NCBI GenBank assembly: GCA_015654675.1
Contig: JAATGM010000014.1
Location: 1-64,000, forward strand
Length of the DNA: 64,000 bases
Reading direction: 5' to 3'
Origin: Planctomycetota bacterium
Lineage (GTDB): Bacteria > Planctomycetota > Phycisphaerae > UBA1845 > UTPLA1
Shown in pieces: positions 1 through 64,000 of this stretch. Within the stretch, counting starts at the first letter, position 1. Each line of letters starts with the position of its first letter. Both the position numbers and the translations under genes were made by a program. The notes under the pieces were generated by a model. That model was not told the DNA's origin. It ran no database searches and saw only the letters and a list, made by a program, of their open reading frames with translations.

Positions 1-76
1 ATTTCGGGTCCACTGTCCCCGCAATGTCGCCGACAAACGCCCCGAATCCACCCCCACCGGCCAAGACACAACCTAA

Positions 77-220
77 CCCCCAACCCCCGCCGCCCACCCC
101 CAATTCCTACTCATACGCATACTCCTATTCATACTCCTAATTCCGCTCCGACCCAGTCTGCCCCGCAACCCCCACCGCCCTCCCCGGCTCCCCCGCCCAC
201 CCACCCAAGCCCCCGCCCCC
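77..220 (-). other. G-quadruplex-prone G runs on the minus strand
   Basis: The + strand carries runs of 3-5 C at 77-101 and again at 190-220, separated by 1-4 bases. Read on the minus strand, both satisfy the usual rule of four runs of at least three G with short loops. They lie in a segment where C greatly exceeds G on the + strand. Whether they fold in the cell is not known. Confidence 0.4.
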
Positions 221-458
221 GCCAATCGAACCGCCGCCACCCCTCATGTCCCCGGCCCCCAAAAAAGACCCGCCCCCAGCCAAGCCCATAGCAACACAGC
301 CGCCCACCATAAACGAAATCGCCGCGCCCCGACCCCTCTCGCCACCAACCAAAGCGCCGCCCACATGAGAACCACCGCCTTCCCTAATCCCCCCGCGCCC
401 CCCAAAGAAAGACCGGCCACCCACCAAAAGAACCGCTGCAAGAAAAGAAACTCGCCTA

Positions 459-473
459 TGTCCTTGCAGGACA
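459..473. repeat. Hairpin of the 465-bp repeat, copy 1
   Basis: TGTCC-TTGCA-GGACA, a 5-bp perfect inverted repeat directly before the conserved ATTTCGGGTCCACT block. Compared with the copy at 921-935 the innermost pair changes from C-G to A-T on both arms, so pairing is kept. Confidence 0.5.
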
Positions 474-920
474 TTTCGGGTCCACTATACCCCCGATATC
501 ATTGATAACTATACTCGGAACCCGCCGCATAACGATTCCCCCTCCGATTCAGTTCGCCATTTCCTCCCCCGCCCCATGGATAGGGGGCGGGCCGGGGTGG
601 GGGTCGAACCCGCAAAGCCCATGACGCTCTCGATCACGCTGACCCCAGCCGACCGACCGCCGAAAACAACCGCCCCATCGCTGCCCCGCCAGCTCGCCCC
701 AAACCCGCGCTGCCCCCTTTCAACCTCCGCCAACCACTCCCGCGCGCCGCCCCTCCCGGTGCCCTCTGCCCCACCAAGCAAACCGCCCCCCTCCCTCGTG
801 CCCCGTCCCCCCCAAAAAAGAACCGCAGCTCCGCCGCCCCTCAACCTCCATCAACTAAACCGCCGCCCTCCCCGGGCCTCCGCCCCCATTAGAACCATCG
901 CTCAACTAGAAACTCGCCTA

Positions 921-935
921 TGTCATTTCATGACA
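921..935. repeat. Hairpin of the 465-bp repeat, copy 2
   Basis: TGTCA-TTTCA-TGACA, followed by ATTTCAGGTCCACTGTCCCC. Pairing matches the copy at 459-473 through a compensatory change of the innermost pair, which argues for a selected structure in RNA or in single-stranded DNA, although two copies are weak statistics. Confidence 0.5.
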
Positions 936-1056
936 TTTCAGGTCCACTGTCCCCGTGATGTCGCGTTACGATGCTTCGAAATCGCCCCAACCGGCCGGAG
1001 ACTATCAGCCCCCAATCTCATTCGCAATTTCCCCCGCCCCCTGGAAAGGACTGGGA

Positions 1057-1070
1057 GTCGCCGCGGCGAC
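1057..1070. repeat. 14-bp perfect palindrome, copy 1
   Basis: GTCGCCGCGGCGAC is a perfect 14-bp palindrome preceded by CTGGGA. The same palindrome preceded by CTGGGC lies at 1707-1720. A protein-binding site or a remnant of a repeated element would fit; nothing identifies the binding partner. Confidence 0.4.
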
Positions 1071-1272
1071 AGGCGGGCCCCGACACTTGCGAGCACCGGG
1101 GTCGAAATCGCAATTCCCGGCTCATTTAAGCCCCCAGCCGTCACCGCTACGCCAGCCCATCCAACCAATGCACGGAATTCCACTTGACTTAACGGATAGA
1201 AGCGCTAGAACTCTAACCAAACATCGCCCATTTGATCGAACCGGGGGGCGATCAACGCGGATTCCGCGCCAA

Positions 1273-1363
1273 TCCCGACCCAATCGGGACCGGCTCAGGT
1301 TCCGCGCCCCTTCAACCCGCCCGTAAAGGGCGCACGAACGTAGCCGGCAGCTTCAGCTGCCGG
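1273..1363 (+). other. Structured leader-like segment with three hairpins
   Basis: Three inverted repeats follow each other: TCCCGA/TCGGGA at 1273-1289, GCGCCC/GGGCGC at 1304-1333 (18-nt loop), and CCGGCAGC-TTCA-GCTGCCGG at 1344-1363, which is perfect. The last ends in a strong Shine-Dalgarno-like GGAGGAGGA (1362-1370) 7 nt before an ATG at 1378. A weak promoter-like pair TTGACT (1184-1189) and TAGAAC (1206-1211) with 16-bp spacing lies upstream. It resembles no riboswitch class that I recognise; palindromes like the third are also common as dispersed repeats in GC-rich genomes. Confidence 0.3.
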
Positions 1364-1377
1364 AGGAGGACGATGCC

Positions 1378-1632
1378 ATGAGTCTCACAAATCTCATCAC
1401 CCGGAAAGGACGAACGAGTGCAGCCAGGCGCCTTCAGACCCTGGAACAGAAGCCCCGGTCTCCAATTATCACCATTATCACCCGGCCGTGCGTGCCTTCG
1501 TGCCCGGGGCCCCTATCAGCAATTATCACTATTATCAACGCCCTCGGCGGAGGAAGTGCCCAAACGAACGCAAGCCAAACCGGACCGCCCCAAATCTCAC
1601 GAATCTCACGAGACGCGGCCGGGCCGATCTAA
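1378..1632 (+). CDS. Doubtful small ORF, 84 aa
   Basis: An ATG preceded at good spacing by GGAGGAGGA opens an 84-codon frame. The product is basic with two copies of a hydrophobic IITII motif, encoded by the direct repeat AATTATCAC(C/T)ATTATCA at 1464-1480 and 1521-1537. It resembles no family I know, composition is low complexity, and the neighbouring sequence is repetitive and non-coding. The ribosome-binding site is the only point in favour. It may be a translated repeat or a leader peptide rather than a conserved gene. Confidence 0.2.
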   Translation: MSLTNLITRKGRTSAARRLQTLEQKPRSPIITIITRPCVPSCPGPLSAIITIINALGGGSAQTNASQTGPPQISRISRDAAGPI

Positions 1633-1706
1633 CAATGTACTAACTGGCGCAAGAGGGAGGGTTTAAATTCCGACTGGAAGTGTCCGATGAAATCCCACGT
1701 CTGGGC

Positions 1707-1720
1707 GTCGCCGCGGCGAC
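1707..1720. repeat. 14-bp perfect palindrome, copy 2
   Basis: Second copy of GTCGCCGCGGCGAC, again after CTGGG plus one base, 650 bp from the first copy at 1057-1070. It lies 30 bp beyond the 3' end of the small membrane-protein gene at 1750-1923, so it could also be part of that gene's transcript end. Confidence 0.4.
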
Positions 1721-1749
1721 AATCCCACGCAAGGCCCGCGACCGCCCAT

Positions 1750-1923
1750 TTACGGCCGATTCCGCGGGTCAATCCCATGTCGGATCATCTCCATCCGCTC
1801 GTGGTGCTTGTGCGACATCGCCACCAGCCGCGTGATCGTCCCGCACACAATCGCCACGATCGGGATCCACGCCCACCACGGAATGGTGTGAAGGAACTGC
1901 CAGAACGAATTGAGAAATCCCAT
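1750..1923 (-). CDS. Small single-pass membrane protein, 57 aa
   Basis: The product starts MGFLNSFWQF, has one hydrophobic segment (about residues 9-33, rich in W, I, V, A) and a charged tail SHKHHERMEMIRHGIDP. This layout, one membrane helix followed by an amphipathic Met/His/Arg-rich helix, resembles phage-shock-protein-B-like or other small envelope-stress peptides, but no family assignment is safe. The start at 1923 is chosen because GGAGAAGG sits 8 nt upstream; the frame is open further 5' but without such a site. It stands alone on the minus strand, divergent from the DUF192 gene at 2145. Confidence 0.6.
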   Translation of the reverse strand: MGFLNSFWQFLHTIPWWAWIPIVAIVCGTITRLVAMSHKHHERMEMIRHGIDPRNRP

Positions 1924-2144
1924 GGTCAACACCTTCTCCATCCGCCGAACCGGGCGAACCAAAGTGATTGTCCGCCCGCCCCCGAATATTCGCAATTCAC
2001 CCCCGCCCCCCGACGTGGCCCAGCCCGCCCAGCAGTCACCCCCATCTCAGCCACCGGCCCATCCCCTGCAGCCTTCCCACTCCAACCCACCCCACCCCGC
2101 CCCCACCCCTCGCGCCGCCCCCATTTTCGGTTATTCTGCCACCC

Positions 2145-2657
2145 ATGAACGCCATCCGACGATCCACCGCATGGGGGCTGTCACTCATGTTCGGAATCAT
2201 GTTATCGGGCTGCGACGAGCTCCCGCGCGGCTCCGCCGAACGCAACGACCTCGCCAAGATGGCCACCACCCAGGTCACCGTCATCAACAAGGCCGGCCAG
2301 CGTCAAACCTTCAACGTCTGGCTCGCCCGCACCCCCACCGAGCAATCTCGCGGTCTCATGAACGTCACCGAGGCCGAGCTGCCCCACGACCAGGGCATGC
2401 TCTTCATCTTCAATTACGACCAGGTCCTCGGCTTCTGGATGCGGAACACCATCATCCCCCTCGACATCGCCTATATTCGCAGCGATGGCACCATCGTCCG
2501 CGGCCTGACCATGCAGGCCCTCGATGAAACCAGCCGCTCATCGATCGAGCCCGCCCGCTTCGCCCTCGAGCTTCGGTCCGGAGAACTCGCCGCCCGCGGA
2601 ATTGCCGACGGCGATCATGTCGAAATACCCGCCTCGGTGCTTAACCAGTCCCCTTAG
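2145..2657 (+). CDS. DUF192 family lipoprotein, 170 aa
   Basis: The first 23 residues form a lipoprotein signal with lipobox LSGC (Cys23), so the mature protein should be membrane anchored outside the cytoplasm. The rest matches the DUF192 family: an N-terminal strand pair, the motif P-x-E-x-xx-GLM, then DQGMLFIF and FWMRNTIIPLDIAYI, and a conserved end with ALEL..G..A..GI..GD. DUF192 proteins are small beta-barrel-like proteins of unknown function. The ORF is open for 59 codons further upstream, but that part is Pro/His rich and has no signal, so Met at 2145 is preferred. The SpoIIE phosphatase gene follows 51 bp later on the same strand. Confidence 0.85.
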   Translation: MNAIRRSTAWGLSLMFGIMLSGCDELPRGSAERNDLAKMATTQVTVINKAGQRQTFNVWLARTPTEQSRGLMNVTEAELPHDQGMLFIFNYDQVLGFWMRNTIIPLDIAYIRSDGTIVRGLTMQALDETSRSSIEPARFALELRSGELAARGIADGDHVEIPASVLNQSP

Positions 2658-2708
2658 CGGACCGAACTAGCCAGTAATCGGGTACACAGGACTCGGACTG
2701 GCACAACC

Positions 2709-4010
2709 ATGACAGAGAGCAACGCCGGCACGCTCGCACCGCCCGGCCCTCAAATCGAACGGGCTTCTCCCGCACCGCACAACGCCGCCACACACGGCCC
2801 CATCGTCCACTTGGCGCTGGCCGGCTCTGGTTCAACCGACCCGGCCGTCCCCTCCGCCATCGTCGGCGACGCAAGCTGGTGCGAGCTCATTCCGCTCGCG
2901 ATCGACCGGCTCGACGACCCCAAAACGCTCCGCCAGGTCGATTGCGTCCTGCTGATTGACAAGCCCGCCGCTGACGAGGCCGACGCCGAGGAAATGCTCC
3001 GCTACGACCAGCTCCTCACGTTCCTGCGTTCGCACCGCGTCGGAGCCGCCGTCATCACGCCGCGCCCGTGGGTCTACGCCGGATACGTCAGCGGCGTCGT
3101 CTGCCTGCCAATGGAGTCGCCGCCGGACCTGATCCACGGCGTCTGCATGTCACTGGCCCACCTCCGGCCGGTCCTGCGTCAGCGCGACATCGAACTGGCC
3201 AGCATGGAGCAGATGGGCAAGCAGCTGGCCAAGCACTTCGAAGAAGTGAACCAGGAGCTGCGGCTCGCCGCACGATTGCAGCACGACTTTCTGCCGCGCG
3301 AAATGCCGCAGGTCGATGGCCTCCGCTTCACCACCATGTTCCGCCCGTGCAGTTGGGTCAGCGGCGACACATTCGACGTCTTCCCGCTCGACAACGAGCA
3401 CGTCGGTCTCTACGTCGCCGACGCGGTCGGCCACGGCGTCGCCGCCGGCCTGCTCACCATGCTCATCAAGAACGCGATTCAGTTTTCGCGCGTAGCGGGC
3501 GAGTCGGTTCGCCTCATCCCCCCCGGCGACGTACTGGCGCGTCTGAACGACGCCCTCGCGGCTCAAGCCCTCCCCGATTCGCAATTCATCACCGCGTGGT
3601 ACGGCGTCATCAACACGAAGACGCTACGCATGCGATACGCCAGCGGCGGCCACCCGCCGCCCATCCGCGTCGCGCCCGACGGCACCACGTCCGAAGTGTC
3701 CGGCGATGGCTGCCTGCTCGGAATCTTCCCGAGCCAGAGCTTCGCCGAGCGCGAAGTCCAACTGTCACCCGGTGAGCGCCTGGTGGTCTTCAGCGACGGG
3801 CTCGAAAATGTCCTGCTCGCGCCAATCGAAGGCGCCGGCCAGCCGCGCCGCCTGGCAAACGACATCCTCCCCGAATCGCGCCGCCCGCCGGAAGAGTTCA
3901 TCGAGTTCCTCACGCATCGCCTCGACCGCGAACCCGGCGGCCTCAGCCGCGCCGACGACGTGACCATGATTTTGGTCGACACAGTCGATTCAGCCGCTCG
4001 ACCGGCCTGA
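2709..4010 (+). CDS. SpoIIE-type PP2C serine phosphatase with receiver-like N-terminus
   Basis: A 433-residue cytoplasmic protein. Residues about 30-160 look like a degenerate response-regulator receiver (alternating strands and helices, no clear phospho-acceptor pattern), followed by a coiled-coil helix (about 160-195) and a PPM/SpoIIE phosphatase domain (about 200-425). Phosphatase motifs visible are LQHDFLP, SGDTFDV (metal Asp pair), ADAVGHGVAAG (metal Asp), YASGGHPPP, FSDGL and ADDVTMI. The family dephosphorylates STAS-domain anti-anti-sigma factors in partner-switching systems. Two STAS proteins are encoded in this window (10182 and 27276), which are possible substrates, though neither is adjacent. 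The Shine-Dalgarno site is weak. Confidence 0.88.
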   Translation: MTESNAGTLAPPGPQIERASPAPHNAATHGPIVHLALAGSGSTDPAVPSAIVGDASWCELIPLAIDRLDDPKTLRQVDCVLLIDKPAADEADAEEMLRYDQLLTFLRSHRVGAAVITPRPWVYAGYVSGVVCLPMESPPDLIHGVCMSLAHLRPVLRQRDIELASMEQMGKQLAKHFEEVNQELRLAARLQHDFLPREMPQVDGLRFTTMFRPCSWVSGDTFDVFPLDNEHVGLYVADAVGHGVAAGLLTMLIKNAIQFSRVAGESVRLIPPGDVLARLNDALAAQALPDSQFITAWYGVINTKTLRMRYASGGHPPPIRVAPDGTTSEVSGDGCLLGIFPSQSFAEREVQLSPGERLVVFSDGLENVLLAPIEGAGQPRRLANDILPESRRPPEEFIEFLTHRLDREPGGLSRADDVTMILVDTVDSAARPA

Positions 4011-4076
4011 TCCGACCAGACTACTTCCCCGAAGCCCCGCCCAACCCGGCCTCGCTCGATTACAATCCCCCGCCAC

Positions 4077-4162
4077 GGGCGAGTGGCGCAATTGGCAGAC
4101 GCAGGGGACTTAAAATCCCCGGGGCGGTAACGCCTATGCGGGTTCAAGTCCCGCCTCGCCCA
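4077..4162 (+). tRNA. tRNA-Leu (anticodon TAA)
   Basis: Acceptor stem GGGCGAG (4077-4083) pairs with CTCGCCC (4155-4161), with discriminator A at 4162. The anticodon arm GGGGA-CTTAAAA-TCCCC places anticodon TAA at 4111-4113. The T arm is GCGGG-TTCAAGT-CCCGC. A long variable arm lies between, as expected for a class II tRNA such as Leu. The CCA end is not encoded (GTA follows). It lies between the phosphatase gene and the DinB-like gene on the same strand. Confidence 0.95.
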
Positions 4163-4257
4163 GTACTCACGCGATAAGCAATCGGCCCATTCCTCGGCAG
4201 CGACAAATTGAAGGGGCAGGCATAATCGAATCCGGCAGCATCCAGGAACCACATGCC

Positions 4258-4776
4258 ATGGCACATTTCTACGAAGTTGGCGTCCCAATCGAGATTCGCA
4301 ATCTCTCGAACACTGATGCCATAGACAAATATCTCGCCGGCGCGACCGTCCCGGCCGCCGCGATCGTCGGACTAACGCAGCAACAGCTGAATAGCTTTCC
4401 GATCCCCGATACGTGGAGTATTCAACAAATCATTGTACATCTACTCGACACTGACCTGATGGCCGCCGGCCGCATGAAACGGATCATCGCTGAAGAGCGG
4501 CCCCGGCTGGAGGTCTACGACGAAAACGCCTTCGCCCAACGCCTCGCCTACGACAAGCACTCACCCGAGGCCGTGGCCGAACTCTTTCGCACTCACCGGC
4601 AATTCACTGCCGAAATGCTGCGAAGCGTCTCACCGGACGCCTTCAACCGCGTCGCCATTCATCCCGAGATCGGCGAAATCACCCTCGGCCAGATTCTGCG
4701 CGTCTACGTGCACCATGTTCACCACCACGCGGCCTTCATCACGAAAAAACGCAAGCTGCTTGGAGCCGACGCCTAA
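4258..4776 (+). CDS. DinB-like four-helix protein, 172 aa
   Basis: An all-helical protein of the DinB/YfiT superfamily. It shows the expected spacing of metal-binding histidines: one in IIVHLLDTD near residue 62 and a cluster YVHHVHHHAAFI near the C-terminus, where family members have HxxxH. The PDTWSIQQIIVHL segment is typical of the DinB_2 subgroup. Such proteins bind a divalent metal and include thiol-dependent transferases, but the substrate here cannot be told. The length is normal. An out-of-frame ATG at 4253 lies just before the chosen start; AGGA lies about 14 nt upstream. The gene follows the tRNA and is convergent with the ABC-F gene. Confidence 0.8.
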   Translation: MAHFYEVGVPIEIRNLSNTDAIDKYLAGATVPAAAIVGLTQQQLNSFPIPDTWSIQQIIVHLLDTDLMAAGRMKRIIAEERPRLEVYDENAFAQRLAYDKHSPEAVAELFRTHRQFTAEMLRSVSPDAFNRVAIHPEIGEITLGQILRVYVHHVHHHAAFITKKRKLLGADA

Positions 4777-4805
4777 GCCACCAATGGCCGAACGGGCGGT
4801 GATTC

Positions 4806-5129
4806 TCAAGAAGGGGGTTGACGGGACTCGAGCTCCGACCAGCGGCTATAGAGGGATTCAACCAGCCGCCGGGCGGTTTCAAGCTGTGCACAGAGTTCGC
4901 GAAGCTTGACGTGGTCTTTCAGCACGACCGGGTCATCAATGCGAGTCTGAAGCTCGCTGACTTCAGATTCAGCCGTGAGAATTCTTGACTCCATCTGCTC
5001 CCATTCCTGCCGCTCCGCCCAAGTGAGTTTGCGCTTCGCGGGGGTCCGGTCCGCGTCAGCATCGCCGCGTGTGCTGTTGTCCGCGGCTGCGGCAGCGGAT
5101 TTCGCCTTAGTGCGAGTCGCGGCGTCTTC
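4806..5129 (-). pseudogene. Severed C-terminal domain of the ABC-F ATPase
   Basis: After the stop TAA at 5130-5132, the same frame stays open for 107 codons to 4806. It encodes an Ala/Thr/Lys-rich linker and then KRKLTWAERQEWEQME..., a charged coiled coil ending in RWSELESRQPPS. This is the normal Uup/ABC-F C-terminal domain (linker, KLT/KLS-x(4-5)E, two antiparallel helices) in the expected place and frame. The stop therefore splits one ancestral gene (4806-6668, 620 codons). A Met at 4994 could in theory restart translation, but its upstream GGGAG is too close. Possible causes are a recent nonsense mutation, a sequencing error, or programmed readthrough. Confidence 0.75.
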
Positions 5130-6668
5130 TTAATCGCGAACCTCCAACTGGCGACGCCGATCGCGCTCCCATTGCGAAAGCGCGGCATACATCTTCGTAT
5201 TGCCTCGACCATCCAACGCGAGCAACTGTGTGGAGAGGCGATCAAGCAGGTAGCGATCATGCGTGACGAGCACCAGCGCCCCCGGAAATTCTTCGAGACT
5301 CTCCTCAAGCACGTCTAGCGTGGGAAGATCGAGATCGTTCGTCGGTTCGTCGAGAATCAGCACATCGGCCGGACGAAGCATGAGCCGCGCGATGAGCACG
5401 CGCGCCTGCTCGCCGCCCGAAAGACTCCCGACCGGAGTCGCGAGTTGCTCGACGCGGAATAAGAACCGGCGGGCCCACGACGAGACGTGCGTGGCACGCT
5501 CTCGGTACACCACGGTGTCCCCGCCTGCCGGCGCCAAAGCATCCCGCAACGACATGCGCTTATCGAGTTGTTCGCGGGCCTGGTCGAAGACGACGATGCG
5601 AAGATTCTCGGCCCGACGAACCTCGCCCGCGTCCGGTGTCAGATCACCGGACAGAATTCGCAAGAGCGTGGTCTTTCCGCTTCCGTTGAGGCCCAACAGG
5701 CCGAGCTTGTCGCCCGCGCCAAGCACAAGGTTGACATGTTCAAAAAGCAGCCGTCCGCCCAGTGATTTCGCGACGTCCTTCGTCTCGAGCAGTTTGACTG
5801 AGCGGCGTTCAGTCCCGGCGAAATCGATGGCGGCGGCGCCCTGATCGGCGTTGCGGGCCCGCACGTCGGCCAGCTCGCCCAGGAGGCGATGAGCCGCGTC
5901 GATGCGACCGCGCGCCTTGGTCGTGCGCGCCTTGGCGTTGCTGCCAAGCCATTCGACTTCCCGGCGGGCGCGGCCGGCGAGGGATATCTCACGGCTCGAC
6001 TGAGCGGCCAGAAACTCTTCGCGCTTCTCCACAAATTGGCTGTAAGCGCCGTCGACCTCGAGAAAGCCCTCAGGATAGGCGGAGCTCAGTTCTATCACGC
6101 GGCGAGTGACGTTTTCCAGAAACGCGCGATCGTGGCTGACCAGCAGGTATGCGAAACGCGCGTCGGCCAGAACTGACTCAAGCCACCAGATGCCTTCAAC
6201 ATCAAGGTGGTTGGTCGGTTCGTCGAGCAGCAGCAGGTCTGGATTGCGAATGAGCTGGCGGGCAATGGCGAGGCGTTTGCGCCAGCCACCGGAAAGGGCC
6301 TCGACTCTTTGTGACGGATCGGGAAAGCCGACCAACCCGAGCATGATCTTGGCCTGAGTCCAGCGGGCAACCTCGTCTAGGTGCAGCGAAGCCAGTGCAT
6401 CGAGAAGCGATTCTTCGACGGTTTGTTCAGGGGGCAGGTCGTCATCCTGTGCTACAAACCCAATGCGCAGTCCGCGGCGGGCCGACAACTCGCCCTCGTC
6501 GGCATGATCGAGGCCGGCCAGGATTCGCAGGAGTGTCGATTTACCCGCCCCGCTGCGGCCAATCAGGCCGGCGCGCTCGCCTTCAAAGAGCCCGAGCGTA
6601 ATCGCCTTGAAAAGCTGCCGCGCGTTCAGGGACTTGGTGAGATCGCGGCAGGTAAGCAATACTTCCAT
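5130..6668 (-). CDS. uup: ABC-F ATPase (Uup-like), truncated before its C-terminal domain
   Basis: Soluble protein of 512 residues with two ABC nucleotide-binding domains and no membrane segments. Domain 1 has Walker A GRSGAGKST (37-45), signature LSGGWRKR and Walker B LLLLDEPTNHLD. Domain 2 has Walker A GLNGSGKTT, signature LSGGEQARV and Walker B LILDEPTNDLD. The DEPTNHLD/DEPTNDLD boxes and the linker between domains identify the ABC-F class, which acts on ribosomes or DNA rather than in transport. Uup proteins are usually 600-640 residues; here a TAA at 5130-5132 removes the C-terminal coiled coil, which is still encoded just downstream. Both ATPase sites look intact. It is convergent with the DinB-like gene. 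Confidence 0.9.
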   Translation of the reverse strand: MEVLLTCRDLTKSLNARQLFKAITLGLFEGERAGLIGRSGAGKSTLLRILAGLDHADEGELSARRGLRIGFVAQDDDLPPEQTVEESLLDALASLHLDEVARWTQAKIMLGLVGFPDPSQRVEALSGGWRKRLAIARQLIRNPDLLLLDEPTNHLDVEGIWWLESVLADARFAYLLVSHDRAFLENVTRRVIELSSAYPEGFLEVDGAYSQFVEKREEFLAAQSSREISLAGRARREVEWLGSNAKARTTKARGRIDAAHRLLGELADVRARNADQGAAAIDFAGTERRSVKLLETKDVAKSLGGRLLFEHVNLVLGAGDKLGLLGLNGSGKTTLLRILSGDLTPDAGEVRRAENLRIVVFDQAREQLDKRMSLRDALAPAGGDTVVYRERATHVSSWARRFLFRVEQLATPVGSLSGGEQARVLIARLMLRPADVLILDEPTNDLDLPTLDVLEESLEEFPGALVLVTHDRYLLDRLSTQLLALDGRGNTKMYAALSQWERDRRRQLEVRD

Positions 6669-6803
6669 CAGGGTCCGATCTTGAGAGCGAAGAGATCAAA
6701 TCATGCGTCTCCTTCCGGATTGTAACGAGCGTCGGCAATCGAAGCACAAACGGACTTTCGCATCCCTGCGATCGCCCAGCGGTTCCGCAAAGATGGCAAT
6801 GCC

Positions 6804-9800
6804 CTACTTCGATTCCGGCGCCTTCAATCGCTCCCGCCAGCGGGCCGCGTCATCTACCCGCCCGGCGCCGTCGTAGCACTCGACGATCCCCGCGACCATG
6901 ACTTGCCGTTGTTTGTCCGTCACGGCCGGGTTCCCCGCCATCATTTCATAAGCCGCCAACCACAACCGCTCGGCCTCTTCGAATTTAGATTGCTTAGCGA
7001 CACACTCGGCCAGGCGGCTCGTCGCCGAAATCTGCGTCATGTGTTTCGGCGGCGTAACTTTCTGCAGAATGCGAAACGCTTCACGCAATGATGCCTCGGC
7101 TTCGGTATCGTGTCCCATACTGGATTGCAACTTCGCGAGGTCCCCCAGCGCGTCAGCCGTATCAAAGTGCTCATTGGGCGCGTGCAGCCGCCGCTGCATC
7201 TCAACGGCCGAGCGGTAAAGCCCTTCGCCTTCGTCATATTTCTTCTGAGCCGCAAGCGTCTTGGCCAGATTACACATCGACCGCGCGACATACGCATGAC
7301 CAGCCGGGTACCGCGCCTGCAGTGCCCGCAGGATCTCGCGATGCAACGGCTCCGCTTCGTCAAATCGCGACTGCCGACTCAGAACATTCGCAAGATTGTT
7401 TCTCGCCGCGGCAAGTCGAATATCATCGGCCGGCAACGACTTCTCAAGGATTCGAAGCGTCGCGCGATGCAGCTCCAACGCTTCGTCAAGTTTGTCCTGC
7501 TGCGTCAACATACCCGCCAGATTGTTCATCGCTTCAGCAGTGTCGAGATGTTCAGGCCCTAGTCGGGCTTGCCGGATATCAAGCACCTCGCGGTACATCG
7601 ACACCGCCTCCCCCAGCCGGTTTGTGCGAGCCAGCAACTCTGCCAGCGTGCCAAGATTCGCCGCCAGCGAACTCCATCCGCCTTCGGGATCCTTCCGTCG
7701 AATCGCCAGTGCCCGGCGAAGCAGCTCCTCGGCTTCGGTCTCCTGGTGAAGCTCCATCAGCACCTTTGCCAGTCTGACCATCGCAATCGCCGAATGCGGA
7801 TGCGATTCGCCCTGTACGGCCAGGTGAATTCGCAGCGATTCTCGCAGCAGTTGTTCAGCTTCGGAATCCTGGTCCCGCGCCGAAAGGACGTCGGCCAGGT
7901 TTCCAAGCGTCGTCGCGATGTGCGGGTGGTCGGGATCAAGTATCTGTCGCTGAGTGGCGAGTGCTTCGCGCAGGAGCGGCTCCGCCTCGTCAACCTGCTT
8001 CGTCTGAGTCAGCAGCATGCCCAGATTGTCCAGCGTCATCGCCACGTCCCGGTGAGCATTCCCGAATCGCGCCCGCTGAATCGTCAAGGCCTCGCGATAG
8101 TTCGATTCCGCCTTTTTATAGTCATGCGATTCGAACTGCGCATTGCCCAGGCTGTTCAGGAGTACCGCCAGCTCGGCGTTGTTCTTCTCCGGCAATGCTC
8201 GCGCTATGGCTACGGCTCGCTGCAGTTTTTCAATCGCTTCACCAACTCGGTGCAGGTCAAGCAGTGCCAAACCCCACGAGTTCCAGGCACCCGCCGCATC
8301 CAGACTGTCAGGCGCCGCCGACTCGTACAATCCCACGGCCTGCCGAAGCTGCGCCTCGGCCACGACGTATTCACCCAGCGATCGATAGGTCTGCCCAAGC
8401 GTCGTGCGGACGGCCGCCTCGACTCGCGGCGATTGCGCAGGACTACGAGCATCGAGTTGCTTTGCGGCCTCATCCAAAGCGGCTCGCACGGTGATGTTCC
8501 GATCGCGCGCATCGCGCGGGTTCGCCGCGCCCAGAATGGTCTGCAGGAATTCGTTAATCGCCGATTTTTCGGCCGCCTCCTGCCAGGCCTGCTCTGCGTT
8601 CTGGACGGCAATTCTACGCTGGTCCGCCTCGGCGAGACGGGCCTTTTCGGCACGCGATCGTTCGATGCTCTGCAATTGCTCCGCATGTCTGGCCCGCTCG
8701 CTCTCCGCCAGTGCCTGACGCCACGCGTAGACGCTGACGCCCAGCCCAGCGAATACCAGCAGAATGAATGCCGCGGCGATGCCCAATGGCACACGATGCC
8801 GCTGGAACTGCTTTCGAAGGACATAGCTGAACGAATCGCGCTTGGCCTCGATTGCGTCTCCAGAAAGATACCGATCGACATCACGCGCGAGTTCCCCCGC
8901 GCTCTGATATCGGCGCTCGCGCTCCTTCGCGAGGCACTTGAGCACGATAGTCTCAACTTCGTCGTCGAGTCCGGGGCGCAGACTGCGCGGACGAGCCGGC
9001 GGCGTCCGCGTGACGTGATCCATGACATCGCGCACATGTCCCAACACCGGATAGGGAAATCGCCCCGTCAGCATTTGGAACAGGACAACGCCCAGCGAAT
9101 AAACATCCGTTCGAATATCGATCAGATCGGTGCGCCCTTCGACCTGCTCCGGACTCGCCCACGGCAGCGACCCGATGAATTGCCCGGACTGCGTGTACTC
9201 AGCGGCCCCGCCAAGTCTCGCGGAGGCCGCGCCTCCCGCCTCAACAGGCAGCACGCCAGCCAGACTCGTCAGATCGCTGACCTTCGCCAGACCAAAATCC
9301 AGCACGTGCGGCTCACCGCGTGCGTCTACGCGGATGTTCGACGGCTTCAGGTCACGATGAATGATGCCGCGCAGATGGGCGGCGTGTACCGCCTCGCACA
9401 CCTTCTGAAACAGCGCTAAACCATCACGTACGTCGGCGACGCCGCCCGAGATCAACGGCTTTGAAGCCGCGCGAACCGCAGGCGTCGCCGCCCCGCCGTG
9501 CGAGCGCGTCGGCTCATCGTGTGCCCGTGAAGCCGGCGCCTCCCCTTTCGGACTCATCCGCTCGACATACTCGTCCAGCGGCGTGCCCTCGATGTAATTC
9601 ATGACAAAGTAACTGCCGCCGGCCGGCGTGACACCGCTGTCATGGATGGTCACGATGTTGGGATGGTTGAGCTGCGCAAGAATGCGGATCTCGCGCTCAA
9701 ATCGCAACTGGTCGATTGAGTCGCCGAGCGAATCGTCGCGCATCCACTTGATTGCGACCGTGCGGCCCGTCGATCGCTGCACCGCCTCGAACACGACGCC

Positions 9801-10076
9801 CTGCCCGCCGCGCCGAATCTCGCGAACAACCTCATAGCCGGCCAGTTGAAAACCAACCGGGCCCACCACCTTGGCACGCTGTCGGGCATTACTAATGAAC
9901 ACAGCCCTGCGTAGGGCTTCTGCCAATTCCGGCATCAGGTCCTCATTCCTCGAACCGATTTCGTCGATCGAGATTGCCTCGCCTTCGACTTCGCGAGAAA
10001 GGCATTCATTCACCACACGCTGAATGCGCTCTCGACGATTGGCGTCGGCTGGCAACGGCTGATGCGAGGATCCCAT
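6804..10076 (-). CDS. Membrane Ser/Thr protein kinase with C-terminal TPR array
   Basis: A 1090-residue Hanks-type kinase. The kinase domain (about 81-400) shows the glycine loop RRGGQGVVFE, VAIKWM (Lys), HRDLKPSN (about 240-247) and DFGLAK, plus an unusual insertion of about 50 residues (about 165-215) between the two lobes. A membrane helix follows at about 430-452, then a coiled coil (about 455-510) and roughly a dozen TPR units of the kinesin-light-chain type to the end. The cytoplasmic kinase would thus be tied to a large extracytoplasmic TPR region. It lies downstream of an ECF sigma gene and a STAS gene on the same strand, an arrangement of ECF sigma factors with kinases known in Planctomycetes. 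All catalytic residues are present. Confidence 0.93.
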   Translation of the reverse strand: MGSSHQPLPADANRRERIQRVVNECLSREVEGEAISIDEIGSRNEDLMPELAEALRRAVFISNARQRAKVVGPVGFQLAGYEVVREIRRGGQGVVFEAVQRSTGRTVAIKWMRDDSLGDSIDQLRFEREIRILAQLNHPNIVTIHDSGVTPAGGSYFVMNYIEGTPLDEYVERMSPKGEAPASRAHDEPTRSHGGAATPAVRAASKPLISGGVADVRDGLALFQKVCEAVHAAHLRGIIHRDLKPSNIRVDARGEPHVLDFGLAKVSDLTSLAGVLPVEAGGAASARLGGAAEYTQSGQFIGSLPWASPEQVEGRTDLIDIRTDVYSLGVVLFQMLTGRFPYPVLGHVRDVMDHVTRTPPARPRSLRPGLDDEVETIVLKCLAKERERRYQSAGELARDVDRYLSGDAIEAKRDSFSYVLRKQFQRHRVPLGIAAAFILLVFAGLGVSVYAWRQALAESERARHAEQLQSIERSRAEKARLAEADQRRIAVQNAEQAWQEAAEKSAINEFLQTILGAANPRDARDRNITVRAALDEAAKQLDARSPAQSPRVEAAVRTTLGQTYRSLGEYVVAEAQLRQAVGLYESAAPDSLDAAGAWNSWGLALLDLHRVGEAIEKLQRAVAIARALPEKNNAELAVLLNSLGNAQFESHDYKKAESNYREALTIQRARFGNAHRDVAMTLDNLGMLLTQTKQVDEAEPLLREALATQRQILDPDHPHIATTLGNLADVLSARDQDSEAEQLLRESLRIHLAVQGESHPHSAIAMVRLAKVLMELHQETEAEELLRRALAIRRKDPEGGWSSLAANLGTLAELLARTNRLGEAVSMYREVLDIRQARLGPEHLDTAEAMNNLAGMLTQQDKLDEALELHRATLRILEKSLPADDIRLAAARNNLANVLSRQSRFDEAEPLHREILRALQARYPAGHAYVARSMCNLAKTLAAQKKYDEGEGLYRSAVEMQRRLHAPNEHFDTADALGDLAKLQSSMGHDTEAEASLREAFRILQKVTPPKHMTQISATSRLAECVAKQSKFEEAERLWLAAYEMMAGNPAVTDKQRQVMVAGIVECYDGAGRVDDAARWRERLKAPESK

Positions 10077-10181
10077 TGCGTTGATCCAAACGAACGTGTC
10101 CGGTATTCGGCGCCGCCGATCTGACCCTGGCGGGCACAGTAATTGTCTCGTACGCGCTTCGCCTCGCCAAGCACATTCGGT

Positions 10182-10553
10182 TCAGGCGACGGCGGCCGAA
10201 CTTCCCGACGACCGGGCTGGCACTACTTCGACACAGTCCAGGCCACGGAAGAAAAATCCCATCACGCGTGCAAGTTCCGGATTCAACCCGGCGATCCGGC
10301 ATCCGCTCCCACGCTGTCGAACAATGCAAATGACCAGCGCACAAATGACCGAGCATCGCGGCTCCAGTTCATCGACGCCCGACAAATCGAAAACGATTCG
10401 TGCACCAAGAGCGGTTTCGTGATGCAGTAAGCGCTCCAGTGCGCCCTGCAACGCGTGTCGTGTCAGTATCCGCTCGCGAAGTTGAAATCGAAGTTCGCCG
10501 CAGGCGGTGGTCGAGATATTCCACTGGCTCCGATGCGATGTCTTCACCCGCAT
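10182..10553 (-). CDS. STAS-domain protein (anti-sigma factor antagonist-like)
   Basis: The segment GARIVFDLSGVDELEP...SGCRIAGLNPELARVM has the strand-helix pattern of a STAS domain: a V-FDLSG strand, a loop where the phospho-Ser usually sits, and a following helix. In place of the usual D(S/T)SGxG there is DELEPRCSVIC, so the phospho-acceptor is uncertain. The frame is open to an ATG at 10586; the first residues from there are Arg/Lys/Ser rich and unlike the family, so Met at 10553 is used here with low certainty. The gene lies between the ECF sigma gene (10679) and the TPR kinase (10076), 105 bp from the latter, suggesting one signalling operon. Confidence 0.6.
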   Translation of the reverse strand: MRVKTSHRSQWNISTTACGELRFQLRERILTRHALQGALERLLHHETALGARIVFDLSGVDELEPRCSVICALVICIVRQRGSGCRIAGLNPELARVMGFFFRGLDCVEVVPARSSGSSAAVA

Positions 10554-10678
10554 CCGCGACTTCGATTTGCGTCTCGCTGGCCACATGATCCGTCCGCCCG
10601 GACCGGAGCACCCGGCCCTGTTAACTTCATTGAGAAGTCGCAGGCCGGCTCACGCACATTCTTGGAGAATGCAAAAAA

Positions 10679-11323
10679 TCACGACTTTGTGCTTAGGAAG
10701 CTCGCTGAGTCGCCAAGCGCCAGCCGCAACGCCTGAAGCCCACGATGACAGAGCATATGCACCGAACCCTCGCTGCGGTTCATCCGCTCAGCGATCTGAG
10801 CCACCGGCATTGCATCGACGTAGCGCAGGCGCAGGGCTTCACGGTAGTTCTCCGGCAGCTCGATAAGTGCCCGCTCGACCGCCTGGGCCGCTTCATGGCC
10901 GGCCGCCGACCGGCTGGGCGTGCGCGAATGAGCCGCCAGCACTTCAAGCAACCGCACCATGTCCTCATCGTCCGACGTCGGCGCGTCGGCAACCGCACGC
11001 CGGCCACCACCGCGTTTGGCCGCGCGTTGCGCCTTGATCGCATCCATCAACCGATTTCGAGCGATCGTCGCGAGCCACGGATAGAAATGCTCGTGATCCT
11101 GCGGATCAAACGATCCGATCCGCTGGAACGCCACCACAAACGCCTCTTGAACGATGTCCTCCGCCGAAACGCTTCCCTGCAGATCATCTGGAAGTTTGCT
11201 ACTGATCTCGGCGATTAACCGTTCGCAATGAATGAACAGAAGCTTGCTGAGCGCGGCCTCGTCGCCCGCGACGGCCTTGGCGGCAAGCTGCGTATCGTCA
11301 TTTGTCGACTCTTCAGCCGACAT
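10679..11323 (-). CDS. ECF-type RNA polymerase sigma factor, 214 aa
   Basis: Region 2 is clear (SAEDIVQEAFVVAFQRI and FYPWLATIARNRLMDAIK), followed by a linker and region 4 (LPENYREALRLRYVDAMPVAQIAERMNRSEGSVHMLCHRGLQALR), which binds the -35 element. There is no region 3, as in ECF sigma factors. The start at 11323 has AGGAG about 8 nt upstream; the frame is open to 11473 but those 50 residues are unlike the family. It heads a minus-strand cluster with a STAS protein and a TPR kinase. No anti-sigma factor with a zinc or membrane domain is adjacent, so control may run through the kinase. Confidence 0.9.
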   Translation of the reverse strand: MSAEESTNDDTQLAAKAVAGDEAALSKLLFIHCERLIAEISSKLPDDLQGSVSAEDIVQEAFVVAFQRIGSFDPQDHEHFYPWLATIARNRLMDAIKAQRAAKRGGGRRAVADAPTSDDEDMVRLLEVLAAHSRTPSRSAAGHEAAQAVERALIELPENYREALRLRYVDAMPVAQIAERMNRSEGSVHMLCHRGLQALRLALGDSASFLSTKS

Positions 11324-11593
11324 CGTGCTGCTCCTGGGGCACATCAGAATGGCGTGCGGTGCAATGATCCGCTCCTCCACTATATCAGCGCGTCGGTAAC
11401 TTCCCGAGCCCATCCGCGACGCACTCAATCTCTGGAAATCGCTGCAAAAGGCCATCGCTAACGCCAAATGCACGGCTCAAGAAGATTTCGCGTGAGAAGC
11501 CCCCGGAGTTGTCAATTGAATCAGGGCAGGCATTTGTTCCGCACAGGTGCCGAATCATGAACCCCTATGATCCCTCGCGCCTTGGAGATTGCG

Positions 11594-13837
11594 ATGTTTC
11601 GTTCATTCAAAGCGGCGATATTCGCCACAATCGTCCTGGTGTCCGTTTCCTCCGTCAGCGCCGACCTCGCGGTCTATGTGGATAGTCTCGCCACCGGTTG
11701 GCAGAACTGGTCATGGAGCACCACGGTCGACTTCGCCAACACCACGCCCATCCACGGGTCGGCCGGCCGGTCGGCCGCAGTCACCTATTCGAGTGCCTGG
11801 GCCGGGCTTTATCTGCGAAGCCCAGCAATCATGAACGTCGCTGATTACGTCACGCTCCGCTTTTCAATCCATGGCGGCGCGTCCGCCGGACGCTCGATTT
11901 TCGTCGTCGCATTCGACGCGGCAAACAACCCCGGCACCGGCATTTCGATCACCCCCTCGGCCGGAAGCTGGTCCACGCTGGAAATCCCACTCTCCGCGTT
12001 CGGCGTCACGACCATCAGCGGATTGGTCTGGCAGGACGCGATCGGAAACGCCCAACCCACCTTCTATCTGGACGACATCACGCTCATCGCCGGCCCCCCG
12101 CCCGAGCCCGGTGTCGGTCCCGACATTTCTGTGGACGCCACCCTCGACCGTCACGCCATCAGTCCCGACATCTACGGCATGAACTTCGCCGAAGCGTCTC
12201 TCGCAGCCGAACTCCGGCTGCCAGTGCGTCGATTCGGAGGCAACGCCACCACGCGCTACAACTGGCAGAACGACACATCAAACCGCGCCAGTGACTGGTT
12301 CTTCGAAAACATCCCTAATCCGAATTCGAATCCCGCCGCCCTGCCCAACGGCTCCAGCTCCGATCAGTTCGTCGACCAGGACCGCTCAACAAACACCAAG
12401 ACTCTCATGACCATTCCCCTGATCGGCTGGACGCCCAAAGCCCGCCAGATGGATGGCGGATTCGCTGTCTCGACCTACGGCCCGCAGCAGAAGACAGACC
12501 CAGACCACCCCAACTTCGGCAATGGCGTTCGGCCCAACGGAACACTCATCACCGGAAACGACCCCGCCGACACGAGCGTTGCCATCAATCCCGCCTTTGT
12601 GCAGGGCTGGATCGCCCATCTCATCGGGCGCTACGGCAACGCGGCCTCCGGCGGAGTGAAGTATTACAACCTCGACAACGAGCCGGCCCTCTGGAACAGC
12701 ACGCATCGTGACGTTCACCCGCAGCCGCTCAGCTACGACGAACTCCGCGATCGCACCCTCCAATATGCCGCTGCGATCAAAGTAGCCGACCCAACCGCCA
12801 AGACGCTCGGGCCCGCCGAATGGGGCTGGGCCAACTACTTCTACTCAGCCCTCGATGTCGCGGCCGGCGGCGCCTGGTGGGACACCCGGCCGGACCGCCG
12901 CGCCCATGGCGATGTCCCGCTGGTTGACTGGTACCTGCAACAAATGCGCGCCTACGAACTGTCGCACGGCGTGCGCATCCTCGACTACCTCGATCTACAC
13001 TTCTATCCCCAGGAATCCAACGTGGCCCTGAAATCGGCCGGCGACCCAGCGACACAAGCGCTGCGCCTCCGCTCGACGCGATCGCTCTGGGATCAGACCT
13101 ACATCGACGAAAGCTGGATCTCAGACGTGATTCGAATGATCCCGCGCATGCGGGAATTGGTCGCGGCCAACTACCCGGGAACGAAGCTCGCGATGACCGA
13201 ATACAACTGGGGCGGATTGGAATCCATCAACGGCGCATTGGCCCAGGCCGACGTCCTCGGAATCTTCGGCCGCGAGAATCTCGACCTCGCCACCATGTGG
13301 GACCCGCCTGAGGCGGACCAGCCAGGCGCATTCGCGTTCCGAATCTTCCGCAACTACGACGGCGCCGGCTCGGCCTTCGGCGATACGTCGATTCGAGCAA
13401 CCAGCGCCGACCAGTCCCGCGTGGCGGTCTATGCCGCTCAGCGTCCCGATGGCACCCTCACGATGGTCCTGATCAACAAGATGACCGAAGCTCTGACCAG
13501 CAACTTCACGCTCGCGAACGCTCCGGCCGCCTCGGCTCGGCGCTATCTCTACGACAACACCGACCTGAGCCAGATCGTTCGCATTGCGGACCTGCCGCTA
13601 TCTGGAGGGACAATCAGTGTGTTGTTGCCGCCATCGTCGATCACACTGCTGGTCGCATCGAGCCAGCGGCCGGGCGACATCAATGGCGATGGCGCGGTAA
13701 ACACCGCCGACGTATCGCTCTTCGTGTCAGTCCTGCTTGGAATCGACACGGACCCGGTGCACCTTGCGCGCTGCGACTTGAACCTGGACGGCGTCGCAAA
13801 CGGTGCCGATACGCAGGCGATGATCGCAGCGATGTAG
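11594..13837 (+). CDS. Secreted GH44 glycoside hydrolase with dockerin-type repeat
   Basis: A 747-residue secreted polysaccharide hydrolase. Residues 1-23 form a Sec signal ending VSA. Residues about 25-175 form a beta-rich, carbohydrate-binding-like domain (WQNWSWSTTV, YLDDITL). The catalytic part (about 180-640) matches family 44: ISPDIYGMNF, RRFGGNATTRYNW, the acid/base in YYNLDNEPALW and the nucleophile in MTEYNWGG. GH44 enzymes cut beta-1,4 glucans such as cellulose derivatives and xyloglucan. The end (about 690-747) is a dockerin type I pair, GDINGDGAVNTADV and CDLNLDGVANGAD. Start 11594 is preferred because GGAG lies 7 nt upstream and the signal begins there; the frame is open from 11567. 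No cohesin is seen nearby. Confidence 0.92.
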   Translation: MFRSFKAAIFATIVLVSVSSVSADLAVYVDSLATGWQNWSWSTTVDFANTTPIHGSAGRSAAVTYSSAWAGLYLRSPAIMNVADYVTLRFSIHGGASAGRSIFVVAFDAANNPGTGISITPSAGSWSTLEIPLSAFGVTTISGLVWQDAIGNAQPTFYLDDITLIAGPPPEPGVGPDISVDATLDRHAISPDIYGMNFAEASLAAELRLPVRRFGGNATTRYNWQNDTSNRASDWFFENIPNPNSNPAALPNGSSSDQFVDQDRSTNTKTLMTIPLIGWTPKARQMDGGFAVSTYGPQQKTDPDHPNFGNGVRPNGTLITGNDPADTSVAINPAFVQGWIAHLIGRYGNAASGGVKYYNLDNEPALWNSTHRDVHPQPLSYDELRDRTLQYAAAIKVADPTAKTLGPAEWGWANYFYSALDVAAGGAWWDTRPDRRAHGDVPLVDWYLQQMRAYELSHGVRILDYLDLHFYPQESNVALKSAGDPATQALRLRSTRSLWDQTYIDESWISDVIRMIPRMRELVAANYPGTKLAMTEYNWGGLESINGALAQADVLGIFGRENLDLATMWDPPEADQPGAFAFRIFRNYDGAGSAFGDTSIRATSADQSRVAVYAAQRPDGTLTMVLINKMTEALTSNFTLANAPAASARRYLYDNTDLSQIVRIADLPLSGGTISVLLPPSSITLLVASSQRPGDINGDGAVNTADVSLFVSVLLGIDTDPVHLARCDLNLDGVANGADTQAMIAAM

Positions 13838-13954
13838 CCGCGCCCCTTGCCAAAAAACGGGAAGCATTCGAGCCGTCGGTTCTTCGATCTGTCGATGAAC
13901 CGACGGCTTGCCTATTTGGCGAGCCAGCCACAGGATGTCTCAAACGCGGGCGGT

Positions 13955-13989
13955 AAAAAAAGAATCGCCCCGTCGGGTTCGGGGCGATT
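13955..13989 (-). terminator. Minus-strand intrinsic terminator without an obvious gene
   Basis: A perfect 10-bp stem (13963-13972 with 13980-13989, loop 7) is followed on the minus strand by seven T (A tract at 13955-13961). A second perfect 8-bp hairpin, CGAGCGAC-GGGGA-GTCGCTCG, sits beside it at 13992-14012. The T run makes it a terminator only for minus-strand transcription, yet genes on both sides are on the plus strand. Confidence 0.6.
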
Positions 13990-13991
13990 AC

Positions 13992-14012
13992 CGAGCGACG
14001 GGGAGTCGCTCG
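13992..14012. repeat. Second hairpin next to the orphan terminator
   Basis: CGAGCGAC-GGGGA-GTCGCTCG, eight perfect pairs with a 5-nt loop, two bases from the terminator stem at 13963-13989. The rest of the 379-bp gap between the GH44 gene and coaX (14013-14216) holds no recognisable gene. Confidence 0.5.
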
Positions 14013-14216
14013 TTCGAGGGAAGGAAAAGGTAAAGTAAGGCCTGTCAGGGCATCCCCGGGCGGCTCGCGGCCTGCCAGCGATAGAACGCCCATCTAGGTC
14101 GCTCTACTTATAGGCATTGCGCGTGCCACATACGCAATAAGCCCGGAATGGCCCGTAATGCCGTTCCAGCCCGGCGGAATTACAATCACCCGCAAGCCAA
14201 GACACGGAGAGTGTGC

Positions 14217-15026
14217 GTGGATACACAGATCAACCGTTCATTAGTCGCCCCCGACCTGCTCGTAATCGAAATCGGCAATTCGCACGTCACCGTGGCGACG
14301 TTCGCCGGCCTCGACGTCCGTACCCTCCAGCGGCTCAATCGGGACGAGCTATCTGAGCTGGGCGATGCAATCGAGGCACAGTGGGAATCGCTCCCCGACG
14401 AGGGATCGCGCTCGGTGGCCATCGGCTCCGTCGTGCCCGAGGCCATGCAACGCGTCATGGCCATCATTCATGCCTCATTGCATGTCGAGCCCGGCGTCGT
14501 TGGCCGAAACATCCGCCTGCCGCTCTCACTGGCCGTCACCCAGCCGGAAACGGTCGGCGTGGATCGCGTTTGCTCGGCCGCTGCCGCCTATGAGCGTTTC
14601 GGTACGGCCTGTGCCGTCGCTAGCTTCGGAACCGCCACCACCATCGACTGCGTAAACGACGAGGGCGTCTTCATGGGGGGAGCCATCCTGCCCGGCCTCG
14701 CGATGCAGGCGCGGGCTCTTCATGAGCAGACCGCCCAGTTGCCGCTCATCACCCCGCACCCGGTCATGGACGGCGCGGTCTACGGTGGCACGACCGAGGA
14801 AGCCATCAACCACGGCATCATCTTTGGCACGACCGGGGCGCTGCGCGAAATCGTCGAACGCTATGCCACCGAGCTGAAGCGCTGGCCAAAGTTGATCGCT
14901 ACCGGCGGCTTCGGCCGGCTGATCGCCGACTCCTGCGATTTCGTCGACGTCGTCGAGCCCAACCTGTGCATCCAGGGAATTGCGGCCGCTCATCGGCGAC
15001 AGACACTGGCCAGGACGGACGAATGA
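14217..15026 (+). CDS. coaX: Type III pantothenate kinase
   Basis: Catalyses ATP-dependent phosphorylation of pantothenate, first step of coenzyme A synthesis. The ASKHA-fold motifs of CoaX are visible: EIGNSHVTVATF (phosphate 1), VGVDR, FGTATTIDCV (phosphate 2), GGAILPGL and IATGGFG. The first motif is unusual, with Glu where most CoaX have Asp (DxGNT). Length 269 residues is normal. GTG at 14217 is chosen because GGAGA ends 6 nt upstream; the frame is open from 14148, but the extra N-terminus has no family match. The stop overlaps the ATG of the next gene (ATGA), so coaX and the GTPase are probably translated together. Confidence 0.9.
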   Translation: MDTQINRSLVAPDLLVIEIGNSHVTVATFAGLDVRTLQRLNRDELSELGDAIEAQWESLPDEGSRSVAIGSVVPEAMQRVMAIIHASLHVEPGVVGRNIRLPLSLAVTQPETVGVDRVCSAAAAYERFGTACAVASFGTATTIDCVNDEGVFMGGAILPGLAMQARALHEQTAQLPLITPHPVMDGAVYGGTTEEAINHGIIFGTTGALREIVERYATELKRWPKLIATGGFGRLIADSCDFVDVVEPNLCIQGIAAAHRRQTLARTDE

Positions 15027-16165
15027 CGCATCGTCGCCGGGACGCGATGAATCTCTCGCAACAGCAAAACGAGACAGTGACCGCGCGGGTCCTGACCGCG
15101 CCGGCGCCGGGCGCCATTGCGGTAATTGAACTGCGCGGCCGAGGCGCCGCCGATGCGTTGCGGGCCGTCACCCGAAAACGCTCCGACGATTCAGTCGTTG
15201 ATTTCGTCGAGAATCGGCTCGTCCTCTGCCGAGTCGTCGACGGCGCCGAAACGTTAGATGACGCGCTGGCAGTGACGTGGTCCGGCGGATCGGCCGCCGA
15301 ACTGAACCTGCACGGCGGAGTCCGCATCGTTCAGCGCGTCATGAATCTCTTACAGCGCACCGGTGTGAAATGCATCGGCGATGCAACGAATAATGATACG
15401 CATGGGGATCCAGTTAATTGGCTCGAAGCGGAGGTCGATGCGGCGATGATGACCGCGCACACCCGCCGCATGACGCGCTGGCTTCTGACGCAGCGCCGCC
15501 TGCTCCCCGATCTCGTTCACGCCGGACCGATGCAGTCGGTCGATCCGGAACTAGTCCGCCGGGCGCGAGCCGCAGCCGCGCTCGTCCGCGGCCTGACAGT
15601 CGCCATCGTCGGCCCGCCCAACGCCGGCAAGAGCACGCTAGCCAACCGCCTGATCGGCCACGAGCGCGTAATCACGTCCGACATCCCCGGTACGACACGC
15701 GACTGGGTAAGCGAAACGGCCTCAATCCGCGGATGGCCAATCACGCTGACCGACACGGCAGGCATCCGCACGACGACTGACGCAATCGAGCGCGAAGCGA
15801 TTCATCGCGGCTTGCAAGCCGCGCTCGGCGCCGACTTGATCGTGGTGGTGCTCGACGCAACGAGAACGATCGCCGACCGCGCCACCGATCTCGCGACGAT
15901 TGTGCGCAATCTCCCGCCCGATCGACCGCGCTTGCTCGTGCTCAACAAGTCCGACCTACTCGCGTCCATCACGATTCCGGCGAACGTACCGGGCATGGTC
16001 TGCGTTTCGGCCCTGACTGGCACCGGACGAGACGAACTGGAGGCGGCAATCGCGATGCGCTTGGACCTGGAATCGCTCGAATCCGACGCGGCAGCGCCCT
16101 TCACCGCGCGTCAATGGATGGCGATCGGGCTGGCCGACGCGGATCGAATAGGAGCGCGATCGTAG
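15023..16165 (+). CDS. MnmE-like GTPase lacking the C-terminal Cys motif
   Basis: The N-terminal part (about 15-120) resembles the TrmE N domain (GAIAVIELRG, AELNLHGG). A helical stretch follows and then an Era/MnmE G domain with G1 GPPNAGKST, G2 GTTRD, G3 DTAGIR, G4 NKSD and G5 SAL. MnmE modifies wobble uridines in tRNA together with MnmG and normally has about 450 residues ending in a helical domain with CxGK. Here the protein has 380 residues and stops at IGARS, without that motif, and the sequence after the stop does not encode it. It may have lost tRNA modification or may have another role. The start at 15023 overlaps the coaX stop. Confidence 0.8.
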   Translation: MTHRRRDAMNLSQQQNETVTARVLTAPAPGAIAVIELRGRGAADALRAVTRKRSDDSVVDFVENRLVLCRVVDGAETLDDALAVTWSGGSAAELNLHGGVRIVQRVMNLLQRTGVKCIGDATNNDTHGDPVNWLEAEVDAAMMTAHTRRMTRWLLTQRRLLPDLVHAGPMQSVDPELVRRARAAAALVRGLTVAIVGPPNAGKSTLANRLIGHERVITSDIPGTTRDWVSETASIRGWPITLTDTAGIRTTTDAIEREAIHRGLQAALGADLIVVVLDATRTIADRATDLATIVRNLPPDRPRLLVLNKSDLLASITIPANVPGMVCVSALTGTGRDELEAAIAMRLDLESLESDAAAPFTARQWMAIGLADADRIGARS

Positions 16166-16575
16166 GCCCGTCGTCACGCGGACCTGACAAGCCGCTGGCC
16201 ATCGGCGACCACGGCGAAAGCTTTGCCGCACATCGTTGCCTGATTTTCGCTTAGCACGTCCAAGACAAAGCGCACCGCAATGGGTTTGCAGCCGTGGCCG
16301 ACGAAGAGCAGGAACACAGGCAACACATCCAAAAGCTCCTCGCGGGGGCCGACCATTATCGCCGGTTGTAAGACTTGATCCGCCGTGTAATCACTCAAGC
16401 GGGCCAAGCCCGATCCGCTCCGAGGCGCAAAATTCGGCCATTAAGCAACTTGCGAAAATTGCCATACTATCCCAGGAATGCGTGTTGCGCATGAGCTCGA
16501 AACGCGACTACGACGGCGCGAGCCGGTTCGATCGTAGGACCCGTAGCAAAGCTCTTTTCGAAGGTCCATCCAATC
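16166..16575. other. Intergenic gap of 410 bp
   Basis: No convincing gene. A 77-codon minus-strand frame (16174-16407) has no ribosome-binding site and no family match. A + strand stretch around 16290-16370 reads as a helix-like peptide but is bounded by stops and has no start. It may be a decayed gene remnant. Confidence 0.4.
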
Positions 16576-17652
16576 ATGCGATTTGTCACTCTTGCCGCGC
16601 TGGTCTGCAATGCCGCTCTCGCCGCTGACGCTGACCGCCACAAGCCGTTCTTCGTCGGGATCGGCGACCTGCCCGGTGGCCGCGATCAAAGCTATGCCTC
16701 CGCCATCTCGGCCGACGGGTTGATTGTCGTGGGAAGCAGCAACTCGGCCACGGGCGAGATGGCGTTTCGCTGGACCTTCAAGGATCGGCGTCTCGAACCG
16801 CTCGGCGATCTGCCGGGCGAAAGGGTCTGGAGTCGTGCCAATGCCGTATCGGCAGACGGGTCAGTGATTGTCGGATCCAGCTCGTCGCACTACGGCAACG
16901 AGGCATTTCGGTGGACCGCGGCCGGCGGCATCAAGGGCCTCGGCGATGTCTGCGGCGGCTACTTCAACAGCTCAGCAACCGGCGTGTCGGCGGATGGATC
17001 GGTGGTAATCGGCGAAGGTACGTCGGCGCAGGGCATGGAGGCCTTCCGTTGGACACAGGACGGCGGACTCGTAGGGCTGGGCGTCCGCGGTCGCGCGCGT
17101 TTCGTATCAGCCGACGGCAAGATCGTCATTGGCGATGAATGGAGTCGGTCGACGGGCTCGGTCGAGGCCTGGTTTCGCTGGACGGCCGCCGACGGTGTCA
17201 CGAAGTTCAGCAACTTGCCTCAAGTTGATTTCTCGGGCGGGACTTCCGATGCGTCCGCTCTTGTCGGTAGCGCGGTGTTTGACGGGGTACATCACCCATT
17301 TCGATTCGAGTGGCCGGATCGAATCTCCGTTCTCAAAGAACCGCCCATCGAACATCCGTACACGCGGGTTACGGCGATTTCGAGGAATGGTCGAACCATC
17401 GTAGGTTCGGCCGGCGGAATAGGATCGGGCGAGGCGTTCGTCTGGGATGGCGATGGCGAACCGCAGCCGCTCCGCCAGATTCTGACCGACGATTGCCATC
17501 TAAACGTGACGGACTGGAAACTCTCGGGCGCGACGGACGTCTCAAATGATGGACGCACGATTGTGGGATTTGGCATCAATCCCAAGGGAACGTCGGAGGG
17601 TTTCGTCGCCTATCTCGGACCGCCGCCGCGCGGATCGAAACGCGAGAAATGA
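16576..17652 (+). CDS. Secreted HAF-repeat (beta-propeller-like) protein, no sorting tail
   Basis: A Sec signal (MRFVTLAALVCNAALA) is followed by about seven repeats of roughly 45 residues with the consensus LGDLPGG...S.A..VSADGSVIVG.S.S..G.EAFRWT. These are HAF repeats, thought to form blade-like units. Function is not known; no catalytic motif is visible. The protein has 358 residues and ends in a basic tail (PRGSKREK), while its paralogue at 23296-24426 ends in a PEP-CTERM signal. AAGGT lies upstream of the start. The next secreted protein starts 31 bp downstream on the same strand, suggesting an operon. Confidence 0.8.
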   Translation: MRFVTLAALVCNAALAADADRHKPFFVGIGDLPGGRDQSYASAISADGLIVVGSSNSATGEMAFRWTFKDRRLEPLGDLPGERVWSRANAVSADGSVIVGSSSSHYGNEAFRWTAAGGIKGLGDVCGGYFNSSATGVSADGSVVIGEGTSAQGMEAFRWTQDGGLVGLGVRGRARFVSADGKIVIGDEWSRSTGSVEAWFRWTAADGVTKFSNLPQVDFSGGTSDASALVGSAVFDGVHHPFRFEWPDRISVLKEPPIEHPYTRVTAISRNGRTIVGSAGGIGSGEAFVWDGDGEPQPLRQILTDDCHLNVTDWKLSGATDVSNDGRTIVGFGINPKGTSEGFVAYLGPPPRGSKREK

Positions 17653-17683
17653 TTGAACCTGAATAGGTACCTGGAGAATTCGC

Positions 17684-19219
17684 ATGACGCCGTTGAGTCT
17701 CAGCATCGTGGTTCTCGCTGGGCTGATTTCGGCCCCCAAGTCAGCGAACGCGACGACAAGCGCTCCATGGAAATCACGCGAAGAATTCGTGGCGGCGATC
17801 AAGAGAATCAAAGTCAACATGTCGCCGGACGATGTCCGCCAGATTCTCGGCGCCCCGGACGACATTCGACGTCCGGAGGATTTCGGGGACACCTCGTATG
17901 GTGACTTCAAGGAACTCTGGTGCTACGGCACGGACGGACACAATACTTTCCCGACCCTAGGACGGGTCTGGTTCGGCAACAAATTGACCGTACAGCATTC
18001 GTTCGGAGCCGAGGGCTCAGCGCCAATCATTGGCGAACTGCCCGAGCCGGAGTTGAGGCGACTCCTGCGCCTGATTGATCGCGTCAGTGGACGCGGCTAT
18101 TCGCCGTTGAGGACTATTCAGGTCGTCAACGGGCTTCAAGCGCTCGGGAAGGAAAATGGGGTGGCGGTTCTGAGAGAGTATGTACGCATCCGCACAAGCC
18201 CGAGGGGATTTGAGGGGCCCGATCGCGACATGGGCTTCGTCATGCTGTTGCGCGTACTCTTTGATGTCCCGGCCGACCCGGGATACATGCCGAAAATATT
18301 CGGATTCGATCCGTATCCACCCGAGGATCCATGGGTGGCGCCGCGCTGGCCGATTGTAATCGTGGATGATGTTCCCTTTATGGTTCCGTTTCCCAGCTCG
18401 TTTGGAAACGGCCTTCATCTGGCCCCGCGGTTTCCCGATCCCGAATTTGAGGAATTTGTAAAGTCGTCAGGGTGGCGAGCGAGGCCGCTGGCGCCGGCGA
18501 ACAACCCACTTGCGGCCATGCAGAAGCTCGAGGAATCGCCGCAGTGGACCTATGGCCAGGACGATGATTGGCAGCACTCGGCCAAGTCCGGCCGAGAATA
18601 CATATTCCGGCAGGTTCTCGATCTGCTATACAGCGTCTACCGCGGACAAATTGGCAGCATCGAATGCGACCCGAAGGCGAAGTCGTTTGATCAGGTATTT
18701 GCCGAGGCCACCGCGCTGAACATCCGCTGGGACCCAAGCGCGAATCAATACACCTTCGGCGATGGCACGTCGCTGCCGGTCCCCACACCTGTTGCATATG
18801 GGAGGGACCATTGGAATCCGGATGTACCGGGGTGGAAAATCAATTTGTCGATGCATCGCAAGGATCAGGAGAACATCGAAGTGACCTTTCGTTACTCCGG
18901 CAAGCTGACGATTGAAAAACCGCGTTTCGGCGTGCGGCTGCTTTCGGGTAGCGATCAGCAGCGGGAGGTTGGTAACATCGATTTTCCGATGGGCGCGCCG
19001 CCAATCATGCAACAACCCTCGCAATCGCCCGAGATGAAAAAGATGATGGAGGAGATGCACGCGCGAATGCAGGAAGGCATAAACAAGGCAATTGCCGAAG
19101 GGCGAGGATCAACCAGCGCGAGTTCCGGAATCAACGTTGAGCTCAAGACCGGACAGAAACTAGTTGCCGTGCTCACCTATAACGGCCAGACTTGGACGAG
19201 CCCGGAATTCACTCCGTGA
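17684..19219 (+). CDS. Secreted protein of unknown function, 511 aa
   Basis: An N-terminal signal (about 1-23, ending ANA) is followed by a short segment NMSPDDVRQILGAPDDIR that resembles the SmpA/OmlA-type motif (GMTxxxVxxxLGxP) used in envelope proteins. The remaining approximately 430 residues are not recognised. They contain a Pro/Trp-rich middle, a beta-rich C-terminal part, and a Met/Gln-rich helix (PSQSPEMKKMMEEMHARMQEG). GGAGA sits 7 nt before the start. It follows the HAF-repeat gene by 31 bp and overlaps the 3' end of the convergent OtsB/GH15 gene by 11 bp. Confidence 0.7.
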   Translation: MTPLSLSIVVLAGLISAPKSANATTSAPWKSREEFVAAIKRIKVNMSPDDVRQILGAPDDIRRPEDFGDTSYGDFKELWCYGTDGHNTFPTLGRVWFGNKLTVQHSFGAEGSAPIIGELPEPELRRLLRLIDRVSGRGYSPLRTIQVVNGLQALGKENGVAVLREYVRIRTSPRGFEGPDRDMGFVMLLRVLFDVPADPGYMPKIFGFDPYPPEDPWVAPRWPIVIVDDVPFMVPFPSSFGNGLHLAPRFPDPEFEEFVKSSGWRARPLAPANNPLAAMQKLEESPQWTYGQDDDWQHSAKSGREYIFRQVLDLLYSVYRGQIGSIECDPKAKSFDQVFAEATALNIRWDPSANQYTFGDGTSLPVPTPVAYGRDHWNPDVPGWKINLSMHRKDQENIEVTFRYSGKLTIEKPRFGVRLLSGSDQQREVGNIDFPMGAPPIMQQPSQSPEMKKMMEEMHARMQEGINKAIAEGRGSTSASSGINVELKTGQKLVAVLTYNGQTWTSPEFTP

Positions 19220-21734
19220 GTGCAAGTCGCAGCGCGGCGTTGATCAACCCCAGATGCGAATACGCTTGCGGATGGTTGCCCAACGCCCGCCGCTGCACCG
19301 GGTCATACTCCTCCGGAATCATCCCGGTCGGTCCTGCCAGTTTGCAGTAGTCGTTGAACAACGCCTCGGCGTCGGCCCGTCGGCCAATCAATGCATACGC
19401 CTCGATCAGCCACGAGGTACACAGGTTGAACCCGCCCTCCGACCCGGGCAGACCATCGTCGTATCGATAGCGCATCACAGTCGGCCCGTCGCGCAGCGTC
19501 CGCTCGACGAGCCCGACCGTTCCAACAAAGCGCGGATCGGTCGGCGGAAGCAGCCCCGACAACCCAACGCACAGAGTCGCCGCATCCGGCTCACTGTCTT
19601 CATACGTCGCGGAAAACCCGTTCAGTGCGGGCTTCCAGCCGCGCTCCAGCACGTCCGCCGCAATCTGATCCCGCAACGCGGGCCACTCCGGCCGTCGCCG
19701 ACCCGTATAGGCCGCCACGGCAATCCCGCGATCCACGGTAAGCCAGCACATGACCTTCGAGTGAACGTGGTGCGAAGCCGGCTTGCGCGGCTCCCAGATT
19801 CCGTGATCGGGTTCCTGCCATCGATGGGCGACAGCATTGACCATGTGCTCAGTCAACCGCCAATGGTCCGACGAAAGCGGTGCGCCGCGCGCCGCCAGCA
19901 ACGCAATCAGATCGGCAATCGGCCCGAACACATCGAGTTGCACCTGCTGCGCCGCCGCATTACCCACCCGAACCGGTCGGCTGCCGCGATAGCCCGACAA
20001 TCCGCCAATCTCCGCCTCAGGGCCGAGGTCGTGCCCGTCCACGGTGTAAACTGGACGCAATCGATGCGGGTCCGCCAGCCGATCGAGTACGGCCAGCGCC
20101 CAGTCGAGAAATTTCATGGCCAAGCCGGTATTACCCAACCGAACGAGCGCCGCCGCCGAAAGCGCGGCGTCGCGCGGCCAGCAGTAGCGATAATCCCAAT
20201 TGCGAACGCCGCCGGCATGTTCGGGCAGACTCGTCGTCGCGGCTGCGGCAATCGCCCCGCTCGGCCCATAGGCCAGCGCCTTGAGCACCAGTGCCGAGCG
20301 GCGAACAAGCTCCGTCGCGACCGACGGCACAGCAAGCGTTTCGGCCCAGCCACGCCAGAATTTTTCACTCTGCGAGCGGCGCTGCGGCTCGGCCAGCATC
20401 GCCGGCACAAGACTGCCCGTCCCGTACCGAAGCTCGAGCACAAGCGGCGCGCCACCCAGGTCTACCTCGCACACGGCCGTCTGGTGCGCCCCCTCGTCAC
20501 GAATATCCCACGAAAGTCCGGGGGCAAGCAGCACGATCGGATCAGTCGCGCCTTCAATCTCAACGCCGCCCTGATCCGCGCGCAGCCGCGTATGCGTCCG
20601 CCCGAAGTCGAGCCGCGGCGAGAAAGTGATCGTTACGCGGCCATGCCCGTGAATGACACGAATCAGATCGGTCCGCCCGGCCCGCTGAAACGCGCGGCCG
20701 TCGCTGCAATCAAGGTAGTCCCACACACGAAACGTCGGCCAATGCGTCTCAAGCACGAACGAGTCGCGAACATAGTTCTGAGCCGGCGGTGCCGCGCCAC
20801 CCACCGGCGCAATGTCGAAATATCCGGCCGTCGGGCCTCCCAGCAATTCGGCAAACAACGCCGGCGAATCAATCCTCGGGAAGCAACCCCACACCACCCG
20901 GCCGTTCGGCGCGACCAGCGCCGTCGACCGCTGATCCGAGAGGAGCGACAAGCGCTCGATGGGGATCGCATCTCCCCCCGCCAACCACTCCGCCCGAAGC
21001 TCGGCTAGTCGCGCCAGCAAGTGCGAAACTTCAAGATCGTCGGCCACCCGAAAAGCCGCGCGCGTATTACCCGGCCCGACCTTCACACCCACGTCGGGTC
21101 CGGCCAGCTTCGCGAATGCATCCTCGTCGGTCGCGTCGTCCCCGAAATAGATCGCGGCGGTCGCCCCGACCTGCGTGCGAATTTTCTCCAGGGCCAATCC
21201 TTTGTTGGTCTCCACCACGCTCAGCTCAACCACCATCTTGCCCAGCCGCACGAAAACGCCATGCAGCTTCGCCGGCCCGGCCATGATCGACGCGACCGCT
21301 TGGCTGGCCGCCGGCTCGGCAACGTTTCGATGATGGAAAGCCAAAGCGGCCGGCTTCTCCTCCAACCATGCCCCCGGGCAGCGCGCGGCAATCTCATGCA
21401 ATGCCGTCCCCAGCGTGCTGCGCAATTGTTGCGCCTGCGGCGATAGCGTCGCCGCGTAGCCCGGCTCGAATTCGCTTCCATGACTGCCCACTAGCCGCAG
21501 GCCCGACGCATCGCCGGCGTGCGCCGACAGGTCGCTGAGGCAGCGGCCCGAAATAATTGCAACGTGCGTATGCGGCATGGCCGCCAGCGCCCGCAGTGCA
21601 ATCATCGATTCGCGCATCGGCTTGGCCTCGGCGGGAAGCGCAACGATCGGGGCAAGCGTGCCGTCGTAATCGCTCGCGACGAGCAACACCGCGCTGCGGG
21701 CCAGCTCCTCTATGCGGACGGCCAGGTCGCTCAT
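19209..21734 (-). CDS. otsB: Trehalose-phosphatase fused to a GH15 family hydrolase
   Basis: Residues about 1-240 form a HAD-type trehalose-6-phosphate phosphatase: SDYDGTLAPI (nucleophile Asp), AIISGR and YFGDDATDEDAF. Residues about 245-841 form a glycoside hydrolase family 15 domain with NWDYRYCWPRDA, GIWEPRKP..HHVHSKVMCW, LCTSWLIEAYAL and EEYDP....LGNHPQAYSHLGLINAA. GH15 includes glucoamylases, glucodextranases and acid trehalases; the substrate here is unproven. Coupled by ATGA overlap to otsA upstream. A single chain could therefore release trehalose from its phosphate and also act on an alpha-glucoside. Its 3' end overlaps the convergent gene at 17684-19219. Confidence 0.9.
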   Translation of the reverse strand: MSDLAVRIEELARSAVLLVASDYDGTLAPIVALPAEAKPMRESMIALRALAAMPHTHVAIISGRCLSDLSAHAGDASGLRLVGSHGSEFEPGYAATLSPQAQQLRSTLGTALHEIAARCPGAWLEEKPAALAFHHRNVAEPAASQAVASIMAGPAKLHGVFVRLGKMVVELSVVETNKGLALEKIRTQVGATAAIYFGDDATDEDAFAKLAGPDVGVKVGPGNTRAAFRVADDLEVSHLLARLAELRAEWLAGGDAIPIERLSLLSDQRSTALVAPNGRVVWGCFPRIDSPALFAELLGGPTAGYFDIAPVGGAAPPAQNYVRDSFVLETHWPTFRVWDYLDCSDGRAFQRAGRTDLIRVIHGHGRVTITFSPRLDFGRTHTRLRADQGGVEIEGATDPIVLLAPGLSWDIRDEGAHQTAVCEVDLGGAPLVLELRYGTGSLVPAMLAEPQRRSQSEKFWRGWAETLAVPSVATELVRRSALVLKALAYGPSGAIAAAATTSLPEHAGGVRNWDYRYCWPRDAALSAAALVRLGNTGLAMKFLDWALAVLDRLADPHRLRPVYTVDGHDLGPEAEIGGLSGYRGSRPVRVGNAAAQQVQLDVFGPIADLIALLAARGAPLSSDHWRLTEHMVNAVAHRWQEPDHGIWEPRKPASHHVHSKVMCWLTVDRGIAVAAYTGRRRPEWPALRDQIAADVLERGWKPALNGFSATYEDSEPDAATLCVGLSGLLPPTDPRFVGTVGLVERTLRDGPTVMRYRYDDGLPGSEGGFNLCTSWLIEAYALIGRRADAEALFNDYCKLAGPTGMIPEEYDPVQRRALGNHPQAYSHLGLINAALRLALTE

Positions 21735-23116
21735 GCTCCCAGGGCCTCCAGGAAATTGTCAGCCCAATAAGTCAAATCGTGCCGCCGAACCGCCGATCGC
21801 AGTGTGGCCATGCGGAAGCGCGCTTCGTCAGGCGGCATGCGGAGCGCCGTCTCCATCGTACGAACCATACCATCAATATCGCGCGGATTGACGAGCAACG
21901 CCCGCCGCAACTCGCTCGCGGCACCGGCAAACTCGCTCAGCACCAGCACGCCGGAATTGTTGCGCCGCGACGCCACGTACTCTTTCGCCACAAGGTTCAT
22001 CCCATCCCGAAGCGGCGTGACCATCATGACATCGGCGGCGGCATAGTACGCCACCACTTCGGGCCGTATGAGACTGCGGCGGAAATAATGGACTGCGACA
22101 CCGCCCGGTTCGCTGTACTCGCCGTTAATCCGGCCGACGATCTGCTCGACCTGCGTGCGAATCTCGCGATATTCCGTCACGCTCTCGCGACTCGGAACCG
22201 CGATTTGAATTAACACGCAATCCTCGACGCGCACCTTGCGTCTGCGAAGCATCTCCTCGAAGGCAAGCAATCGCGTGTCGATGCCCTTCGTATAATCCAG
22301 CCGGTCGATGCACAGCAGTATCTTCCGCGAGGCGCCGACGCGGCGGCGAATCTCCATCGCGTGTCGCACCACATGCGGGTCCGCGGCCAGATCGTCGTAC
22401 GACTTGAAGTCGACCGAAATCGGAAATGACCCGACCCGAATCGTTCGACCCTTGTGCCGGAGCCGCGTGTCCGTGCCCTCAGCCGGGGTGTACATGCGGG
22501 CCGAACGCGAAAAATCTTGTGCATCCGAATGGATCTGGAAGCCCACCACGTCGGCCCCCAGCAGACCCTCGATGATTTCCCTTCGCCACGGCAGCCATGC
22601 AAACAGCTCGTCCGGCGGAAACGGTATGTGCATGAAAAATCCGATTCGCAGATCGGGGCGCAGTCCTCGCAAAATGCGTGGCACAAGCTGAAGCTGATAG
22701 TCGTGGACCCAGACAGTATCGCCGCGCCCTGCTGCTCTGGCCGCCGCCCGCGCGAATCGCAGGTTCATCTCGACATACTGCTTCCACCAGGCCCGGTGAA
22801 ACGACGGTGTGCGAATCGCGTCGTGATAGAGCGGCCAGATGGTGCGATTCGAAAAACCAAGATAGTACGATTCGACCTCGGATTGAGAGAGCGGCACCGC
22901 GTGGATGCGAATGCCGTCATGCGTGAACGGCCGCGGCGCCGGCCCCGCCGTCCCTGACCAACCAACCCACACACCGCCTCGATCGCGAAGCACCGGTGCC
23001 ATGGCCGTCACCAGCCCGCCCGGACTCGGACCCCACCCCGCCCCGCGCGCGGAGCGAATCCGCTGCACCGGCAACCGATTCGCAACGACAACAATTCCCG
23101 GCGGGCGTTTGGCCAT
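21731..23116 (-). CDS. otsA: Trehalose-6-phosphate synthase (GT20)
   Basis: Transfers glucose from a nucleotide sugar to glucose 6-phosphate. Visible OtsA motifs are [21 protein letters not shown] (glycine loop), [50 protein letters not shown] and [10 protein letters not shown]. Length 461 residues is typical. Met at 23116 is chosen because GGAGG lies 10 nt upstream; the frame is open from 23143. Its stop overlaps the start of the OtsB/GH15 gene (ATGA), so synthesis and dephosphorylation are translationally linked. Confidence 0.95.
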
Positions 23117-23295
23117 CAAATAGCAACCTCCGCGCGTCCTCATTATTCGAAGACCCGCGCTGATTCAATGCAGATTCTACGTTTCTTGCCGCAGGGATGG
23201 GACACAATCAGGCAGGCCGCACACTCAACCGTGCGCAGCTGCCGGATTGAGAAATGATTGGTATTGAGAGCCGATTCGGTCGAAAGTTCGCCCGA

Positions 23296-24426
23296 TCAGC
23301 GCCGGCGTCGAAGTGCAAGCGCACCGAGTACAAGCAACGAGACGGTGGCCGGCTCCGGAATGGTGGCGATGAACGCCTCTTTCTGGCCGTCCGGATTGAA
23401 TCCAAATCCGGTAATCGTCCGGCCATCATCCGACACGCCCGTGGCCCACTCCAGCGTCCATCCGCTGAAGTTCAAACCAGCGCCGGCAAGGACATCGGCA
23501 AGTCGCTGCATGCCGCCGGTCGGCGTCCAATAGAACGCCTCTTGCCCAAAGTCGGAATACGAGAAGCCAACGATCGTCGATCCGTCCGCCGAAACGTCAT
23601 ACGCCCGGCTGTCGTGGAACCCGCCAGGCAGATCACCGAGACTGACCAGACCGCTGCCCTGCGTCCAGCGAAACGCCTCAACGCCAAGCGCCGCGGCGCT
23701 CTCGCCGACAATGACCGATCCGTCCGCCGATGCCGCGCGAGCCGCGCTCAGGTACAGGCCGCCCGGCAAGTCGCCGAGGCCGACCATGCCTTCGCCCTGT
23801 GTCCATCGATAAGCTTGCTCACCCTGCGTGCCGATGCCGCTTCCGACAATCGTGTTCCCGTCGTTCGAAATGCCAAGCGCGGTGCTCTTGACCGAACCGC
23901 CCGGAAAGTCACCCAGACTGATCATGCCGGTTGCCTGCGTCCAGCGGAACGCGTTGTACCCACCGGCCACGCCGCTGATGCCGGTCACGACCGAGCCATC
24001 CGCCGACACAGCCAACCCGCGGCTCATGAACTCGCCACCCGGAAGATCGCCGAGTCCGACCAGGCCGGTCGCCTGCGTCCAGCGAAACGCTTGGTATCCC
24101 TCGAATACAATCCCTTGGCCGACGACGACCGAGCCGTCATGGTTCGCCGCGGCGCCGATACCTTCATTCTCGCCGGTGGGCAAGTCACCGAGGTCCATGA
24201 TGCCAGTGGGTTGAGTCCACCGAAAGACATCCTTGCCGTTAAACGCCTCGCTCGAACCGACGGCCACTTTGCCGTCGCCCGAGATTCCGTATGCCTCGCT
24301 GAAAAAGCCCAGCCCGTCGAGATCACCGAGACCGGTGAACGACGGCACGCCGGCCAGCGCCGCGACAGAAGACGAAAACAGAATCGCTAGAAAACTCGCA
24401 CCTGAAACGCCGCGACGGAAAGACAT
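23296..24426 (-). CDS. HAF-repeat protein with PEP-CTERM sorting tail
   Basis: A signal peptide (1-26, ending LAG) precedes about six HAF repeats with the consensus FRWTQATGLVGLGDLPGG..S.A.GVSADGSVVVG.S. The C-terminus IPEPATVSLLVLGALALRRRR is a textbook PEP-CTERM signal: Pro-Glu-Pro, hydrophobic helix, Arg cluster. Such proteins are processed by an exosortase and exported to the surface or matrix. GGAGGTGAAGG directly precedes the start. It is a paralogue of the HAF protein at 16576-17652, which lacks the tail. Function beyond surface location is unknown. It lies 180 bp upstream of otsA on the same strand. Confidence 0.88.
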   Translation of the reverse strand: MSFRRGVSGASFLAILFSSSVAALAGVPSFTGLGDLDGLGFFSEAYGISGDGKVAVGSSEAFNGKDVFRWTQPTGIMDLGDLPTGENEGIGAAANHDGSVVVGQGIVFEGYQAFRWTQATGLVGLGDLPGGEFMSRGLAVSADGSVVTGISGVAGGYNAFRWTQATGMISLGDFPGGSVKSTALGISNDGNTIVGSGIGTQGEQAYRWTQGEGMVGLGDLPGGLYLSAARAASADGSVIVGESAAALGVEAFRWTQGSGLVSLGDLPGGFHDSRAYDVSADGSTIVGFSYSDFGQEAFYWTPTGGMQRLADVLAGAGLNFSGWTLEWATGVSDDGRTITGFGFNPDGQKEAFIATIPEPATVSLLVLGALALRRRR

Positions 24427-24722
24427 CCTTCACCTCCACCAGACGTCGAATCAACTCGCCTTGCTTTGGAAATAAGATCGTCGACGGATGATCCCGCCCG
24501 ATTCAAACCTCGACGATCCCCCGCGCTTCTTTCTCTCTCCCAGCAGGCCGCCTCTTCTATTACAGGATACCATCCTGGCAATTCAAAACGCAAGCCCCCA
24601 TCCAATTCGCGGTGCATGCGACGCGCCGTACAGGCTCAATGTTGCTAAACTCCGGTCGTAAGTGACATTGTGTATTGGCACACAGCCGCGCTAACGAATA
24701 CCGCCAACAGGATCATGCAACG

Positions 24723-25802
24723 ATGAGCCAACCAACTCCCGCTGATATCACCAACGCCCTGCGCCGCGTGATCGATCCCGAACTCCACAAAGACCTCGTA
24801 ACTCTCAACATGGTCAAAAGCGTCGCCATCGAAGGCGGCCGAGTTCAGCTCGGGATCGAGCTCACCACTCCCGCCTGCCCGATGAAAGACACGATTCAGA
24901 AAGACATCGATCGCGAATTGAAACGCATCGACGGCGTTCGCGAAGTGGCGATCGACTGGACCGCCCAGGTCCGCGCGACGGCCAAGCCCCGTACGCAACT
25001 TCCGGGTGTCAAAAACATTGTGGCTGTCGGAGCCGGAAAGGGCGGTGTCGGCAAGTCGACCATCTCGGTCATGCTCGCCGCCGGACTGAGCAAGGCCGGC
25101 GCCAAGGTCGGCCTCATGGACGCCGACGTCTACGGCCCTTCCATCCCCAAAATGATGGGTGTCGAAGACGAAAAACCCGGCGTCCAGGGCGAAAAAATTC
25201 TGCCCATTGTCAGCAATGGCATCGGCATCATGAGCATCGGTTTCATGGTCGAGAGCGAGCGGGCCATCATCTGGCGTGGCCCCATGGTCCACGGAGTCGT
25301 GAAGCAGTTCCTCGACCAGGTGGAATGGGGCGAACTCGACTACCTGATCGTCGACCTGCCGCCCGGCACCGGCGACGTCCCGCTGACGCTCTCACAGTCG
25401 ATCCCGCTCACCGGCGCCGTGGTAGTCTGCACGCCTCAGGAAGTGGCCCAGCTCGACGCCATCCGCGCCTTGCGAATGTATCAGCAGCTCAATGTCGACA
25501 TCCTCGGCATGGTTGAAAACATGAGTTACTTCATCGCCCCGGACACCGGCAAGGAATATGACATCTTCGGCCGCGGCACGATCGAAAAAACTGCCGCCCG
25601 CCTGAAAGTCCCGTTTCTCGGATCGATTCCGCTCAACACAGTCATCCGCATCGGCGGCGACGCCGGCAAGCCCTTCTCGGCCTTTGACAAGGGCGACAAG
25701 GCCACGCAGACCGCAGTCGATCAATTCGTGAAAAACACGGCCGGGCAAATCAGCATTCGAAACATCCTCCGCCCGGCCCCGCTGGAACTGAAGATCACCT
25801 GA
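24723..25802 (+). CDS. mrp: Mrp/NBP35-family Fe-S carrier ATPase, variant without CxxC
   Basis: An N-terminal MIP18/DUF59 domain (about 1-85, DPELHKDLVTLNMVK and PACPMKD) precedes a P-loop ATPase domain with the deviant Walker A GAGKGGVGKST, followed by LMDADVYGPSIPKMMG, PPGTGDVPLTL and ENMSYFIAPDTGKEYDIFG. Mrp/ApbC proteins carry [4Fe-4S] clusters bridged between subunits by a C-terminal CxxC; at that point this protein has IAPDTG and no cysteine pair. Some bacterial Mrp proteins also lack it. The start at 24723 is chosen over 24675 by family length. MoaD follows 35 bp downstream. Confidence 0.9.
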   Translation: MSQPTPADITNALRRVIDPELHKDLVTLNMVKSVAIEGGRVQLGIELTTPACPMKDTIQKDIDRELKRIDGVREVAIDWTAQVRATAKPRTQLPGVKNIVAVGAGKGGVGKSTISVMLAAGLSKAGAKVGLMDADVYGPSIPKMMGVEDEKPGVQGEKILPIVSNGIGIMSIGFMVESERAIIWRGPMVHGVVKQFLDQVEWGELDYLIVDLPPGTGDVPLTLSQSIPLTGAVVVCTPQEVAQLDAIRALRMYQQLNVDILGMVENMSYFIAPDTGKEYDIFGRGTIEKTAARLKVPFLGSIPLNTVIRIGGDAGKPFSAFDKGDKATQTAVDQFVKNTAGQISIRNILRPAPLELKIT

Positions 25803-25837
25803 ACTGGAAAGACGCTCATCGCCCTCCGGAGAGTCCC

Positions 25838-26083
25838 GTGTTACAGGTGACAGTCCGATTCTTCGGCCCCGCCGCAGACCTGGCTGAACTCCCCGAGCGC
25901 AATTACGCGCTCGAAACGGAGACGTCGCTGGGCGCCTTGGCCGGAACCATTGCATCCGACTACCCGCGCCTCGCATCCGCCATGGGAGTCCGCCTCGCCG
26001 TCAACCATCGCTACGTCCCCCTCAATCACATCTTGGCCGATGGCGACGAAGTGGCAGTCATCCCCCCCGTCTCCGGCGGGTAA
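25838..26083 (+). CDS. moaD: Molybdopterin synthase small subunit
   Basis: A beta-grasp protein of 81 residues ending in Gly-Gly (PPVSGG), the tail that is thiocarboxylated and delivers sulfur to precursor Z. Motifs VRFFGPAADLA and VAVIPPVSGG are typical. The start is GTG with GGAG 7 nt upstream. The moaE gene follows after 9 bp, so both subunits of molybdopterin synthase are made together. No other molybdenum cofactor gene is in the window. Confidence 0.92.
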   Translation: MLQVTVRFFGPAADLAELPERNYALETETSLGALAGTIASDYPRLASAMGVRLAVNHRYVPLNHILADGDEVAVIPPVSGG

Positions 26084-26092
26084 GATTCCGCC

Positions 26093-26530
26093 ATGCCCCA
26101 CCCCGATCCAATCGCCATTACACTAACACGCGAGCCAATCTCGGCCCGAGCCCTGGTCGAATCAATCAGCCGAACGAATTCTGGCGCGATCGCAACCTTC
26201 GAGGGCATCGTCCGCGCCGAGCGCCGCGACGACGGCGTGGAGCTGACGGCGTTGGACTACTCCGCGCACGAAGGAATGGCGATCGAACAGATGGCCCTCC
26301 TGCGTGAGCGGGCGAGCAAGCAGTTCGAAATTTCCCAGATCGCCATCGCTCATCGTCTCGGCCACCTCACGATTGGCGAAGTCTCCGTCGCTATCGCCGT
26401 CGCAGCCCCGCATCGCGGATCGGCTTTTGAGGCCTGTCGCTGGATCATCGACACACTCAAAGTCGACGTGCCCATCTGGAAAAAGGATATTTGGGCCGAC
26501 GGCCGCGAAGAATGGACGGCAACAACATGA
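26093..26530 (+). CDS. moaE: Molybdopterin synthase catalytic subunit
   Basis: MoaE converts precursor Z to molybdopterin using sulfur from MoaD. The family signature is visible: GAIATFEGIVR, LDYSAHEGMA, IAIAHRLGHLTIGEVSV, APHRGSAFEACRWIIDTLK and PIWKKDIW, which contains the catalytic Lys. Length 145 residues is normal. Its stop overlaps the ATG of the endonuclease III gene (ATGA at 26527), an unusual partner for molybdenum cofactor synthesis, though both processes involve Fe-S dependent systems. Confidence 0.93.
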   Translation: MPHPDPIAITLTREPISARALVESISRTNSGAIATFEGIVRAERRDDGVELTALDYSAHEGMAIEQMALLRERASKQFEISQIAIAHRLGHLTIGEVSVAIAVAAPHRGSAFEACRWIIDTLKVDVPIWKKDIWADGREEWTATT

Positions 26531-27315
26531 AACGAGCCACGCCGCCAGCACGTCGAACCGTCGCCTCAAAACAGAAATCGAAGCCGTCCGGCCGCTCGCG
26601 CCGTCCAGCCAAACCCGAAGCCCGTCGCGTCGCGGCAATCATCGCTGAGCTCCACCGCCTGTACTCCGACGCCGAGTGCGCGCTATCGCACAAGTCGGCC
26701 TGGGAGCTGCTCGTTGCGACAATCCTCTCGGCCCAGTGCACCGATGAGCGCGTCAATAAGGTCACACCCGGCCTGTTCGACCGCTACCCCACCATTGCCG
26801 ACCTCGCCCGCGCCGTACCGCGCGACGTCGAAGGCGTGATCAAATCCACCGGCTTCTTCCGTAACAAAACAAAAAACCTCATCGGTGCGGCGAAAACACT
26901 CTCCGAAAAATTCTCGGCAGCCGTCCCCCGCACCATGGACGAACTGCTCGAACTGCCCGGCGTCGCGCGCAAAACCGCCAACGTCCTGCTCGGAACATGG
27001 TTCAAACAGAACGACGGCGTCGTCGTCGACACCCACATCGGCCGGCTGTCTCATCGACTAGGTCTTACGTGGCGATCCAAAAATGACAAAGACGCCGTAA
27101 AGATCGAACAGGATTTGATGGAAGTATTGCCCCGAAACGAATGGACCTTCGTCGGCCACGCCCTCATTTGGCACGGCCGGCGAGTCTGCACTGCCCGCAA
27201 GCCAAACTGTGCTGAATGCTCGCTCGCGAAAAACTGCCCCTCGGCCTTCTCGTTCGGTTCGCCCCCGCCTACTCGTCAGCGCAAGACCGCGATTGCCGCA
27301 TCCACCGTGGGATAA
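26527..27315 (+). CDS. nth: Endonuclease III (base-excision DNA glycosylase/lyase)
   Basis: Removes oxidised pyrimidines and cuts the DNA backbone. Present are the helix-hairpin-helix LPGVARKTANVLL with catalytic Lys, VVDTHIGRLSHRLGL with catalytic Asp, and the [4Fe-4S] ligands C-x6-C-x2-C-x5-C in VCTARKPNCAECSLAKNCP. A basic N-terminal extension of about 35 residues (RRTVASKQKSKPSGRSRRPAK) precedes the domain. The start overlaps the moaE stop; an alternative Met at 26512 would lie within moaE. The last 40 bp overlap the convergent STAS gene. Confidence 0.93.
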   Translation: MKRATPPARRTVASKQKSKPSGRSRRPAKPEARRVAAIIAELHRLYSDAECALSHKSAWELLVATILSAQCTDERVNKVTPGLFDRYPTIADLARAVPRDVEGVIKSTGFFRNKTKNLIGAAKTLSEKFSAAVPRTMDELLELPGVARKTANVLLGTWFKQNDGVVVDTHIGRLSHRLGLTWRSKNDKDAVKIEQDLMEVLPRNEWTFVGHALIWHGRRVCTARKPNCAECSLAKNCPSAFSFGSPPPTRQRKTAIAASTVG

Positions 27316-27611
27316 ATCTCAAAATACTTGTCGAGGCGGGTGGTCTCCATCAGTCCCGCCATGAACGGCGATATCGCCGCCAGCACGACCTTTGCGCCCT
27401 GCTGATTCCCCTGCGCCGTTACCCGTACGATCGCCCCAAGCCCGGCCGACGTGACGTACGTCAGCGCCGAGAGATCGAGCACCACTTTTTCGGCAACGGT
27501 GTCAAAACACTCGGTCACGGCCTGGATGAATTGCTCTTCGCCCGCTTCACGCAACTCGCCCTCGATGCGAATCACCATCACCTTGCCGTGCTGCTGTTTG
27601 CCGATCGTCAT
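27276..27611 (-). CDS. STAS-domain anti-sigma factor antagonist
   Basis: A 111-residue single-domain protein: VMVIRIEGELREAGEEQF, VVLDLSALTYVTSAGLGAIVRV and GAKVVLAAISPFMAGLMETTRLDKYFEIY. The TSAGLGA loop carries the Ser that anti-sigma kinases phosphorylate in SpoIIAA/RsbV relatives, so it looks functional. No anti-sigma kinase is adjacent. The SpoIIE-type phosphatase at 2709-4010 is a conceivable partner. Its 3' end overlaps nth by 40 bp. Confidence 0.88.
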   Translation of the reverse strand: MTIGKQQHGKVMVIRIEGELREAGEEQFIQAVTECFDTVAEKVVLDLSALTYVTSAGLGAIVRVTAQGNQQGAKVVLAAISPFMAGLMETTRLDKYFEIYPTVDAAIAVLR

Positions 27612-27742
27612 GGTAGACCTTCGTCTCCTCTAATCGCCGGTCCAACGTATCCGCCCCGCCTCCCACATGCCAGCCCCGCGAACTGGACGCGCCGCGCGTT
27701 CCGCCTATCCTCTTACGGCCCGCGAGGCGAAAGGACGCGATC

Positions 27743-28084
27743 ATGACTGCCCCACGACTCTTCGAACCCACTCTCGATGCCGAAGCCCAATACGTCGAAC
27801 AACACCGCGACCGCTTCGCCACTGCGGCAAAAACCGGCTTCGATCGCTTCGGGCGCGGCCTCGTGCTCGTCACGATCCGCCCGCCCCATGCCCCCGATAA
27901 GGCCGGCACAATCGAATACGTCAACGACTCCGAAGCCGATCGAATCTGGCCCGCCACTGGCTGGCCCGAGGCCACCACCCGCCGCGCCGTGGCCGAATAC
28001 GACCCCGACTCAACCTTTCTGGTGATGTTCCTGGATTACGAAGCCAAGAGTTGTCGGCTGCACCGATTTGACGCAACGGAATAG
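27743..28084 (+). CDS. Hypothetical protein, 113 aa
   Basis: A soluble acidic protein without signal peptide or membrane segment. The start has AAGGA about 8 nt upstream. The sequence GRGLVLVTIRPPHAPDKAGTIEYV and STFLVMFLDYEAKSCRLHRF suggests a small alpha/beta domain, but I do not recognise a family. It stands between the divergent STAS gene and the convergent metallo-hydrolase, 9 bp from the latter's stop. Codon use and ribosome-binding site support a real gene. Confidence 0.6.
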   Translation: MTAPRLFEPTLDAEAQYVEQHRDRFATAAKTGFDRFGRGLVLVTIRPPHAPDKAGTIEYVNDSEADRIWPATGWPEATTRRAVAEYDPDSTFLVMFLDYEAKSCRLHRFDATE

Positions 28085-28093
28085 TCCAGCCGC

Positions 28094-28927
28094 CTACTCA
28101 ACCCGCTCCACACCCACGCCCTTCGGCCCCGAAACGGCCCGCCACGTACACCACGCCGGATCCTGCGCCAGCACCAGCGTCCAGTCGCCCCTCAGCGAAT
28201 CCTCGACCACTCGCTCTTTCGTCTTCATGTTCTCAAACGGCAACAGATCGTAAGCCATATTCCACCGCAGCCCGATGTGAGCCGACGTCGGAATCAAATC
28301 CGCCGGACAAAACAGCGTCTTCCCGCCACCGCGAATCATCACCCCCTGCTGATGTCGAGTGTGCCCGGGAAGCGGCCGTACGCTGACGCCCGGGGCGATT
28401 TCCGCCTCGCCATCCACGCACTCCAATCGCCCGGACGCCTCCAGCGGAGCCAGGTTCTCCGTGCGATAGGTCCCCGTCATCACGAAGTGTCCCGCCCGAG
28501 CATCGTCCCACTCACCGCACGACACAACCACCCGCGCACGCGGAAACGTCGGCACCGCCTTGCCCGTTCCATCCTGTCGTGTGATCCCACCGGCATGATC
28601 GAAGTGAAGATGCGTCAATATGACTGTGTCGATCGACGCCGGATCAACCCCCGCCGCCGAAAGCGAGTCAGCCATCCAGTGTTCGGACAACGCGAAGATA
28701 TCTCGATCCTTCGCGTCATACTTATTGCCGATGCCGCTCTCGACAATGATCCGTCGCCCCGCCGTCTCCACAAGCAACACCGTGGTGGCCAGCGCGATCC
28801 GATTGCGCTCGTCAGCCGACACCGTTCGCGACCACAGCGGCTTAGGGATAATCCCGAACATCGCGCCCCCGTCGAGACTCAACCGCCCGCCATCGAGAAA
28901 AGTGACGCGAATATCGCCAAACTGCAT
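28094..28927 (-). CDS. Metallo-beta-lactamase fold hydrolase
   Basis: The metal site is clear: THLHFDHAGG (HxHxDH), with further ligands in PLPGHTRHQQGV and CPADLIPTSAH. The N-terminal pattern IRVTFLDGGRLSLDGGAMFG and the IVESGIGNKY segment resemble the YtnP/quorum-quenching-lactonase-like subgroup, but the substrate is not determined. Met at 28927 is used because the domain begins there; an alternative Met at 28972 is possible and neither has a strong Shine-Dalgarno site. It is convergent with the small gene at 27743. Confidence 0.85.
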   Translation of the reverse strand: MQFGDIRVTFLDGGRLSLDGGAMFGIIPKPLWSRTVSADERNRIALATTVLLVETAGRRIIVESGIGNKYDAKDRDIFALSEHWMADSLSAAGVDPASIDTVILTHLHFDHAGGITRQDGTGKAVPTFPRARVVVSCGEWDDARAGHFVMTGTYRTENLAPLEASGRLECVDGEAEIAPGVSVRPLPGHTRHQQGVMIRGGGKTLFCPADLIPTSAHIGLRWNMAYDLLPFENMKTKERVVEDSLRGDWTLVLAQDPAWCTWRAVSGPKGVGVERVE

Positions 28928-29302
28928 CGGCGGCCGCACCTGACCTTGACTCGGAATCGTGTGGGAACCCATATCGCCCAATCTAAGACCCGCGCTACTT
29001 CGCGCCAAACCCTACCAAGACGCCGCGCCCGCAATCGCGCGCCATTCGCAGGGACCGAAAACAAGCGCAAACCCCGCCGTCGCCCGGGAATAGGCGTCGC
29101 ATTCCCTGCAGGCCGAGGTTAGACTTCGCCTCGCGGGCCCGCCTGCGGCCAGGCCGGCTTGTTTTTGGTTTCGCCATGGGCTAACATGAAAAGTCCTCCA
29201 CAGCAGGGTCCGGGTCGAGTTCGCTCCTCGTCCCGTCTCGCGATGGGCAGGCACCCTGCAACGCCTCAGAGACAACTCGGGCTCGACGATGCTGTGGTTG
29301 CC

Positions 29303-31114
29303 ATGACCCAAACTGTATCGCTGCGCACCTCCATAACCGAATATCAATCCGATACTCCGACCTTTAAGGCCGGAGGTTTCGAATGGCGCTGCCTGCCCGA
29401 CTATCGCGCCCTCGTCGAATCCGAGCAATTCAAATGGCTCGCCCTGCGCGAATCGCCCGGCGCCGTACGCGTCAAGCGCAACGGCCACCGCGACGTCTGG
29501 CGAATTGAGCTGCCCGGCGACGTCGTCTTCGCCAAACGATATCGCAGCGAATCGGTCGTCACCCGCCTCAAGGCCATGCTCCGCGGCCCCATGTCCGCCA
29601 TGGAATGGGATGTCGGCCATTACGCCGCCGCCAACGGAATTGACGCGGTCCTCCCCGTCGCCTGCGGATGGCGCGGCCCGCGAACCTGGTCCGGCCCGTC
29701 CTTGCTGATCACGCGCGGCGTGCCCGGGGCCATGCCCCTGTGCGACTTCTGGCTCACGGTCCGCGACGAGCCGCACCGCGCCAACGCCATCTGCCGCAGC
29801 ACCGCCCGGCTGGTTGCCCGCGCCCACCAGTGCGGCTTCCACCACCTCGATATGCACGCCGGCAACATCATCGTCCAGACGCAGCAATGCGGCCAACCAC
29901 GGCCCATTTTCGTCGATCTGCACAACGTCCGCATCGCTCGCAGCGTCACCCCGCGCGACGTCGTTGCCAATCTGGCCCAGCTAAACCAATGGTTTCGCCG
30001 TCATGCGACCAAACAGCAGCGGCTCCGCTTCCTCAAGGCCTATCTCGACGCCCGCGACGAATTCGCCACCGCCGGCCCCTATGCCCGCAACTGGACCATC
30101 GACCCGCGCGAGCTGCTCACCATTCTCGCAACCGTCGCCCGCCGTCATGCCGAAAAGCTCTGGGCCAAGCGCGACCGCCGCTCCATGCGGACCGGCCGCT
30201 ACTTCGCCCGCGTCCGCCCGGCCTCCGGCTGGCGCGGCCACGCCCTGCTCATCAGCAAACACCCGCGCGTCGGCTCGCGCGCGTCGCACGAAACATTCGA
30301 AATCAAGCAGTGGCGGCAGTGGCTGGCCGACCCCACCATGTGGACCGACCCCACCTGCACCGACGTCCTGAAGGACTCGCACAGCGCCGTGGTCTGCCGC
30401 TCGCGGCTATCGCTCTCGCCGCCGCTGCCGGTCATCTGCAAACGTCCGCTGGCCCGTTCGCTCATCAAGCGGCTGCTCTACGCCGTCGGCCCTTCGCGCA
30501 ACATGCGCGCCTGGCGGCGTGCCAACATGCTGCTCAATCGCGACCTGGTCGCGGCCCAGCCGCTGGCCGTCGTCGAGCGCCGCTGGGCCGGCCTCATCCG
30601 GACTGACAGCGTCCTTATCACCGAGCTGGTCGAGGGCGCGTCCGACCTCGAAGCTTTCCTCATTCGTGAGATCGGCCACCGCTCATCCGCCGTTCAGCGC
30701 CGCTCCAAGGACGGCCTGATCGCCAACGTCGCCGGACTCGTCCGCGACCTGGCCGATCGCGGCTTCGCCCATCGCGACTTCAAGGCCGCCAATCTGCTCG
30801 TCCGCTGGGAGGCCCCCTTCGTCGGCCGCCCCGAGCTGACCCTGATCGACATGGACGGTATTTCCCACCGCCGCGGCCCGCGCTTTGACGCGGCATGGCG
30901 AGCACTGGTTCGCCTCGGTGTCAGCTTGGACGCCTGCCCGGTCGTCACCCGCACCGATCGCCTGCGGATGCTGCAAGCCCTGCTGCTCAAGACCGGCCGC
31001 CCGCTGACCGGCTGGAAAGACATTTGGCGAGCCCTCGCCGAGCAGTCCGAGCACAAGCTCAAACTCAAGACCCTCCGCCGCGAGTGGAAGCTCTCCCACT
31101 ACGGCCGCGAGTAA
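29303..31114 (+). CDS. Tandem Kdo-kinase/WaaP-like double kinase
   Basis: About 603 residues holding two small-molecule kinase domains of the KdkA/WaaP (Kdo/heptose kinase) type in one chain. Domain 1 has VVFAKRYR (ATP-binding Lys), HHLDMHAGNII (catalytic loop) and FVDLHNVRI (metal Asp). Domain 2 has LPVICKRP, AHRDFKAANLLV and TLIDMDGI. Both sets look complete, so both may be active. Related single-domain enzymes phosphorylate the inner core sugars of lipopolysaccharide at the inner membrane. The frame is open from a TTG at 29159; the first approximately 48 residues have no family match, and Met at 29303 is used with moderate certainty. It ends 190 bp before the giant gene's end. Confidence 0.8.
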   Translation: MTQTVSLRTSITEYQSDTPTFKAGGFEWRCLPDYRALVESEQFKWLALRESPGAVRVKRNGHRDVWRIELPGDVVFAKRYRSESVVTRLKAMLRGPMSAMEWDVGHYAAANGIDAVLPVACGWRGPRTWSGPSLLITRGVPGAMPLCDFWLTVRDEPHRANAICRSTARLVARAHQCGFHHLDMHAGNIIVQTQQCGQPRPIFVDLHNVRIARSVTPRDVVANLAQLNQWFRRHATKQQRLRFLKAYLDARDEFATAGPYARNWTIDPRELLTILATVARRHAEKLWAKRDRRSMRTGRYFARVRPASGWRGHALLISKHPRVGSRASHETFEIKQWRQWLADPTMWTDPTCTDVLKDSHSAVVCRSRLSLSPPLPVICKRPLARSLIKRLLYAVGPSRNMRAWRRANMLLNRDLVAAQPLAVVERRWAGLIRTDSVLITELVEGASDLEAFLIREIGHRSSAVQRRSKDGLIANVAGLVRDLADRGFAHRDFKAANLLVRWEAPFVGRPELTLIDMDGISHRRGPRFDAAWRALVRLGVSLDACPVVTRTDRLRMLQALLLKTGRPLTGWKDIWRALAEQSEHKLKLKTLRREWKLSHYGRE

Positions 31115-31197
31115 CCCTCTTCCCAGTTCGCCACGAAGACTTTCCGCTGCCGAGTCGCTCAATCACCGCGCGCTCGTCTTGACTATTCAACTGAGGC

Positions 31198-31239
31198 AAA
31201 AAAAGAACCGGCCCTCGGAGCTTGTCTCCGAGGGCCGGT
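31198..31239 (-). terminator. Intrinsic terminator of the giant secreted-protein gene
   Basis: A perfect 14-bp stem (31207-31220 with 31226-31239, loop CTTGT) is followed on the minus strand by seven T. It lies 64 bp after the stop codon at 31303 and fits a strong rho-independent terminator. Confidence 0.9.
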
Positions 31240-31302
31240 GATAGGCACTTGGTTTTCAGCCCCGACCTCGCTGGGAGGCCGGAAGCCGGGGGTCCGACCT
31301 GC

Positions 31303-34300
31303 TTACGGGCAGGCCGGGTTCGGGTCGCCGACGCCGAGTACCTTGTTCACGAACAACGGGTAATCCGCAGCATTGATCAGATTATCCGCGTTCATGTCGG
31401 CACAGGCGCAACCGGTCGTGATCGACGGACCGGCGATACGGCACTTGACCATGCCCTGCACGTCGTTGCCGCGAACGGCGTTGTCACCATTCACGTCGCC
31501 AACGCACGTCGCACAGACCGGCACGATACCGCAATCCGGCGGCGGAATCGGGATGCAACCCGGCGAATTGCAGAAGTCGTTGAGCTCCTTGATCGTCACG
31601 TTGTCAAAGAACCCAGCGCCCGACGCCGACGGGTCGCCCGAAGCGACGTTGTCGGAGACGAGATCGACACCGCGCATGAGCTGCGTCGAAACCATGCCAA
31701 CCCGCAGGAACGTCTCGGGGACGTCGTCGAAGTTCGTATCGACGCCGACCATGACGTTCGAGCCCTTATCGAGCAGCTGACCCGCCGGCGTATTCGGCCG
31801 GCCCGTGTCAGTCTCGATGATCAGCCGGAAGCACGTATTCAGCGGCCACTGGACCGGAGCGCTCGTGTTCGGATCGAGCAACGCCGCGTAAGCGACGCCA
31901 CCGGTTGCCAGACCACCGACTTGCACTTGGACCTGGTTCGTCGGCAGATAACCCTGAGCGGCCAGATGGTTATCGAAGTCATCCGGATAATTCACGCCGG
32001 CCCGAGCAAGGCGAACGCGCTGGATGCTCAACCGGGCGAACTCAACCGTCTGCGGATCATCGCCAAGCGGACGGACGATGTAGGTCGCCCGGCCAGCCAG
32101 GATCTTCATGTCCGTCGTGAATCGCTGAATGTTTCCGTGCGGACTCGTGATCGGTGAGTTGTAAACACCCGACCGCACGGTGTACGGCGCGGTGCCGTCC
32201 AGCTTGCGAGTCAGATCGACGAACAAGCCGATCGACTGCTCATTGCCGGCGGCCACCGGACACGGATTGGCCGTCGAAACCTGGAGTTGAGCAACGTCGG
32301 GCAGCGTATCCGGTGCGATCACCGGCACGAAGTACGCCGGGATACCGTTCGCCGTTGCGTCGCCGCCCGTGACGGGCGCGACCAGCGGATCAGCCGTCGG
32401 CTGACCGATGATCGATCCGACGCTCGAGAAGAACGGCGGCGGCGGCGTAACTGTCTGCTCGAAGTTGTGGAACATGCGAACGGACGGACCACCCGTGGTC
32501 GGGGGTACAGCCGACGCCACTTCGCAGTCGTCGGGCTTTCCATTGTTATTGCAGTCGTTATAGCACGGCTGCGTCGTCAACGCCGAGGTGTTCGTCACCG
32601 GCGGCGTCGCCGTCGCATAAGTTCCGACCGTCGCAACGCACGACCCGCCATAGGTGGTCGAAATGTCGCACGAATCCGGAACCGAGTTGTAGTTGCAATC
32701 CGGCTCGCCGGCGAGAATCCGGCAGCCGTTCTTCGTGCCCGAGCCGCCGCAGGTGGCGAGTCCAGGCGAGAACAACGTTCCAACCGTGAACTTGGCGTTG
32801 TCCCACCAGATACGCGTACCGCTGGTTCGACCATTGGTATTCGCGTTCTGGCCGCGACCGATCGCGAACCGAACCGGCACTGCACCGAACGCCGTGGACA
32901 GCGGCCGTGACTGACGATTCAGTACGAAACCGTTGCCATCGACATCCAGGTAGTACGAATTCGTGTTCGGGCCGACCGGGGAGACACCGTCCACCTCAAA
33001 TCGCCAGCGAATGCAGGCGCCCTCAGGTACGGTGTCGCCGAACGACACGATCTGAACAACAGCCGTCGCAGGATCCGAACTGAACATGTAGAACGTCGGG
33101 TTCGGATCAGAGTTGGATACGCGGGCGATCGACACGCCGCCAATGATGGACGGCGGGGCGAGCGGGTTCGCGAAACCCTGACCGTTGTCGCTGATGAGAC
33201 ACATGCAAAGTGCATCGTTCTCATTGGCGCCCGGTTCGACTTCCATACTGATGTCAAACCGAGTGAAGCCCTGGGTGCGATTGCGCATCTTGGGGCTCAA
33301 CGCTCCCAGCGACCAAACGCCGTGGTTACCCACGCTGTTCGTCGCGTCGACCGGCATCAGGACGCACTGGCCTTGGAACCAGGGCTGCGTGCAGGGTGCC
33401 AGCGGAACTCGACTCGACTCCAGGACGATCTGAGCACCCTGGTTCGCACCGGGATAAAGCGTCGGCGTAGCGCCGCCGAAGCCCGGCATGGTGATTTCAC
33501 TTCCGACGATCGTCCGCCATCCGGCTTGGGCGCCTGCACCCGTCGGTCCCGATGTCGGGAGACCGGTTTGCAGCGGGCCGACCGTATAAAGCGGCGACTC
33601 GAAAGTGATCTGCCCGCCAACCACGCCTGAAATCGTTCCCAGCGGAGCGACAAACGCGCCCTGGGTCTCGCAATTGTCAGGAATGAGGTTGCCGTTGCAA
33701 TCAGTCTGGTTCGTACTGACCGGCGGGATTTCGCACGGATCAATCACACTGTTGTTGTCGCAATCGGTCTGGCACTCATCCGGAATCTTGTTTGCATCGC
33801 AATCCGGGTGAGCGTTGCTGATGGGCGGAACGTTGCAGGGGTCGATGATACCGTTCTGCAAGCAGCTCGCCTGGCAGGTATCCGGCTGCAGGTTTGCGTC
33901 GCAATCGGTAGCCGTACCGAGCGGAGGAACCTCGCACTCGTCCGGAATACCGTTGTTATTGCAATCGCCGCTGCCGGCCAAACCGCCGCACGTATTTCCA
34001 AGACCGCAGGCGATATCGTCCGCGTCGTCGCGGCCGTTGCTATTGCAGTCCTTCTTCTGATCAGTGACGTAGAACGCTGTGACACCATAGCTGCCGCCGA
34101 CCGGAAGCGGGAAATTGCCCGTCCGGTTGCGCACCAGGCCGATTCCGAACACGCTCAAATTATTCTTAAGCGCGTCGACCGCCTGAACGGTGTTCGCAGG
34201 ACCGCCGTAGGTCTGGCCGTCCAGCTGCTGGCAGACTTGCTCGATGCTGCCCGTGACCGTCGGTGAATCGAAATTCAACTGTCCGGCAAAGACACGCTCC

Positions 34301-37300
34301 GCATTAATGCTGCCCGGGGTACCGGCCAGCGCCGCGATGATCGCATCAAGCTGACAGTTCGAGAACGCGATTCCCTTCGTGGTAAGCAGGTTTTGGAGGG
34401 CCGTTTTGACCGAAGGATTGGTCACAGCCGGCGTGCCCGCAAGAATCTGCTCTTGGTACTTGCCGGTGTTGCCGGCCTTGAACGTCGTGCCGACGTTATT
34501 CCACCGATCTGATACGAACGGTGCCGCGAGTGTCGGGAGCGACGAGGTAACGCCTCGCAGCTGGCCCGAACCCACGCCGTCGCCGGTCTGGCTGCCTGCA
34601 ACCAGGTAGCTCAGGCCTTTGGCGGTTTGCGGGCAGGTCGAGTCAACTCGACCTGAACCGTAGAAATTGGACGTAACGACAGCCGTCGCAACGCAGTAGC
34701 CCATGTTCAGGCGACCAGCGAGCGATACGACCGTATTCGTGCACGAATAGCGCCGCGCCTCGGCGAGTCCAAGTCCGCCAGCCAGGTTGCTCATCCAGCT
34801 CCAATAGCCGACGAATCCGCTTGGCACGGTGCCTTGGCACAGCGTCAGTGAGGTGTTGTTGTAGATACTGATCCAGACGTTTCCAGCCGGAAGCGTTGGC
34901 TCGCCGCCGAATGGATAGCTGAAAGAGTAGTTGTATTTACGAACCGGCTTCGTGTACCCAGTCAGGTTGAAGTCGGCAGGCAGACCCGGGAGGCCGGTCT
35001 CGGCCGTTCTATTGCCGCCGTTGCCGATCGACTCCGAAATCAGCGAGCCCGATCCGAAGTTGGGGGACGGGATTGTCGCCGGGGACGGATTCGCCTCATC
35101 GCGCCAGAACTCCATCGTGAAGTTGTCCTGGAAACCCGGACCGAGAGGCGGTTCGTCAACGTTGTTGGGAAGCGTCGTAGTCGCGTTGTTGTAACCGCAC
35201 TGCGAATACGCACCCACCCAGCGAACCTGGCTGACCTGGATCGGCGACGCTCCGGTGTTGAACCGGTCAATGCGCTTCTCGCTCACACCGGCGCCCGCCC
35301 GGCCGTTGCAGTCGGACGAAGGCAGAGTAAACGCCGTGCCAGTCGTCATCTGGCATCCGCCAGAGGTCTGCGGCAGATCGATTCGCGTTCCGCCGAATCC
35401 CCACGTTCCAACGACGAGTTCCTTCGGGAGGCTCTTCGTGCTCGCCGGAACTGAGGGGCAATTCGGAATCGGCTTCGGAGCCCGGACCGCAATGCGGAAC
35501 CAGTTCCGAGCCACGTTGGAAGGAATCGAGTTGACGCTGCGAGCGGTGAACTGTGACGAGAACGAGGTCAGACCCGTTGTCACGTTCGGAACAAAACTCG
35601 CATCGCCGGGAACGATGCCGGTCGGGTTGGCGCCCAGGGCCTGACCCGCGCGATCCGGATCGCTGACGTACGGAATACGGCAGAGTGTCGGCGGCGTGCT
35701 GGCTCCGCAGCCCGGACTCGGAGTTGAAGGATTCTCGTCGCCCGTGCTCAACTCGAGATCCGGATCGCCGTTTCCGAATCCATTGATCGCTGTATCAAGT
35801 TTGACAAAATTATTCGGGTCGGCCGTCTGCGAGAACCTGAAAGTCGGCCGCATTGAGAGCAATGCCCAGTACCGTCCGCTCGACGATGTATCCACCGCGC
35901 CGGCCGGATAGAGCGTGATGAAACCGTTCAACTGATCGATTTCATTCACTGTCGTCTTAATGTCCCACAACTCGGAATACGTACGATCGGCGTACGTCAC
36001 CTGAATGGGCTGGCAGCTTCGCAGATTCATCGTGTCGGAACGATAGAACGCGCACGATACGCCCTGATCCGAGGGGATCAGCGGAAGCGAGCAAGCGCCG
36101 CTCACCGTGAGCTGAATGTTGCCCAGCCGGCGAATGACCATGTCCGCGTCCGAAGTAAACGCATCGAGCGGCTCGCCTTCAAACCGGATCGTCCCGGTGA
36201 AGCCCGAGCTGCCCTGATCGAAGAAGTTGGACGGAATCGCTGTCAGCGGATTCGAAGCGTCCGTACCGCCCGGCTGGCCGAACGTGAAATACGTTGCCGT
36301 CGGATCGGTCAATGGGTTCGCTGTGCTGCAGCTCAGCGTCCGGTAGTTGTCCTTGATTGAGGTGCCGTCCACGGTTGTTCCGCCGCTGACGATGCCCGAG
36401 ACAACCGAGCCGAGTCGGACGTGCAACGACCACTTGTTGATCGCGCCCGTGTCACCGAATGCCCGGTCAGAGACGTTCAGACGCCAGTCGCCCACGCCCG
36501 TTCCGGTGCCGTTTCCGGCGCCGCCGTAGCGGCGACCGTTAAAGATGGTCAGGGTCTTTTCTGGCTTATAGCGGCCGAACAGCCGGAAATTCGTTCGAGC
36601 CCACTTGGCGGGCGCGGTTGCAAAACCGCCCGGCGCGTTCGTTCCGTCCTGCTCGCCGTCATCCAGCAAGCAGCGGATGCCCTCGAAGCCCAGCGAACCG
36701 TCGGTCAGACGACCGTTGTTCTTGTTGATGATTGTTCGCGAGATGTTCGAGTGAATCAGCTTGACCGTCAGGTCGCTGTTGTTGGTATGCGTGATGTCGA
36801 GATCGACATCCAGATCGCCGATGCCGTTCGTTCCCGACGCGGCGTTCGTCTGCGTGTTCGTGACGCCCGTGAAGTTGTTGTCAGGAATGTTCGACGGCAG
36901 AAGGACCGGCAATTCGCCGCCCGGAACTCCCAGCGTGCCGCCCGAATTGTACTGGGCGATGACGTTGGGCTGGCAGGTGATGTTGCCGTAAATCGGGTCA
37001 CCGGCGCCCGGCAACGGAGCCGACATCGTCGGCGGAACGGCAAGGCCTTGTCCGCACAGCGCGGCAAAGGTTCGCCAATCGTTGCAGTCGATGCGGTTAT
37101 TGCGGTCGACGTCTGCACATCGATTTGCGAGAGTCGGAATCGTTCCGACGTTGGCAATGATCAAGTTGGCCAGCGTCTGAGCGTCATTCGTGTCAATCAC
37201 GCCGTTCGGATTGCCGCAGGTCGAAAGCGGAGCGCCCGCCGCCATATCACAGGCGAACGGAGCCACTTCGTTGCCCATCGTGGTTGAGCTCTTGTCCGGA

Positions 37301-38508
37301 TCGGTCTTGCCTTGGAGGTAGTCGCGTGTGTGAAGCGTGAACCACTGTCCAGCGTACGTGTTGCCGGAGAAACCGAGTCCGGCCGTGAATCCGTCTGAAT
37401 CGCCGTAAAGAGCCAGCGAGTCATCGCTACCGTTGTTCTGCGGGAAGTTGCCCGTCGCCTCATCAAACCCTGGGCAAGCGATAATCAGACCCATGTGCTG
37501 CGGACCGTTGCCGTTTCCGAGCATCGGACGCGGATAATCGCTGAACACTGAAAGCCGATACGAGAAACCACCGGCCGGAAGGGTGACCGGGGCGAACTGG
37601 GTCGTCGGGAAGACAAAGAACACGCCATCCGGCGGATTCGCGGGTCGCGGTGCACCAGGCGCACACCACTGAACATCAACCAGCGCCGGCTGGCTGGCAG
37701 GACTGGTCGCGAACGTCGAGCACGTCCCTGCAGCGCAGGTGGACGTGTAGATGCGAAGTCGCAAACGATGCAGGGCCGTATTGTTCGTGGCCACGCCGAT
37801 CGTCGCACCGCAAATGCTCGTCGCAACTGGCATCGAGGCATTCACCAGCACTGACTCAAACACCTGCCCACCGGCAAATGTTCCCTGAGTCACGCCGAGG
37901 TCGGTAAAGCCGTAGCCATCGCGCGACACCGTGTTGGCGTCACCGTCCATGTGCCACGCCTCTTCGCCGCACTCATCAGCCGCGTCCTGGTTGCCCAGGG
38001 TGCAGCCGGAAGCGTCCCGAGGCATCGGGCCTTCAGGAGCAACGCCCTGACCCGGGCGAACGACTCCTTCGACCATCGCCGTGCGGTGAATGGTCACCTG
38101 CTCGCCGGTGGCTTTGTTGACGATTGTGAGGTCGCCGATGATCCGGCCCTCGGACAGCTTGGTAGCTGCCTCGCGGCCTTCCTGCGCAGGATTCTGCGCC
38201 GGCGCGGCCTGCTTCGCCTCAGCTCGCTTTTCGGCCGGCTGGGCTGCGGCAGGAGCATTCGCCGCAGCGCGCTCCGGAACAGCAGGGGCTGGAGCAACCA
38301 CCGGCATCGGAGCGGTGATGATTCGGACCGGCTGCTCGGACGACGTACTCGCGCCGCCGACGCCTTCCAACTTCAACATATTCGCGGCTGGATCAATCGA
38401 CGGACCGGCATTCTTGTCGGTCGGTCGATTGAGTCCGGCGGCCGCGCCAAATAGCGCTAGCGCCGTCCCCAATGCGATACAAAAACTCGCTGCCTTCTTA
38501 CTCGTCAT
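31303..38508 (-). CDS. Giant secreted multidomain protein (2401 aa) with P domain and dockerin
   Basis: A Sec signal (about 1-25) and an Ala/Pro-rich stretch (about 65-110) open the protein. A dockerin-like pair lies at about 432-490 (NPNGVIDTNDAQT, CADVDRNNRIDCNDW) and a proprotein-convertase P domain at about 530-700 (GIGDLDVDLDITHT, GVGDWRLNVSDRAFGDTG). Calcium-type repeats DCNxNxIPDxCE occur at about 1485-1617, with single copies near 1940 and 1990. The C-terminal dockerin is at about 2330-2401 (CVGDVNGDNAVRGNDV, ADMNADNLINAADY). Cysteine is frequent, fitting an extracellular disulfide-bonded protein. No protease or glycosidase active site was recognised. GGAAGGAGC precedes the start by about 10 nt. 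Confidence 0.88.
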   Translation of the reverse strand: MTSKKAASFCIALGTALALFGAAAGLNRPTDKNAGPSIDPAANMLKLEGVGGASTSSEQPVRIITAPMPVVAPAPAVPERAAANAPAAAQPAEKRAEAKQAAPAQNPAQEGREAATKLSEGRIIGDLTIVNKATGEQVTIHRTAMVEGVVRPGQGVAPEGPMPRDASGCTLGNQDAADECGEEAWHMDGDANTVSRDGYGFTDLGVTQGTFAGGQVFESVLVNASMPVATSICGATIGVATNNTALHRLRLRIYTSTCAAGTCSTFATSPASQPALVDVQWCAPGAPRPANPPDGVFFVFPTTQFAPVTLPAGGFSYRLSVFSDYPRPMLGNGNGPQHMGLIIACPGFDEATGNFPQNNGSDDSLALYGDSDGFTAGLGFSGNTYAGQWFTLHTRDYLQGKTDPDKSSTTMGNEVAPFACDMAAGAPLSTCGNPNGVIDTNDAQTLANLIIANVGTIPTLANRCADVDRNNRIDCNDWRTFAALCGQGLAVPPTMSAPLPGAGDPIYGNITCQPNVIAQYNSGGTLGVPGGELPVLLPSNIPDNNFTGVTNTQTNAASGTNGIGDLDVDLDITHTNNSDLTVKLIHSNISRTIINKNNGRLTDGSLGFEGIRCLLDDGEQDGTNAPGGFATAPAKWARTNFRLFGRYKPEKTLTIFNGRRYGGAGNGTGTGVGDWRLNVSDRAFGDTGAINKWSLHVRLGSVVSGIVSGGTTVDGTSIKDNYRTLSCSTANPLTDPTATYFTFGQPGGTDASNPLTAIPSNFFDQGSSGFTGTIRFEGEPLDAFTSDADMVIRRLGNIQLTVSGACSLPLIPSDQGVSCAFYRSDTMNLRSCQPIQVTYADRTYSELWDIKTTVNEIDQLNGFITLYPAGAVDTSSSGRYWALLSMRPTFRFSQTADPNNFVKLDTAINGFGNGDPDLELSTGDENPSTPSPGCGASTPPTLCRIPYVSDPDRAGQALGANPTGIVPGDASFVPNVTTGLTSFSSQFTARSVNSIPSNVARNWFRIAVRAPKPIPNCPSVPASTKSLPKELVVGTWGFGGTRIDLPQTSGGCQMTTGTAFTLPSSDCNGRAGAGVSEKRIDRFNTGASPIQVSQVRWVGAYSQCGYNNATTTLPNNVDEPPLGPGFQDNFTMEFWRDEANPSPATIPSPNFGSGSLISESIGNGGNRTAETGLPGLPADFNLTGYTKPVRKYNYSFSYPFGGEPTLPAGNVWISIYNNTSLTLCQGTVPSGFVGYWSWMSNLAGGLGLAEARRYSCTNTVVSLAGRLNMGYCVATAVVTSNFYGSGRVDSTCPQTAKGLSYLVAGSQTGDGVGSGQLRGVTSSLPTLAAPFVSDRWNNVGTTFKAGNTGKYQEQILAGTPAVTNPSVKTALQNLLTTKGIAFSNCQLDAIIAALAGTPGSINAERVFAGQLNFDSPTVTGSIEQVCQQLDGQTYGGPANTVQAVDALKNNLSVFGIGLVRNRTGNFPLPVGGSYGVTAFYVTDQKKDCNSNGRDDADDIACGLGNTCGGLAGSGDCNNNGIPDECEVPPLGTATDCDANLQPDTCQASCLQNGIIDPCNVPPISNAHPDCDANKIPDECQTDCDNNSVIDPCEIPPVSTNQTDCNGNLIPDNCETQGAFVAPLGTISGVVGGQITFESPLYTVGPLQTGLPTSGPTGAGAQAGWRTIVGSEITMPGFGGATPTLYPGANQGAQIVLESSRVPLAPCTQPWFQGQCVLMPVDATNSVGNHGVWSLGALSPKMRNRTQGFTRFDISMEVEPGANENDALCMCLISDNGQGFANPLAPPSIIGGVSIARVSNSDPNPTFYMFSSDPATAVVQIVSFGDTVPEGACIRWRFEVDGVSPVGPNTNSYYLDVDGNGFVLNRQSRPLSTAFGAVPVRFAIGRGQNANTNGRTSGTRIWWDNAKFTVGTLFSPGLATCGGSGTKNGCRILAGEPDCNYNSVPDSCDISTTYGGSCVATVGTYATATPPVTNTSALTTQPCYNDCNNNGKPDDCEVASAVPPTTGGPSVRMFHNFEQTVTPPPPFFSSVGSIIGQPTADPLVAPVTGGDATANGIPAYFVPVIAPDTLPDVAQLQVSTANPCPVAAGNEQSIGLFVDLTRKLDGTAPYTVRSGVYNSPITSPHGNIQRFTTDMKILAGRATYIVRPLGDDPQTVEFARLSIQRVRLARAGVNYPDDFDNHLAAQGYLPTNQVQVQVGGLATGGVAYAALLDPNTSAPVQWPLNTCFRLIIETDTGRPNTPAGQLLDKGSNVMVGVDTNFDDVPETFLRVGMVSTQLMRGVDLVSDNVASGDPSASGAGFFDNVTIKELNDFCNSPGCIPIPPPDCGIVPVCATCVGDVNGDNAVRGNDVQGMVKCRIAGPSITTGCACADMNADNLINAADYPLFVNKVLGVGDPNPACP

Positions 38509-39076
38509 AAGCGATTGCTCCTTCCGAAGACCCTTTAATAGACCTTTCAGATTTCAACAGGAACTAGACCGCCCGATCTCGAGGATCGATCGGGGCGAAC
38601 ATTTTGCGTTTCGTTTGAGCCCAGGAAAATAATTTTTGGCAGGAACAGAATGTAGGGACTGGGAGAAAAAAGCGGCCGCAGACGCCGTTGGAATAGCACA
38701 GACTGACGCGCAGATTCGCTGGCACTTCTTTCCCCGGACTCCCTTGTGGGACTGTAACCGGCTTTGCCCCCGCGTGATAACGCAGGCGCACAGCCCTCCT
38801 TCACACTTATTGAACCAAAACGGCATAATCAAGTCAAGACGAAAATCGGCTCGTGGCCTTGACGACTGTCGCAACAAACCCATTCCTACCTTGATAAGCG
38901 CCGCCGATAACGCCGCTGGGCGATGTCGGTTCCCAGCGCGGAATCGCTCGTGCAAAAATTGTCAGACCGGTCCGCGGTCACAGATCGGATAGCGGACCGC
39001 AATTCGCCGTCGAGGGGCTTTGACGGCGCACAAAGAAAGAGACGCATCGCGCCTCATTCAAGTAATATTCCCGGAC
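38509..39076. other. Intergenic gap of 568 bp between divergent genes
   Basis: It separates the giant secreted-protein gene from the HEAT-repeat gene. It holds the candidate promoter at 38809-38837 and short imperfect inverted repeats. Minus-strand frames at 38554-38955 have no family match or ribosome-binding site and look like chance. The region is richer in A and T than its surroundings. Confidence 0.5.
38809..38837 (-). promoter_or_regulatory. Candidate sigma-70-type promoter for the giant gene
   Basis: On the minus strand TTGACT (38837-38832) and TTCAAT (38814-38809) are separated by 17 bp in a locally AT-rich patch. Transcription would start near 38800, giving a leader of about 290 nt before the start codon at 38508. 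The -10 match is only four of six. Confidence 0.3.
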
Positions 39077-39967
39077 ATGAGTGTCAGACAAGCCCAATCG
39101 CCCCGTATTTTCAGCACCGCCGTCATAATTGCGATCATGCTGGCACTCGCAGGTACCGCAGTCTGGCAACGCAACGCCATTCGCGCTCGCTGGTACGCCC
39201 GACGCCTCACGCAAGCCGAGAACCCGGCAGACCTTGCGTACGCCGCCTCGGCTCTGGCCTCGCTCGGATCGTCAGCCACCGGGCCCGCCCTTCAGCTTCT
39301 GGATAATCCGCGTCCAGATATCCGGGTTCTCGCTACCCTGATTGTCGGACGTATCGGCGACCCGGCCGCGGCCGACGGACTCATCCGCGCATTGTCCGAC
39401 AACGACTTGGACGTCCGCGTCTCCGCCGCAGCCCAGCTCGGCCTAATGCCCGGCAGCGATCGCCTGGTACCCCGTCTGGCTGATATGACCCGCATCGCGC
39501 CGCGCGATTCAGCGATGGCGGCCGCCGTCGCCCTCGAAAAAATCCCACCCGATCAGGCCGCCAGCGCCCTCAGAGACCTCGCCCGTTCTCGCTCCGATGC
39601 CGTCATTCGGGCTCAAGCAGTCGAGTGCCTGGGTCGGCGACGAGACCCAAATGCAATTCCAACACTGGTATCGCGGCTGGCGGATCTCGCGCTGGTCGAC
39701 ACGCCCCTGCTAGGCGAGTACCGCGACGACCGAGTTCTCAGCGCGGTGATGGAGCGCGGAGTCGCCTTGCCAAACGCGACTACCCGTCCCACAACTCGCA
39801 TAGTTGCCGACTTCGCCGAGCGATCCCTCGAACAGATCACTGGTAAATCGTTCAAACCAATCGCCGGCGACGGTTCGCCGACCGCGAAAGCCCGCTTCTG
39901 GGCCGACGCCAAGCCGCTCGATCCAACCTCGCTTCCCGCCGACCTATCAGTCCCAACGTCCGAATAA
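39077..39967 (+). CDS. Membrane-anchored HEAT-repeat protein
   Basis: One N-terminal membrane helix (about 12-32, FSTAVIIAIMLALAGTAVW) is followed by HEAT-like repeats, e.g. ALQLLDNPRPDIRVLATLIVGRIGDPAAADGLIRALSDNDLDVRVSAAAQLG. Such repeats make helical scaffolds for protein binding; no enzymatic motif is visible. The N-in orientation would place the repeats outside the cytoplasm. Met at 39077 is preferred over 39020 as the hydrophobic helix then lies near the N-terminus; the Shine-Dalgarno site is weak. Length 296 residues. Confidence 0.75.
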   Translation: MSVRQAQSPRIFSTAVIIAIMLALAGTAVWQRNAIRARWYARRLTQAENPADLAYAASALASLGSSATGPALQLLDNPRPDIRVLATLIVGRIGDPAAADGLIRALSDNDLDVRVSAAAQLGLMPGSDRLVPRLADMTRIAPRDSAMAAAVALEKIPPDQAASALRDLARSRSDAVIRAQAVECLGRRRDPNAIPTLVSRLADLALVDTPLLGEYRDDRVLSAVMERGVALPNATTRPTTRIVADFAERSLEQITGKSFKPIAGDGSPTAKARFWADAKPLDPTSLPADLSVPTSE

Positions 39968-40055
39968 CTAGTCAGAACGATCTTGACACCCCGATAACCA
40001 AAATGACAATGCCGCTCGCAGAAACCAGACAATCGGAATATCAGGAGTGATCGTC

Positions 40056-40454
40056 ATGCGTAGAACTATCCTCACAACGCTTACGCTGCTCGCCGTCTCC
40101 ACAACCGGCTGCTCAAGCATCGGCGGAACCTGGATCAGCAAGAACGCCGCCGACACACCCAAGAGTCCGATCGGTCGAGCAACGTTTGCGAGCGATGGCA
40201 CCTTCACCTGCGAGGCCGACTATGGTCCGAAGGCCGGAATGAAGGCCTCATCCGGAACCTATTCATACGATCAATGGAAGAAGCGATTGTCCGTCGAATC
40301 TGACGGCAAGAAGCGCGACTACGACTGCGACATTAGCGGCGATCAGATGACGCTCTCGAATCCGGGCGGACTCGACCCAAAGGCGAAAGCCCCGCAAACC
40401 AAGTACATGATGACGCGCATGAAGGGCAAGTCGATGTGGTCGATGGGTTCCTGA
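40056..40454 (+). CDS. Small lipoprotein, 132 aa
   Basis: A short signal MRRTILTTLTLLAVSTTGC ends in a lipobox-like TTGC (Cys19). The mature part is hydrophilic and beta-rich with GTWIS..., GRATFASDGTFTCEADYG, GTYSYDQWKKRLSVE and DYDCDISGDQMTLS. This is the pattern of lipocalin-like domains that begin with GxW, but the match is not strong. AGGAG sits 8 nt upstream of ATG 40056, which fixes the start; a GTG at 40047 is in frame but overlaps the Shine-Dalgarno site. Confidence 0.7.
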   Translation: MRRTILTTLTLLAVSTTGCSSIGGTWISKNAADTPKSPIGRATFASDGTFTCEADYGPKAGMKASSGTYSYDQWKKRLSVESDGKKRDYDCDISGDQMTLSNPGGLDPKAKAPQTKYMMTRMKGKSMWSMGS

Positions 40455-40458
40455 TCGA

Positions 40459-40478
40459 TCGCCGCGGTTTGGCGGCGA
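40459..40478. repeat. Hairpin between lipoprotein gene and groES
   Basis: TCGCCGC-GGTTTG-GCGGCGA, seven perfect pairs, starts 4 bp after the lipoprotein stop. There is no T run, so at best it is a weak or Rho-assisted end. No CIRCE-type heat-shock operator is present before the following groES gene. Confidence 0.35.
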
Positions 40479-40508
40479 GCGAATCAACCCGCTAATATCC
40501 ACGAACAC

Positions 40509-40841
40509 ATGGGCAGCTCCGACGCAGAAACTCGCGCTGAACGATTCGAAACCGTTGAGCCAATTGGAAAGCGCGTCCTCATCCGCAAGGACGAAGACCG
40601 CAAGCGAACCAAGGGCGGCATTCAACTCCCCGACAAAATCGAAATCCCCACCATCACCGGCCGTATCGTCGCCGTCTCGGTTCAAATCGAGCGCGACGAG
40701 GATTTCCCGCTCAAGCAATACGATAAGGTGCTGTTCAATCCCAAGAATGCGATCCCGGTCGACTTCGAAGGCGATAACCGCCTCTTCGTTGTGAACGTCG
40801 AAGACGTGGTCGCGGTCTTCCGCAAACCAGTGAAGAAATAG
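40509..40841 (+). CDS. groS: GroES-like co-chaperonin (Cpn10)
   Basis: A 110-residue Cpn10 with the core patterns IGKRVLIRKDE, a mobile-loop equivalent RTKGGIQLPD, GRIVAVS, YDKVLFNPKNAIPVD and LFVVNVEDVVAVF. About 14 extra N-terminal residues precede the usual start. It would cap a GroEL ring, but groEL is not next to it: the downstream gene is convergent and unrelated. Stand-alone groES copies occur in several phyla with more than one chaperonin set. No Shine-Dalgarno site is visible. Confidence 0.88.
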   Translation: MGSSDAETRAERFETVEPIGKRVLIRKDEDRKRTKGGIQLPDKIEIPTITGRIVAVSVQIERDEDFPLKQYDKVLFNPKNAIPVDFEGDNRLFVVNVEDVVAVFRKPVKK

Positions 40842-40847
40842 CCCGGT

Positions 40848-41522
40848 TCAATCGCTGTCCGGCTCGGATTCCTCGCCCACCGGAGCGTGCTTCCCCGCCT
40901 TGCCGGACTGCGGGCTCATCGCCTTCCATACCGTGATCTTCGCCGCCACACTAGTCGTCTTGTCGTCAGCCCCGCGCGCGCTCGTAATCTGGCAACGCCG
41001 CCCAAGCGGAATGTCGCTCAACTTGATCGACCGCTTCTCCATCGTGATCACCGTATCGCGCGAAACCCGAACCGTCAGAATCTGCGGCCGATCGCCCGAT
41101 TTTCCCCCCGGATACTGCCGCGTTATCTGCACAGTCCCCGCCTTCACATCCACCGCCGTCACAGTGCCCGTGATGTCAGGGTACGGATCGGCCAGCGTCA
41201 GCCGTCGGGCTATCCCCGTTGGCTTGCCCTGCGCATCCTCACGAAGATAAACCCACACGCGCATCTGCGACCGGATCGCCGACGCATCGACCGGCTTTCT
41301 CGCCCGCACCAGCTCCGTGTCCGCGTCATATCGAATCGTCTCGCGATCGGCGTTCTTCTTCGATCCGATCCGCACGACCAGCGTCCGCGCCGCCGTATCC
41401 ACGCGCTCGATCACGCCCATGAAGTCATAGGTCCGCCGCCGCGGCGGTGCCCCCGACACTTCGCCGATAACCAGCGTCGCCGCCACCACCAGCCAACACG
41501 CCGACAGAACTCGCGCGCCCAT
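40848..41522 (-). CDS. Secreted DUF5666-like protein, 223 aa
   Basis: A signal peptide (about 1-25, ending VSGA) is followed by three related beta-rich segments, e.g. YDFMGVIERVDTAARTLVVRI, GTVTAVDVKAGTVQITRQ and VRVSRDTVITMEKRSIKLSDI. The G.V..VD...T..V pattern resembles the DUF5666 OB-like fold. The function is unknown. Met at 41522 has GGGAGG about 8 nt upstream, so the longer frame to 41618 is not used. The tail is acidic (EESEPDSD). It is divergent from the glycosyltransferase gene at 41605 with an 82-bp gap. Confidence 0.7.
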   Translation of the reverse strand: MGARVLSACWLVVAATLVIGEVSGAPPRRRTYDFMGVIERVDTAARTLVVRIGSKKNADRETIRYDADTELVRARKPVDASAIRSQMRVWVYLREDAQGKPTGIARRLTLADPYPDITGTVTAVDVKAGTVQITRQYPGGKSGDRPQILTVRVSRDTVITMEKRSIKLSDIPLGRRCQITSARGADDKTTSVAAKITVWKAMSPQSGKAGKHAPVGEESEPDSD

Positions 41523-41604
41523 GCATGTGCCTCCCGAAAGGTTCGAGCGCATAATACTCCGCCGCGACGCGCCCAAGAAACGCCCCGACGGCCCCGGACA
41601 CTGA

Positions 41605-42786
41605 ATGACCGTTCTCACAAATCTCCTGCTGACCGCCTACGCAATCGCCGTGGCCTCGCTCTGCCGCAGCGTCTGGCTCACCCGCCGTCTCCTGCGCGAA
41701 CAGCGTGCCACCCCCGCCACCGACGCGCAGCAAGACTCACTTCCCTCGATCGAAGTCGTCGTCCCCGTGAAAGACGAAGAAAAGAACATCGCTCGCTGCG
41801 TCGAATCTGTCCTACGGCAGGACTACCCCAACTGCCGCCTGATCGTCGTCAACGATCGCTCCACCGACCGCACCGCCGCCATAGTTCGCGAAATCGCACA
41901 ACGAGATCCGCGCGTCGCCTGCCACGACGTCACCGACCTCCCGCCCGGCCTCTACGGAAAGCCGCACGCCCTTCAATCCGTCGCCCCACACCTTCGCGCC
42001 GAACTCGTCCTCTTCATGGACAGCGACATGGATCTCCACCCCGGCTGCCTCCGCACCCTGGCCTCATTCCTCCTGACCGAGCGCATCGACTGGCTCCCCG
42101 TGGCCGGCCGGCCGGACTTGCAAACACCCGGCGAGAAACTCATCGTCCCCATCGTCAGCGCGATGGCACTCGCCTGGCACGATCCGCGAAAAACATCCGA
42201 CCCCGACAACCCGGACGCTATGGGCAGCGGCCTCACGCTCTGCCGCCGCACCGCTTACGAAAAAATCGGCGCTCACAGCCAGGTGCTCCGTGCCTTTGAC
42301 GAAGACAGCGCTCTCATCCGGCTCGCCAAGGCAACCCGCCAACGCGTCGTTTATCTCATGGGAAGCGACCTCTACAGCGTCCGCTTTCACGGCTCCCTCG
42401 GCCGCACCATCCGCGGATTCGCCCGCGCCATCGCCGGCGGACTCAACCGCACGCTCCCGCAGCTATCCATTTCCGCCAATGCCCTCGGCTTCATCTCGTT
42501 GGCGCCATTCTTCATCCTTGCAGTCTACGCTCTGACTCGATATTTCGGCGTCGCCCTCCCGCTCGCCCCCGGCTGGCCGATCATCGCCGTCATTCATCTC
42601 ATCGCCGCATTCATGCTCGCCCGAATGATCTACCGAAACGCCGGCGCGCCCGGCTGGGAGTGGCTCCATCCGATCGGCGCACTGCTCACGATCTTCATCT
42701 GCATTCGCGCCGCGTTCATTCTGATCAGCGGTCGCGGACTGACTTGGCGCGGCACAAGCTACGCCGCGGACACGCCCGCGTCATGA
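41605..42786 (+). CDS. Membrane GT2 glycosyltransferase
   Basis: A 393-residue GT-A enzyme: one N-terminal membrane helix (about 5-25), catalytic domain (about 48-290) with VVVPVKDEEKNIARCVESVL, VNDRSTDRT, FMDSDMDLHPG (DxD metal site) and RAFDEDSALI, and three C-terminal membrane helices. This layout is that of cell-envelope glycosyltransferases such as the hopanoid-associated HpnB-like group, but donor and acceptor are unknown. No Shine-Dalgarno site is seen. Its stop overlaps the start of the methyltransferase gene (ATGA), and an acyltransferase gene lies next on the opposite strand. Confidence 0.85.
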   Translation: MTVLTNLLLTAYAIAVASLCRSVWLTRRLLREQRATPATDAQQDSLPSIEVVVPVKDEEKNIARCVESVLRQDYPNCRLIVVNDRSTDRTAAIVREIAQRDPRVACHDVTDLPPGLYGKPHALQSVAPHLRAELVLFMDSDMDLHPGCLRTLASFLLTERIDWLPVAGRPDLQTPGEKLIVPIVSAMALAWHDPRKTSDPDNPDAMGSGLTLCRRTAYEKIGAHSQVLRAFDEDSALIRLAKATRQRVVYLMGSDLYSVRFHGSLGRTIRGFARAIAGGLNRTLPQLSISANALGFISLAPFFILAVYALTRYFGVALPLAPGWPIIAVIHLIAAFMLARMIYRNAGAPGWEWLHPIGALLTIFICIRAAFILISGRGLTWRGTSYAADTPAS

Positions 42787-43727
42787 ATTCCGATCACCCG
42801 ATGCAACCCGCTCGCGCCCGGCTTGCCTGCATCTTTTGCGAGTTCCAGGCCGCGCCATCCGAACCCCTCGAAACAGCCGTCTTCCCCGGCAATGTCCGCG
42901 CATTCCTGCGCGAAAAGTTCTCCGTCTGGCGCTGCCCGGTCTGCCGCGCCATACATTGCCGCGACCTGGTCAACCTGCCCGACTACTACGCAAAATACCC
43001 CGTCCAATCCGCTCGCCTCTTCTGGGCGTCGCGACTGATGTATCGCACGCTGCTCCGACGCTTCACCGACTTCGGTTTTCGCGCCGACGATTCCTTCCTC
43101 GACTTCGGTTGCGGCTCGGGCATATTCCTCGATTACCTCCGCGAACGCGGCTTCCGAAACTGCGCCGGCTACGACCCCTACTCCAACGGCAGATATGGCG
43201 ACCGCTCCGTCCTGCGCCCGGCCGCATTTCGGTTCATCCTCCTGCAGGACGTGCTCGAACATGTCGAAGACCCGGCCGCCTTGCTCGCCGAACTAAACAA
43301 CTACCTCGCCCCGGGCGGATTCATCCAGATCGGCACACCCAACGCCGACAGAATCGACCTGCGCGACCCACGTGGATCAGTCGATGCGATTCAGGCCCCC
43401 TACCACCTGCACATCCCCACCCGCGCCGTCGTCGAACGCCTCGGGCGGGACCACGGCTGGTCGGCCGTCAGGTTCTATCCGCGCCCCTATCACGATTCCT
43501 GGTTCCCCGGCCTCAACAATCGCGCCACCCAGACCTGCAAGGAACTGATGGACGGCAGCATCGACTCGGTTCTCGAACCGCCAAAATACGCACGCCTGCT
43601 CGGCTCCCCGCGCTTCTGGTTCCAGGCGGTGCTCGGCTACTGGGTCAGCCGCAAGCTCGACATGGCCGTCATGCTGCGCAAGGACGCTCAACCAACCGCC
43701 GCCGGCCCCTCGACCAACCCGCGCTGA
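42783..43727 (+). CDS. SAM-dependent methyltransferase with N-terminal zinc-ribbon-like Cys pairs
   Basis: Residues about 14-60 contain two Cys pairs (CIFC and WRCPVC), a likely zinc ribbon. The class I methyltransferase domain follows with FLDFGCGSGIFLDYL (SAM loop), LQDVLEHVEDP and LAPGGFIQIGTPNADRIDL, the Methyltransf_23 pattern seen in enzymes acting on sugars or lipids. The coupled start with the upstream GT2 gene suggests both modify the same glycoconjugate. The last 40 bp overlap the convergent acyltransferase gene. Length 314 residues. Confidence 0.87.
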   Translation: MNSDHPMQPARARLACIFCEFQAAPSEPLETAVFPGNVRAFLREKFSVWRCPVCRAIHCRDLVNLPDYYAKYPVQSARLFWASRLMYRTLLRRFTDFGFRADDSFLDFGCGSGIFLDYLRERGFRNCAGYDPYSNGRYGDRSVLRPAAFRFILLQDVLEHVEDPAALLAELNNYLAPGGFIQIGTPNADRIDLRDPRGSVDAIQAPYHLHIPTRAVVERLGRDHGWSAVRFYPRPYHDSWFPGLNNRATQTCKELMDGSIDSVLEPPKYARLLGSPRFWFQAVLGYWVSRKLDMAVMLRKDAQPTAAGPSTNPR

Positions 43728-45043
43728 AATCGCGCTAGCAACGCATCCGCCAGATCATCAGCGATATAGCCGCGCACCCACGTCAGCGAAATTGTCCAGC
43801 AATGATCGTGCGCGACGACCACCGGGTTCCAACCCGGCGGTGCCGTAATCGAAGCGCAACCCCAATAACAATCCAGGTCCGCTCCAAGGAATTGCCGCAG
43901 AGGTGGACTTGGATCGCGCGCAAACGAATATCCCGACGCAACCGGCTGCGCCAACAGCGGCGAACCCACCAGCTTCGAGTAAGGCCAGCTCCAGAACAGC
44001 CCGCATACCTCCAGAGCAGCCCAGGTCGATCGCGGGACTTCGTCAGCGTAGTACGCGTTGAACTGCTTCAGCAGATCGGTCGCGAGAAATGGTACGTCCG
44101 CCACGCGATCGCGACGCGCGCCCAACACAGCCCCCACAAGATAATTGCCATGCACGGGACGCGGACCCGGTGGACGCAAGCCGACCGGCAATGCGACCAG
44201 GTACGCCGGGTGATTGACTCCGCGCTCCACATACAGACTGTGCAGGGCGCGGATCAGGCAGAGCGCGGTATAGCGCGCCACGATCCCGGGCCCGGGCGGG
44301 CCCAGTTGCCGGGCGCGCGATTCAATCGCGTCAACCGATGGCTTCTCCAGCCGCGCAAACCTGACGCCGAAACTGACTTCTCCGCTCGGCCGAATGCGGC
44401 ACAGGCCTTTGCGCGGCACGCGCTCGAATCGCCGATGGCTGGTCATCGTCTGATGGAACAATCGCCAGCGCTCGGCCAGCGACGCGCCCCCCAGCGGATC
44501 GATGTTCGCACCGTCCGGCAGAATGTTCGCGGGCAGCGGCGATTCGGGCGACTCGTCGAGCCGATTGAGTTCATCCAGGAAAAGGCGCGACCCCTCGGCG
44601 TCCATGAGCGCGTGCGGGCAGTGCAGTCCGACAAGTGTCTCGCCGCCCGGGCCCGAAATGCAGTCGAGCCGCGTTTGTGGCGCCTCCATCGGATCGACCT
44701 GCGCCGAATACCCGCGCTCCAGCTCCGCGTAGGCGCATTCCGGCCAATCAGTCCGGTCGCGCATATCGAAAAAGCAACATGCCCGCCGCGCCAGTTCCGC
44801 AGGGTCGCCCTCGGCGATCCAGTAAGGCAGCCGCCACAGCAACCCGATCCGCGCCGCCGCACCCGTCAAAGGATGCACGGTAAACATCCGCGCCAGCGCG
44901 CGCCGCAACCGCTCCGGCTCGATCGCGCCGCGCAACTTCAACACCACCAGCGAGCTTTGCCCCAGCTGCCCGCTCGACCGCATCATTCGGTCGAGAGCGA
45001 AGAACATGTAATCGCAAGGATTCAGGGAGTAGCGGCGGGCCAT
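43688..45043 (-). CDS. Condensation-type acyltransferase (chloramphenicol-acetyltransferase fold)
   Basis: A 451-residue protein with the two-lobed fold of condensation/PapA/wax-ester-synthase type enzymes. The active-site motif is LHCPHALMDAEG, a variant of HHxxxDG in which the first His is replaced by Cys-Pro spacing (HCPHxxxDxEG). Near the middle it has HGNYLVGAVLG, comparable to the structural N/G motif. There are no carrier-protein or adenylation domains, so the acyl donor is probably CoA or a free carrier. A paralogue lies at 60549-61871. ATG 45043 is taken as start; a TTG precedes it. It neighbours GT2 and methyltransferase genes. Confidence 0.75.
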   Translation of the reverse strand: MARRYSLNPCDYMFFALDRMMRSSGQLGQSSLVVLKLRGAIEPERLRRALARMFTVHPLTGAAARIGLLWRLPYWIAEGDPAELARRACCFFDMRDRTDWPECAYAELERGYSAQVDPMEAPQTRLDCISGPGGETLVGLHCPHALMDAEGSRLFLDELNRLDESPESPLPANILPDGANIDPLGGASLAERWRLFHQTMTSHRRFERVPRKGLCRIRPSGEVSFGVRFARLEKPSVDAIESRARQLGPPGPGIVARYTALCLIRALHSLYVERGVNHPAYLVALPVGLRPPGPRPVHGNYLVGAVLGARRDRVADVPFLATDLLKQFNAYYADEVPRSTWAALEVCGLFWSWPYSKLVGSPLLAQPVASGYSFARDPSPPLRQFLGADLDCYWGCASITAPPGWNPVVVAHDHCWTISLTWVRGYIADDLADALLARFQRGLVEGPAAVG

Positions 45044-45080
45044 CAAGGTGTGGCGGCTCCGTCGTTAGTGCCCGAGGCCG

Positions 45081-45419
45081 TCATTGGCCCGGGTTCAACA
45101 TCTGCTCCAGCCCGGGCAGGTTGAGCCCGGCCGTCAGCTTGGCCATTTCGTCGCGCGTCGCGTCCTGGTTCTTCCGCAGCGCAGCATTGACCGCCGCGCG
45201 AACGAGGTCCTCGAGCATCTCCACGTCTCGCGCCGCGTCGGGCTGAATCTTGACTGCCAGCAGCTCCCCACGGCCGTTCACCCGCGCCGTCACGGCTCCG
45301 CCACCCGCGTCCGCCTCATACTCGCGCGACGCCAGCTCGGCCTGAATCTGCTGCATCCGCTCCTTCATCTGCGCTGCCTGCTTCATCAGGCCCATCATGT
45401 CGCCCAGTTTGCCGAACAT
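45081..45419 (-). CDS. ebfC: YbaB/EbfC nucleoid-associated protein
   Basis: Small DNA-binding protein of 112 residues, homodimer in known relatives. Typical features are MMGLMKQAAQMKERMQQIQAELA, a beta hairpin GGGAVTARVNGRGELLAVKIQPD and ALRKNQDATRDEMAKLTAGL. The ATG overlaps the dnaX stop as TGATG, and dnaX-ebfC is a classic conserved pair in bacteria. An additional GTG one codon upstream lies inside dnaX. The recR gene that often follows is not present; an acyltransferase gene comes next. Confidence 0.93.
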   Translation of the reverse strand: MFGKLGDMMGLMKQAAQMKERMQQIQAELASREYEADAGGGAVTARVNGRGELLAVKIQPDAARDVEMLEDLVRAAVNAALRKNQDATRDEMAKLTAGLNLPGLEQMLNPGQ

Positions 45420-46876
45420 CACTCACCCTCCTGCGATTCCGTCGTTTCCCGCACCGCCGCCGGACGAACCTCGCGACGCACCACACTCGTCAGCCGCCCG
45501 CCGAAAACCTCCATCGCCTCCTGCACGAGCGGCACGCGATAGGCCGCCTCCAGATCTTCTCGCTTCGTCCGCGCCGCCGGCTGCGGCGGAGCGGCGGCCA
45601 CCGGACGAGCCGGCGCCGCGGCGACAGGTCGCGCTTCAGCCCCCTCGGCCGCTACTTTTTTTTTATCCGCGGCAGCGCTCGCCGGCGCCGGCGGCACAAA
45701 CGATCGCGGAGCTGACGTCGCTACCGGAGCCGCACCCGGCTTCGCATCCAGTCGCGATATCAGCGATTCAATCGATGAAAACTTCGGCGCTTCAGCCAGC
45801 CGCACCACCGCCGCCTCGACCAGCGCCCGGCTCGACCCGCTGAACTTCACCGCCCGCCGCAGCTCTTCGAGCACGGTAATCATGTAAACAAACGTCGCTT
45901 CGTCGAACTTCTTCGACTGCACCGCAATCGGCTCGCGCAGTCCCGCCGGCACGTCCACCAGATCGGTGTCCGCCCCGCAAACCCGCGTCACCATCAAATC
46001 GCGTAGTTGCGCGATCAGGTTCGTGCACCACTGCTCCGGCGTCTCTCCGCGCCCCAATGTCTGATCGACCACGCCCAGCGCCCCCGCCGCATCGCCCTCG
46101 GCCAGCCGATCAATAAGTTGCGCCAACAACTCGTCATGCGCCGGCGGCAACACGTCTTCAAGCTGCTTGGCCGTCAGCGACGACCCGCACAGCGACAACA
46201 ACTGATCCATCAGCGATAGCGCATCGCGCATCGATCCGGTCGCCAGTCGCGCGATCCGCCGCAGCGCCGCCGGCTCCGCCGTTACTTTTTCGTCTTTGCA
46301 GATGGCCGCGAGTTGCCCCGCGATCTCATCCACGCTGATCGGTTTGAAATCAAACCGCTGCACCCGGCTCTGAATCGTCGCCGGCACCTTCTGCGCATCC
46401 GTCGTCGCCAGGACGAACTTGATATGCGACGGCGGCTCCTCAAGCGTCTTCAGAAGCGCGTTGAACGCCCCCGTCGAAAGCATGTGAACTTCATCGATGA
46501 TGTAAACCTTGAACCGCGACCGCGCCGGCCGCAGCACCGAATTGCTCCGCAGCTCGCGAATATTATCGACGCCGGTGTTGCTCGCGGCGTCGATCTCGAT
46601 CACGTCGAGGTCTTCGCCCTCGGCGATCAACTTGCACGAATCACACTTGCCGCACGGCTTCTCAGTCGGCCCGTCGGCCTTCAGGCAATTCAGCGCCTTC
46701 GCCAGAATGCGGGCCATCGAGGTCTTGCCAACCCCGCGCGTCCCGCAGAACAAGTATCCGTGATGAATCCGCCCCGTCTTGATGGCGTTCCGCAGCGTCT
46801 GCACGATCGACGCCTGCCCCACCACCTCGTCGAAGTTCTGGCTGCGATACTTTCGAGCTAAGACGGTGTAGGACAT
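45419..46876 (-). CDS. dnaX: DNA polymerase III subunit gamma/tau
   Basis: Clamp-loader ATPase: YTVLARKYRSQNFDEVVGQ, Walker A GTRGVGKTS, zinc Cys set C-x9-C-x2-C-x2-C, IDEVHMLS (Walker B), LKTLEEPP and TIQSRVQRF. Domain III follows, then an Ala/Pro-rich C-terminal part with a short conserved end. Length 485 residues is at the short side for a tau protein. The true start is Met at 46876; the open frame beyond it runs through a GGGAGAGGG repeat. A run of eight T-equivalents (46 kb side, 45656-45663 on the + strand, A's on the minus strand) lies in the C-terminal part and could promote slippage. Confidence 0.94.
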   Translation of the reverse strand: MSYTVLARKYRSQNFDEVVGQASIVQTLRNAIKTGRIHHGYLFCGTRGVGKTSMARILAKALNCLKADGPTEKPCGKCDSCKLIAEGEDLDVIEIDAASNTGVDNIRELRSNSVLRPARSRFKVYIIDEVHMLSTGAFNALLKTLEEPPSHIKFVLATTDAQKVPATIQSRVQRFDFKPISVDEIAGQLAAICKDEKVTAEPAALRRIARLATGSMRDALSLMDQLLSLCGSSLTAKQLEDVLPPAHDELLAQLIDRLAEGDAAGALGVVDQTLGRGETPEQWCTNLIAQLRDLMVTRVCGADTDLVDVPAGLREPIAVQSKKFDEATFVYMITVLEELRRAVKFSGSSRALVEAAVVRLAEAPKFSSIESLISRLDAKPGAAPVATSAPRSFVPPAPASAAADKKKVAAEGAEARPVAAAPARPVAAAPPQPAARTKREDLEAAYRVPLVQEAMEVFGGRLTSVVRREVRPAAVRETTESQEGE

Positions 46877-46885
46877 CGTGATTCC

Positions 46886-46946
46886 CCCTCTCCCCATGGG
46901 AGAGGGATAGGGTGATGGCTCTCCCCCCTCTCCCCTCGGGAGAGGG
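46886..46946. repeat. Two copies of a CCCTCTCCC hairpin repeat at the dnaX start
   Basis: Two 21-bp hairpins, CCCTCTCCC-NNN-GGGAGAGGG, lie at 46886-46906 and 46926-46946, each followed by a related (A/C)T(A/G)GGGTGA(T/G)GG on the + strand. This is a widespread intergenic repeat type. On the minus strand the arm nearest dnaX reads GGGAGAGGG and lies about 9 nt before the ATG, where the Shine-Dalgarno site should be, so folding would hide it. Confidence 0.75.
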
Positions 46947-47332
46947 CTGGGGTGAGGGCAAACCCCGCACCCTGTTGGAGCGCTCCGACTTGGGCAGCCG
47001 CGCTCCCTCTCTCTAAGCGGGCGACCGGCGTCGGGATACGCCGGTCCGGCTGGCCACGGCACATACAAATTCGTTGGTGGGCTGCTGTGTTTCCACCCTG
47101 ACCCGTTGCCCACGACCTGCATTGCATGGGGCCGAACCGGCGTACCACCGACGACAGCCCGCAGGCCGCATCGCGGCGGAGGGCAGAGTCTAGCAGCACC
47201 GGCCGGGGTCGTCGACGCCGCTGAAGAGCCGCTCACACAGCCGCCCGATATGATGACTGAAGCACAAATGAATCAGCCGCATTCAACTATGTGATCACGA
47301 GCGAATGCCTGCCTGATCCCGTGAAGGCGAGA
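46947..47332. other. Divergent intergenic region upstream of dnaX
   Basis: About 390 bp between the dnaX hairpins and the zinc-ribbon membrane protein gene. Open frames here are extensions of the dnaX frame with atypical composition. No RNA gene or operator could be identified. Confidence 0.4.
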
Positions 47333-47932
47333 ATGCGTAAGCCCCTTTTCGTCAATGCCGCGTGGTCGAAACAAAGGTCATTCGCCGTCGGCGCCGGAGT
47401 TGCCGTCGCGTCGATGTCGTTGTTCTGGATACTTAATATCTGCAACCGAGCTCAAGGCTACGGCATGTCCGCGTGGCTATTTGGACCATTGTTTATAGGG
47501 ATTCTGCTCGTCCTGCCTTGCGCTGCGTTGATACTGGGGCATCGCCGGCTGATGAACGCGAATCTCGCGCTCGTGTATTCAATCGGATTCGGCATTGGTT
47601 GGTATGCCGCATTGACACTATGGCAACTCGCAGAATTCGGTCTTTGGAAGGGCTTTCGCCCCGACCAACGCACTGTGGCGAACCTGGTAATTCGTCAATT
47701 CCGCATTCTTGGAATGATTCTGATCGTCACCGGCGCCTCCACAATGATCTTCTGGGGGATCGTTCGATTCATTCGCGGCCCGGTCGTGCTCTGGCGAGAA
47801 GGCCTTTGTCCACAATGCGGCTACGACCTCACGGGCAACGAAACCGGCAAATGCTCCGAATGCGGCACGCCGATCGCTCCCGCAGCGAATGCTTCCGGGG
47901 CCGAACCACCCAGCGACGCCCCACACGTCTAG
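47333..47932 (+). CDS. Membrane protein with C-terminal zinc ribbon, 199 aa
   Basis: Four hydrophobic segments are visible (about residues 18-37, 44-68, 78-100 and 125-150), followed by a cytoplasmic zinc ribbon CPQCGYDLTGNETGKCSECG near the C-terminus. This ribbon form, CPxCGYxLxG...CxECG, is widespread in planctomycetes, often fused to membrane segments; its role is unknown. ATG 47333 has AAGGCGAGA just upstream; a GTG at 47291 is in frame but has no such site. Two relatives with the ribbon at the N-terminus lie at 57199 and 58222. Confidence 0.75.
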   Translation: MRKPLFVNAAWSKQRSFAVGAGVAVASMSLFWILNICNRAQGYGMSAWLFGPLFIGILLVLPCAALILGHRRLMNANLALVYSIGFGIGWYAALTLWQLAEFGLWKGFRPDQRTVANLVIRQFRILGMILIVTGASTMIFWGIVRFIRGPVVLWREGLCPQCGYDLTGNETGKCSECGTPIAPAANASGAEPPSDAPHV

Positions 47933-48052
47933 GCCGGCAGCATTTCCCATATTTTCCGCGCCCGCCCCGCCCCCATCCTGCGATCACTCCCCGGAGACCC
48001 CGGCGTCCATCCCTCGCGACCCGTGGTCAAGCTGGCAAAAGGAGGCCTATCC

Positions 48053-49663
48053 ATGCTGCCCCGCGTCCGATTCCAACCAACAACCCTCACCGCGACGATC
48101 GCCCTGCTGGCCCTCACCACATCGGCCAGCGCCATGTACATCGACCCCTTCCCCTATCAAAACGTCTTCGACCTCGGCGGCACCATCCCGCGCGCCGGCC
48201 GTCCCTACGACTACGTCGCCACCTGGGGCAGCGACTCCGGTCCCAATAATGCCTTCCGCGGCAGTTGCACCGCCAGCTTCCTCACCTCGTACACCAACCC
48301 GCCAAAATCCTTCTTCCTCACCGCCGCCCACTGCGCCCCCGCACTGCCCGCCGGCCGCTCCTACCAGGTCCAGATGCTTGGCGGCAACAACACCATCACG
48401 CTCGACACCGTCGCGCGCCATCCGGACTACGCCACCTTCGCCAACGGCCCGGCCCGCAACGACATCGCAATCGCGCGCGCCAGCGTCATCCCCGCCGGTT
48501 CCACCGGCGTCTACATCGCCGGGCGGACACTGCAACTCGCCAACGACAAACTCTTCTACGAACCCGGCATCGGCACGACCGGATACAACCCAGGTCCGCC
48601 CGCCCGCAACACCGGCTTCGGCACGCCGCGCGACAGTCTCTTCAAGATCAACGCCTTTAATGCACAGCGTGATACGTTCCAGGCCCCTCGCGCCGGCACC
48701 GGCGGAATGACGCCCGACGGCGTCGATCCCTACCGCCATCCTTGCGCAGGAGATTCCGGCGGGCCGGCTGTCGCTGACGGCAGAATCATCGGTGTCGAGT
48801 CGGCAGTGGGCGGCGGCACGCGCTTCGCCCTCCCCGGCGGCGGCATGGGCGCCGCCTGCGACGGAACCCACACGCGCATCACCTACACCGACATGACGCG
48901 AGAAAAGAATTTCAACTTGGTCGACGCCTACGTCATCTCCAGCTTCCTGATCGACAAGCTCCGCGTCGCCGTTGCGTCAGGCGTGCGCCAGGACGGCTTC
49001 GAGCCAGCCGCCCCAAGTCCCGCCCCGCGCGGCTCGACCGACGGCTATCAATACGGCGAAAACGGCTACGCCCCCGGCTGGCAGCCGCTCTCCCTCGGCG
49101 ACTATGTCCAGCACCCGACGCTGGGCACGATCGCCGGCAATCCAACCGGCTACCGCTACATGAACGCCATCGCCACAACCGACGCCAGTTCGGCCGCTGT
49201 TGCCGCAAGCATCAGCGACCCCGATCCGGCCGAGCTCGACCCGATTCTCGAAGGCCAGGCCACCGGCCCATTCGCGCCCACCACGCCCGATCTCTTCACC
49301 GAAGGCCGCTCATCCCAAGGCGCGATCCTCGAAGGCGGCGGCCGCTCGCTGATCTATAAAGACTTCGAAGTAACCGGCGGCGGCCTGGTCAAAATCTCAC
49401 TCGATGAGCATTGGAACAGTCTCGGCCTCGGATCCGACCTCGGCGTCCAATTGCCCGACGGAACCATCATCTGGGATGGAATTCAGGATGCGTCCTACGG
49501 CGACATCGACACCTGGCGAACCCGATCCCTCGAATTCGACATGTCCGCCTATCCCGGCACGCAGTCAATCCGAATCTACTCGCTCGTCACCCCCGAACCT
49601 GCCAGCTTGAGCTTGCTGGGTCTCGGTTGCGCCGTGCTGGCACGCCGCAGCCGCTGGGCGTAG
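48053..49663 (+). CDS. Secreted trypsin-like serine protease with PEP-CTERM tail
   Basis: A 536-residue S1-family protease. The signal peptide is 1-27 (ending ASA). The catalytic triad is LTAAHC (His), RNDIAIAR (Asp) and GDSGGP (Ser). The second half (about 320-510) is a beta-rich domain without catalytic motif, and the end TPEPASLSLLGLGCAVLARRSRWA is a PEP-CTERM signal for exosortase processing. Active enzyme would sit at the cell surface or in the matrix. GGAGG lies 8 nt before ATG 48053, so the upstream GTG at 48023 is not used. Confidence 0.9.
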   Translation: MLPRVRFQPTTLTATIALLALTTSASAMYIDPFPYQNVFDLGGTIPRAGRPYDYVATWGSDSGPNNAFRGSCTASFLTSYTNPPKSFFLTAAHCAPALPAGRSYQVQMLGGNNTITLDTVARHPDYATFANGPARNDIAIARASVIPAGSTGVYIAGRTLQLANDKLFYEPGIGTTGYNPGPPARNTGFGTPRDSLFKINAFNAQRDTFQAPRAGTGGMTPDGVDPYRHPCAGDSGGPAVADGRIIGVESAVGGGTRFALPGGGMGAACDGTHTRITYTDMTREKNFNLVDAYVISSFLIDKLRVAVASGVRQDGFEPAAPSPAPRGSTDGYQYGENGYAPGWQPLSLGDYVQHPTLGTIAGNPTGYRYMNAIATTDASSAAVAASISDPDPAELDPILEGQATGPFAPTTPDLFTEGRSSQGAILEGGGRSLIYKDFEVTGGGLVKISLDEHWNSLGLGSDLGVQLPDGTIIWDGIQDASYGDIDTWRTRSLEFDMSAYPGTQSIRIYSLVTPEPASLSLLGLGCAVLARRSRWA

Positions 49664-49738
49664 CAGGGCAGTCGCTCCGTCGCACAAAACCGTCTCTAAA
49701 CTGGGTGCCCCGCGCCGCGGAGCCAAAGAGTTGCTTTA

Positions 49739-50683
49739 TCAGTGAAAGCCACAACGAATGCGGAACCCCGACCCGGATCCGCCTGACGATCGCTTCGGTT
49801 TGGGCGCCGGTGCAACGACGCTCCGCAGCGCCCCGGACCTGATCAAGCGAGCGTCAAGCACCGTGAGTACCCGTCCGCGTTCGATCTCGCTCTCCGGCTG
49901 CGCGTCCGGCTCGGCGGCCCACCCACCCTCGCCCGCCGCTTCCTTCATTTCCGAGCTCGGCTGGTCGTCGTACGCCAGCACCATCAGTTTCGCCGGCTGC
50001 CCCCGATCCAGAAGACGGACGATCTCTGAAGACCTGTCCGCCCGAAGACGCAGCTGAACCAGCTCGCCCTCGCCGCCGGACTTCGCGGAAGCCGCCCGCG
50101 CCTCAATCAGTATCACGCCACCCGACCGGCTTCGCCGCGCGCTCTGCGTATCGACCGTGAGGATATAGCCGGCGCCGTGCTTGCCCGTTTTCCCTTCCGT
50201 CGCCTGCTTCGACCACACCTGGTTGAATCGTTCGGCTGTCGGTGTCCAGCGCACGCGTTTGAGAATCGATTGTGCCAGCCGCGGCCGCTGGAACTCCGGC
50301 TCATCCGGCCAGCGCGATCGGCATTCGTCCAGCGCCTTGCAATACTCTCGCAGCGCCGCCAGAACGGCTTCCGACGAGTTCACGCCGTCGCCGTGGCAGA
50401 CCTCACAAAGCTTTGGTTGGAAATCTGCGGCAGGCGCTGTTGCGTCACCCTTCTCGCGCGGCGCCTTTGTGATAATTCGCTTCCCATGACACGCCGGACA
50501 GCGGAATATCGCCTCGACGTCGCGCGCCATCGCACCCAGCCGGCGCCGCGCCGCCATCAACTGCTCCCAACTATCGCCAGTCGACGCAGTCGAAGCGCTC
50601 GTGTCTGCGGAAAGAGGTTGAATAAAAAAGAGAATCAGCCCGGCGGCCGTCAGAACACTGCGAAAACAACTGGGTGCGCGCAC
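49739..50683 (-). CDS. Secreted protein with two CxxCHG motifs
   Basis: A GTG at 50683 with GGGAG about 8 nt upstream starts a signal peptide (VLTAAGLILFFIQPLSA). The mature part has FRCPACHGKR and LCEVCHGDGV, separated by about 30 residues. CxxCHG fits either covalent heme attachment (CxxCH) or a DnaJ-type zinc finger (CxxCxGxG); the close pairing with GDG/GKR favours the latter. The remaining approximately 220 residues are unrecognised, with a Pro/Ser/Gly-rich basic end. It is 49 bp downstream of pdxA on the same strand. Length 314 residues. Confidence 0.65.
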   Translation of the reverse strand: MRAPSCFRSVLTAAGLILFFIQPLSADTSASTASTGDSWEQLMAARRRLGAMARDVEAIFRCPACHGKRIITKAPREKGDATAPAADFQPKLCEVCHGDGVNSSEAVLAALREYCKALDECRSRWPDEPEFQRPRLAQSILKRVRWTPTAERFNQVWSKQATEGKTGKHGAGYILTVDTQSARRSRSGGVILIEARAASAKSGGEGELVQLRLRADRSSEIVRLLDRGQPAKLMVLAYDDQPSSEMKEAAGEGGWAAEPDAQPESEIERGRVLTVLDARLIRSGALRSVVAPAPKPKRSSGGSGSGFRIRCGFH

Positions 50684-50732
50684 AGTTGTACTCCCGCAGT
50701 GATTATAACAATGGCCCCCGTACCTTCCAGCG

Positions 50733-51833
50733 TCATTCCTCGGCGGCGATCGTCCCCTCGCTGACGGCCGGATCCCCGCGCACAAGTGCCTCCGGCGGCC
50801 GGTTGGCGTTCTGCCTCGCCAGGTCGATCGCCAGCGAAATCGCACTCTTCATGCTCCCCGCATCCGCCTTGTTCTTGCCGACAATATCAAACGCCGTCCC
50901 ATGATCCACGCTCGTGCGAATGGCCCCCAGCCCGAGCGTCAGATTCACCGCCTGCCCGAACGCCACCAGCTTCAGCGGAATCAGACCCTGATCGTGATAC
51001 ATCGCCACCACGCCGTCAAACTCGCCGTCCAGCGCCCTTCGGAAAAGCGAATCCGCCGGATAAGGTCCGCTCACATTCAGCCCGCTGTCGCGCGCCATCA
51101 CCACCGCCGGCTCGATCACGCGCTGTTCCTCGTCGCCAAATTGCCCGCCCTCGCTCGCATGCGGATTAATCCCCGCCACCGCGATCCGCGGCTCGGCAAA
51201 TCCGAACCAGTCGCGCAACGCCCGATCCAGCAGATCGATCGGCTGATGCACCCGCCCGATCGTGAACGAATTGCGCAGCTCGAACAACGCCTCATGCACG
51301 CTAACCAGCGCGATCCGCAGCCCACCCCCGACGAACATCATCGTCACGCGCCGCGCATTAAACCGCCGCGCCAAGAGTTCGGTATGCCCCGGAAGGTTGT
51401 ATCCCGCCATCCGCCAGCTGGTCTTCGAAATCGGCCCCGTCACCAGTGCCGCCAGTTTCCCCTTCTTCAAATCCGCGATTGCCTCTTCGCAGAAACGCAT
51501 CGACGCGTGTCCGCCCTCCGCCGTCGCCCGCCGAATGTTCGGCGCGATCATCGCGTACTCGTCAAAGTCCGCCACCACCACGCCGCTCGCAATCGCCGGC
51601 ACATCCTCGTGCGGCAAGCGGAACCAATACGGCGAAATCTCCGCCGAGTCGGCCGCGTACGAAATCAGTTCATTGAGTCCGTAGATGATGAACTTGGCCT
51701 GCTTGCGAAGCTCGCGATCCGCCAGCGCCTTGACGATCACTTCCGCCCCGATCCCCGCCGGATCGCCCATCGTGATCCCGATGAGCGGGCGGCGATCGCC
51801 GTTGGCGTCAGGCCCGTGATCTTGGCTGCTCAT
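50733..51833 (-). CDS. pdxA: 4-hydroxythreonine-4-phosphate dehydrogenase
   Basis: NAD-dependent enzyme of the pyridoxal 5'-phosphate pathway. Motifs visible: ITMGDPAGIGAE, ALVTGPISKTSWRMAGYNLPGHTELLA (metal-binding His), VSVHEALFEL, GINPHASEGGQFGDEE, GPYPADSLF, AMYHDQGLIPLK and GLGAIRTSVDHGTAFDIVGKNKAD. Length 366 residues is slightly above the usual 330, through a longer C-terminal tail. The start at 51833 overlaps the riboflavin synthase stop (ATGA), so two unrelated cofactor pathways are co-translated. Confidence 0.95.
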   Translation of the reverse strand: MSSQDHGPDANGDRRPLIGITMGDPAGIGAEVIVKALADRELRKQAKFIIYGLNELISYAADSAEISPYWFRLPHEDVPAIASGVVVADFDEYAMIAPNIRRATAEGGHASMRFCEEAIADLKKGKLAALVTGPISKTSWRMAGYNLPGHTELLARRFNARRVTMMFVGGGLRIALVSVHEALFELRNSFTIGRVHQPIDLLDRALRDWFGFAEPRIAVAGINPHASEGGQFGDEEQRVIEPAVVMARDSGLNVSGPYPADSLFRRALDGEFDGVVAMYHDQGLIPLKLVAFGQAVNLTLGLGAIRTSVDHGTAFDIVGKNKADAGSMKSAISLAIDLARQNANRPPEALVRGDPAVSEGTIAAEE

Positions 51834-52471
51834 GCGAATCCCAGGTCTTTCAATCGCTCCATGCTCAATCCGGCGTTCCCCACCATAGATTCTAGGGAGT
51901 GTACGACCGTGCGGGCGAGGATGTCGGTCTCGATATTCACCCGCTCTCCCGCGCGTTTTCGGCCCAACGTCGTCCGCTCCAGCGTCGCAGGAATCAGCGC
52001 CACGCCGAACTCGTCGGCCGTTACGTGCGTCACCGTCAGCGAAATTCCGTCGATTGCGACGCCGCCCTTGGGAATAATGTACCGGAGCGATTTCACATCC
52101 AGCCCAAACGTCCACCGCGACTCGCCGCCGCTCGTATCAATCCGCTTGATCGTCGCCACCGCGTCGACATGCCCCTGCACGAAATGTCCATCCAGTCGCG
52201 CCCCCGCCTGCAGCGCTCGCTCAAGATTCACCTGCGACCCCAACTTTAACTCGCCCAGCGTGCTGCGTCGCAGTGTCTCGTGAATCACATCAAACTCGGC
52301 TGCATCACCCCGCTGCCCAACCAGCGTCAGGCACACGCCATCCACCGCCACGCTCGCGCCGCTCGGCAATCCCTCCCAATAGCCCGCCGCCACGACCGAC
52401 AACCGCGCGCCGGCCGCCTGCGGCGCGACCGATCGCACTTCGCCGATTCGCTCAACAATCCCGGTAAACAC
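51830..52471 (-). CDS. ribE: Riboflavin synthase alpha chain
   Basis: Converts two molecules of lumazine to riboflavin and a pyrimidine. It begins MFTGIVERIGEV and has two lumazine-binding repeats: VDGVCLTLV..GDAAEFDVIHETLRRSTLGEL and IDGISLTVTHVTADEFGVALIPATLERTTLG. HFVQGHVDAVATI and VNIETDILARTV are also typical. Length 213 residues is normal. No FMN riboswitch was recognised in the 46 bp before it. It overlaps pdxA downstream. Confidence 0.95.
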   Translation of the reverse strand: MFTGIVERIGEVRSVAPQAAGARLSVVAAGYWEGLPSGASVAVDGVCLTLVGQRGDAAEFDVIHETLRRSTLGELKLGSQVNLERALQAGARLDGHFVQGHVDAVATIKRIDTSGGESRWTFGLDVKSLRYIIPKGGVAIDGISLTVTHVTADEFGVALIPATLERTTLGRKRAGERVNIETDILARTVVHSLESMVGNAGLSMERLKDLGFA

Positions 52472-52517
52472 GCCTCAATCGTAGATGGACCGCACGCGCG
52501 CCGCAATCAGCGGCGCT

Positions 52518-53117
52518 TCAGTGCGTCGCCGGCTGGCTGGTCGCCTGCCCGTGCTTCTGCGCGAGATAGCGATCAATCGTCTTCATCAAATTAGTGCTGC
52601 GCAATCGCCCCCCTTGCGCCAGCACCGCCCCCGTATCGCCGTCCACCAGAAACGACATCGGAAGCGTGTCCGAGCCATACTTGATCGCGATATCCGGCGC
52701 ACTGTCGTAAATCACTTCCCACGCAATGCCGTTGGCCTTTAAGAACGGCTCCACAATCTCCGGCCCGCGATGCCGAATCGCGTCCGTCGTCAGCCCGATG
52801 ATCTCAAGACCATGATCGTGATACTTCGCCCACGCATCCCGCCAAAACGGCAATTCCCGCTTGCACACCGGACACCACGTCGCCCAGAAAGTCACCAACA
52901 CCAGCTTTCCGTGATATCCCGCCGGAAAGTCGATCGTCTTGCCCGACAAACTCGGTCCCCAGATCGGAATCGCATTCACGAGTTTCGGCGTCGCCGGCGC
53001 CGAAGACGCCTGCCGCTTCACGGTCGGCCGCGTCGTCGCGCCGCCGCCGTCGTCAGCCATCGCGCTCGTAAGCACCAGCGAAATGCACAGCGACGCGACA
53101 CACATCATGCGACTCAT
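52518..53117 (-). CDS. Secreted TlpA-type thioredoxin-like protein
   Basis: A signal peptide (1-21, ending AMA) precedes a thioredoxin fold with the redox pair in FWATWCPVCKRELPFW. The following GLEIIGLTTDA and DTLPMSFLVDGDTGAVL (cis-Pro) are typical of TlpA/ResA-like reductases that act on periplasmic disulfides or cytochrome c maturation. GGGAGG lies about 7 nt upstream of ATG 53117, so the longer frame to 53255, which runs into the clpC terminator, is rejected. Length 199 residues. Confidence 0.9.
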   Translation of the reverse strand: MSRMMCVASLCISLVLTSAMADDGGGATTRPTVKRQASSAPATPKLVNAIPIWGPSLSGKTIDFPAGYHGKLVLVTFWATWCPVCKRELPFWRDAWAKYHDHGLEIIGLTTDAIRHRGPEIVEPFLKANGIAWEVIYDSAPDIAIKYGSDTLPMSFLVDGDTGAVLAQGGRLRSTNLMKTIDRYLAQKHGQATSQPATH

Positions 53118-53194
53118 CAAAATGCCTCCCGCGGGCGGCCCGCCCAGCGCCGTCCACGGCGAAATACTAAACCCGACCGCCAACGCCCGTCCAT

Positions 53195-53230
53195 AAAAAG
53201 GAAAGCCCGGCCGAATCCGACCGGGCTTCC
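53195..53230 (-). terminator. Intrinsic terminator after clpC
   Basis: AAGCCCGG (53203-53210) pairs with CCGGGCTT (53221-53228) around a 10-nt loop; on the minus strand five T follow. It lies about 33 bp after the clpC stop and separates clpC from the thioredoxin-like gene. Confidence 0.8.
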
Positions 53231-53262
53231 TGGTTAACTCATTTGAACTGAGCAATCGTCGC

Positions 53263-55788
<2,526 letters not shown>

Positions 55789-56284
55789 GGGCAATACCCC
55801 TGGGACCGCTTTTGGGTCTTCCCTCCGGTGTCGGGCGCTTCCTCCTACAGTCTGGACCGCGCCGTCGTTATCGACACCAGCAAATGGTAGTCTGGCCCGC
55901 CGCTTGGTTCCATGCAAGCCGGTCCGATAGTCGATGGACCGCACGGCTGCCCGAAACTCTATCGGCCGACGCAAGCGCCGCTTGGAGATCAAATGCCCTC
56001 CGGCAGCACTGCCGCGCCGTCCGAAATTTATTCTTCTCCTTCAGCCCGGCGCGGACGAACCACGCCCGCTCCGGGCTAACCGTACAACAAGCCCGCCGAC
56101 CGGACCACCCGGCCGCTTCAAAGCAAAGCCCAGCACTCCGGTTACAAACACCGAAGCGCTTTGTAGCCACCGGAGGAGAGCGTCGTTTCTCTGATATTGA
56201 GACGTTGATTCCTGCGTAGGAGAGTAAAAGTCGCCTCAGAGGCATCAGCGATGCACTCAAGAACGCTTCAAACGGATGCGAGAC
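55789..56284. other. Intergenic gap of 496 bp upstream of clpC
   Basis: It lies between the clpC start and the end of hicB, both on the minus strand. No gene, tRNA or recognisable stress operator (CIRCE or CtsR-like direct repeat) was seen. Minus-strand frames at 55868-56260 lack a family match. Confidence 0.5.
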
Positions 56285-56491
56285 TCAGGCGTAGAGCAGC
56301 CGCCCCTTGGGTTTGGGAATATCGCGCTTCAGCAATTTCGCCGTTTCGATCCATTCACGCGCGACTCGTTCAACGGCCCGCAGCGCCCCCTGATAGGACT
56401 TGCCGTCAGCCATGCAGCCCGGCAATTCCGGAACTTCGGCGACAAACGCCTTGTCCTCATCCGACCAATAAATCAGTACTTCATACTTCAC
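56285..56491 (-). CDS. hicB: HicB-like antitoxin
   Basis: A 68-residue protein with the HicB fold signature VLIYWSDEDKAFVAEVPELPGCMADGKSYQGALRAVERVAREWIETA. It should neutralise the HicA toxin encoded just upstream. The start is a GTG overlapping the hicA stop (GTGA), so the frame beyond it is inside hicA and is not used. No separate DNA-binding domain follows, as in short HicB proteins. Confidence 0.9.
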   Translation of the reverse strand: MKYEVLIYWSDEDKAFVAEVPELPGCMADGKSYQGALRAVERVAREWIETAKLLKRDIPKPKGRLLYA

Positions 56492-56742
56492 AACGAATCC
56501 CCGAGTCGATATCGCAGTATCAGCTGCCGTACCTGCTTTACTTGATATGGTTTCGCTTTCGACCCCAACGGTTGCAGGTTTAGAATTTCGGCAATGCCTC
56601 GTCGCCAAAGTATATGATGACCGCCCTTGACCCGCTCCTCAAACCCCAAAGCAGACAACAGATTTCGAAGTTCCGAAAACCGAATGTTCGCATCCGCGGA
56701 TCCGCTGAGAACGCGCGACAAAACGTCTTTCGGACGACTCAT
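56488..56742 (-). CDS. hicA: HicA-like mRNA interferase toxin
   Basis: An 84-residue protein with a double-stranded-RNA-binding-like fold: ELRNLLSALGFEERVKGGHHILWRRG holds the catalytic His of HicA toxins, and VRQLILRY lies near the end. HicA cleaves mRNA independently of DNA sequence features when not bound by HicB. It is translated first, with hicB overlapping. The N-terminal part (MSRPKDVLSRVLSGSADANIRFSE) is about 20 residues longer than in minimal HicA. A UPF0175 gene lies 90 bp upstream on the same strand. Confidence 0.87.
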   Translation of the reverse strand: MSRPKDVLSRVLSGSADANIRFSELRNLLSALGFEERVKGGHHILWRRGIAEILNLQPLGSKAKPYQVKQVRQLILRYRLGDSL

Positions 56743-56831
56743 GCCGAAAATCTACCCAGATTCCGGGCATTGGCCAATGAAAACGTGGTAGAGCCGCGGA
56801 TTGAGCGGTCAGAGACTCAACAACATCGATA

Positions 56832-57092
56832 TCAAGAAAAGAGTGTATTCAAATCGCGTCGATCGGCATCGAGGTCTTCGATCGAGTAGTCACGCGGGAC
56901 ACCCCGACCGGCGAGCCAGCCATCGGCTTCGATGACTCCCATTCCGAGCATTTCGGCAAGCAAACCGACGCTGATTTTGCCCATCCGGCAACTCTCGATG
57001 GCGAGCGCCTCCTTTGCCGCCTTGGGCAGATCGCCCCATTCCTCCTCAAGAAGATCCTTCATGTTCTCAGCGATCTCAATTTTGATCTGCAT
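56832..57092 (-). CDS. UPF0175 family antitoxin-like protein
   Basis: An 86-residue protein with AALAIESCRMGKISVGLLAEMLGM-type helices (here AKEALAIESCRMGKIS and LLAEMLGMGVIEADGWLAGRG) and an acidic tail DYSIEDLDADRRDLNTLF. This is the UPF0175 pattern, a helix-turn-helix-like family usually paired with a PIN-like (DUF3368) toxin encoded just downstream. No such toxin is here; hicA follows instead. It may be an orphan antitoxin or may regulate the hic genes. Confidence 0.8.
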   Translation of the reverse strand: MQIKIEIAENMKDLLEEEWGDLPKAAKEALAIESCRMGKISVGLLAEMLGMGVIEADGWLAGRGVPRDYSIEDLDADRRDLNTLFS

Positions 57093-57198
57093 CGGACGTC
57101 TCAGTCGCTAAGAGTGCCATCTCTAAGCCACTCGTTATCATATCGTGGGCAGAGGCGACCGGCATACACCCCAACCACGAGCCCTGCTCGACGCGCCC

Positions 57199-58209
57199 AT
57201 GCACACACCGCCCAACCAGCCGAGAGAAGACGCCCACCCACGCGTCGCCCCTGAAGAAGACATTTTGTGCCCTTTCTGCGACTACGACCTCAGCGGCCTT
57301 GATGATCCGCCCTGCCCCGAGTGCGGATACTCGTTCACCTGGGACGAAGTGCTCGACCCCGCGCGCCGCAGGCACCCATACCTCTTCGAAAACCACCCAG
57401 AGCGAAACGTCTGGTCCTTCCTCGCAACGCTCCGCAATGCCCAACGCCCGACCCGCTTCTGGAACTCGCTCCACCTGACGCAGCCGTCGCGACCCCGACG
57501 CTTGTTCCTTTATTGGTGCATCGTCAATGGAACGCTCGTGGTCGCCATGCTGCTCGGCGTTGGATTCTCAGTCCTCACCTATGCAAAGGCTCGGGCCGAT
57601 CGAAATGCGTTCGCTCAACGGTGGCAATTGTCACGACAAAGCGCTTCCATCGCGCAGAGTCAGCCGGCCGCTTCGCCTCCGGCTGCCCTCCAGCAATATC
57701 TCGCCGCGACGTACCCAACCGACCCATGGACCGTCTTGCGTCAGCCACAATTCTGCTCGTTCGCCCTGAGTGTGATCAAGAGTTCCGCCGTCGCAGTGCT
57801 GGCTGTCGCCATCGTTTGGCCGTGGCTCACATGGATCGTCCTGATGATCTTTCACGGATCGATGAAACGCGGCGGAGTCCGGCCACTTAACGTCGCCCGG
57901 TGTATCGTCTACACGTCCGATCTTGGTATCTGGGCGGCAATGATTGTGCTGCCCATCACCGCGTTCCAAAGGCAGATGCCACCCATCGATCGGCTCCTGG
58001 CATATCCGATTTATGCATTGGGGGAGCTCGTCCTGCGGCAGCCTGCCGGCGTCGCGGCTCTGCTCTTGCTGGTGATTTGGCTCTACCGGCTCAGCGTAGC
58101 AATGCGGTGCTATCTCAGGATCGATCGCCCCATTCGAACCATTGTCGCCTCACAGGCGATCCTGCTCGTGCTGGTCGGCAACGTCGCCGCGATCGCCCTG
58201 CTCAAATAA
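57199..58209 (+). CDS. Zinc-ribbon membrane protein, tandem copy 1
   Basis: About 336 residues. An N-terminal zinc ribbon (CPFCDYDLSGLDDPPCPECGY) leads into a conserved module SFTWDEVLDPARRRHPYLFENHPERNVWSF..T...AQRPTRFW, then about five membrane helices (e.g. IVNGTLVVAMLLGVGFSVL, AVAILVVAIVWPWLTWIVLMIF-like). The adjacent gene at 58222 shares the whole architecture, so they arose by tandem duplication. The function is unknown. Met at 57199 is preferred to a GTG at 57145, though no strong Shine-Dalgarno site is seen. Confidence 0.8.
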   Translation: MHTPPNQPREDAHPRVAPEEDILCPFCDYDLSGLDDPPCPECGYSFTWDEVLDPARRRHPYLFENHPERNVWSFLATLRNAQRPTRFWNSLHLTQPSRPRRLFLYWCIVNGTLVVAMLLGVGFSVLTYAKARADRNAFAQRWQLSRQSASIAQSQPAASPPAALQQYLAATYPTDPWTVLRQPQFCSFALSVIKSSAVAVLAVAIVWPWLTWIVLMIFHGSMKRGGVRPLNVARCIVYTSDLGIWAAMIVLPITAFQRQMPPIDRLLAYPIYALGELVLRQPAGVAALLLLVIWLYRLSVAMRCYLRIDRPIRTIVASQAILLVLVGNVAAIALLK

Positions 58210-58221
58210 TCGAGACCTCGA

Positions 58222-59208
58222 ATGATCGCCCCGCCCATTGATGAACCAGACCCGAGGACCAATGATGTCGACCTCCCCTGCCCCCTCTGCGACTACAACC
58301 TCCGCGGCCTCACCGACCCGCGCTGCCCCGAGTGCGGCTTCACCTTCACCTGGGACGAGCTCCTCGACCAGCATCGCCGCATGCACCCCTACCTCTTCGA
58401 ACATCACCCCGAACGAAACGTCTGGTCCTTCTTCAAAACGCTGAAAGGCGCCCAACGTCCGCGCCGCTTCTGGACCACCCTCTCCCCCGCCCAGGCCTCC
58501 CGCCCGCGCCGACTCTTCGCCTATGCATTCACAATCAACGGCGTGTTCCTGATCCTTTTGGCAATCGGCTGGTCGGCGTCGATCGCGGCCAAGTGCGCCC
58601 TTCACGTTGGGATAAGTCGACAGAAGTGTTCCATAATCGCGGCCGAGATCGCCACTCAACTAAAGTGGAAAAATTCCCTCATCTCACAATTCGGTAGCGT
58701 CCAGGCATACGTCGATTCCCTATACCCGGCATCGTTCACGAAATTCTTTACCGACCCGGCCGTATGGACTGCTTCATTTCAGCGCGGCGGCTCTGCACTG
58801 CTGGTCACTATCGCCATTCTCACTTGGCCTTGGTTCACCTGCCTGACCCTCATGATTTTCAGAGTCTCAATGCGCCGCGCCAGCATTAAGTCCGCGCACG
58901 TTCTGCGCTGCATCGTTTACAATACCGACCTGGCCCTCTGGGCGGCCCTCGTAGCCCTGCCTGTCAATTCATTCTCGCGGCAGGGCATCCCCTATTTAAT
59001 CGGGTCTCGGCCCACATCAGCGCTTTTCATAATTCACGCACTCCCGCTAGCCGTACTGGCCGCCATGCTGATCGTCTGGACCTGGCGCCTCGCCATCGCC
59101 TACCGCGAATATCTCCGCTTCAACCACCCCGTCGCCACCGTCATCGCCTCGCAAGTCGTCGTGGTCATGCTCTGGCTGAACCCCTCTTTGATCGACGTTT
59201 GGTTCTAG
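58222..59208 (+). CDS. Zinc-ribbon membrane protein, tandem copy 2
   Basis: A 328-residue paralogue of the gene at 57199, starting 12 bp after it. Shared features: CPLCDYNLRGLTDPRCPECGF, TFTWDELLDQHRRMHPYLFEHHPERNVWSFFKTL and the RPRRLF segment before the first membrane helix. The soluble loop between helices 1 and 2 (about 125-175) differs most between the copies. Helices near the end match well (WTWRLAIAYREYLRF against WLYRLSVAMRCYLRI). It may form a complex with copy 1; this is inference. Confidence 0.8.
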   Translation: MIAPPIDEPDPRTNDVDLPCPLCDYNLRGLTDPRCPECGFTFTWDELLDQHRRMHPYLFEHHPERNVWSFFKTLKGAQRPRRFWTTLSPAQASRPRRLFAYAFTINGVFLILLAIGWSASIAAKCALHVGISRQKCSIIAAEIATQLKWKNSLISQFGSVQAYVDSLYPASFTKFFTDPAVWTASFQRGGSALLVTIAILTWPWFTCLTLMIFRVSMRRASIKSAHVLRCIVYNTDLALWAALVALPVNSFSRQGIPYLIGSRPTSALFIIHALPLAVLAAMLIVWTWRLAIAYREYLRFNHPVATVIASQVVVVMLWLNPSLIDVWF

Positions 59209-59418
59209 CCGCCCCTCGCCCCCTCAACCCACTCGCCACTCGCCGCTCCGCACTCGCAAACATGTCCCAATCCAACCCGCCGGCAGACGTCGAAATTCGC
59301 CCATCAAAGCCAGCCGGCAGGAATATCGCCCGCGCCAGACCGTTATTACCATAGGATTGCCCGGCCACGCCGCTAACCCGCAACACGGCCCCGGGTCTAC
59401 ATAGTCGAAAGGACCAAC

Positions 59419-60405
59419 ATGGCCGCACCCCTCCTCGCACTTCTGACCACGCTGGCACTCTCACAAACTCCCCCGGCCGCCCAGCCGACCGACGCGCAGC
59501 CCGCAAACCGATCGGCCGACGGCCGGGATCAGGACTTCCCGCGCCGCGGCGGCCGCCCCGGACCCGGCCGCCAGGCCATGTTTGACTACATGCGCGCTTC
59601 GCCCGAGCAGCGCCGCGACATGCGCGTCAACGGATTCGTCGACATGCTCGACCGCACCTATGACCTCGATGCCGCGCAAAAGCAGACCGTCACCGACGAA
59701 GTCCGCAAAATGCAGCGCGAGTACTACGCCGGCCTCGGCAACGACGCCGCCGAACTCGACAAGCTCGAATCAAAAATGCACGACTACTGGGCAAAGCAGT
59801 CTGCCACGTCGCGCCCCGCTCGCGGCCGTCGCATGCAGCGCGACCCCGAGTTCCGCTCCCTCTCCGATCAAATGTGGGAAATCCGCCGCAATCATCCCTT
59901 CGACTTTGAAAAGGCCACCGCCCGCGTCGAAGCCCTCCTGCCCGCCGACCAGGTAACAAAAGGCCGCGAACGCCGCGAGCAGTTTCGCCGCCGCATGGAC
60001 GACTTCCGTCGCGATCGCGGCCAGATGCCCAACCGCCGGCGCAGAGACGCGGACGCCGCGACCACTCCCGCCGGCACCGCCGAAACGGACAAGAAACCCG
60101 CACCCGTCATCGAACAACCCAAACATCCCTGGGAAGTCTACGCCAACGAGTTCGCCGCCCAGCACCCGCTGACCGCTCCGCAGCAGGCCGCCGTCCGCGC
60201 CATCGTCAAAGACCTTATCGCCCGCGACACCGCCTTCCAGGCCGCGCACGCCGCCGACTTCGCCGCCGTCGCCAAAACCGAAGCCGGCCCGGACCGCGAC
60301 ACCCAGCGCAAACAGCTCGAAGCCCCCACCCAGGACATGTTCAACGAACTCAAGTCGCGCCTCGACGACCTGCTCACCGCCGACCAGCGCGGCGAAAAAC
60401 AATAA
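59419..60405 (+). CDS. Secreted charged helical protein, 328 aa
   Basis: A short signal (about 1-15) is followed by a Pro/Ala/Gly/Arg-rich stretch, then long amphipathic helices rich in Arg, Asp and Gln (MQREYYAGLGNDAAELDKLE, ERREQFRRRMDDFRRDRG). The repeated pattern of helix, DxxxAQK/TAPQQAAV, helix recalls Spy/CpxP-like periplasmic proteins, but without their LTxxQ signature in full. AAAGGA lies 5 nt upstream of the start. I cannot assign a function. It is alone between two operons on the same strand. Confidence 0.65.
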   Translation: MAAPLLALLTTLALSQTPPAAQPTDAQPANRSADGRDQDFPRRGGRPGPGRQAMFDYMRASPEQRRDMRVNGFVDMLDRTYDLDAAQKQTVTDEVRKMQREYYAGLGNDAAELDKLESKMHDYWAKQSATSRPARGRRMQRDPEFRSLSDQMWEIRRNHPFDFEKATARVEALLPADQVTKGRERREQFRRRMDDFRRDRGQMPNRRRRDADAATTPAGTAETDKKPAPVIEQPKHPWEVYANEFAAQHPLTAPQQAAVRAIVKDLIARDTAFQAAHAADFAAVAKTEAGPDRDTQRKQLEAPTQDMFNELKSRLDDLLTADQRGEKQ

Positions 60406-60548
60406 TCGCAGGACCCTGCTGCCAGGGAGAGTCGCACCCGGCCCACGGCAAGCTCGCCGCGGGTCGCGGTGTCTTTGCGACACACCTCGCCCGAATTGCA
60501 ACCGCACGCTAATCTCGCAAGTAGAAAGTCCGAGTCGCGAGGACGCGT

Positions 60549-61871
60549 GTGAGCCGCCCCGTTCGTTTTCCCCTGAACGCCGCCGACCGACTCCTCCTCG
60601 AACTCCACTTCTCCCTCCAGGAACGCGGCTACTGCGGACTAAACGTCCTACTCATCGCCGATCTCGAAGGCCCGCTCGATCCCGCCGCGCTGCAGGCCGC
60701 AACCGAACGCGTCGGCCGCGCTTTTCCCTCCCTCTCCGCCCGCATCACTTATTCTCGATTCTGGCCGAGAGCCCGCCACCAGCTCGACCCCGGCGCCGAC
60801 CCGGCCCGCGCCATCCTCTACGATCATCGCAAGACATCCGAATCCGAAATCCCCGCAGCGCTCAACGAACTGTTGAACCACCGCTTCGACGTCACCCACG
60901 GCCCTCACATCATCCTCCATCATCTCGAACTCGCGCCCATGCGCCACAAGCTCGCCCTCATCTGGACCCACCACCTCATGGACCTCGAAGGTGCTCACAA
61001 ACTCCTCATCGAACTCGACAACGCCCTCCACAACCGCGCCCCCACCCTGAGCCCCGACCTCAATCTCGTCCCACCACCCGCCATGCCCTACTTCAGCTTC
61101 CGCCGCCACTACCTCAACTGGCGCGGCATCTTCAAACGCGTCGGACACGCCGTCCTCTCCGACCCGCGGCCCGCCGCCGCGCCCGAGTCCGCCGACCGCT
61201 CCGCCGGCTTCGTCCTGCGCAACTTCACCGCCGCCGAAACCCGCCGCTTCGAACAGCTCGCGACCCAACGAATGTCCCCCGGCCCCATGCTCTACACCCG
61301 CTACTTACTCGCCGCCGCCGCCCGCGCCTGCGTCGAATCTCCGCCCACCGGCCACCCGATCCTCGCCGGCACGCAGCTCTTCTCCCACGTCGAACCGCTC
61401 CGCCACCACGGCCCGCGCCGCGGCATTCACGGCAACTATCTCACGATCCCCTGGTTCAAGATCAAAGACTCCGACGCCGCCGCCTGGCCGACTATCGACG
61501 CCGCCCTTTCGCCCCAGATCCTCAAATACCGAAACGAAGGCCACGTCGAAGCCGACTGGTGCGGCATGTGCGATCTCACGCTCTACCCCGGCCCCGCCCT
61601 GCGAAAACTCATGCGCCGCCGCGCCTCCCGCGCCGTCGCCAGTCTCACCAGCTATCGATTCGCCGACGCACCCGCCATACTCGGCACGGCTCGCGTCACC
61701 AACCTCGCTTGCGCCGGCACAATGAGCCGCGACCCCGGAATCATGATCGCCCGCTCCACCTTCGCCGACACCATGTCCATCAGCGTGAGCTTTTTCGCCG
61801 ACTACCTCAGCCGCGACCAGGCCGCCGCCTTCCTCGCCCGCCTCGAAGCTCGTATGCTCGCCGACCAATGA
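60549..61871 (+). CDS. Condensation-type acyltransferase, second copy
   Basis: A 440-residue protein of the same fold as the one at 43688. The active-site motif is IWTHHLMDLEGA (HHxxxDxEG), more canonical than in its paralogue. Later motifs IHGNYLTIPWF and SRDPGIMIARSTF match equivalent segments there (VHGNYLVGAVLG). It has no carrier-protein domain. The start is GTG with AGGA upstream. Its stop overlaps the next ATG, making a three-gene coupled operon with two membrane proteins. It probably acylates a lipid, sugar or polyketide-like acceptor at the membrane; this is inference. Confidence 0.78.
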   Translation: MSRPVRFPLNAADRLLLELHFSLQERGYCGLNVLLIADLEGPLDPAALQAATERVGRAFPSLSARITYSRFWPRARHQLDPGADPARAILYDHRKTSESEIPAALNELLNHRFDVTHGPHIILHHLELAPMRHKLALIWTHHLMDLEGAHKLLIELDNALHNRAPTLSPDLNLVPPPAMPYFSFRRHYLNWRGIFKRVGHAVLSDPRPAAAPESADRSAGFVLRNFTAAETRRFEQLATQRMSPGPMLYTRYLLAAAARACVESPPTGHPILAGTQLFSHVEPLRHHGPRRGIHGNYLTIPWFKIKDSDAAAWPTIDAALSPQILKYRNEGHVEADWCGMCDLTLYPGPALRKLMRRRASRAVASLTSYRFADAPAILGTARVTNLACAGTMSRDPGIMIARSTFADTMSISVSFFADYLSRDQAAAFLARLEARMLADQ

Positions 61872-62230
61872 TCGCACGCATCAGCCCCGCCACCCGCGCC
61901 GTCTGCATCGGCCTCGCGCTCTTCGTCTTCGGCGTCGTTATCAACCTGCGCCTGATCGCAAAAGCCCGCCACTCCGCGAGCACATCCGAACTCTGGAACG
62001 CCGCCACCATCGACGCCACACTCGCCCCGCTCCTCGCGCAACTACCGCCGGGCTGCGCCGTCGGCTGGCTCCCCTCATCCTCAACCGTCCCGCCGCGCGA
62101 CGCCGAACCCCTCTACCTCCTCCAATACGCCCTCGCGCCGCACTGCGTCACCGCCGACGCAAACGCCGAATGGCTCATCACCGAATCACCCGACCACACG
62201 CTCCACCTCGCACACCGATCCGCAAAATGA
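61868..62230 (+). CDS. Small membrane-anchored protein, 120 aa
   Basis: One N-terminal membrane helix (about 10-30, AVCIGLALFVFGVVINLRLI) is followed by an extracytoplasmic domain of about 85 residues (ATIDATLAPLLAQLPPGCAVGWLP...LITESPDHTLHL). The WLP..L.LQYAL.P pattern resembles C-terminal soluble segments sometimes attached to membrane glycosyltransferases. It overlaps the acyltransferase upstream and the GT-C-like gene downstream by ATGA at both ends, so it is very likely a partner of both. Confidence 0.7.
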   Translation: MIARISPATRAVCIGLALFVFGVVINLRLIAKARHSASTSELWNAATIDATLAPLLAQLPPGCAVGWLPSSSTVPPRDAEPLYLLQYALAPHCVTADANAEWLITESPDHTLHLAHRSAK

Positions 62231-63651
62231 TTCCCGCCTTCCTCGTCGCGTGGCTACTCCCGGTCATCGTCGCCCGCCTGCTCGTCGCGCTCACCACCGC
62301 CAACATCGAAAGATCCCTCGCCGCATCCACCCTACGCCTCGCCCTCTCAATGCCCATTGCCCTCGGCCTCGGCTCCATCACCTACTACCTCTGGCTCCTC
62401 ACCATCGGCTCGCCAGGTCGCACCTTCATCGTCGCCGAAACCATCTCCCTCACGCTCCTCGCCCTCGCATTAGCGGTTCTCCTCCACGCGCGCCGCCCGA
62501 CAACGCCCGATCCACCTAACTCCCTCCGCCGCGCCATCACCCAAACCAGCCCACCGCTCGTCGCCGCCGCCATCCTCCTAACCGCGCTCGCCATCCTTGC
62601 CCTCGTCGTCGAATACCGCGCCGAGCCGCACGGCCAATGGGACGCCTCCTCCATCTGGAACCTCCGCGCCCGCTTCCTCTTCCGCGGCGGCAACAACTTC
62701 ACCGACGCCTTCAATCCGCAAATCAGTTGGTCGCACCCCGACTACCCCCTCCTCCTCCCCGCCGCCGTCGCCCGCTCCTGGCTCTACCTCGGCCGCGAAT
62801 CCCAGCTCGCCCCCGCCGCGATCTCCATCGCCTCAACCCTCACCATCGTCGCGCTGCTCGCCTCCGCCGTCGCGATCCTCCGTGACTCCACCCTCGGACT
62901 GCTGGCCGCCCTCGCCCTCCTCGCCACCGACCCACTCATCCGCCTCGGCCCCGCCCAATACGCCGACATCCCCCTCGCCGCGCTAATGCTCGCCGCCACC
63001 ATCACCGCCTGCCTCGCCCTAGACAGTCCCACAAGCCCGCGCGGCCCATTCCTACTCACCGGCCTCCTCACCGGCCTCGCCTGCTGGACCAAGAACGAAG
63101 GCCTCCTCTTCACCGGCTGCCTCTCCGCCCTGCTCTTAATCCGCGCATGCAAAACCCCGCGCAATCCGCGCATCGCCTTCTTCTTCGCCGGCCTGCTCCC
63201 GGCCGCCCTGCTCGTCACTCATTTCAAATACCGCTTCGCCCCACCCAACGACGTCTTCAACGCCGCCTCCCCCGCCGACATCCTCCACCGCCTGCTCGAC
63301 CCGCACCGCCACACGCACGTCGCAGCCCGCTTCGCATCAAACATCATCACCTTCGGCAAAGGCCTCCCCTTCATCCTGCTCGCCGCCGCCTTCCTGCTCG
63401 GCCGCCGCCCCAAAGCCGAACCCTCTCCCGCATGGCTCCCCGCCACCCTCGCCGCCGCAATGACCATCGCCTACTACATCGTCTACGTCATCACCCCGCA
63501 CGACGTCGACTGGCACATCAGCCGCTCAGCCACGCGCCTGCTGCTGCAAATCTACCCCCTCGCCCTGCTCGCCGGCTTCCTCACCGTCAAATCGCCGGCC
63601 GAGCCCGTGCCGCCCGCCGCGCCTACCCCTTCACCTTCACCTGCAACATAA
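62227..63651 (+). CDS. Polytopic membrane protein, GT-C glycosyltransferase-like
   Basis: About ten to eleven membrane helices in 474 residues. The first large outside loop contains EYRAEPHGQWDASSIWNLRARFL and ISWSHPDYPLLLPA, which match the loop of oligosaccharide- or arabinose-transferase-like GT-C proteins (acidic residue near WDA, HPDYP motif). A second loop has CWTKNEGLLF. The C-terminus is Pro-rich. It likely transfers a sugar from a polyprenyl carrier at the outer face of the inner membrane. The gene is coupled to the small protein upstream and overlaps the convergent inhibitor gene by 29 bp. Confidence 0.75.
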   Translation: MIPAFLVAWLLPVIVARLLVALTTANIERSLAASTLRLALSMPIALGLGSITYYLWLLTIGSPGRTFIVAETISLTLLALALAVLLHARRPTTPDPPNSLRRAITQTSPPLVAAAILLTALAILALVVEYRAEPHGQWDASSIWNLRARFLFRGGNNFTDAFNPQISWSHPDYPLLLPAAVARSWLYLGRESQLAPAAISIASTLTIVALLASAVAILRDSTLGLLAALALLATDPLIRLGPAQYADIPLAALMLAATITACLALDSPTSPRGPFLLTGLLTGLACWTKNEGLLFTGCLSALLLIRACKTPRNPRIAFFFAGLLPAALLVTHFKYRFAPPNDVFNAASPADILHRLLDPHRHTHVAARFASNIITFGKGLPFILLAAAFLLGRRPKAEPSPAWLPATLAAAMTIAYYIVYVITPHDVDWHISRSATRLLLQIYPLALLAGFLTVKSPAEPVPPAAPTPSPSPAT

Positions 63652-64000
63652 ACGTCTTCGCCGGCGCAACCCCCTGCTCCCACGGCCGCACATACACAAA
63701 CTCCACCCGCGCCTCGCCCACCTGCTCCGCCTTCAGCAGAAACTCCTCCCACTCCTTCGATCCCGGCATCGGCGTCCCACCCTGCGGATCAGTCCGCTGC
63801 CCCTCCACGCTCACCACGCCGCTGCTCGCCCCGCCCGCAACCTGCCAAGCATACCCGGTCCCCGATCGCATCCGCAGCCGGAGTCTGAGCTGCTCGCCCG
63901 CATGCAACGTCTCATGCTTCTCTTCATAATCCCCCTCCAGCCGCCCGGTCACCTCGCGGATGCCCTCGTTCTTCTTCGTGCACCCCAGCCCAACCGCCAT
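63623..64000 (-). CDS. Chagasin-family (I42) cysteine protease inhibitor, partial
   Basis: The three inhibitory loops of chagasin are recognisable: SGTGYAWQV (loop 1, usually NPTTGY), QGGTPMPGSKEWEEFLL (Gly-rich loop 2) and VRPWEQGVAP (loop 3, RPW). These inhibit papain-like proteases. The sequence reaches the window edge with MAVGLGCTKK, which looks like the end of a lipoprotein signal (LGC), so the N-terminus is probably cut off. Overlaps the convergent GT-C-like gene at its 3' end. Confidence 0.8.
   Translation of the reverse strand: MAVGLGCTKKNEGIREVTGRLEGDYEEKHETLHAGEQLRLRLRMRSGTGYAWQVAGGASSGVVSVEGQRTDPQGGTPMPGSKEWEEFLLKAEQVGEARVEFVYVRPWEQGVAPAKTFMLQVKVKG

Follow-up and report, generated by a model that had tools for sequence, protein, structure and literature searches.

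An in-frame UAA between the ATPase part and the C-terminal domain of a Uup-like ABC-F gene, private to one planctomycetotal genome among those searched

Introduction

Uup is a bacterial ABC-F ATPase endowed with a DNA-binding coiled-coil C-terminal domain (model NF050005; domain structure PDB 2lw1). The gene analyzed here, located in a window of 64,000 nucleotides (positions 1 to 64,000 of contig JAATGM010000014.1, assembly GCA_015654675.1, from a Planctomycetota bacterium), resembles it in displaying two ABC domains, a linker and the C-terminal domain PF16326 in identical order, with the tail matching positions 537-635 of the Uup profile. It differs from Uup in that this domain is severed by a stop codon, that the ABC_tran_Xtn model falls below its cut-off, and that NF050005 gives 373.5 bits against a curated cut-off of 900, a threshold that an intact relative (G039, 420.9 bits) also misses. 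A second comparison is with EttA, solved as a 555-residue chain (4fin), since the 512-residue product looks like an ABC-F protein minus the C-terminal domain; the orthologues of the window gene, however, have that domain, and its absence here is a private loss. The third is with nonsense-truncated bacterial genes, characterized by one in-frame stop, an undecayed downstream remnant and intact relatives, from which no difference was found. A stop inside an ABC-F gene was not met in the titles and beginnings of abstracts surveyed, and printed cases may exist. The case is of little general significance.

Layout of the gene and its ATPase body

The features of the locus are as follows.

5130..6668, minus strand: open reading frame of an ABC-F type ATPase, 512 residues, with two ABC_tran domains, start ATG at 6668-6666 and stop TAA
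5130..5132, minus strand: the in-frame TAA, within the variable linker that joins the second ATPase domain to the C-terminal one
4809..5129, minus strand: open frame past the TAA, 107 codons, encoding linker and C-terminal domain
4827..5030, minus strand: ABC_tran_CTD (PF16326), the coiled-coil C-terminal domain as in Uup, residues 34-101 of the tail
4806..4808, minus strand: TGA closing the tail frame, near the ends of the orthologues

The initial annotation had described a 512-residue ATPase interrupted by TAA and continued for 107 codons without frameshift. The renewed analysis agrees: apart from the TAA, a single frame with zero frameshifts runs from the ATG at 6668 to the TGA at 4806-4808, and the start at 6668 is that of the orthologues.

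In the 512-residue part, PF00005 was matched over two stretches (Pfam, E 1.3e-56). The translation contains GRSGAGKS, LSGGW, LLLLDEPTNHLD and SHDR in the first domain and GLNGSGKTT, LSGGE, LILDEPTNDLD and THDR in the second, which we take to be the usual ATPase motifs. With two ABC_tran domains in one chain and no membrane-domain family among the best 25 of 35 Pfam matches, the open reading frame has the ABC-F layout. No NCBIfam ABC-F model reached its cut-off among the matches listed, the best E-value being that of an EttA model (381.3 bits, cut-off 806.75); in the PDB the product is matched best by EttA 4fin (E 1.9e-87); and ABC_tran_Xtn (PF12848), the model of the Arm/linker between the ATPase domains, gives 15.6 bits where 25.9 are required. 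PF16326, which in Uup belongs to the protein, occurs downstream of the TAA only. No decay was seen in the ATPase body, so that the gene as a whole is no clear pseudogene.

The tail beyond the stop

A run of 107 open codons says little in itself, since the window has 47 other open reading frames of at least 250 codons, many of them chance frames that overlap, and for 7 of these the next in-frame stop is likewise over 100 codons away. What is decisive is homology. PF16326 is recognized in the tail with 59.2 bits (E 4.6e-16), the NCBIfam Uup profile with E 2.4e-8 and the solved Uup domain 2lw1, weakly, with E 0.0021, in line with the Uup-type linker and coiled coil noted earlier; moreover, the tail can be aligned to the C-terminal ends of 57 distinct orthologues. 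Judged by this homology, it is to be regarded as real coding sequence. It is also undecayed: all 15 columns conserved in at least 85% of the other orthologues are kept, and neither a second stop nor a frameshift was found within it. The earlier proposal that both parts of the gene look under selection holds for the history of the lineage and cannot be demonstrated for the time since the stop arose.

Privacy of the stop among relatives

A first search covered 61 genomes, namely the window's own and 60 relatives. Clear orthologues (52-66% identity) were found in 11 relatives. Each of the 11 stays open across the stop position and, counted from where the match begins, has 599-630 residues. A profile built from these 11 sequences was then run on genomes of the order and of the phylum (E <= 1e-120), yielding matches in 34 of the 114 genomes of the order and in 141 of 392 phylum genomes drawn evenly from a larger group. 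Together these sets hold 174 distinct loci, the window's genome being the sole one matched in both. An internal stop was flagged in only one locus, and it is the TAA of the window; stops flagged in G370, G275 and G402, candidates for relatives sharing it, turned out to be normal last stops.

Direct inspection of 60 loci of relatives revealed one open frame from near the start to the domain in 58 (57 distinct and one duplicate), a figure to be read with the fact that the locus filter itself required such a frame. Judged by match ranges, the two loci that did not pass are probably L071 and L072, both with cut matches. Comparison with related genomes, suggested by the initial annotation, places the normal end of the homologues beyond the stop position. 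In the alignment, this position falls in the linker that follows the second ATPase domain and is the segment most variable in length and sequence. No congener of the organism was found in the searches, and a contig scan for a close relative, which may pass over records belonging to the window's genome, returned just five distant loci.

The end of the domain is not reached in six matches (G065, G110, G235, G304, G438 and G500). Natural domain loss was considered for G304 and rejected, the contig stopping at that point. The relative G235 belongs to a more distant branch, and its domain is disconnected by a linker frameshift: locus L152 (G235:C1:2939696-2942209) has an open frame of 570 residues, with the C-terminal domain in another frame after the shift. 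In the seven other members of its genus that were matched, the match is full-length, and the disconnection in G235 may be either a sequence error or a second, independent case affecting this domain.

Evolutionary rate and age of the stop

Compared with G039, the nearest orthologue, the ATPase part is 66% identical and the C-terminal domain 49%; the domain is in general the faster evolving of the two. An excess of change in the tail along the branch of the window was looked for and rejected. On a fixed tree the ratio of branch lengths (C-terminal domain over ATPase part) is 1.52, rank 42 of 58 when counted from the slowest, against a median of 1.12 and quartiles of 0.77-1.55, and by mean identity the deficit of the domain is the 10th of 58 from the largest; the window is thus on the fast side, inside the range and no outlier. 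Its ATPase branch is itself long (48th of 58 from the shortest), and a general relaxation of the gene on this branch is possible.

A rough and indirect bound on the age of the stop was obtained from a neutral simulation (1000 runs) in which random changes were introduced into the present tail and indels were ignored. The 15 conserved residues and the open frame were both kept in 15.3% of runs at 0.05 substitutions per site, in 4.0% at 0.08 and in 1.6% at 0.10; for comparison, the nearest orthologue is at a synonymous distance of ~1.34. About 0.08 neutral substitutions per site would thus make an intact tail unlikely. Either the stop is recent, that is, young relative to the branch to the nearest orthologue, or the cell continues to use the tail, or the organism lacks the stop, which would be an assembly error.

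Distribution of the gene and other ABC-F genes of the genome

At E <= 1e-120 the gene is absent from all 16 listed genomes of the same family. On the ATPase tree it lies closest to the orthologues of G039, from another family of the order, and G194, from another class of the phylum (SH-aLRT supports of 93.7 and 99.3), with 64-66% identity in the ATPase part. This patchy distribution suggests an accessory gene that has probably moved laterally. Directly upstream, a gene for a protein kinase with a long TPR array (1090 residues) lies at 6804-10076 on the minus strand. Among three neighbours compared, none was matched in the 10-kb stretch of G039, and in G194 the kinase gene alone was matched, twice, at 28-29% identity over the kinase domain. 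A tRNA-Leu gene with anticodon TAA lies at 4077-4162 on the plus strand, ~650 bases past the end of the tail. Its last 22 bases are not repeated with fewer than five mismatches elsewhere in the window, as might mark an insertion, and recur at one place with five.

The genome has two other ABC-F genes. One, at C19, encodes 639 residues and carries PF16326 (38.6 bits); the other, at C52, encodes 561 residues without a PF16326 match and looks EttA-like by length and layout. With one protein bearing the domain and one devoid of it, loss of the domain in the truncated gene may be tolerated. Its absence from same-family genomes and the presence of a second domain-bearing ABC-F also make the gene look dispensable.

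Possible origins of the in-frame stop

The reading we favour, with a probability of roughly 0.7, is an ordinary, recent and lineage-private nonsense mutation, which would have struck the interdomain linker of an accessory Uup-like ABC-F ATPase gene. Translation would proceed from the ATG at 6668 to the UAA at 5130 and give a 512-residue protein that keeps both ATPase domains and their motifs and lacks the C-terminal coiled coil, while the 107 downstream codons would most likely be a young untranslated remnant whose decay is still to come. This supposes that the stop is present in the living organism and that the short form is made and is at least partly functional without its domain. The orthologues open through the stop position and the privacy of the TAA are what such a mutation leaves. 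The undecayed tail is equally expected from continued use of the tail or from an assembly error.

An error of assembly or base calling, in which the genome has a sense codon and encodes an ordinary full-length ABC-F of ~620 residues, is the strongest competitor, with about one chance in five. Like recent mutation, which the initial annotation had also put forward, it accommodates the private stop and the tail without decay, and the two cannot be separated on sequence alone; the state of the assembly (62 contigs, 96% completeness) speaks for an error. Against it, there is no homopolymer run at the stop site, and where coverage is good an assembly seldom carries a single-base substitution error. 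The third possibility raised at the outset, that programmed or leaky readthrough at the UAA yields small amounts of a longer form including the C-terminal domain, would likewise explain the open tail with its conserved positions, but found no support and is improbable. Stop and downstream frame are not conserved jointly in relatives, the other 173 loci being without a flagged internal stop, and UAA is generally the least leaky stop codon. Folding of the 100 nt that follow the stop is somewhat better than that of shuffled sequences, of which 8 in 200 equal or surpass it, a weak signal (z -1.97). Nor was a decoder found: a search of the genome, which is 96% complete, gave 46 tRNAs, of which ARAGORN read 45 in loci and the remaining one in the window; no UAA-reading anticodon was among them, and the anticodon TAA of the window's tRNA-Leu decodes UUA, not the stop. 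Reassignment of the stop or a suppressor tRNA is rejected on the same count, as far as testable. It is more doubtful still that a leaky UAA yields the short ABC-F and a minor coiled-coil form in a ratio reporting termination efficiency; if true, leakiness could be a feedback because ABC-F proteins act on the ribosome.

Finally, the gene might be split, with the tail translated alone from an internal start such as the ATG at 4994-4992 (62 residues) and acting in trans. A GGGAG stretch lies just upstream of this codon, but its methionine is an ordinary residue of the domain, found at the same place in 9 of 11 homologues of a small alignment, the product would be deprived of the first part of the domain, and no homologue split likewise was seen; we consider this very unlikely. 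Under the favoured reading of a recent nonsense mutation, the 512-residue product is best annotated as a truncated ABC-F, with mention of the remnant.

Upstream mini-ORF

The sequence AAGGAG, a good Shine-Dalgarno stretch, is followed by ATG ATT TGA (6696-6704, minus strand), a mini-ORF of two codons that shares the frame of the ATPase and precedes its start by 36 nt. No Shine-Dalgarno stretch of this kind lies ahead of the ATG at 6668. The mini-ORF could be a leader for re-initiation, or due to chance.
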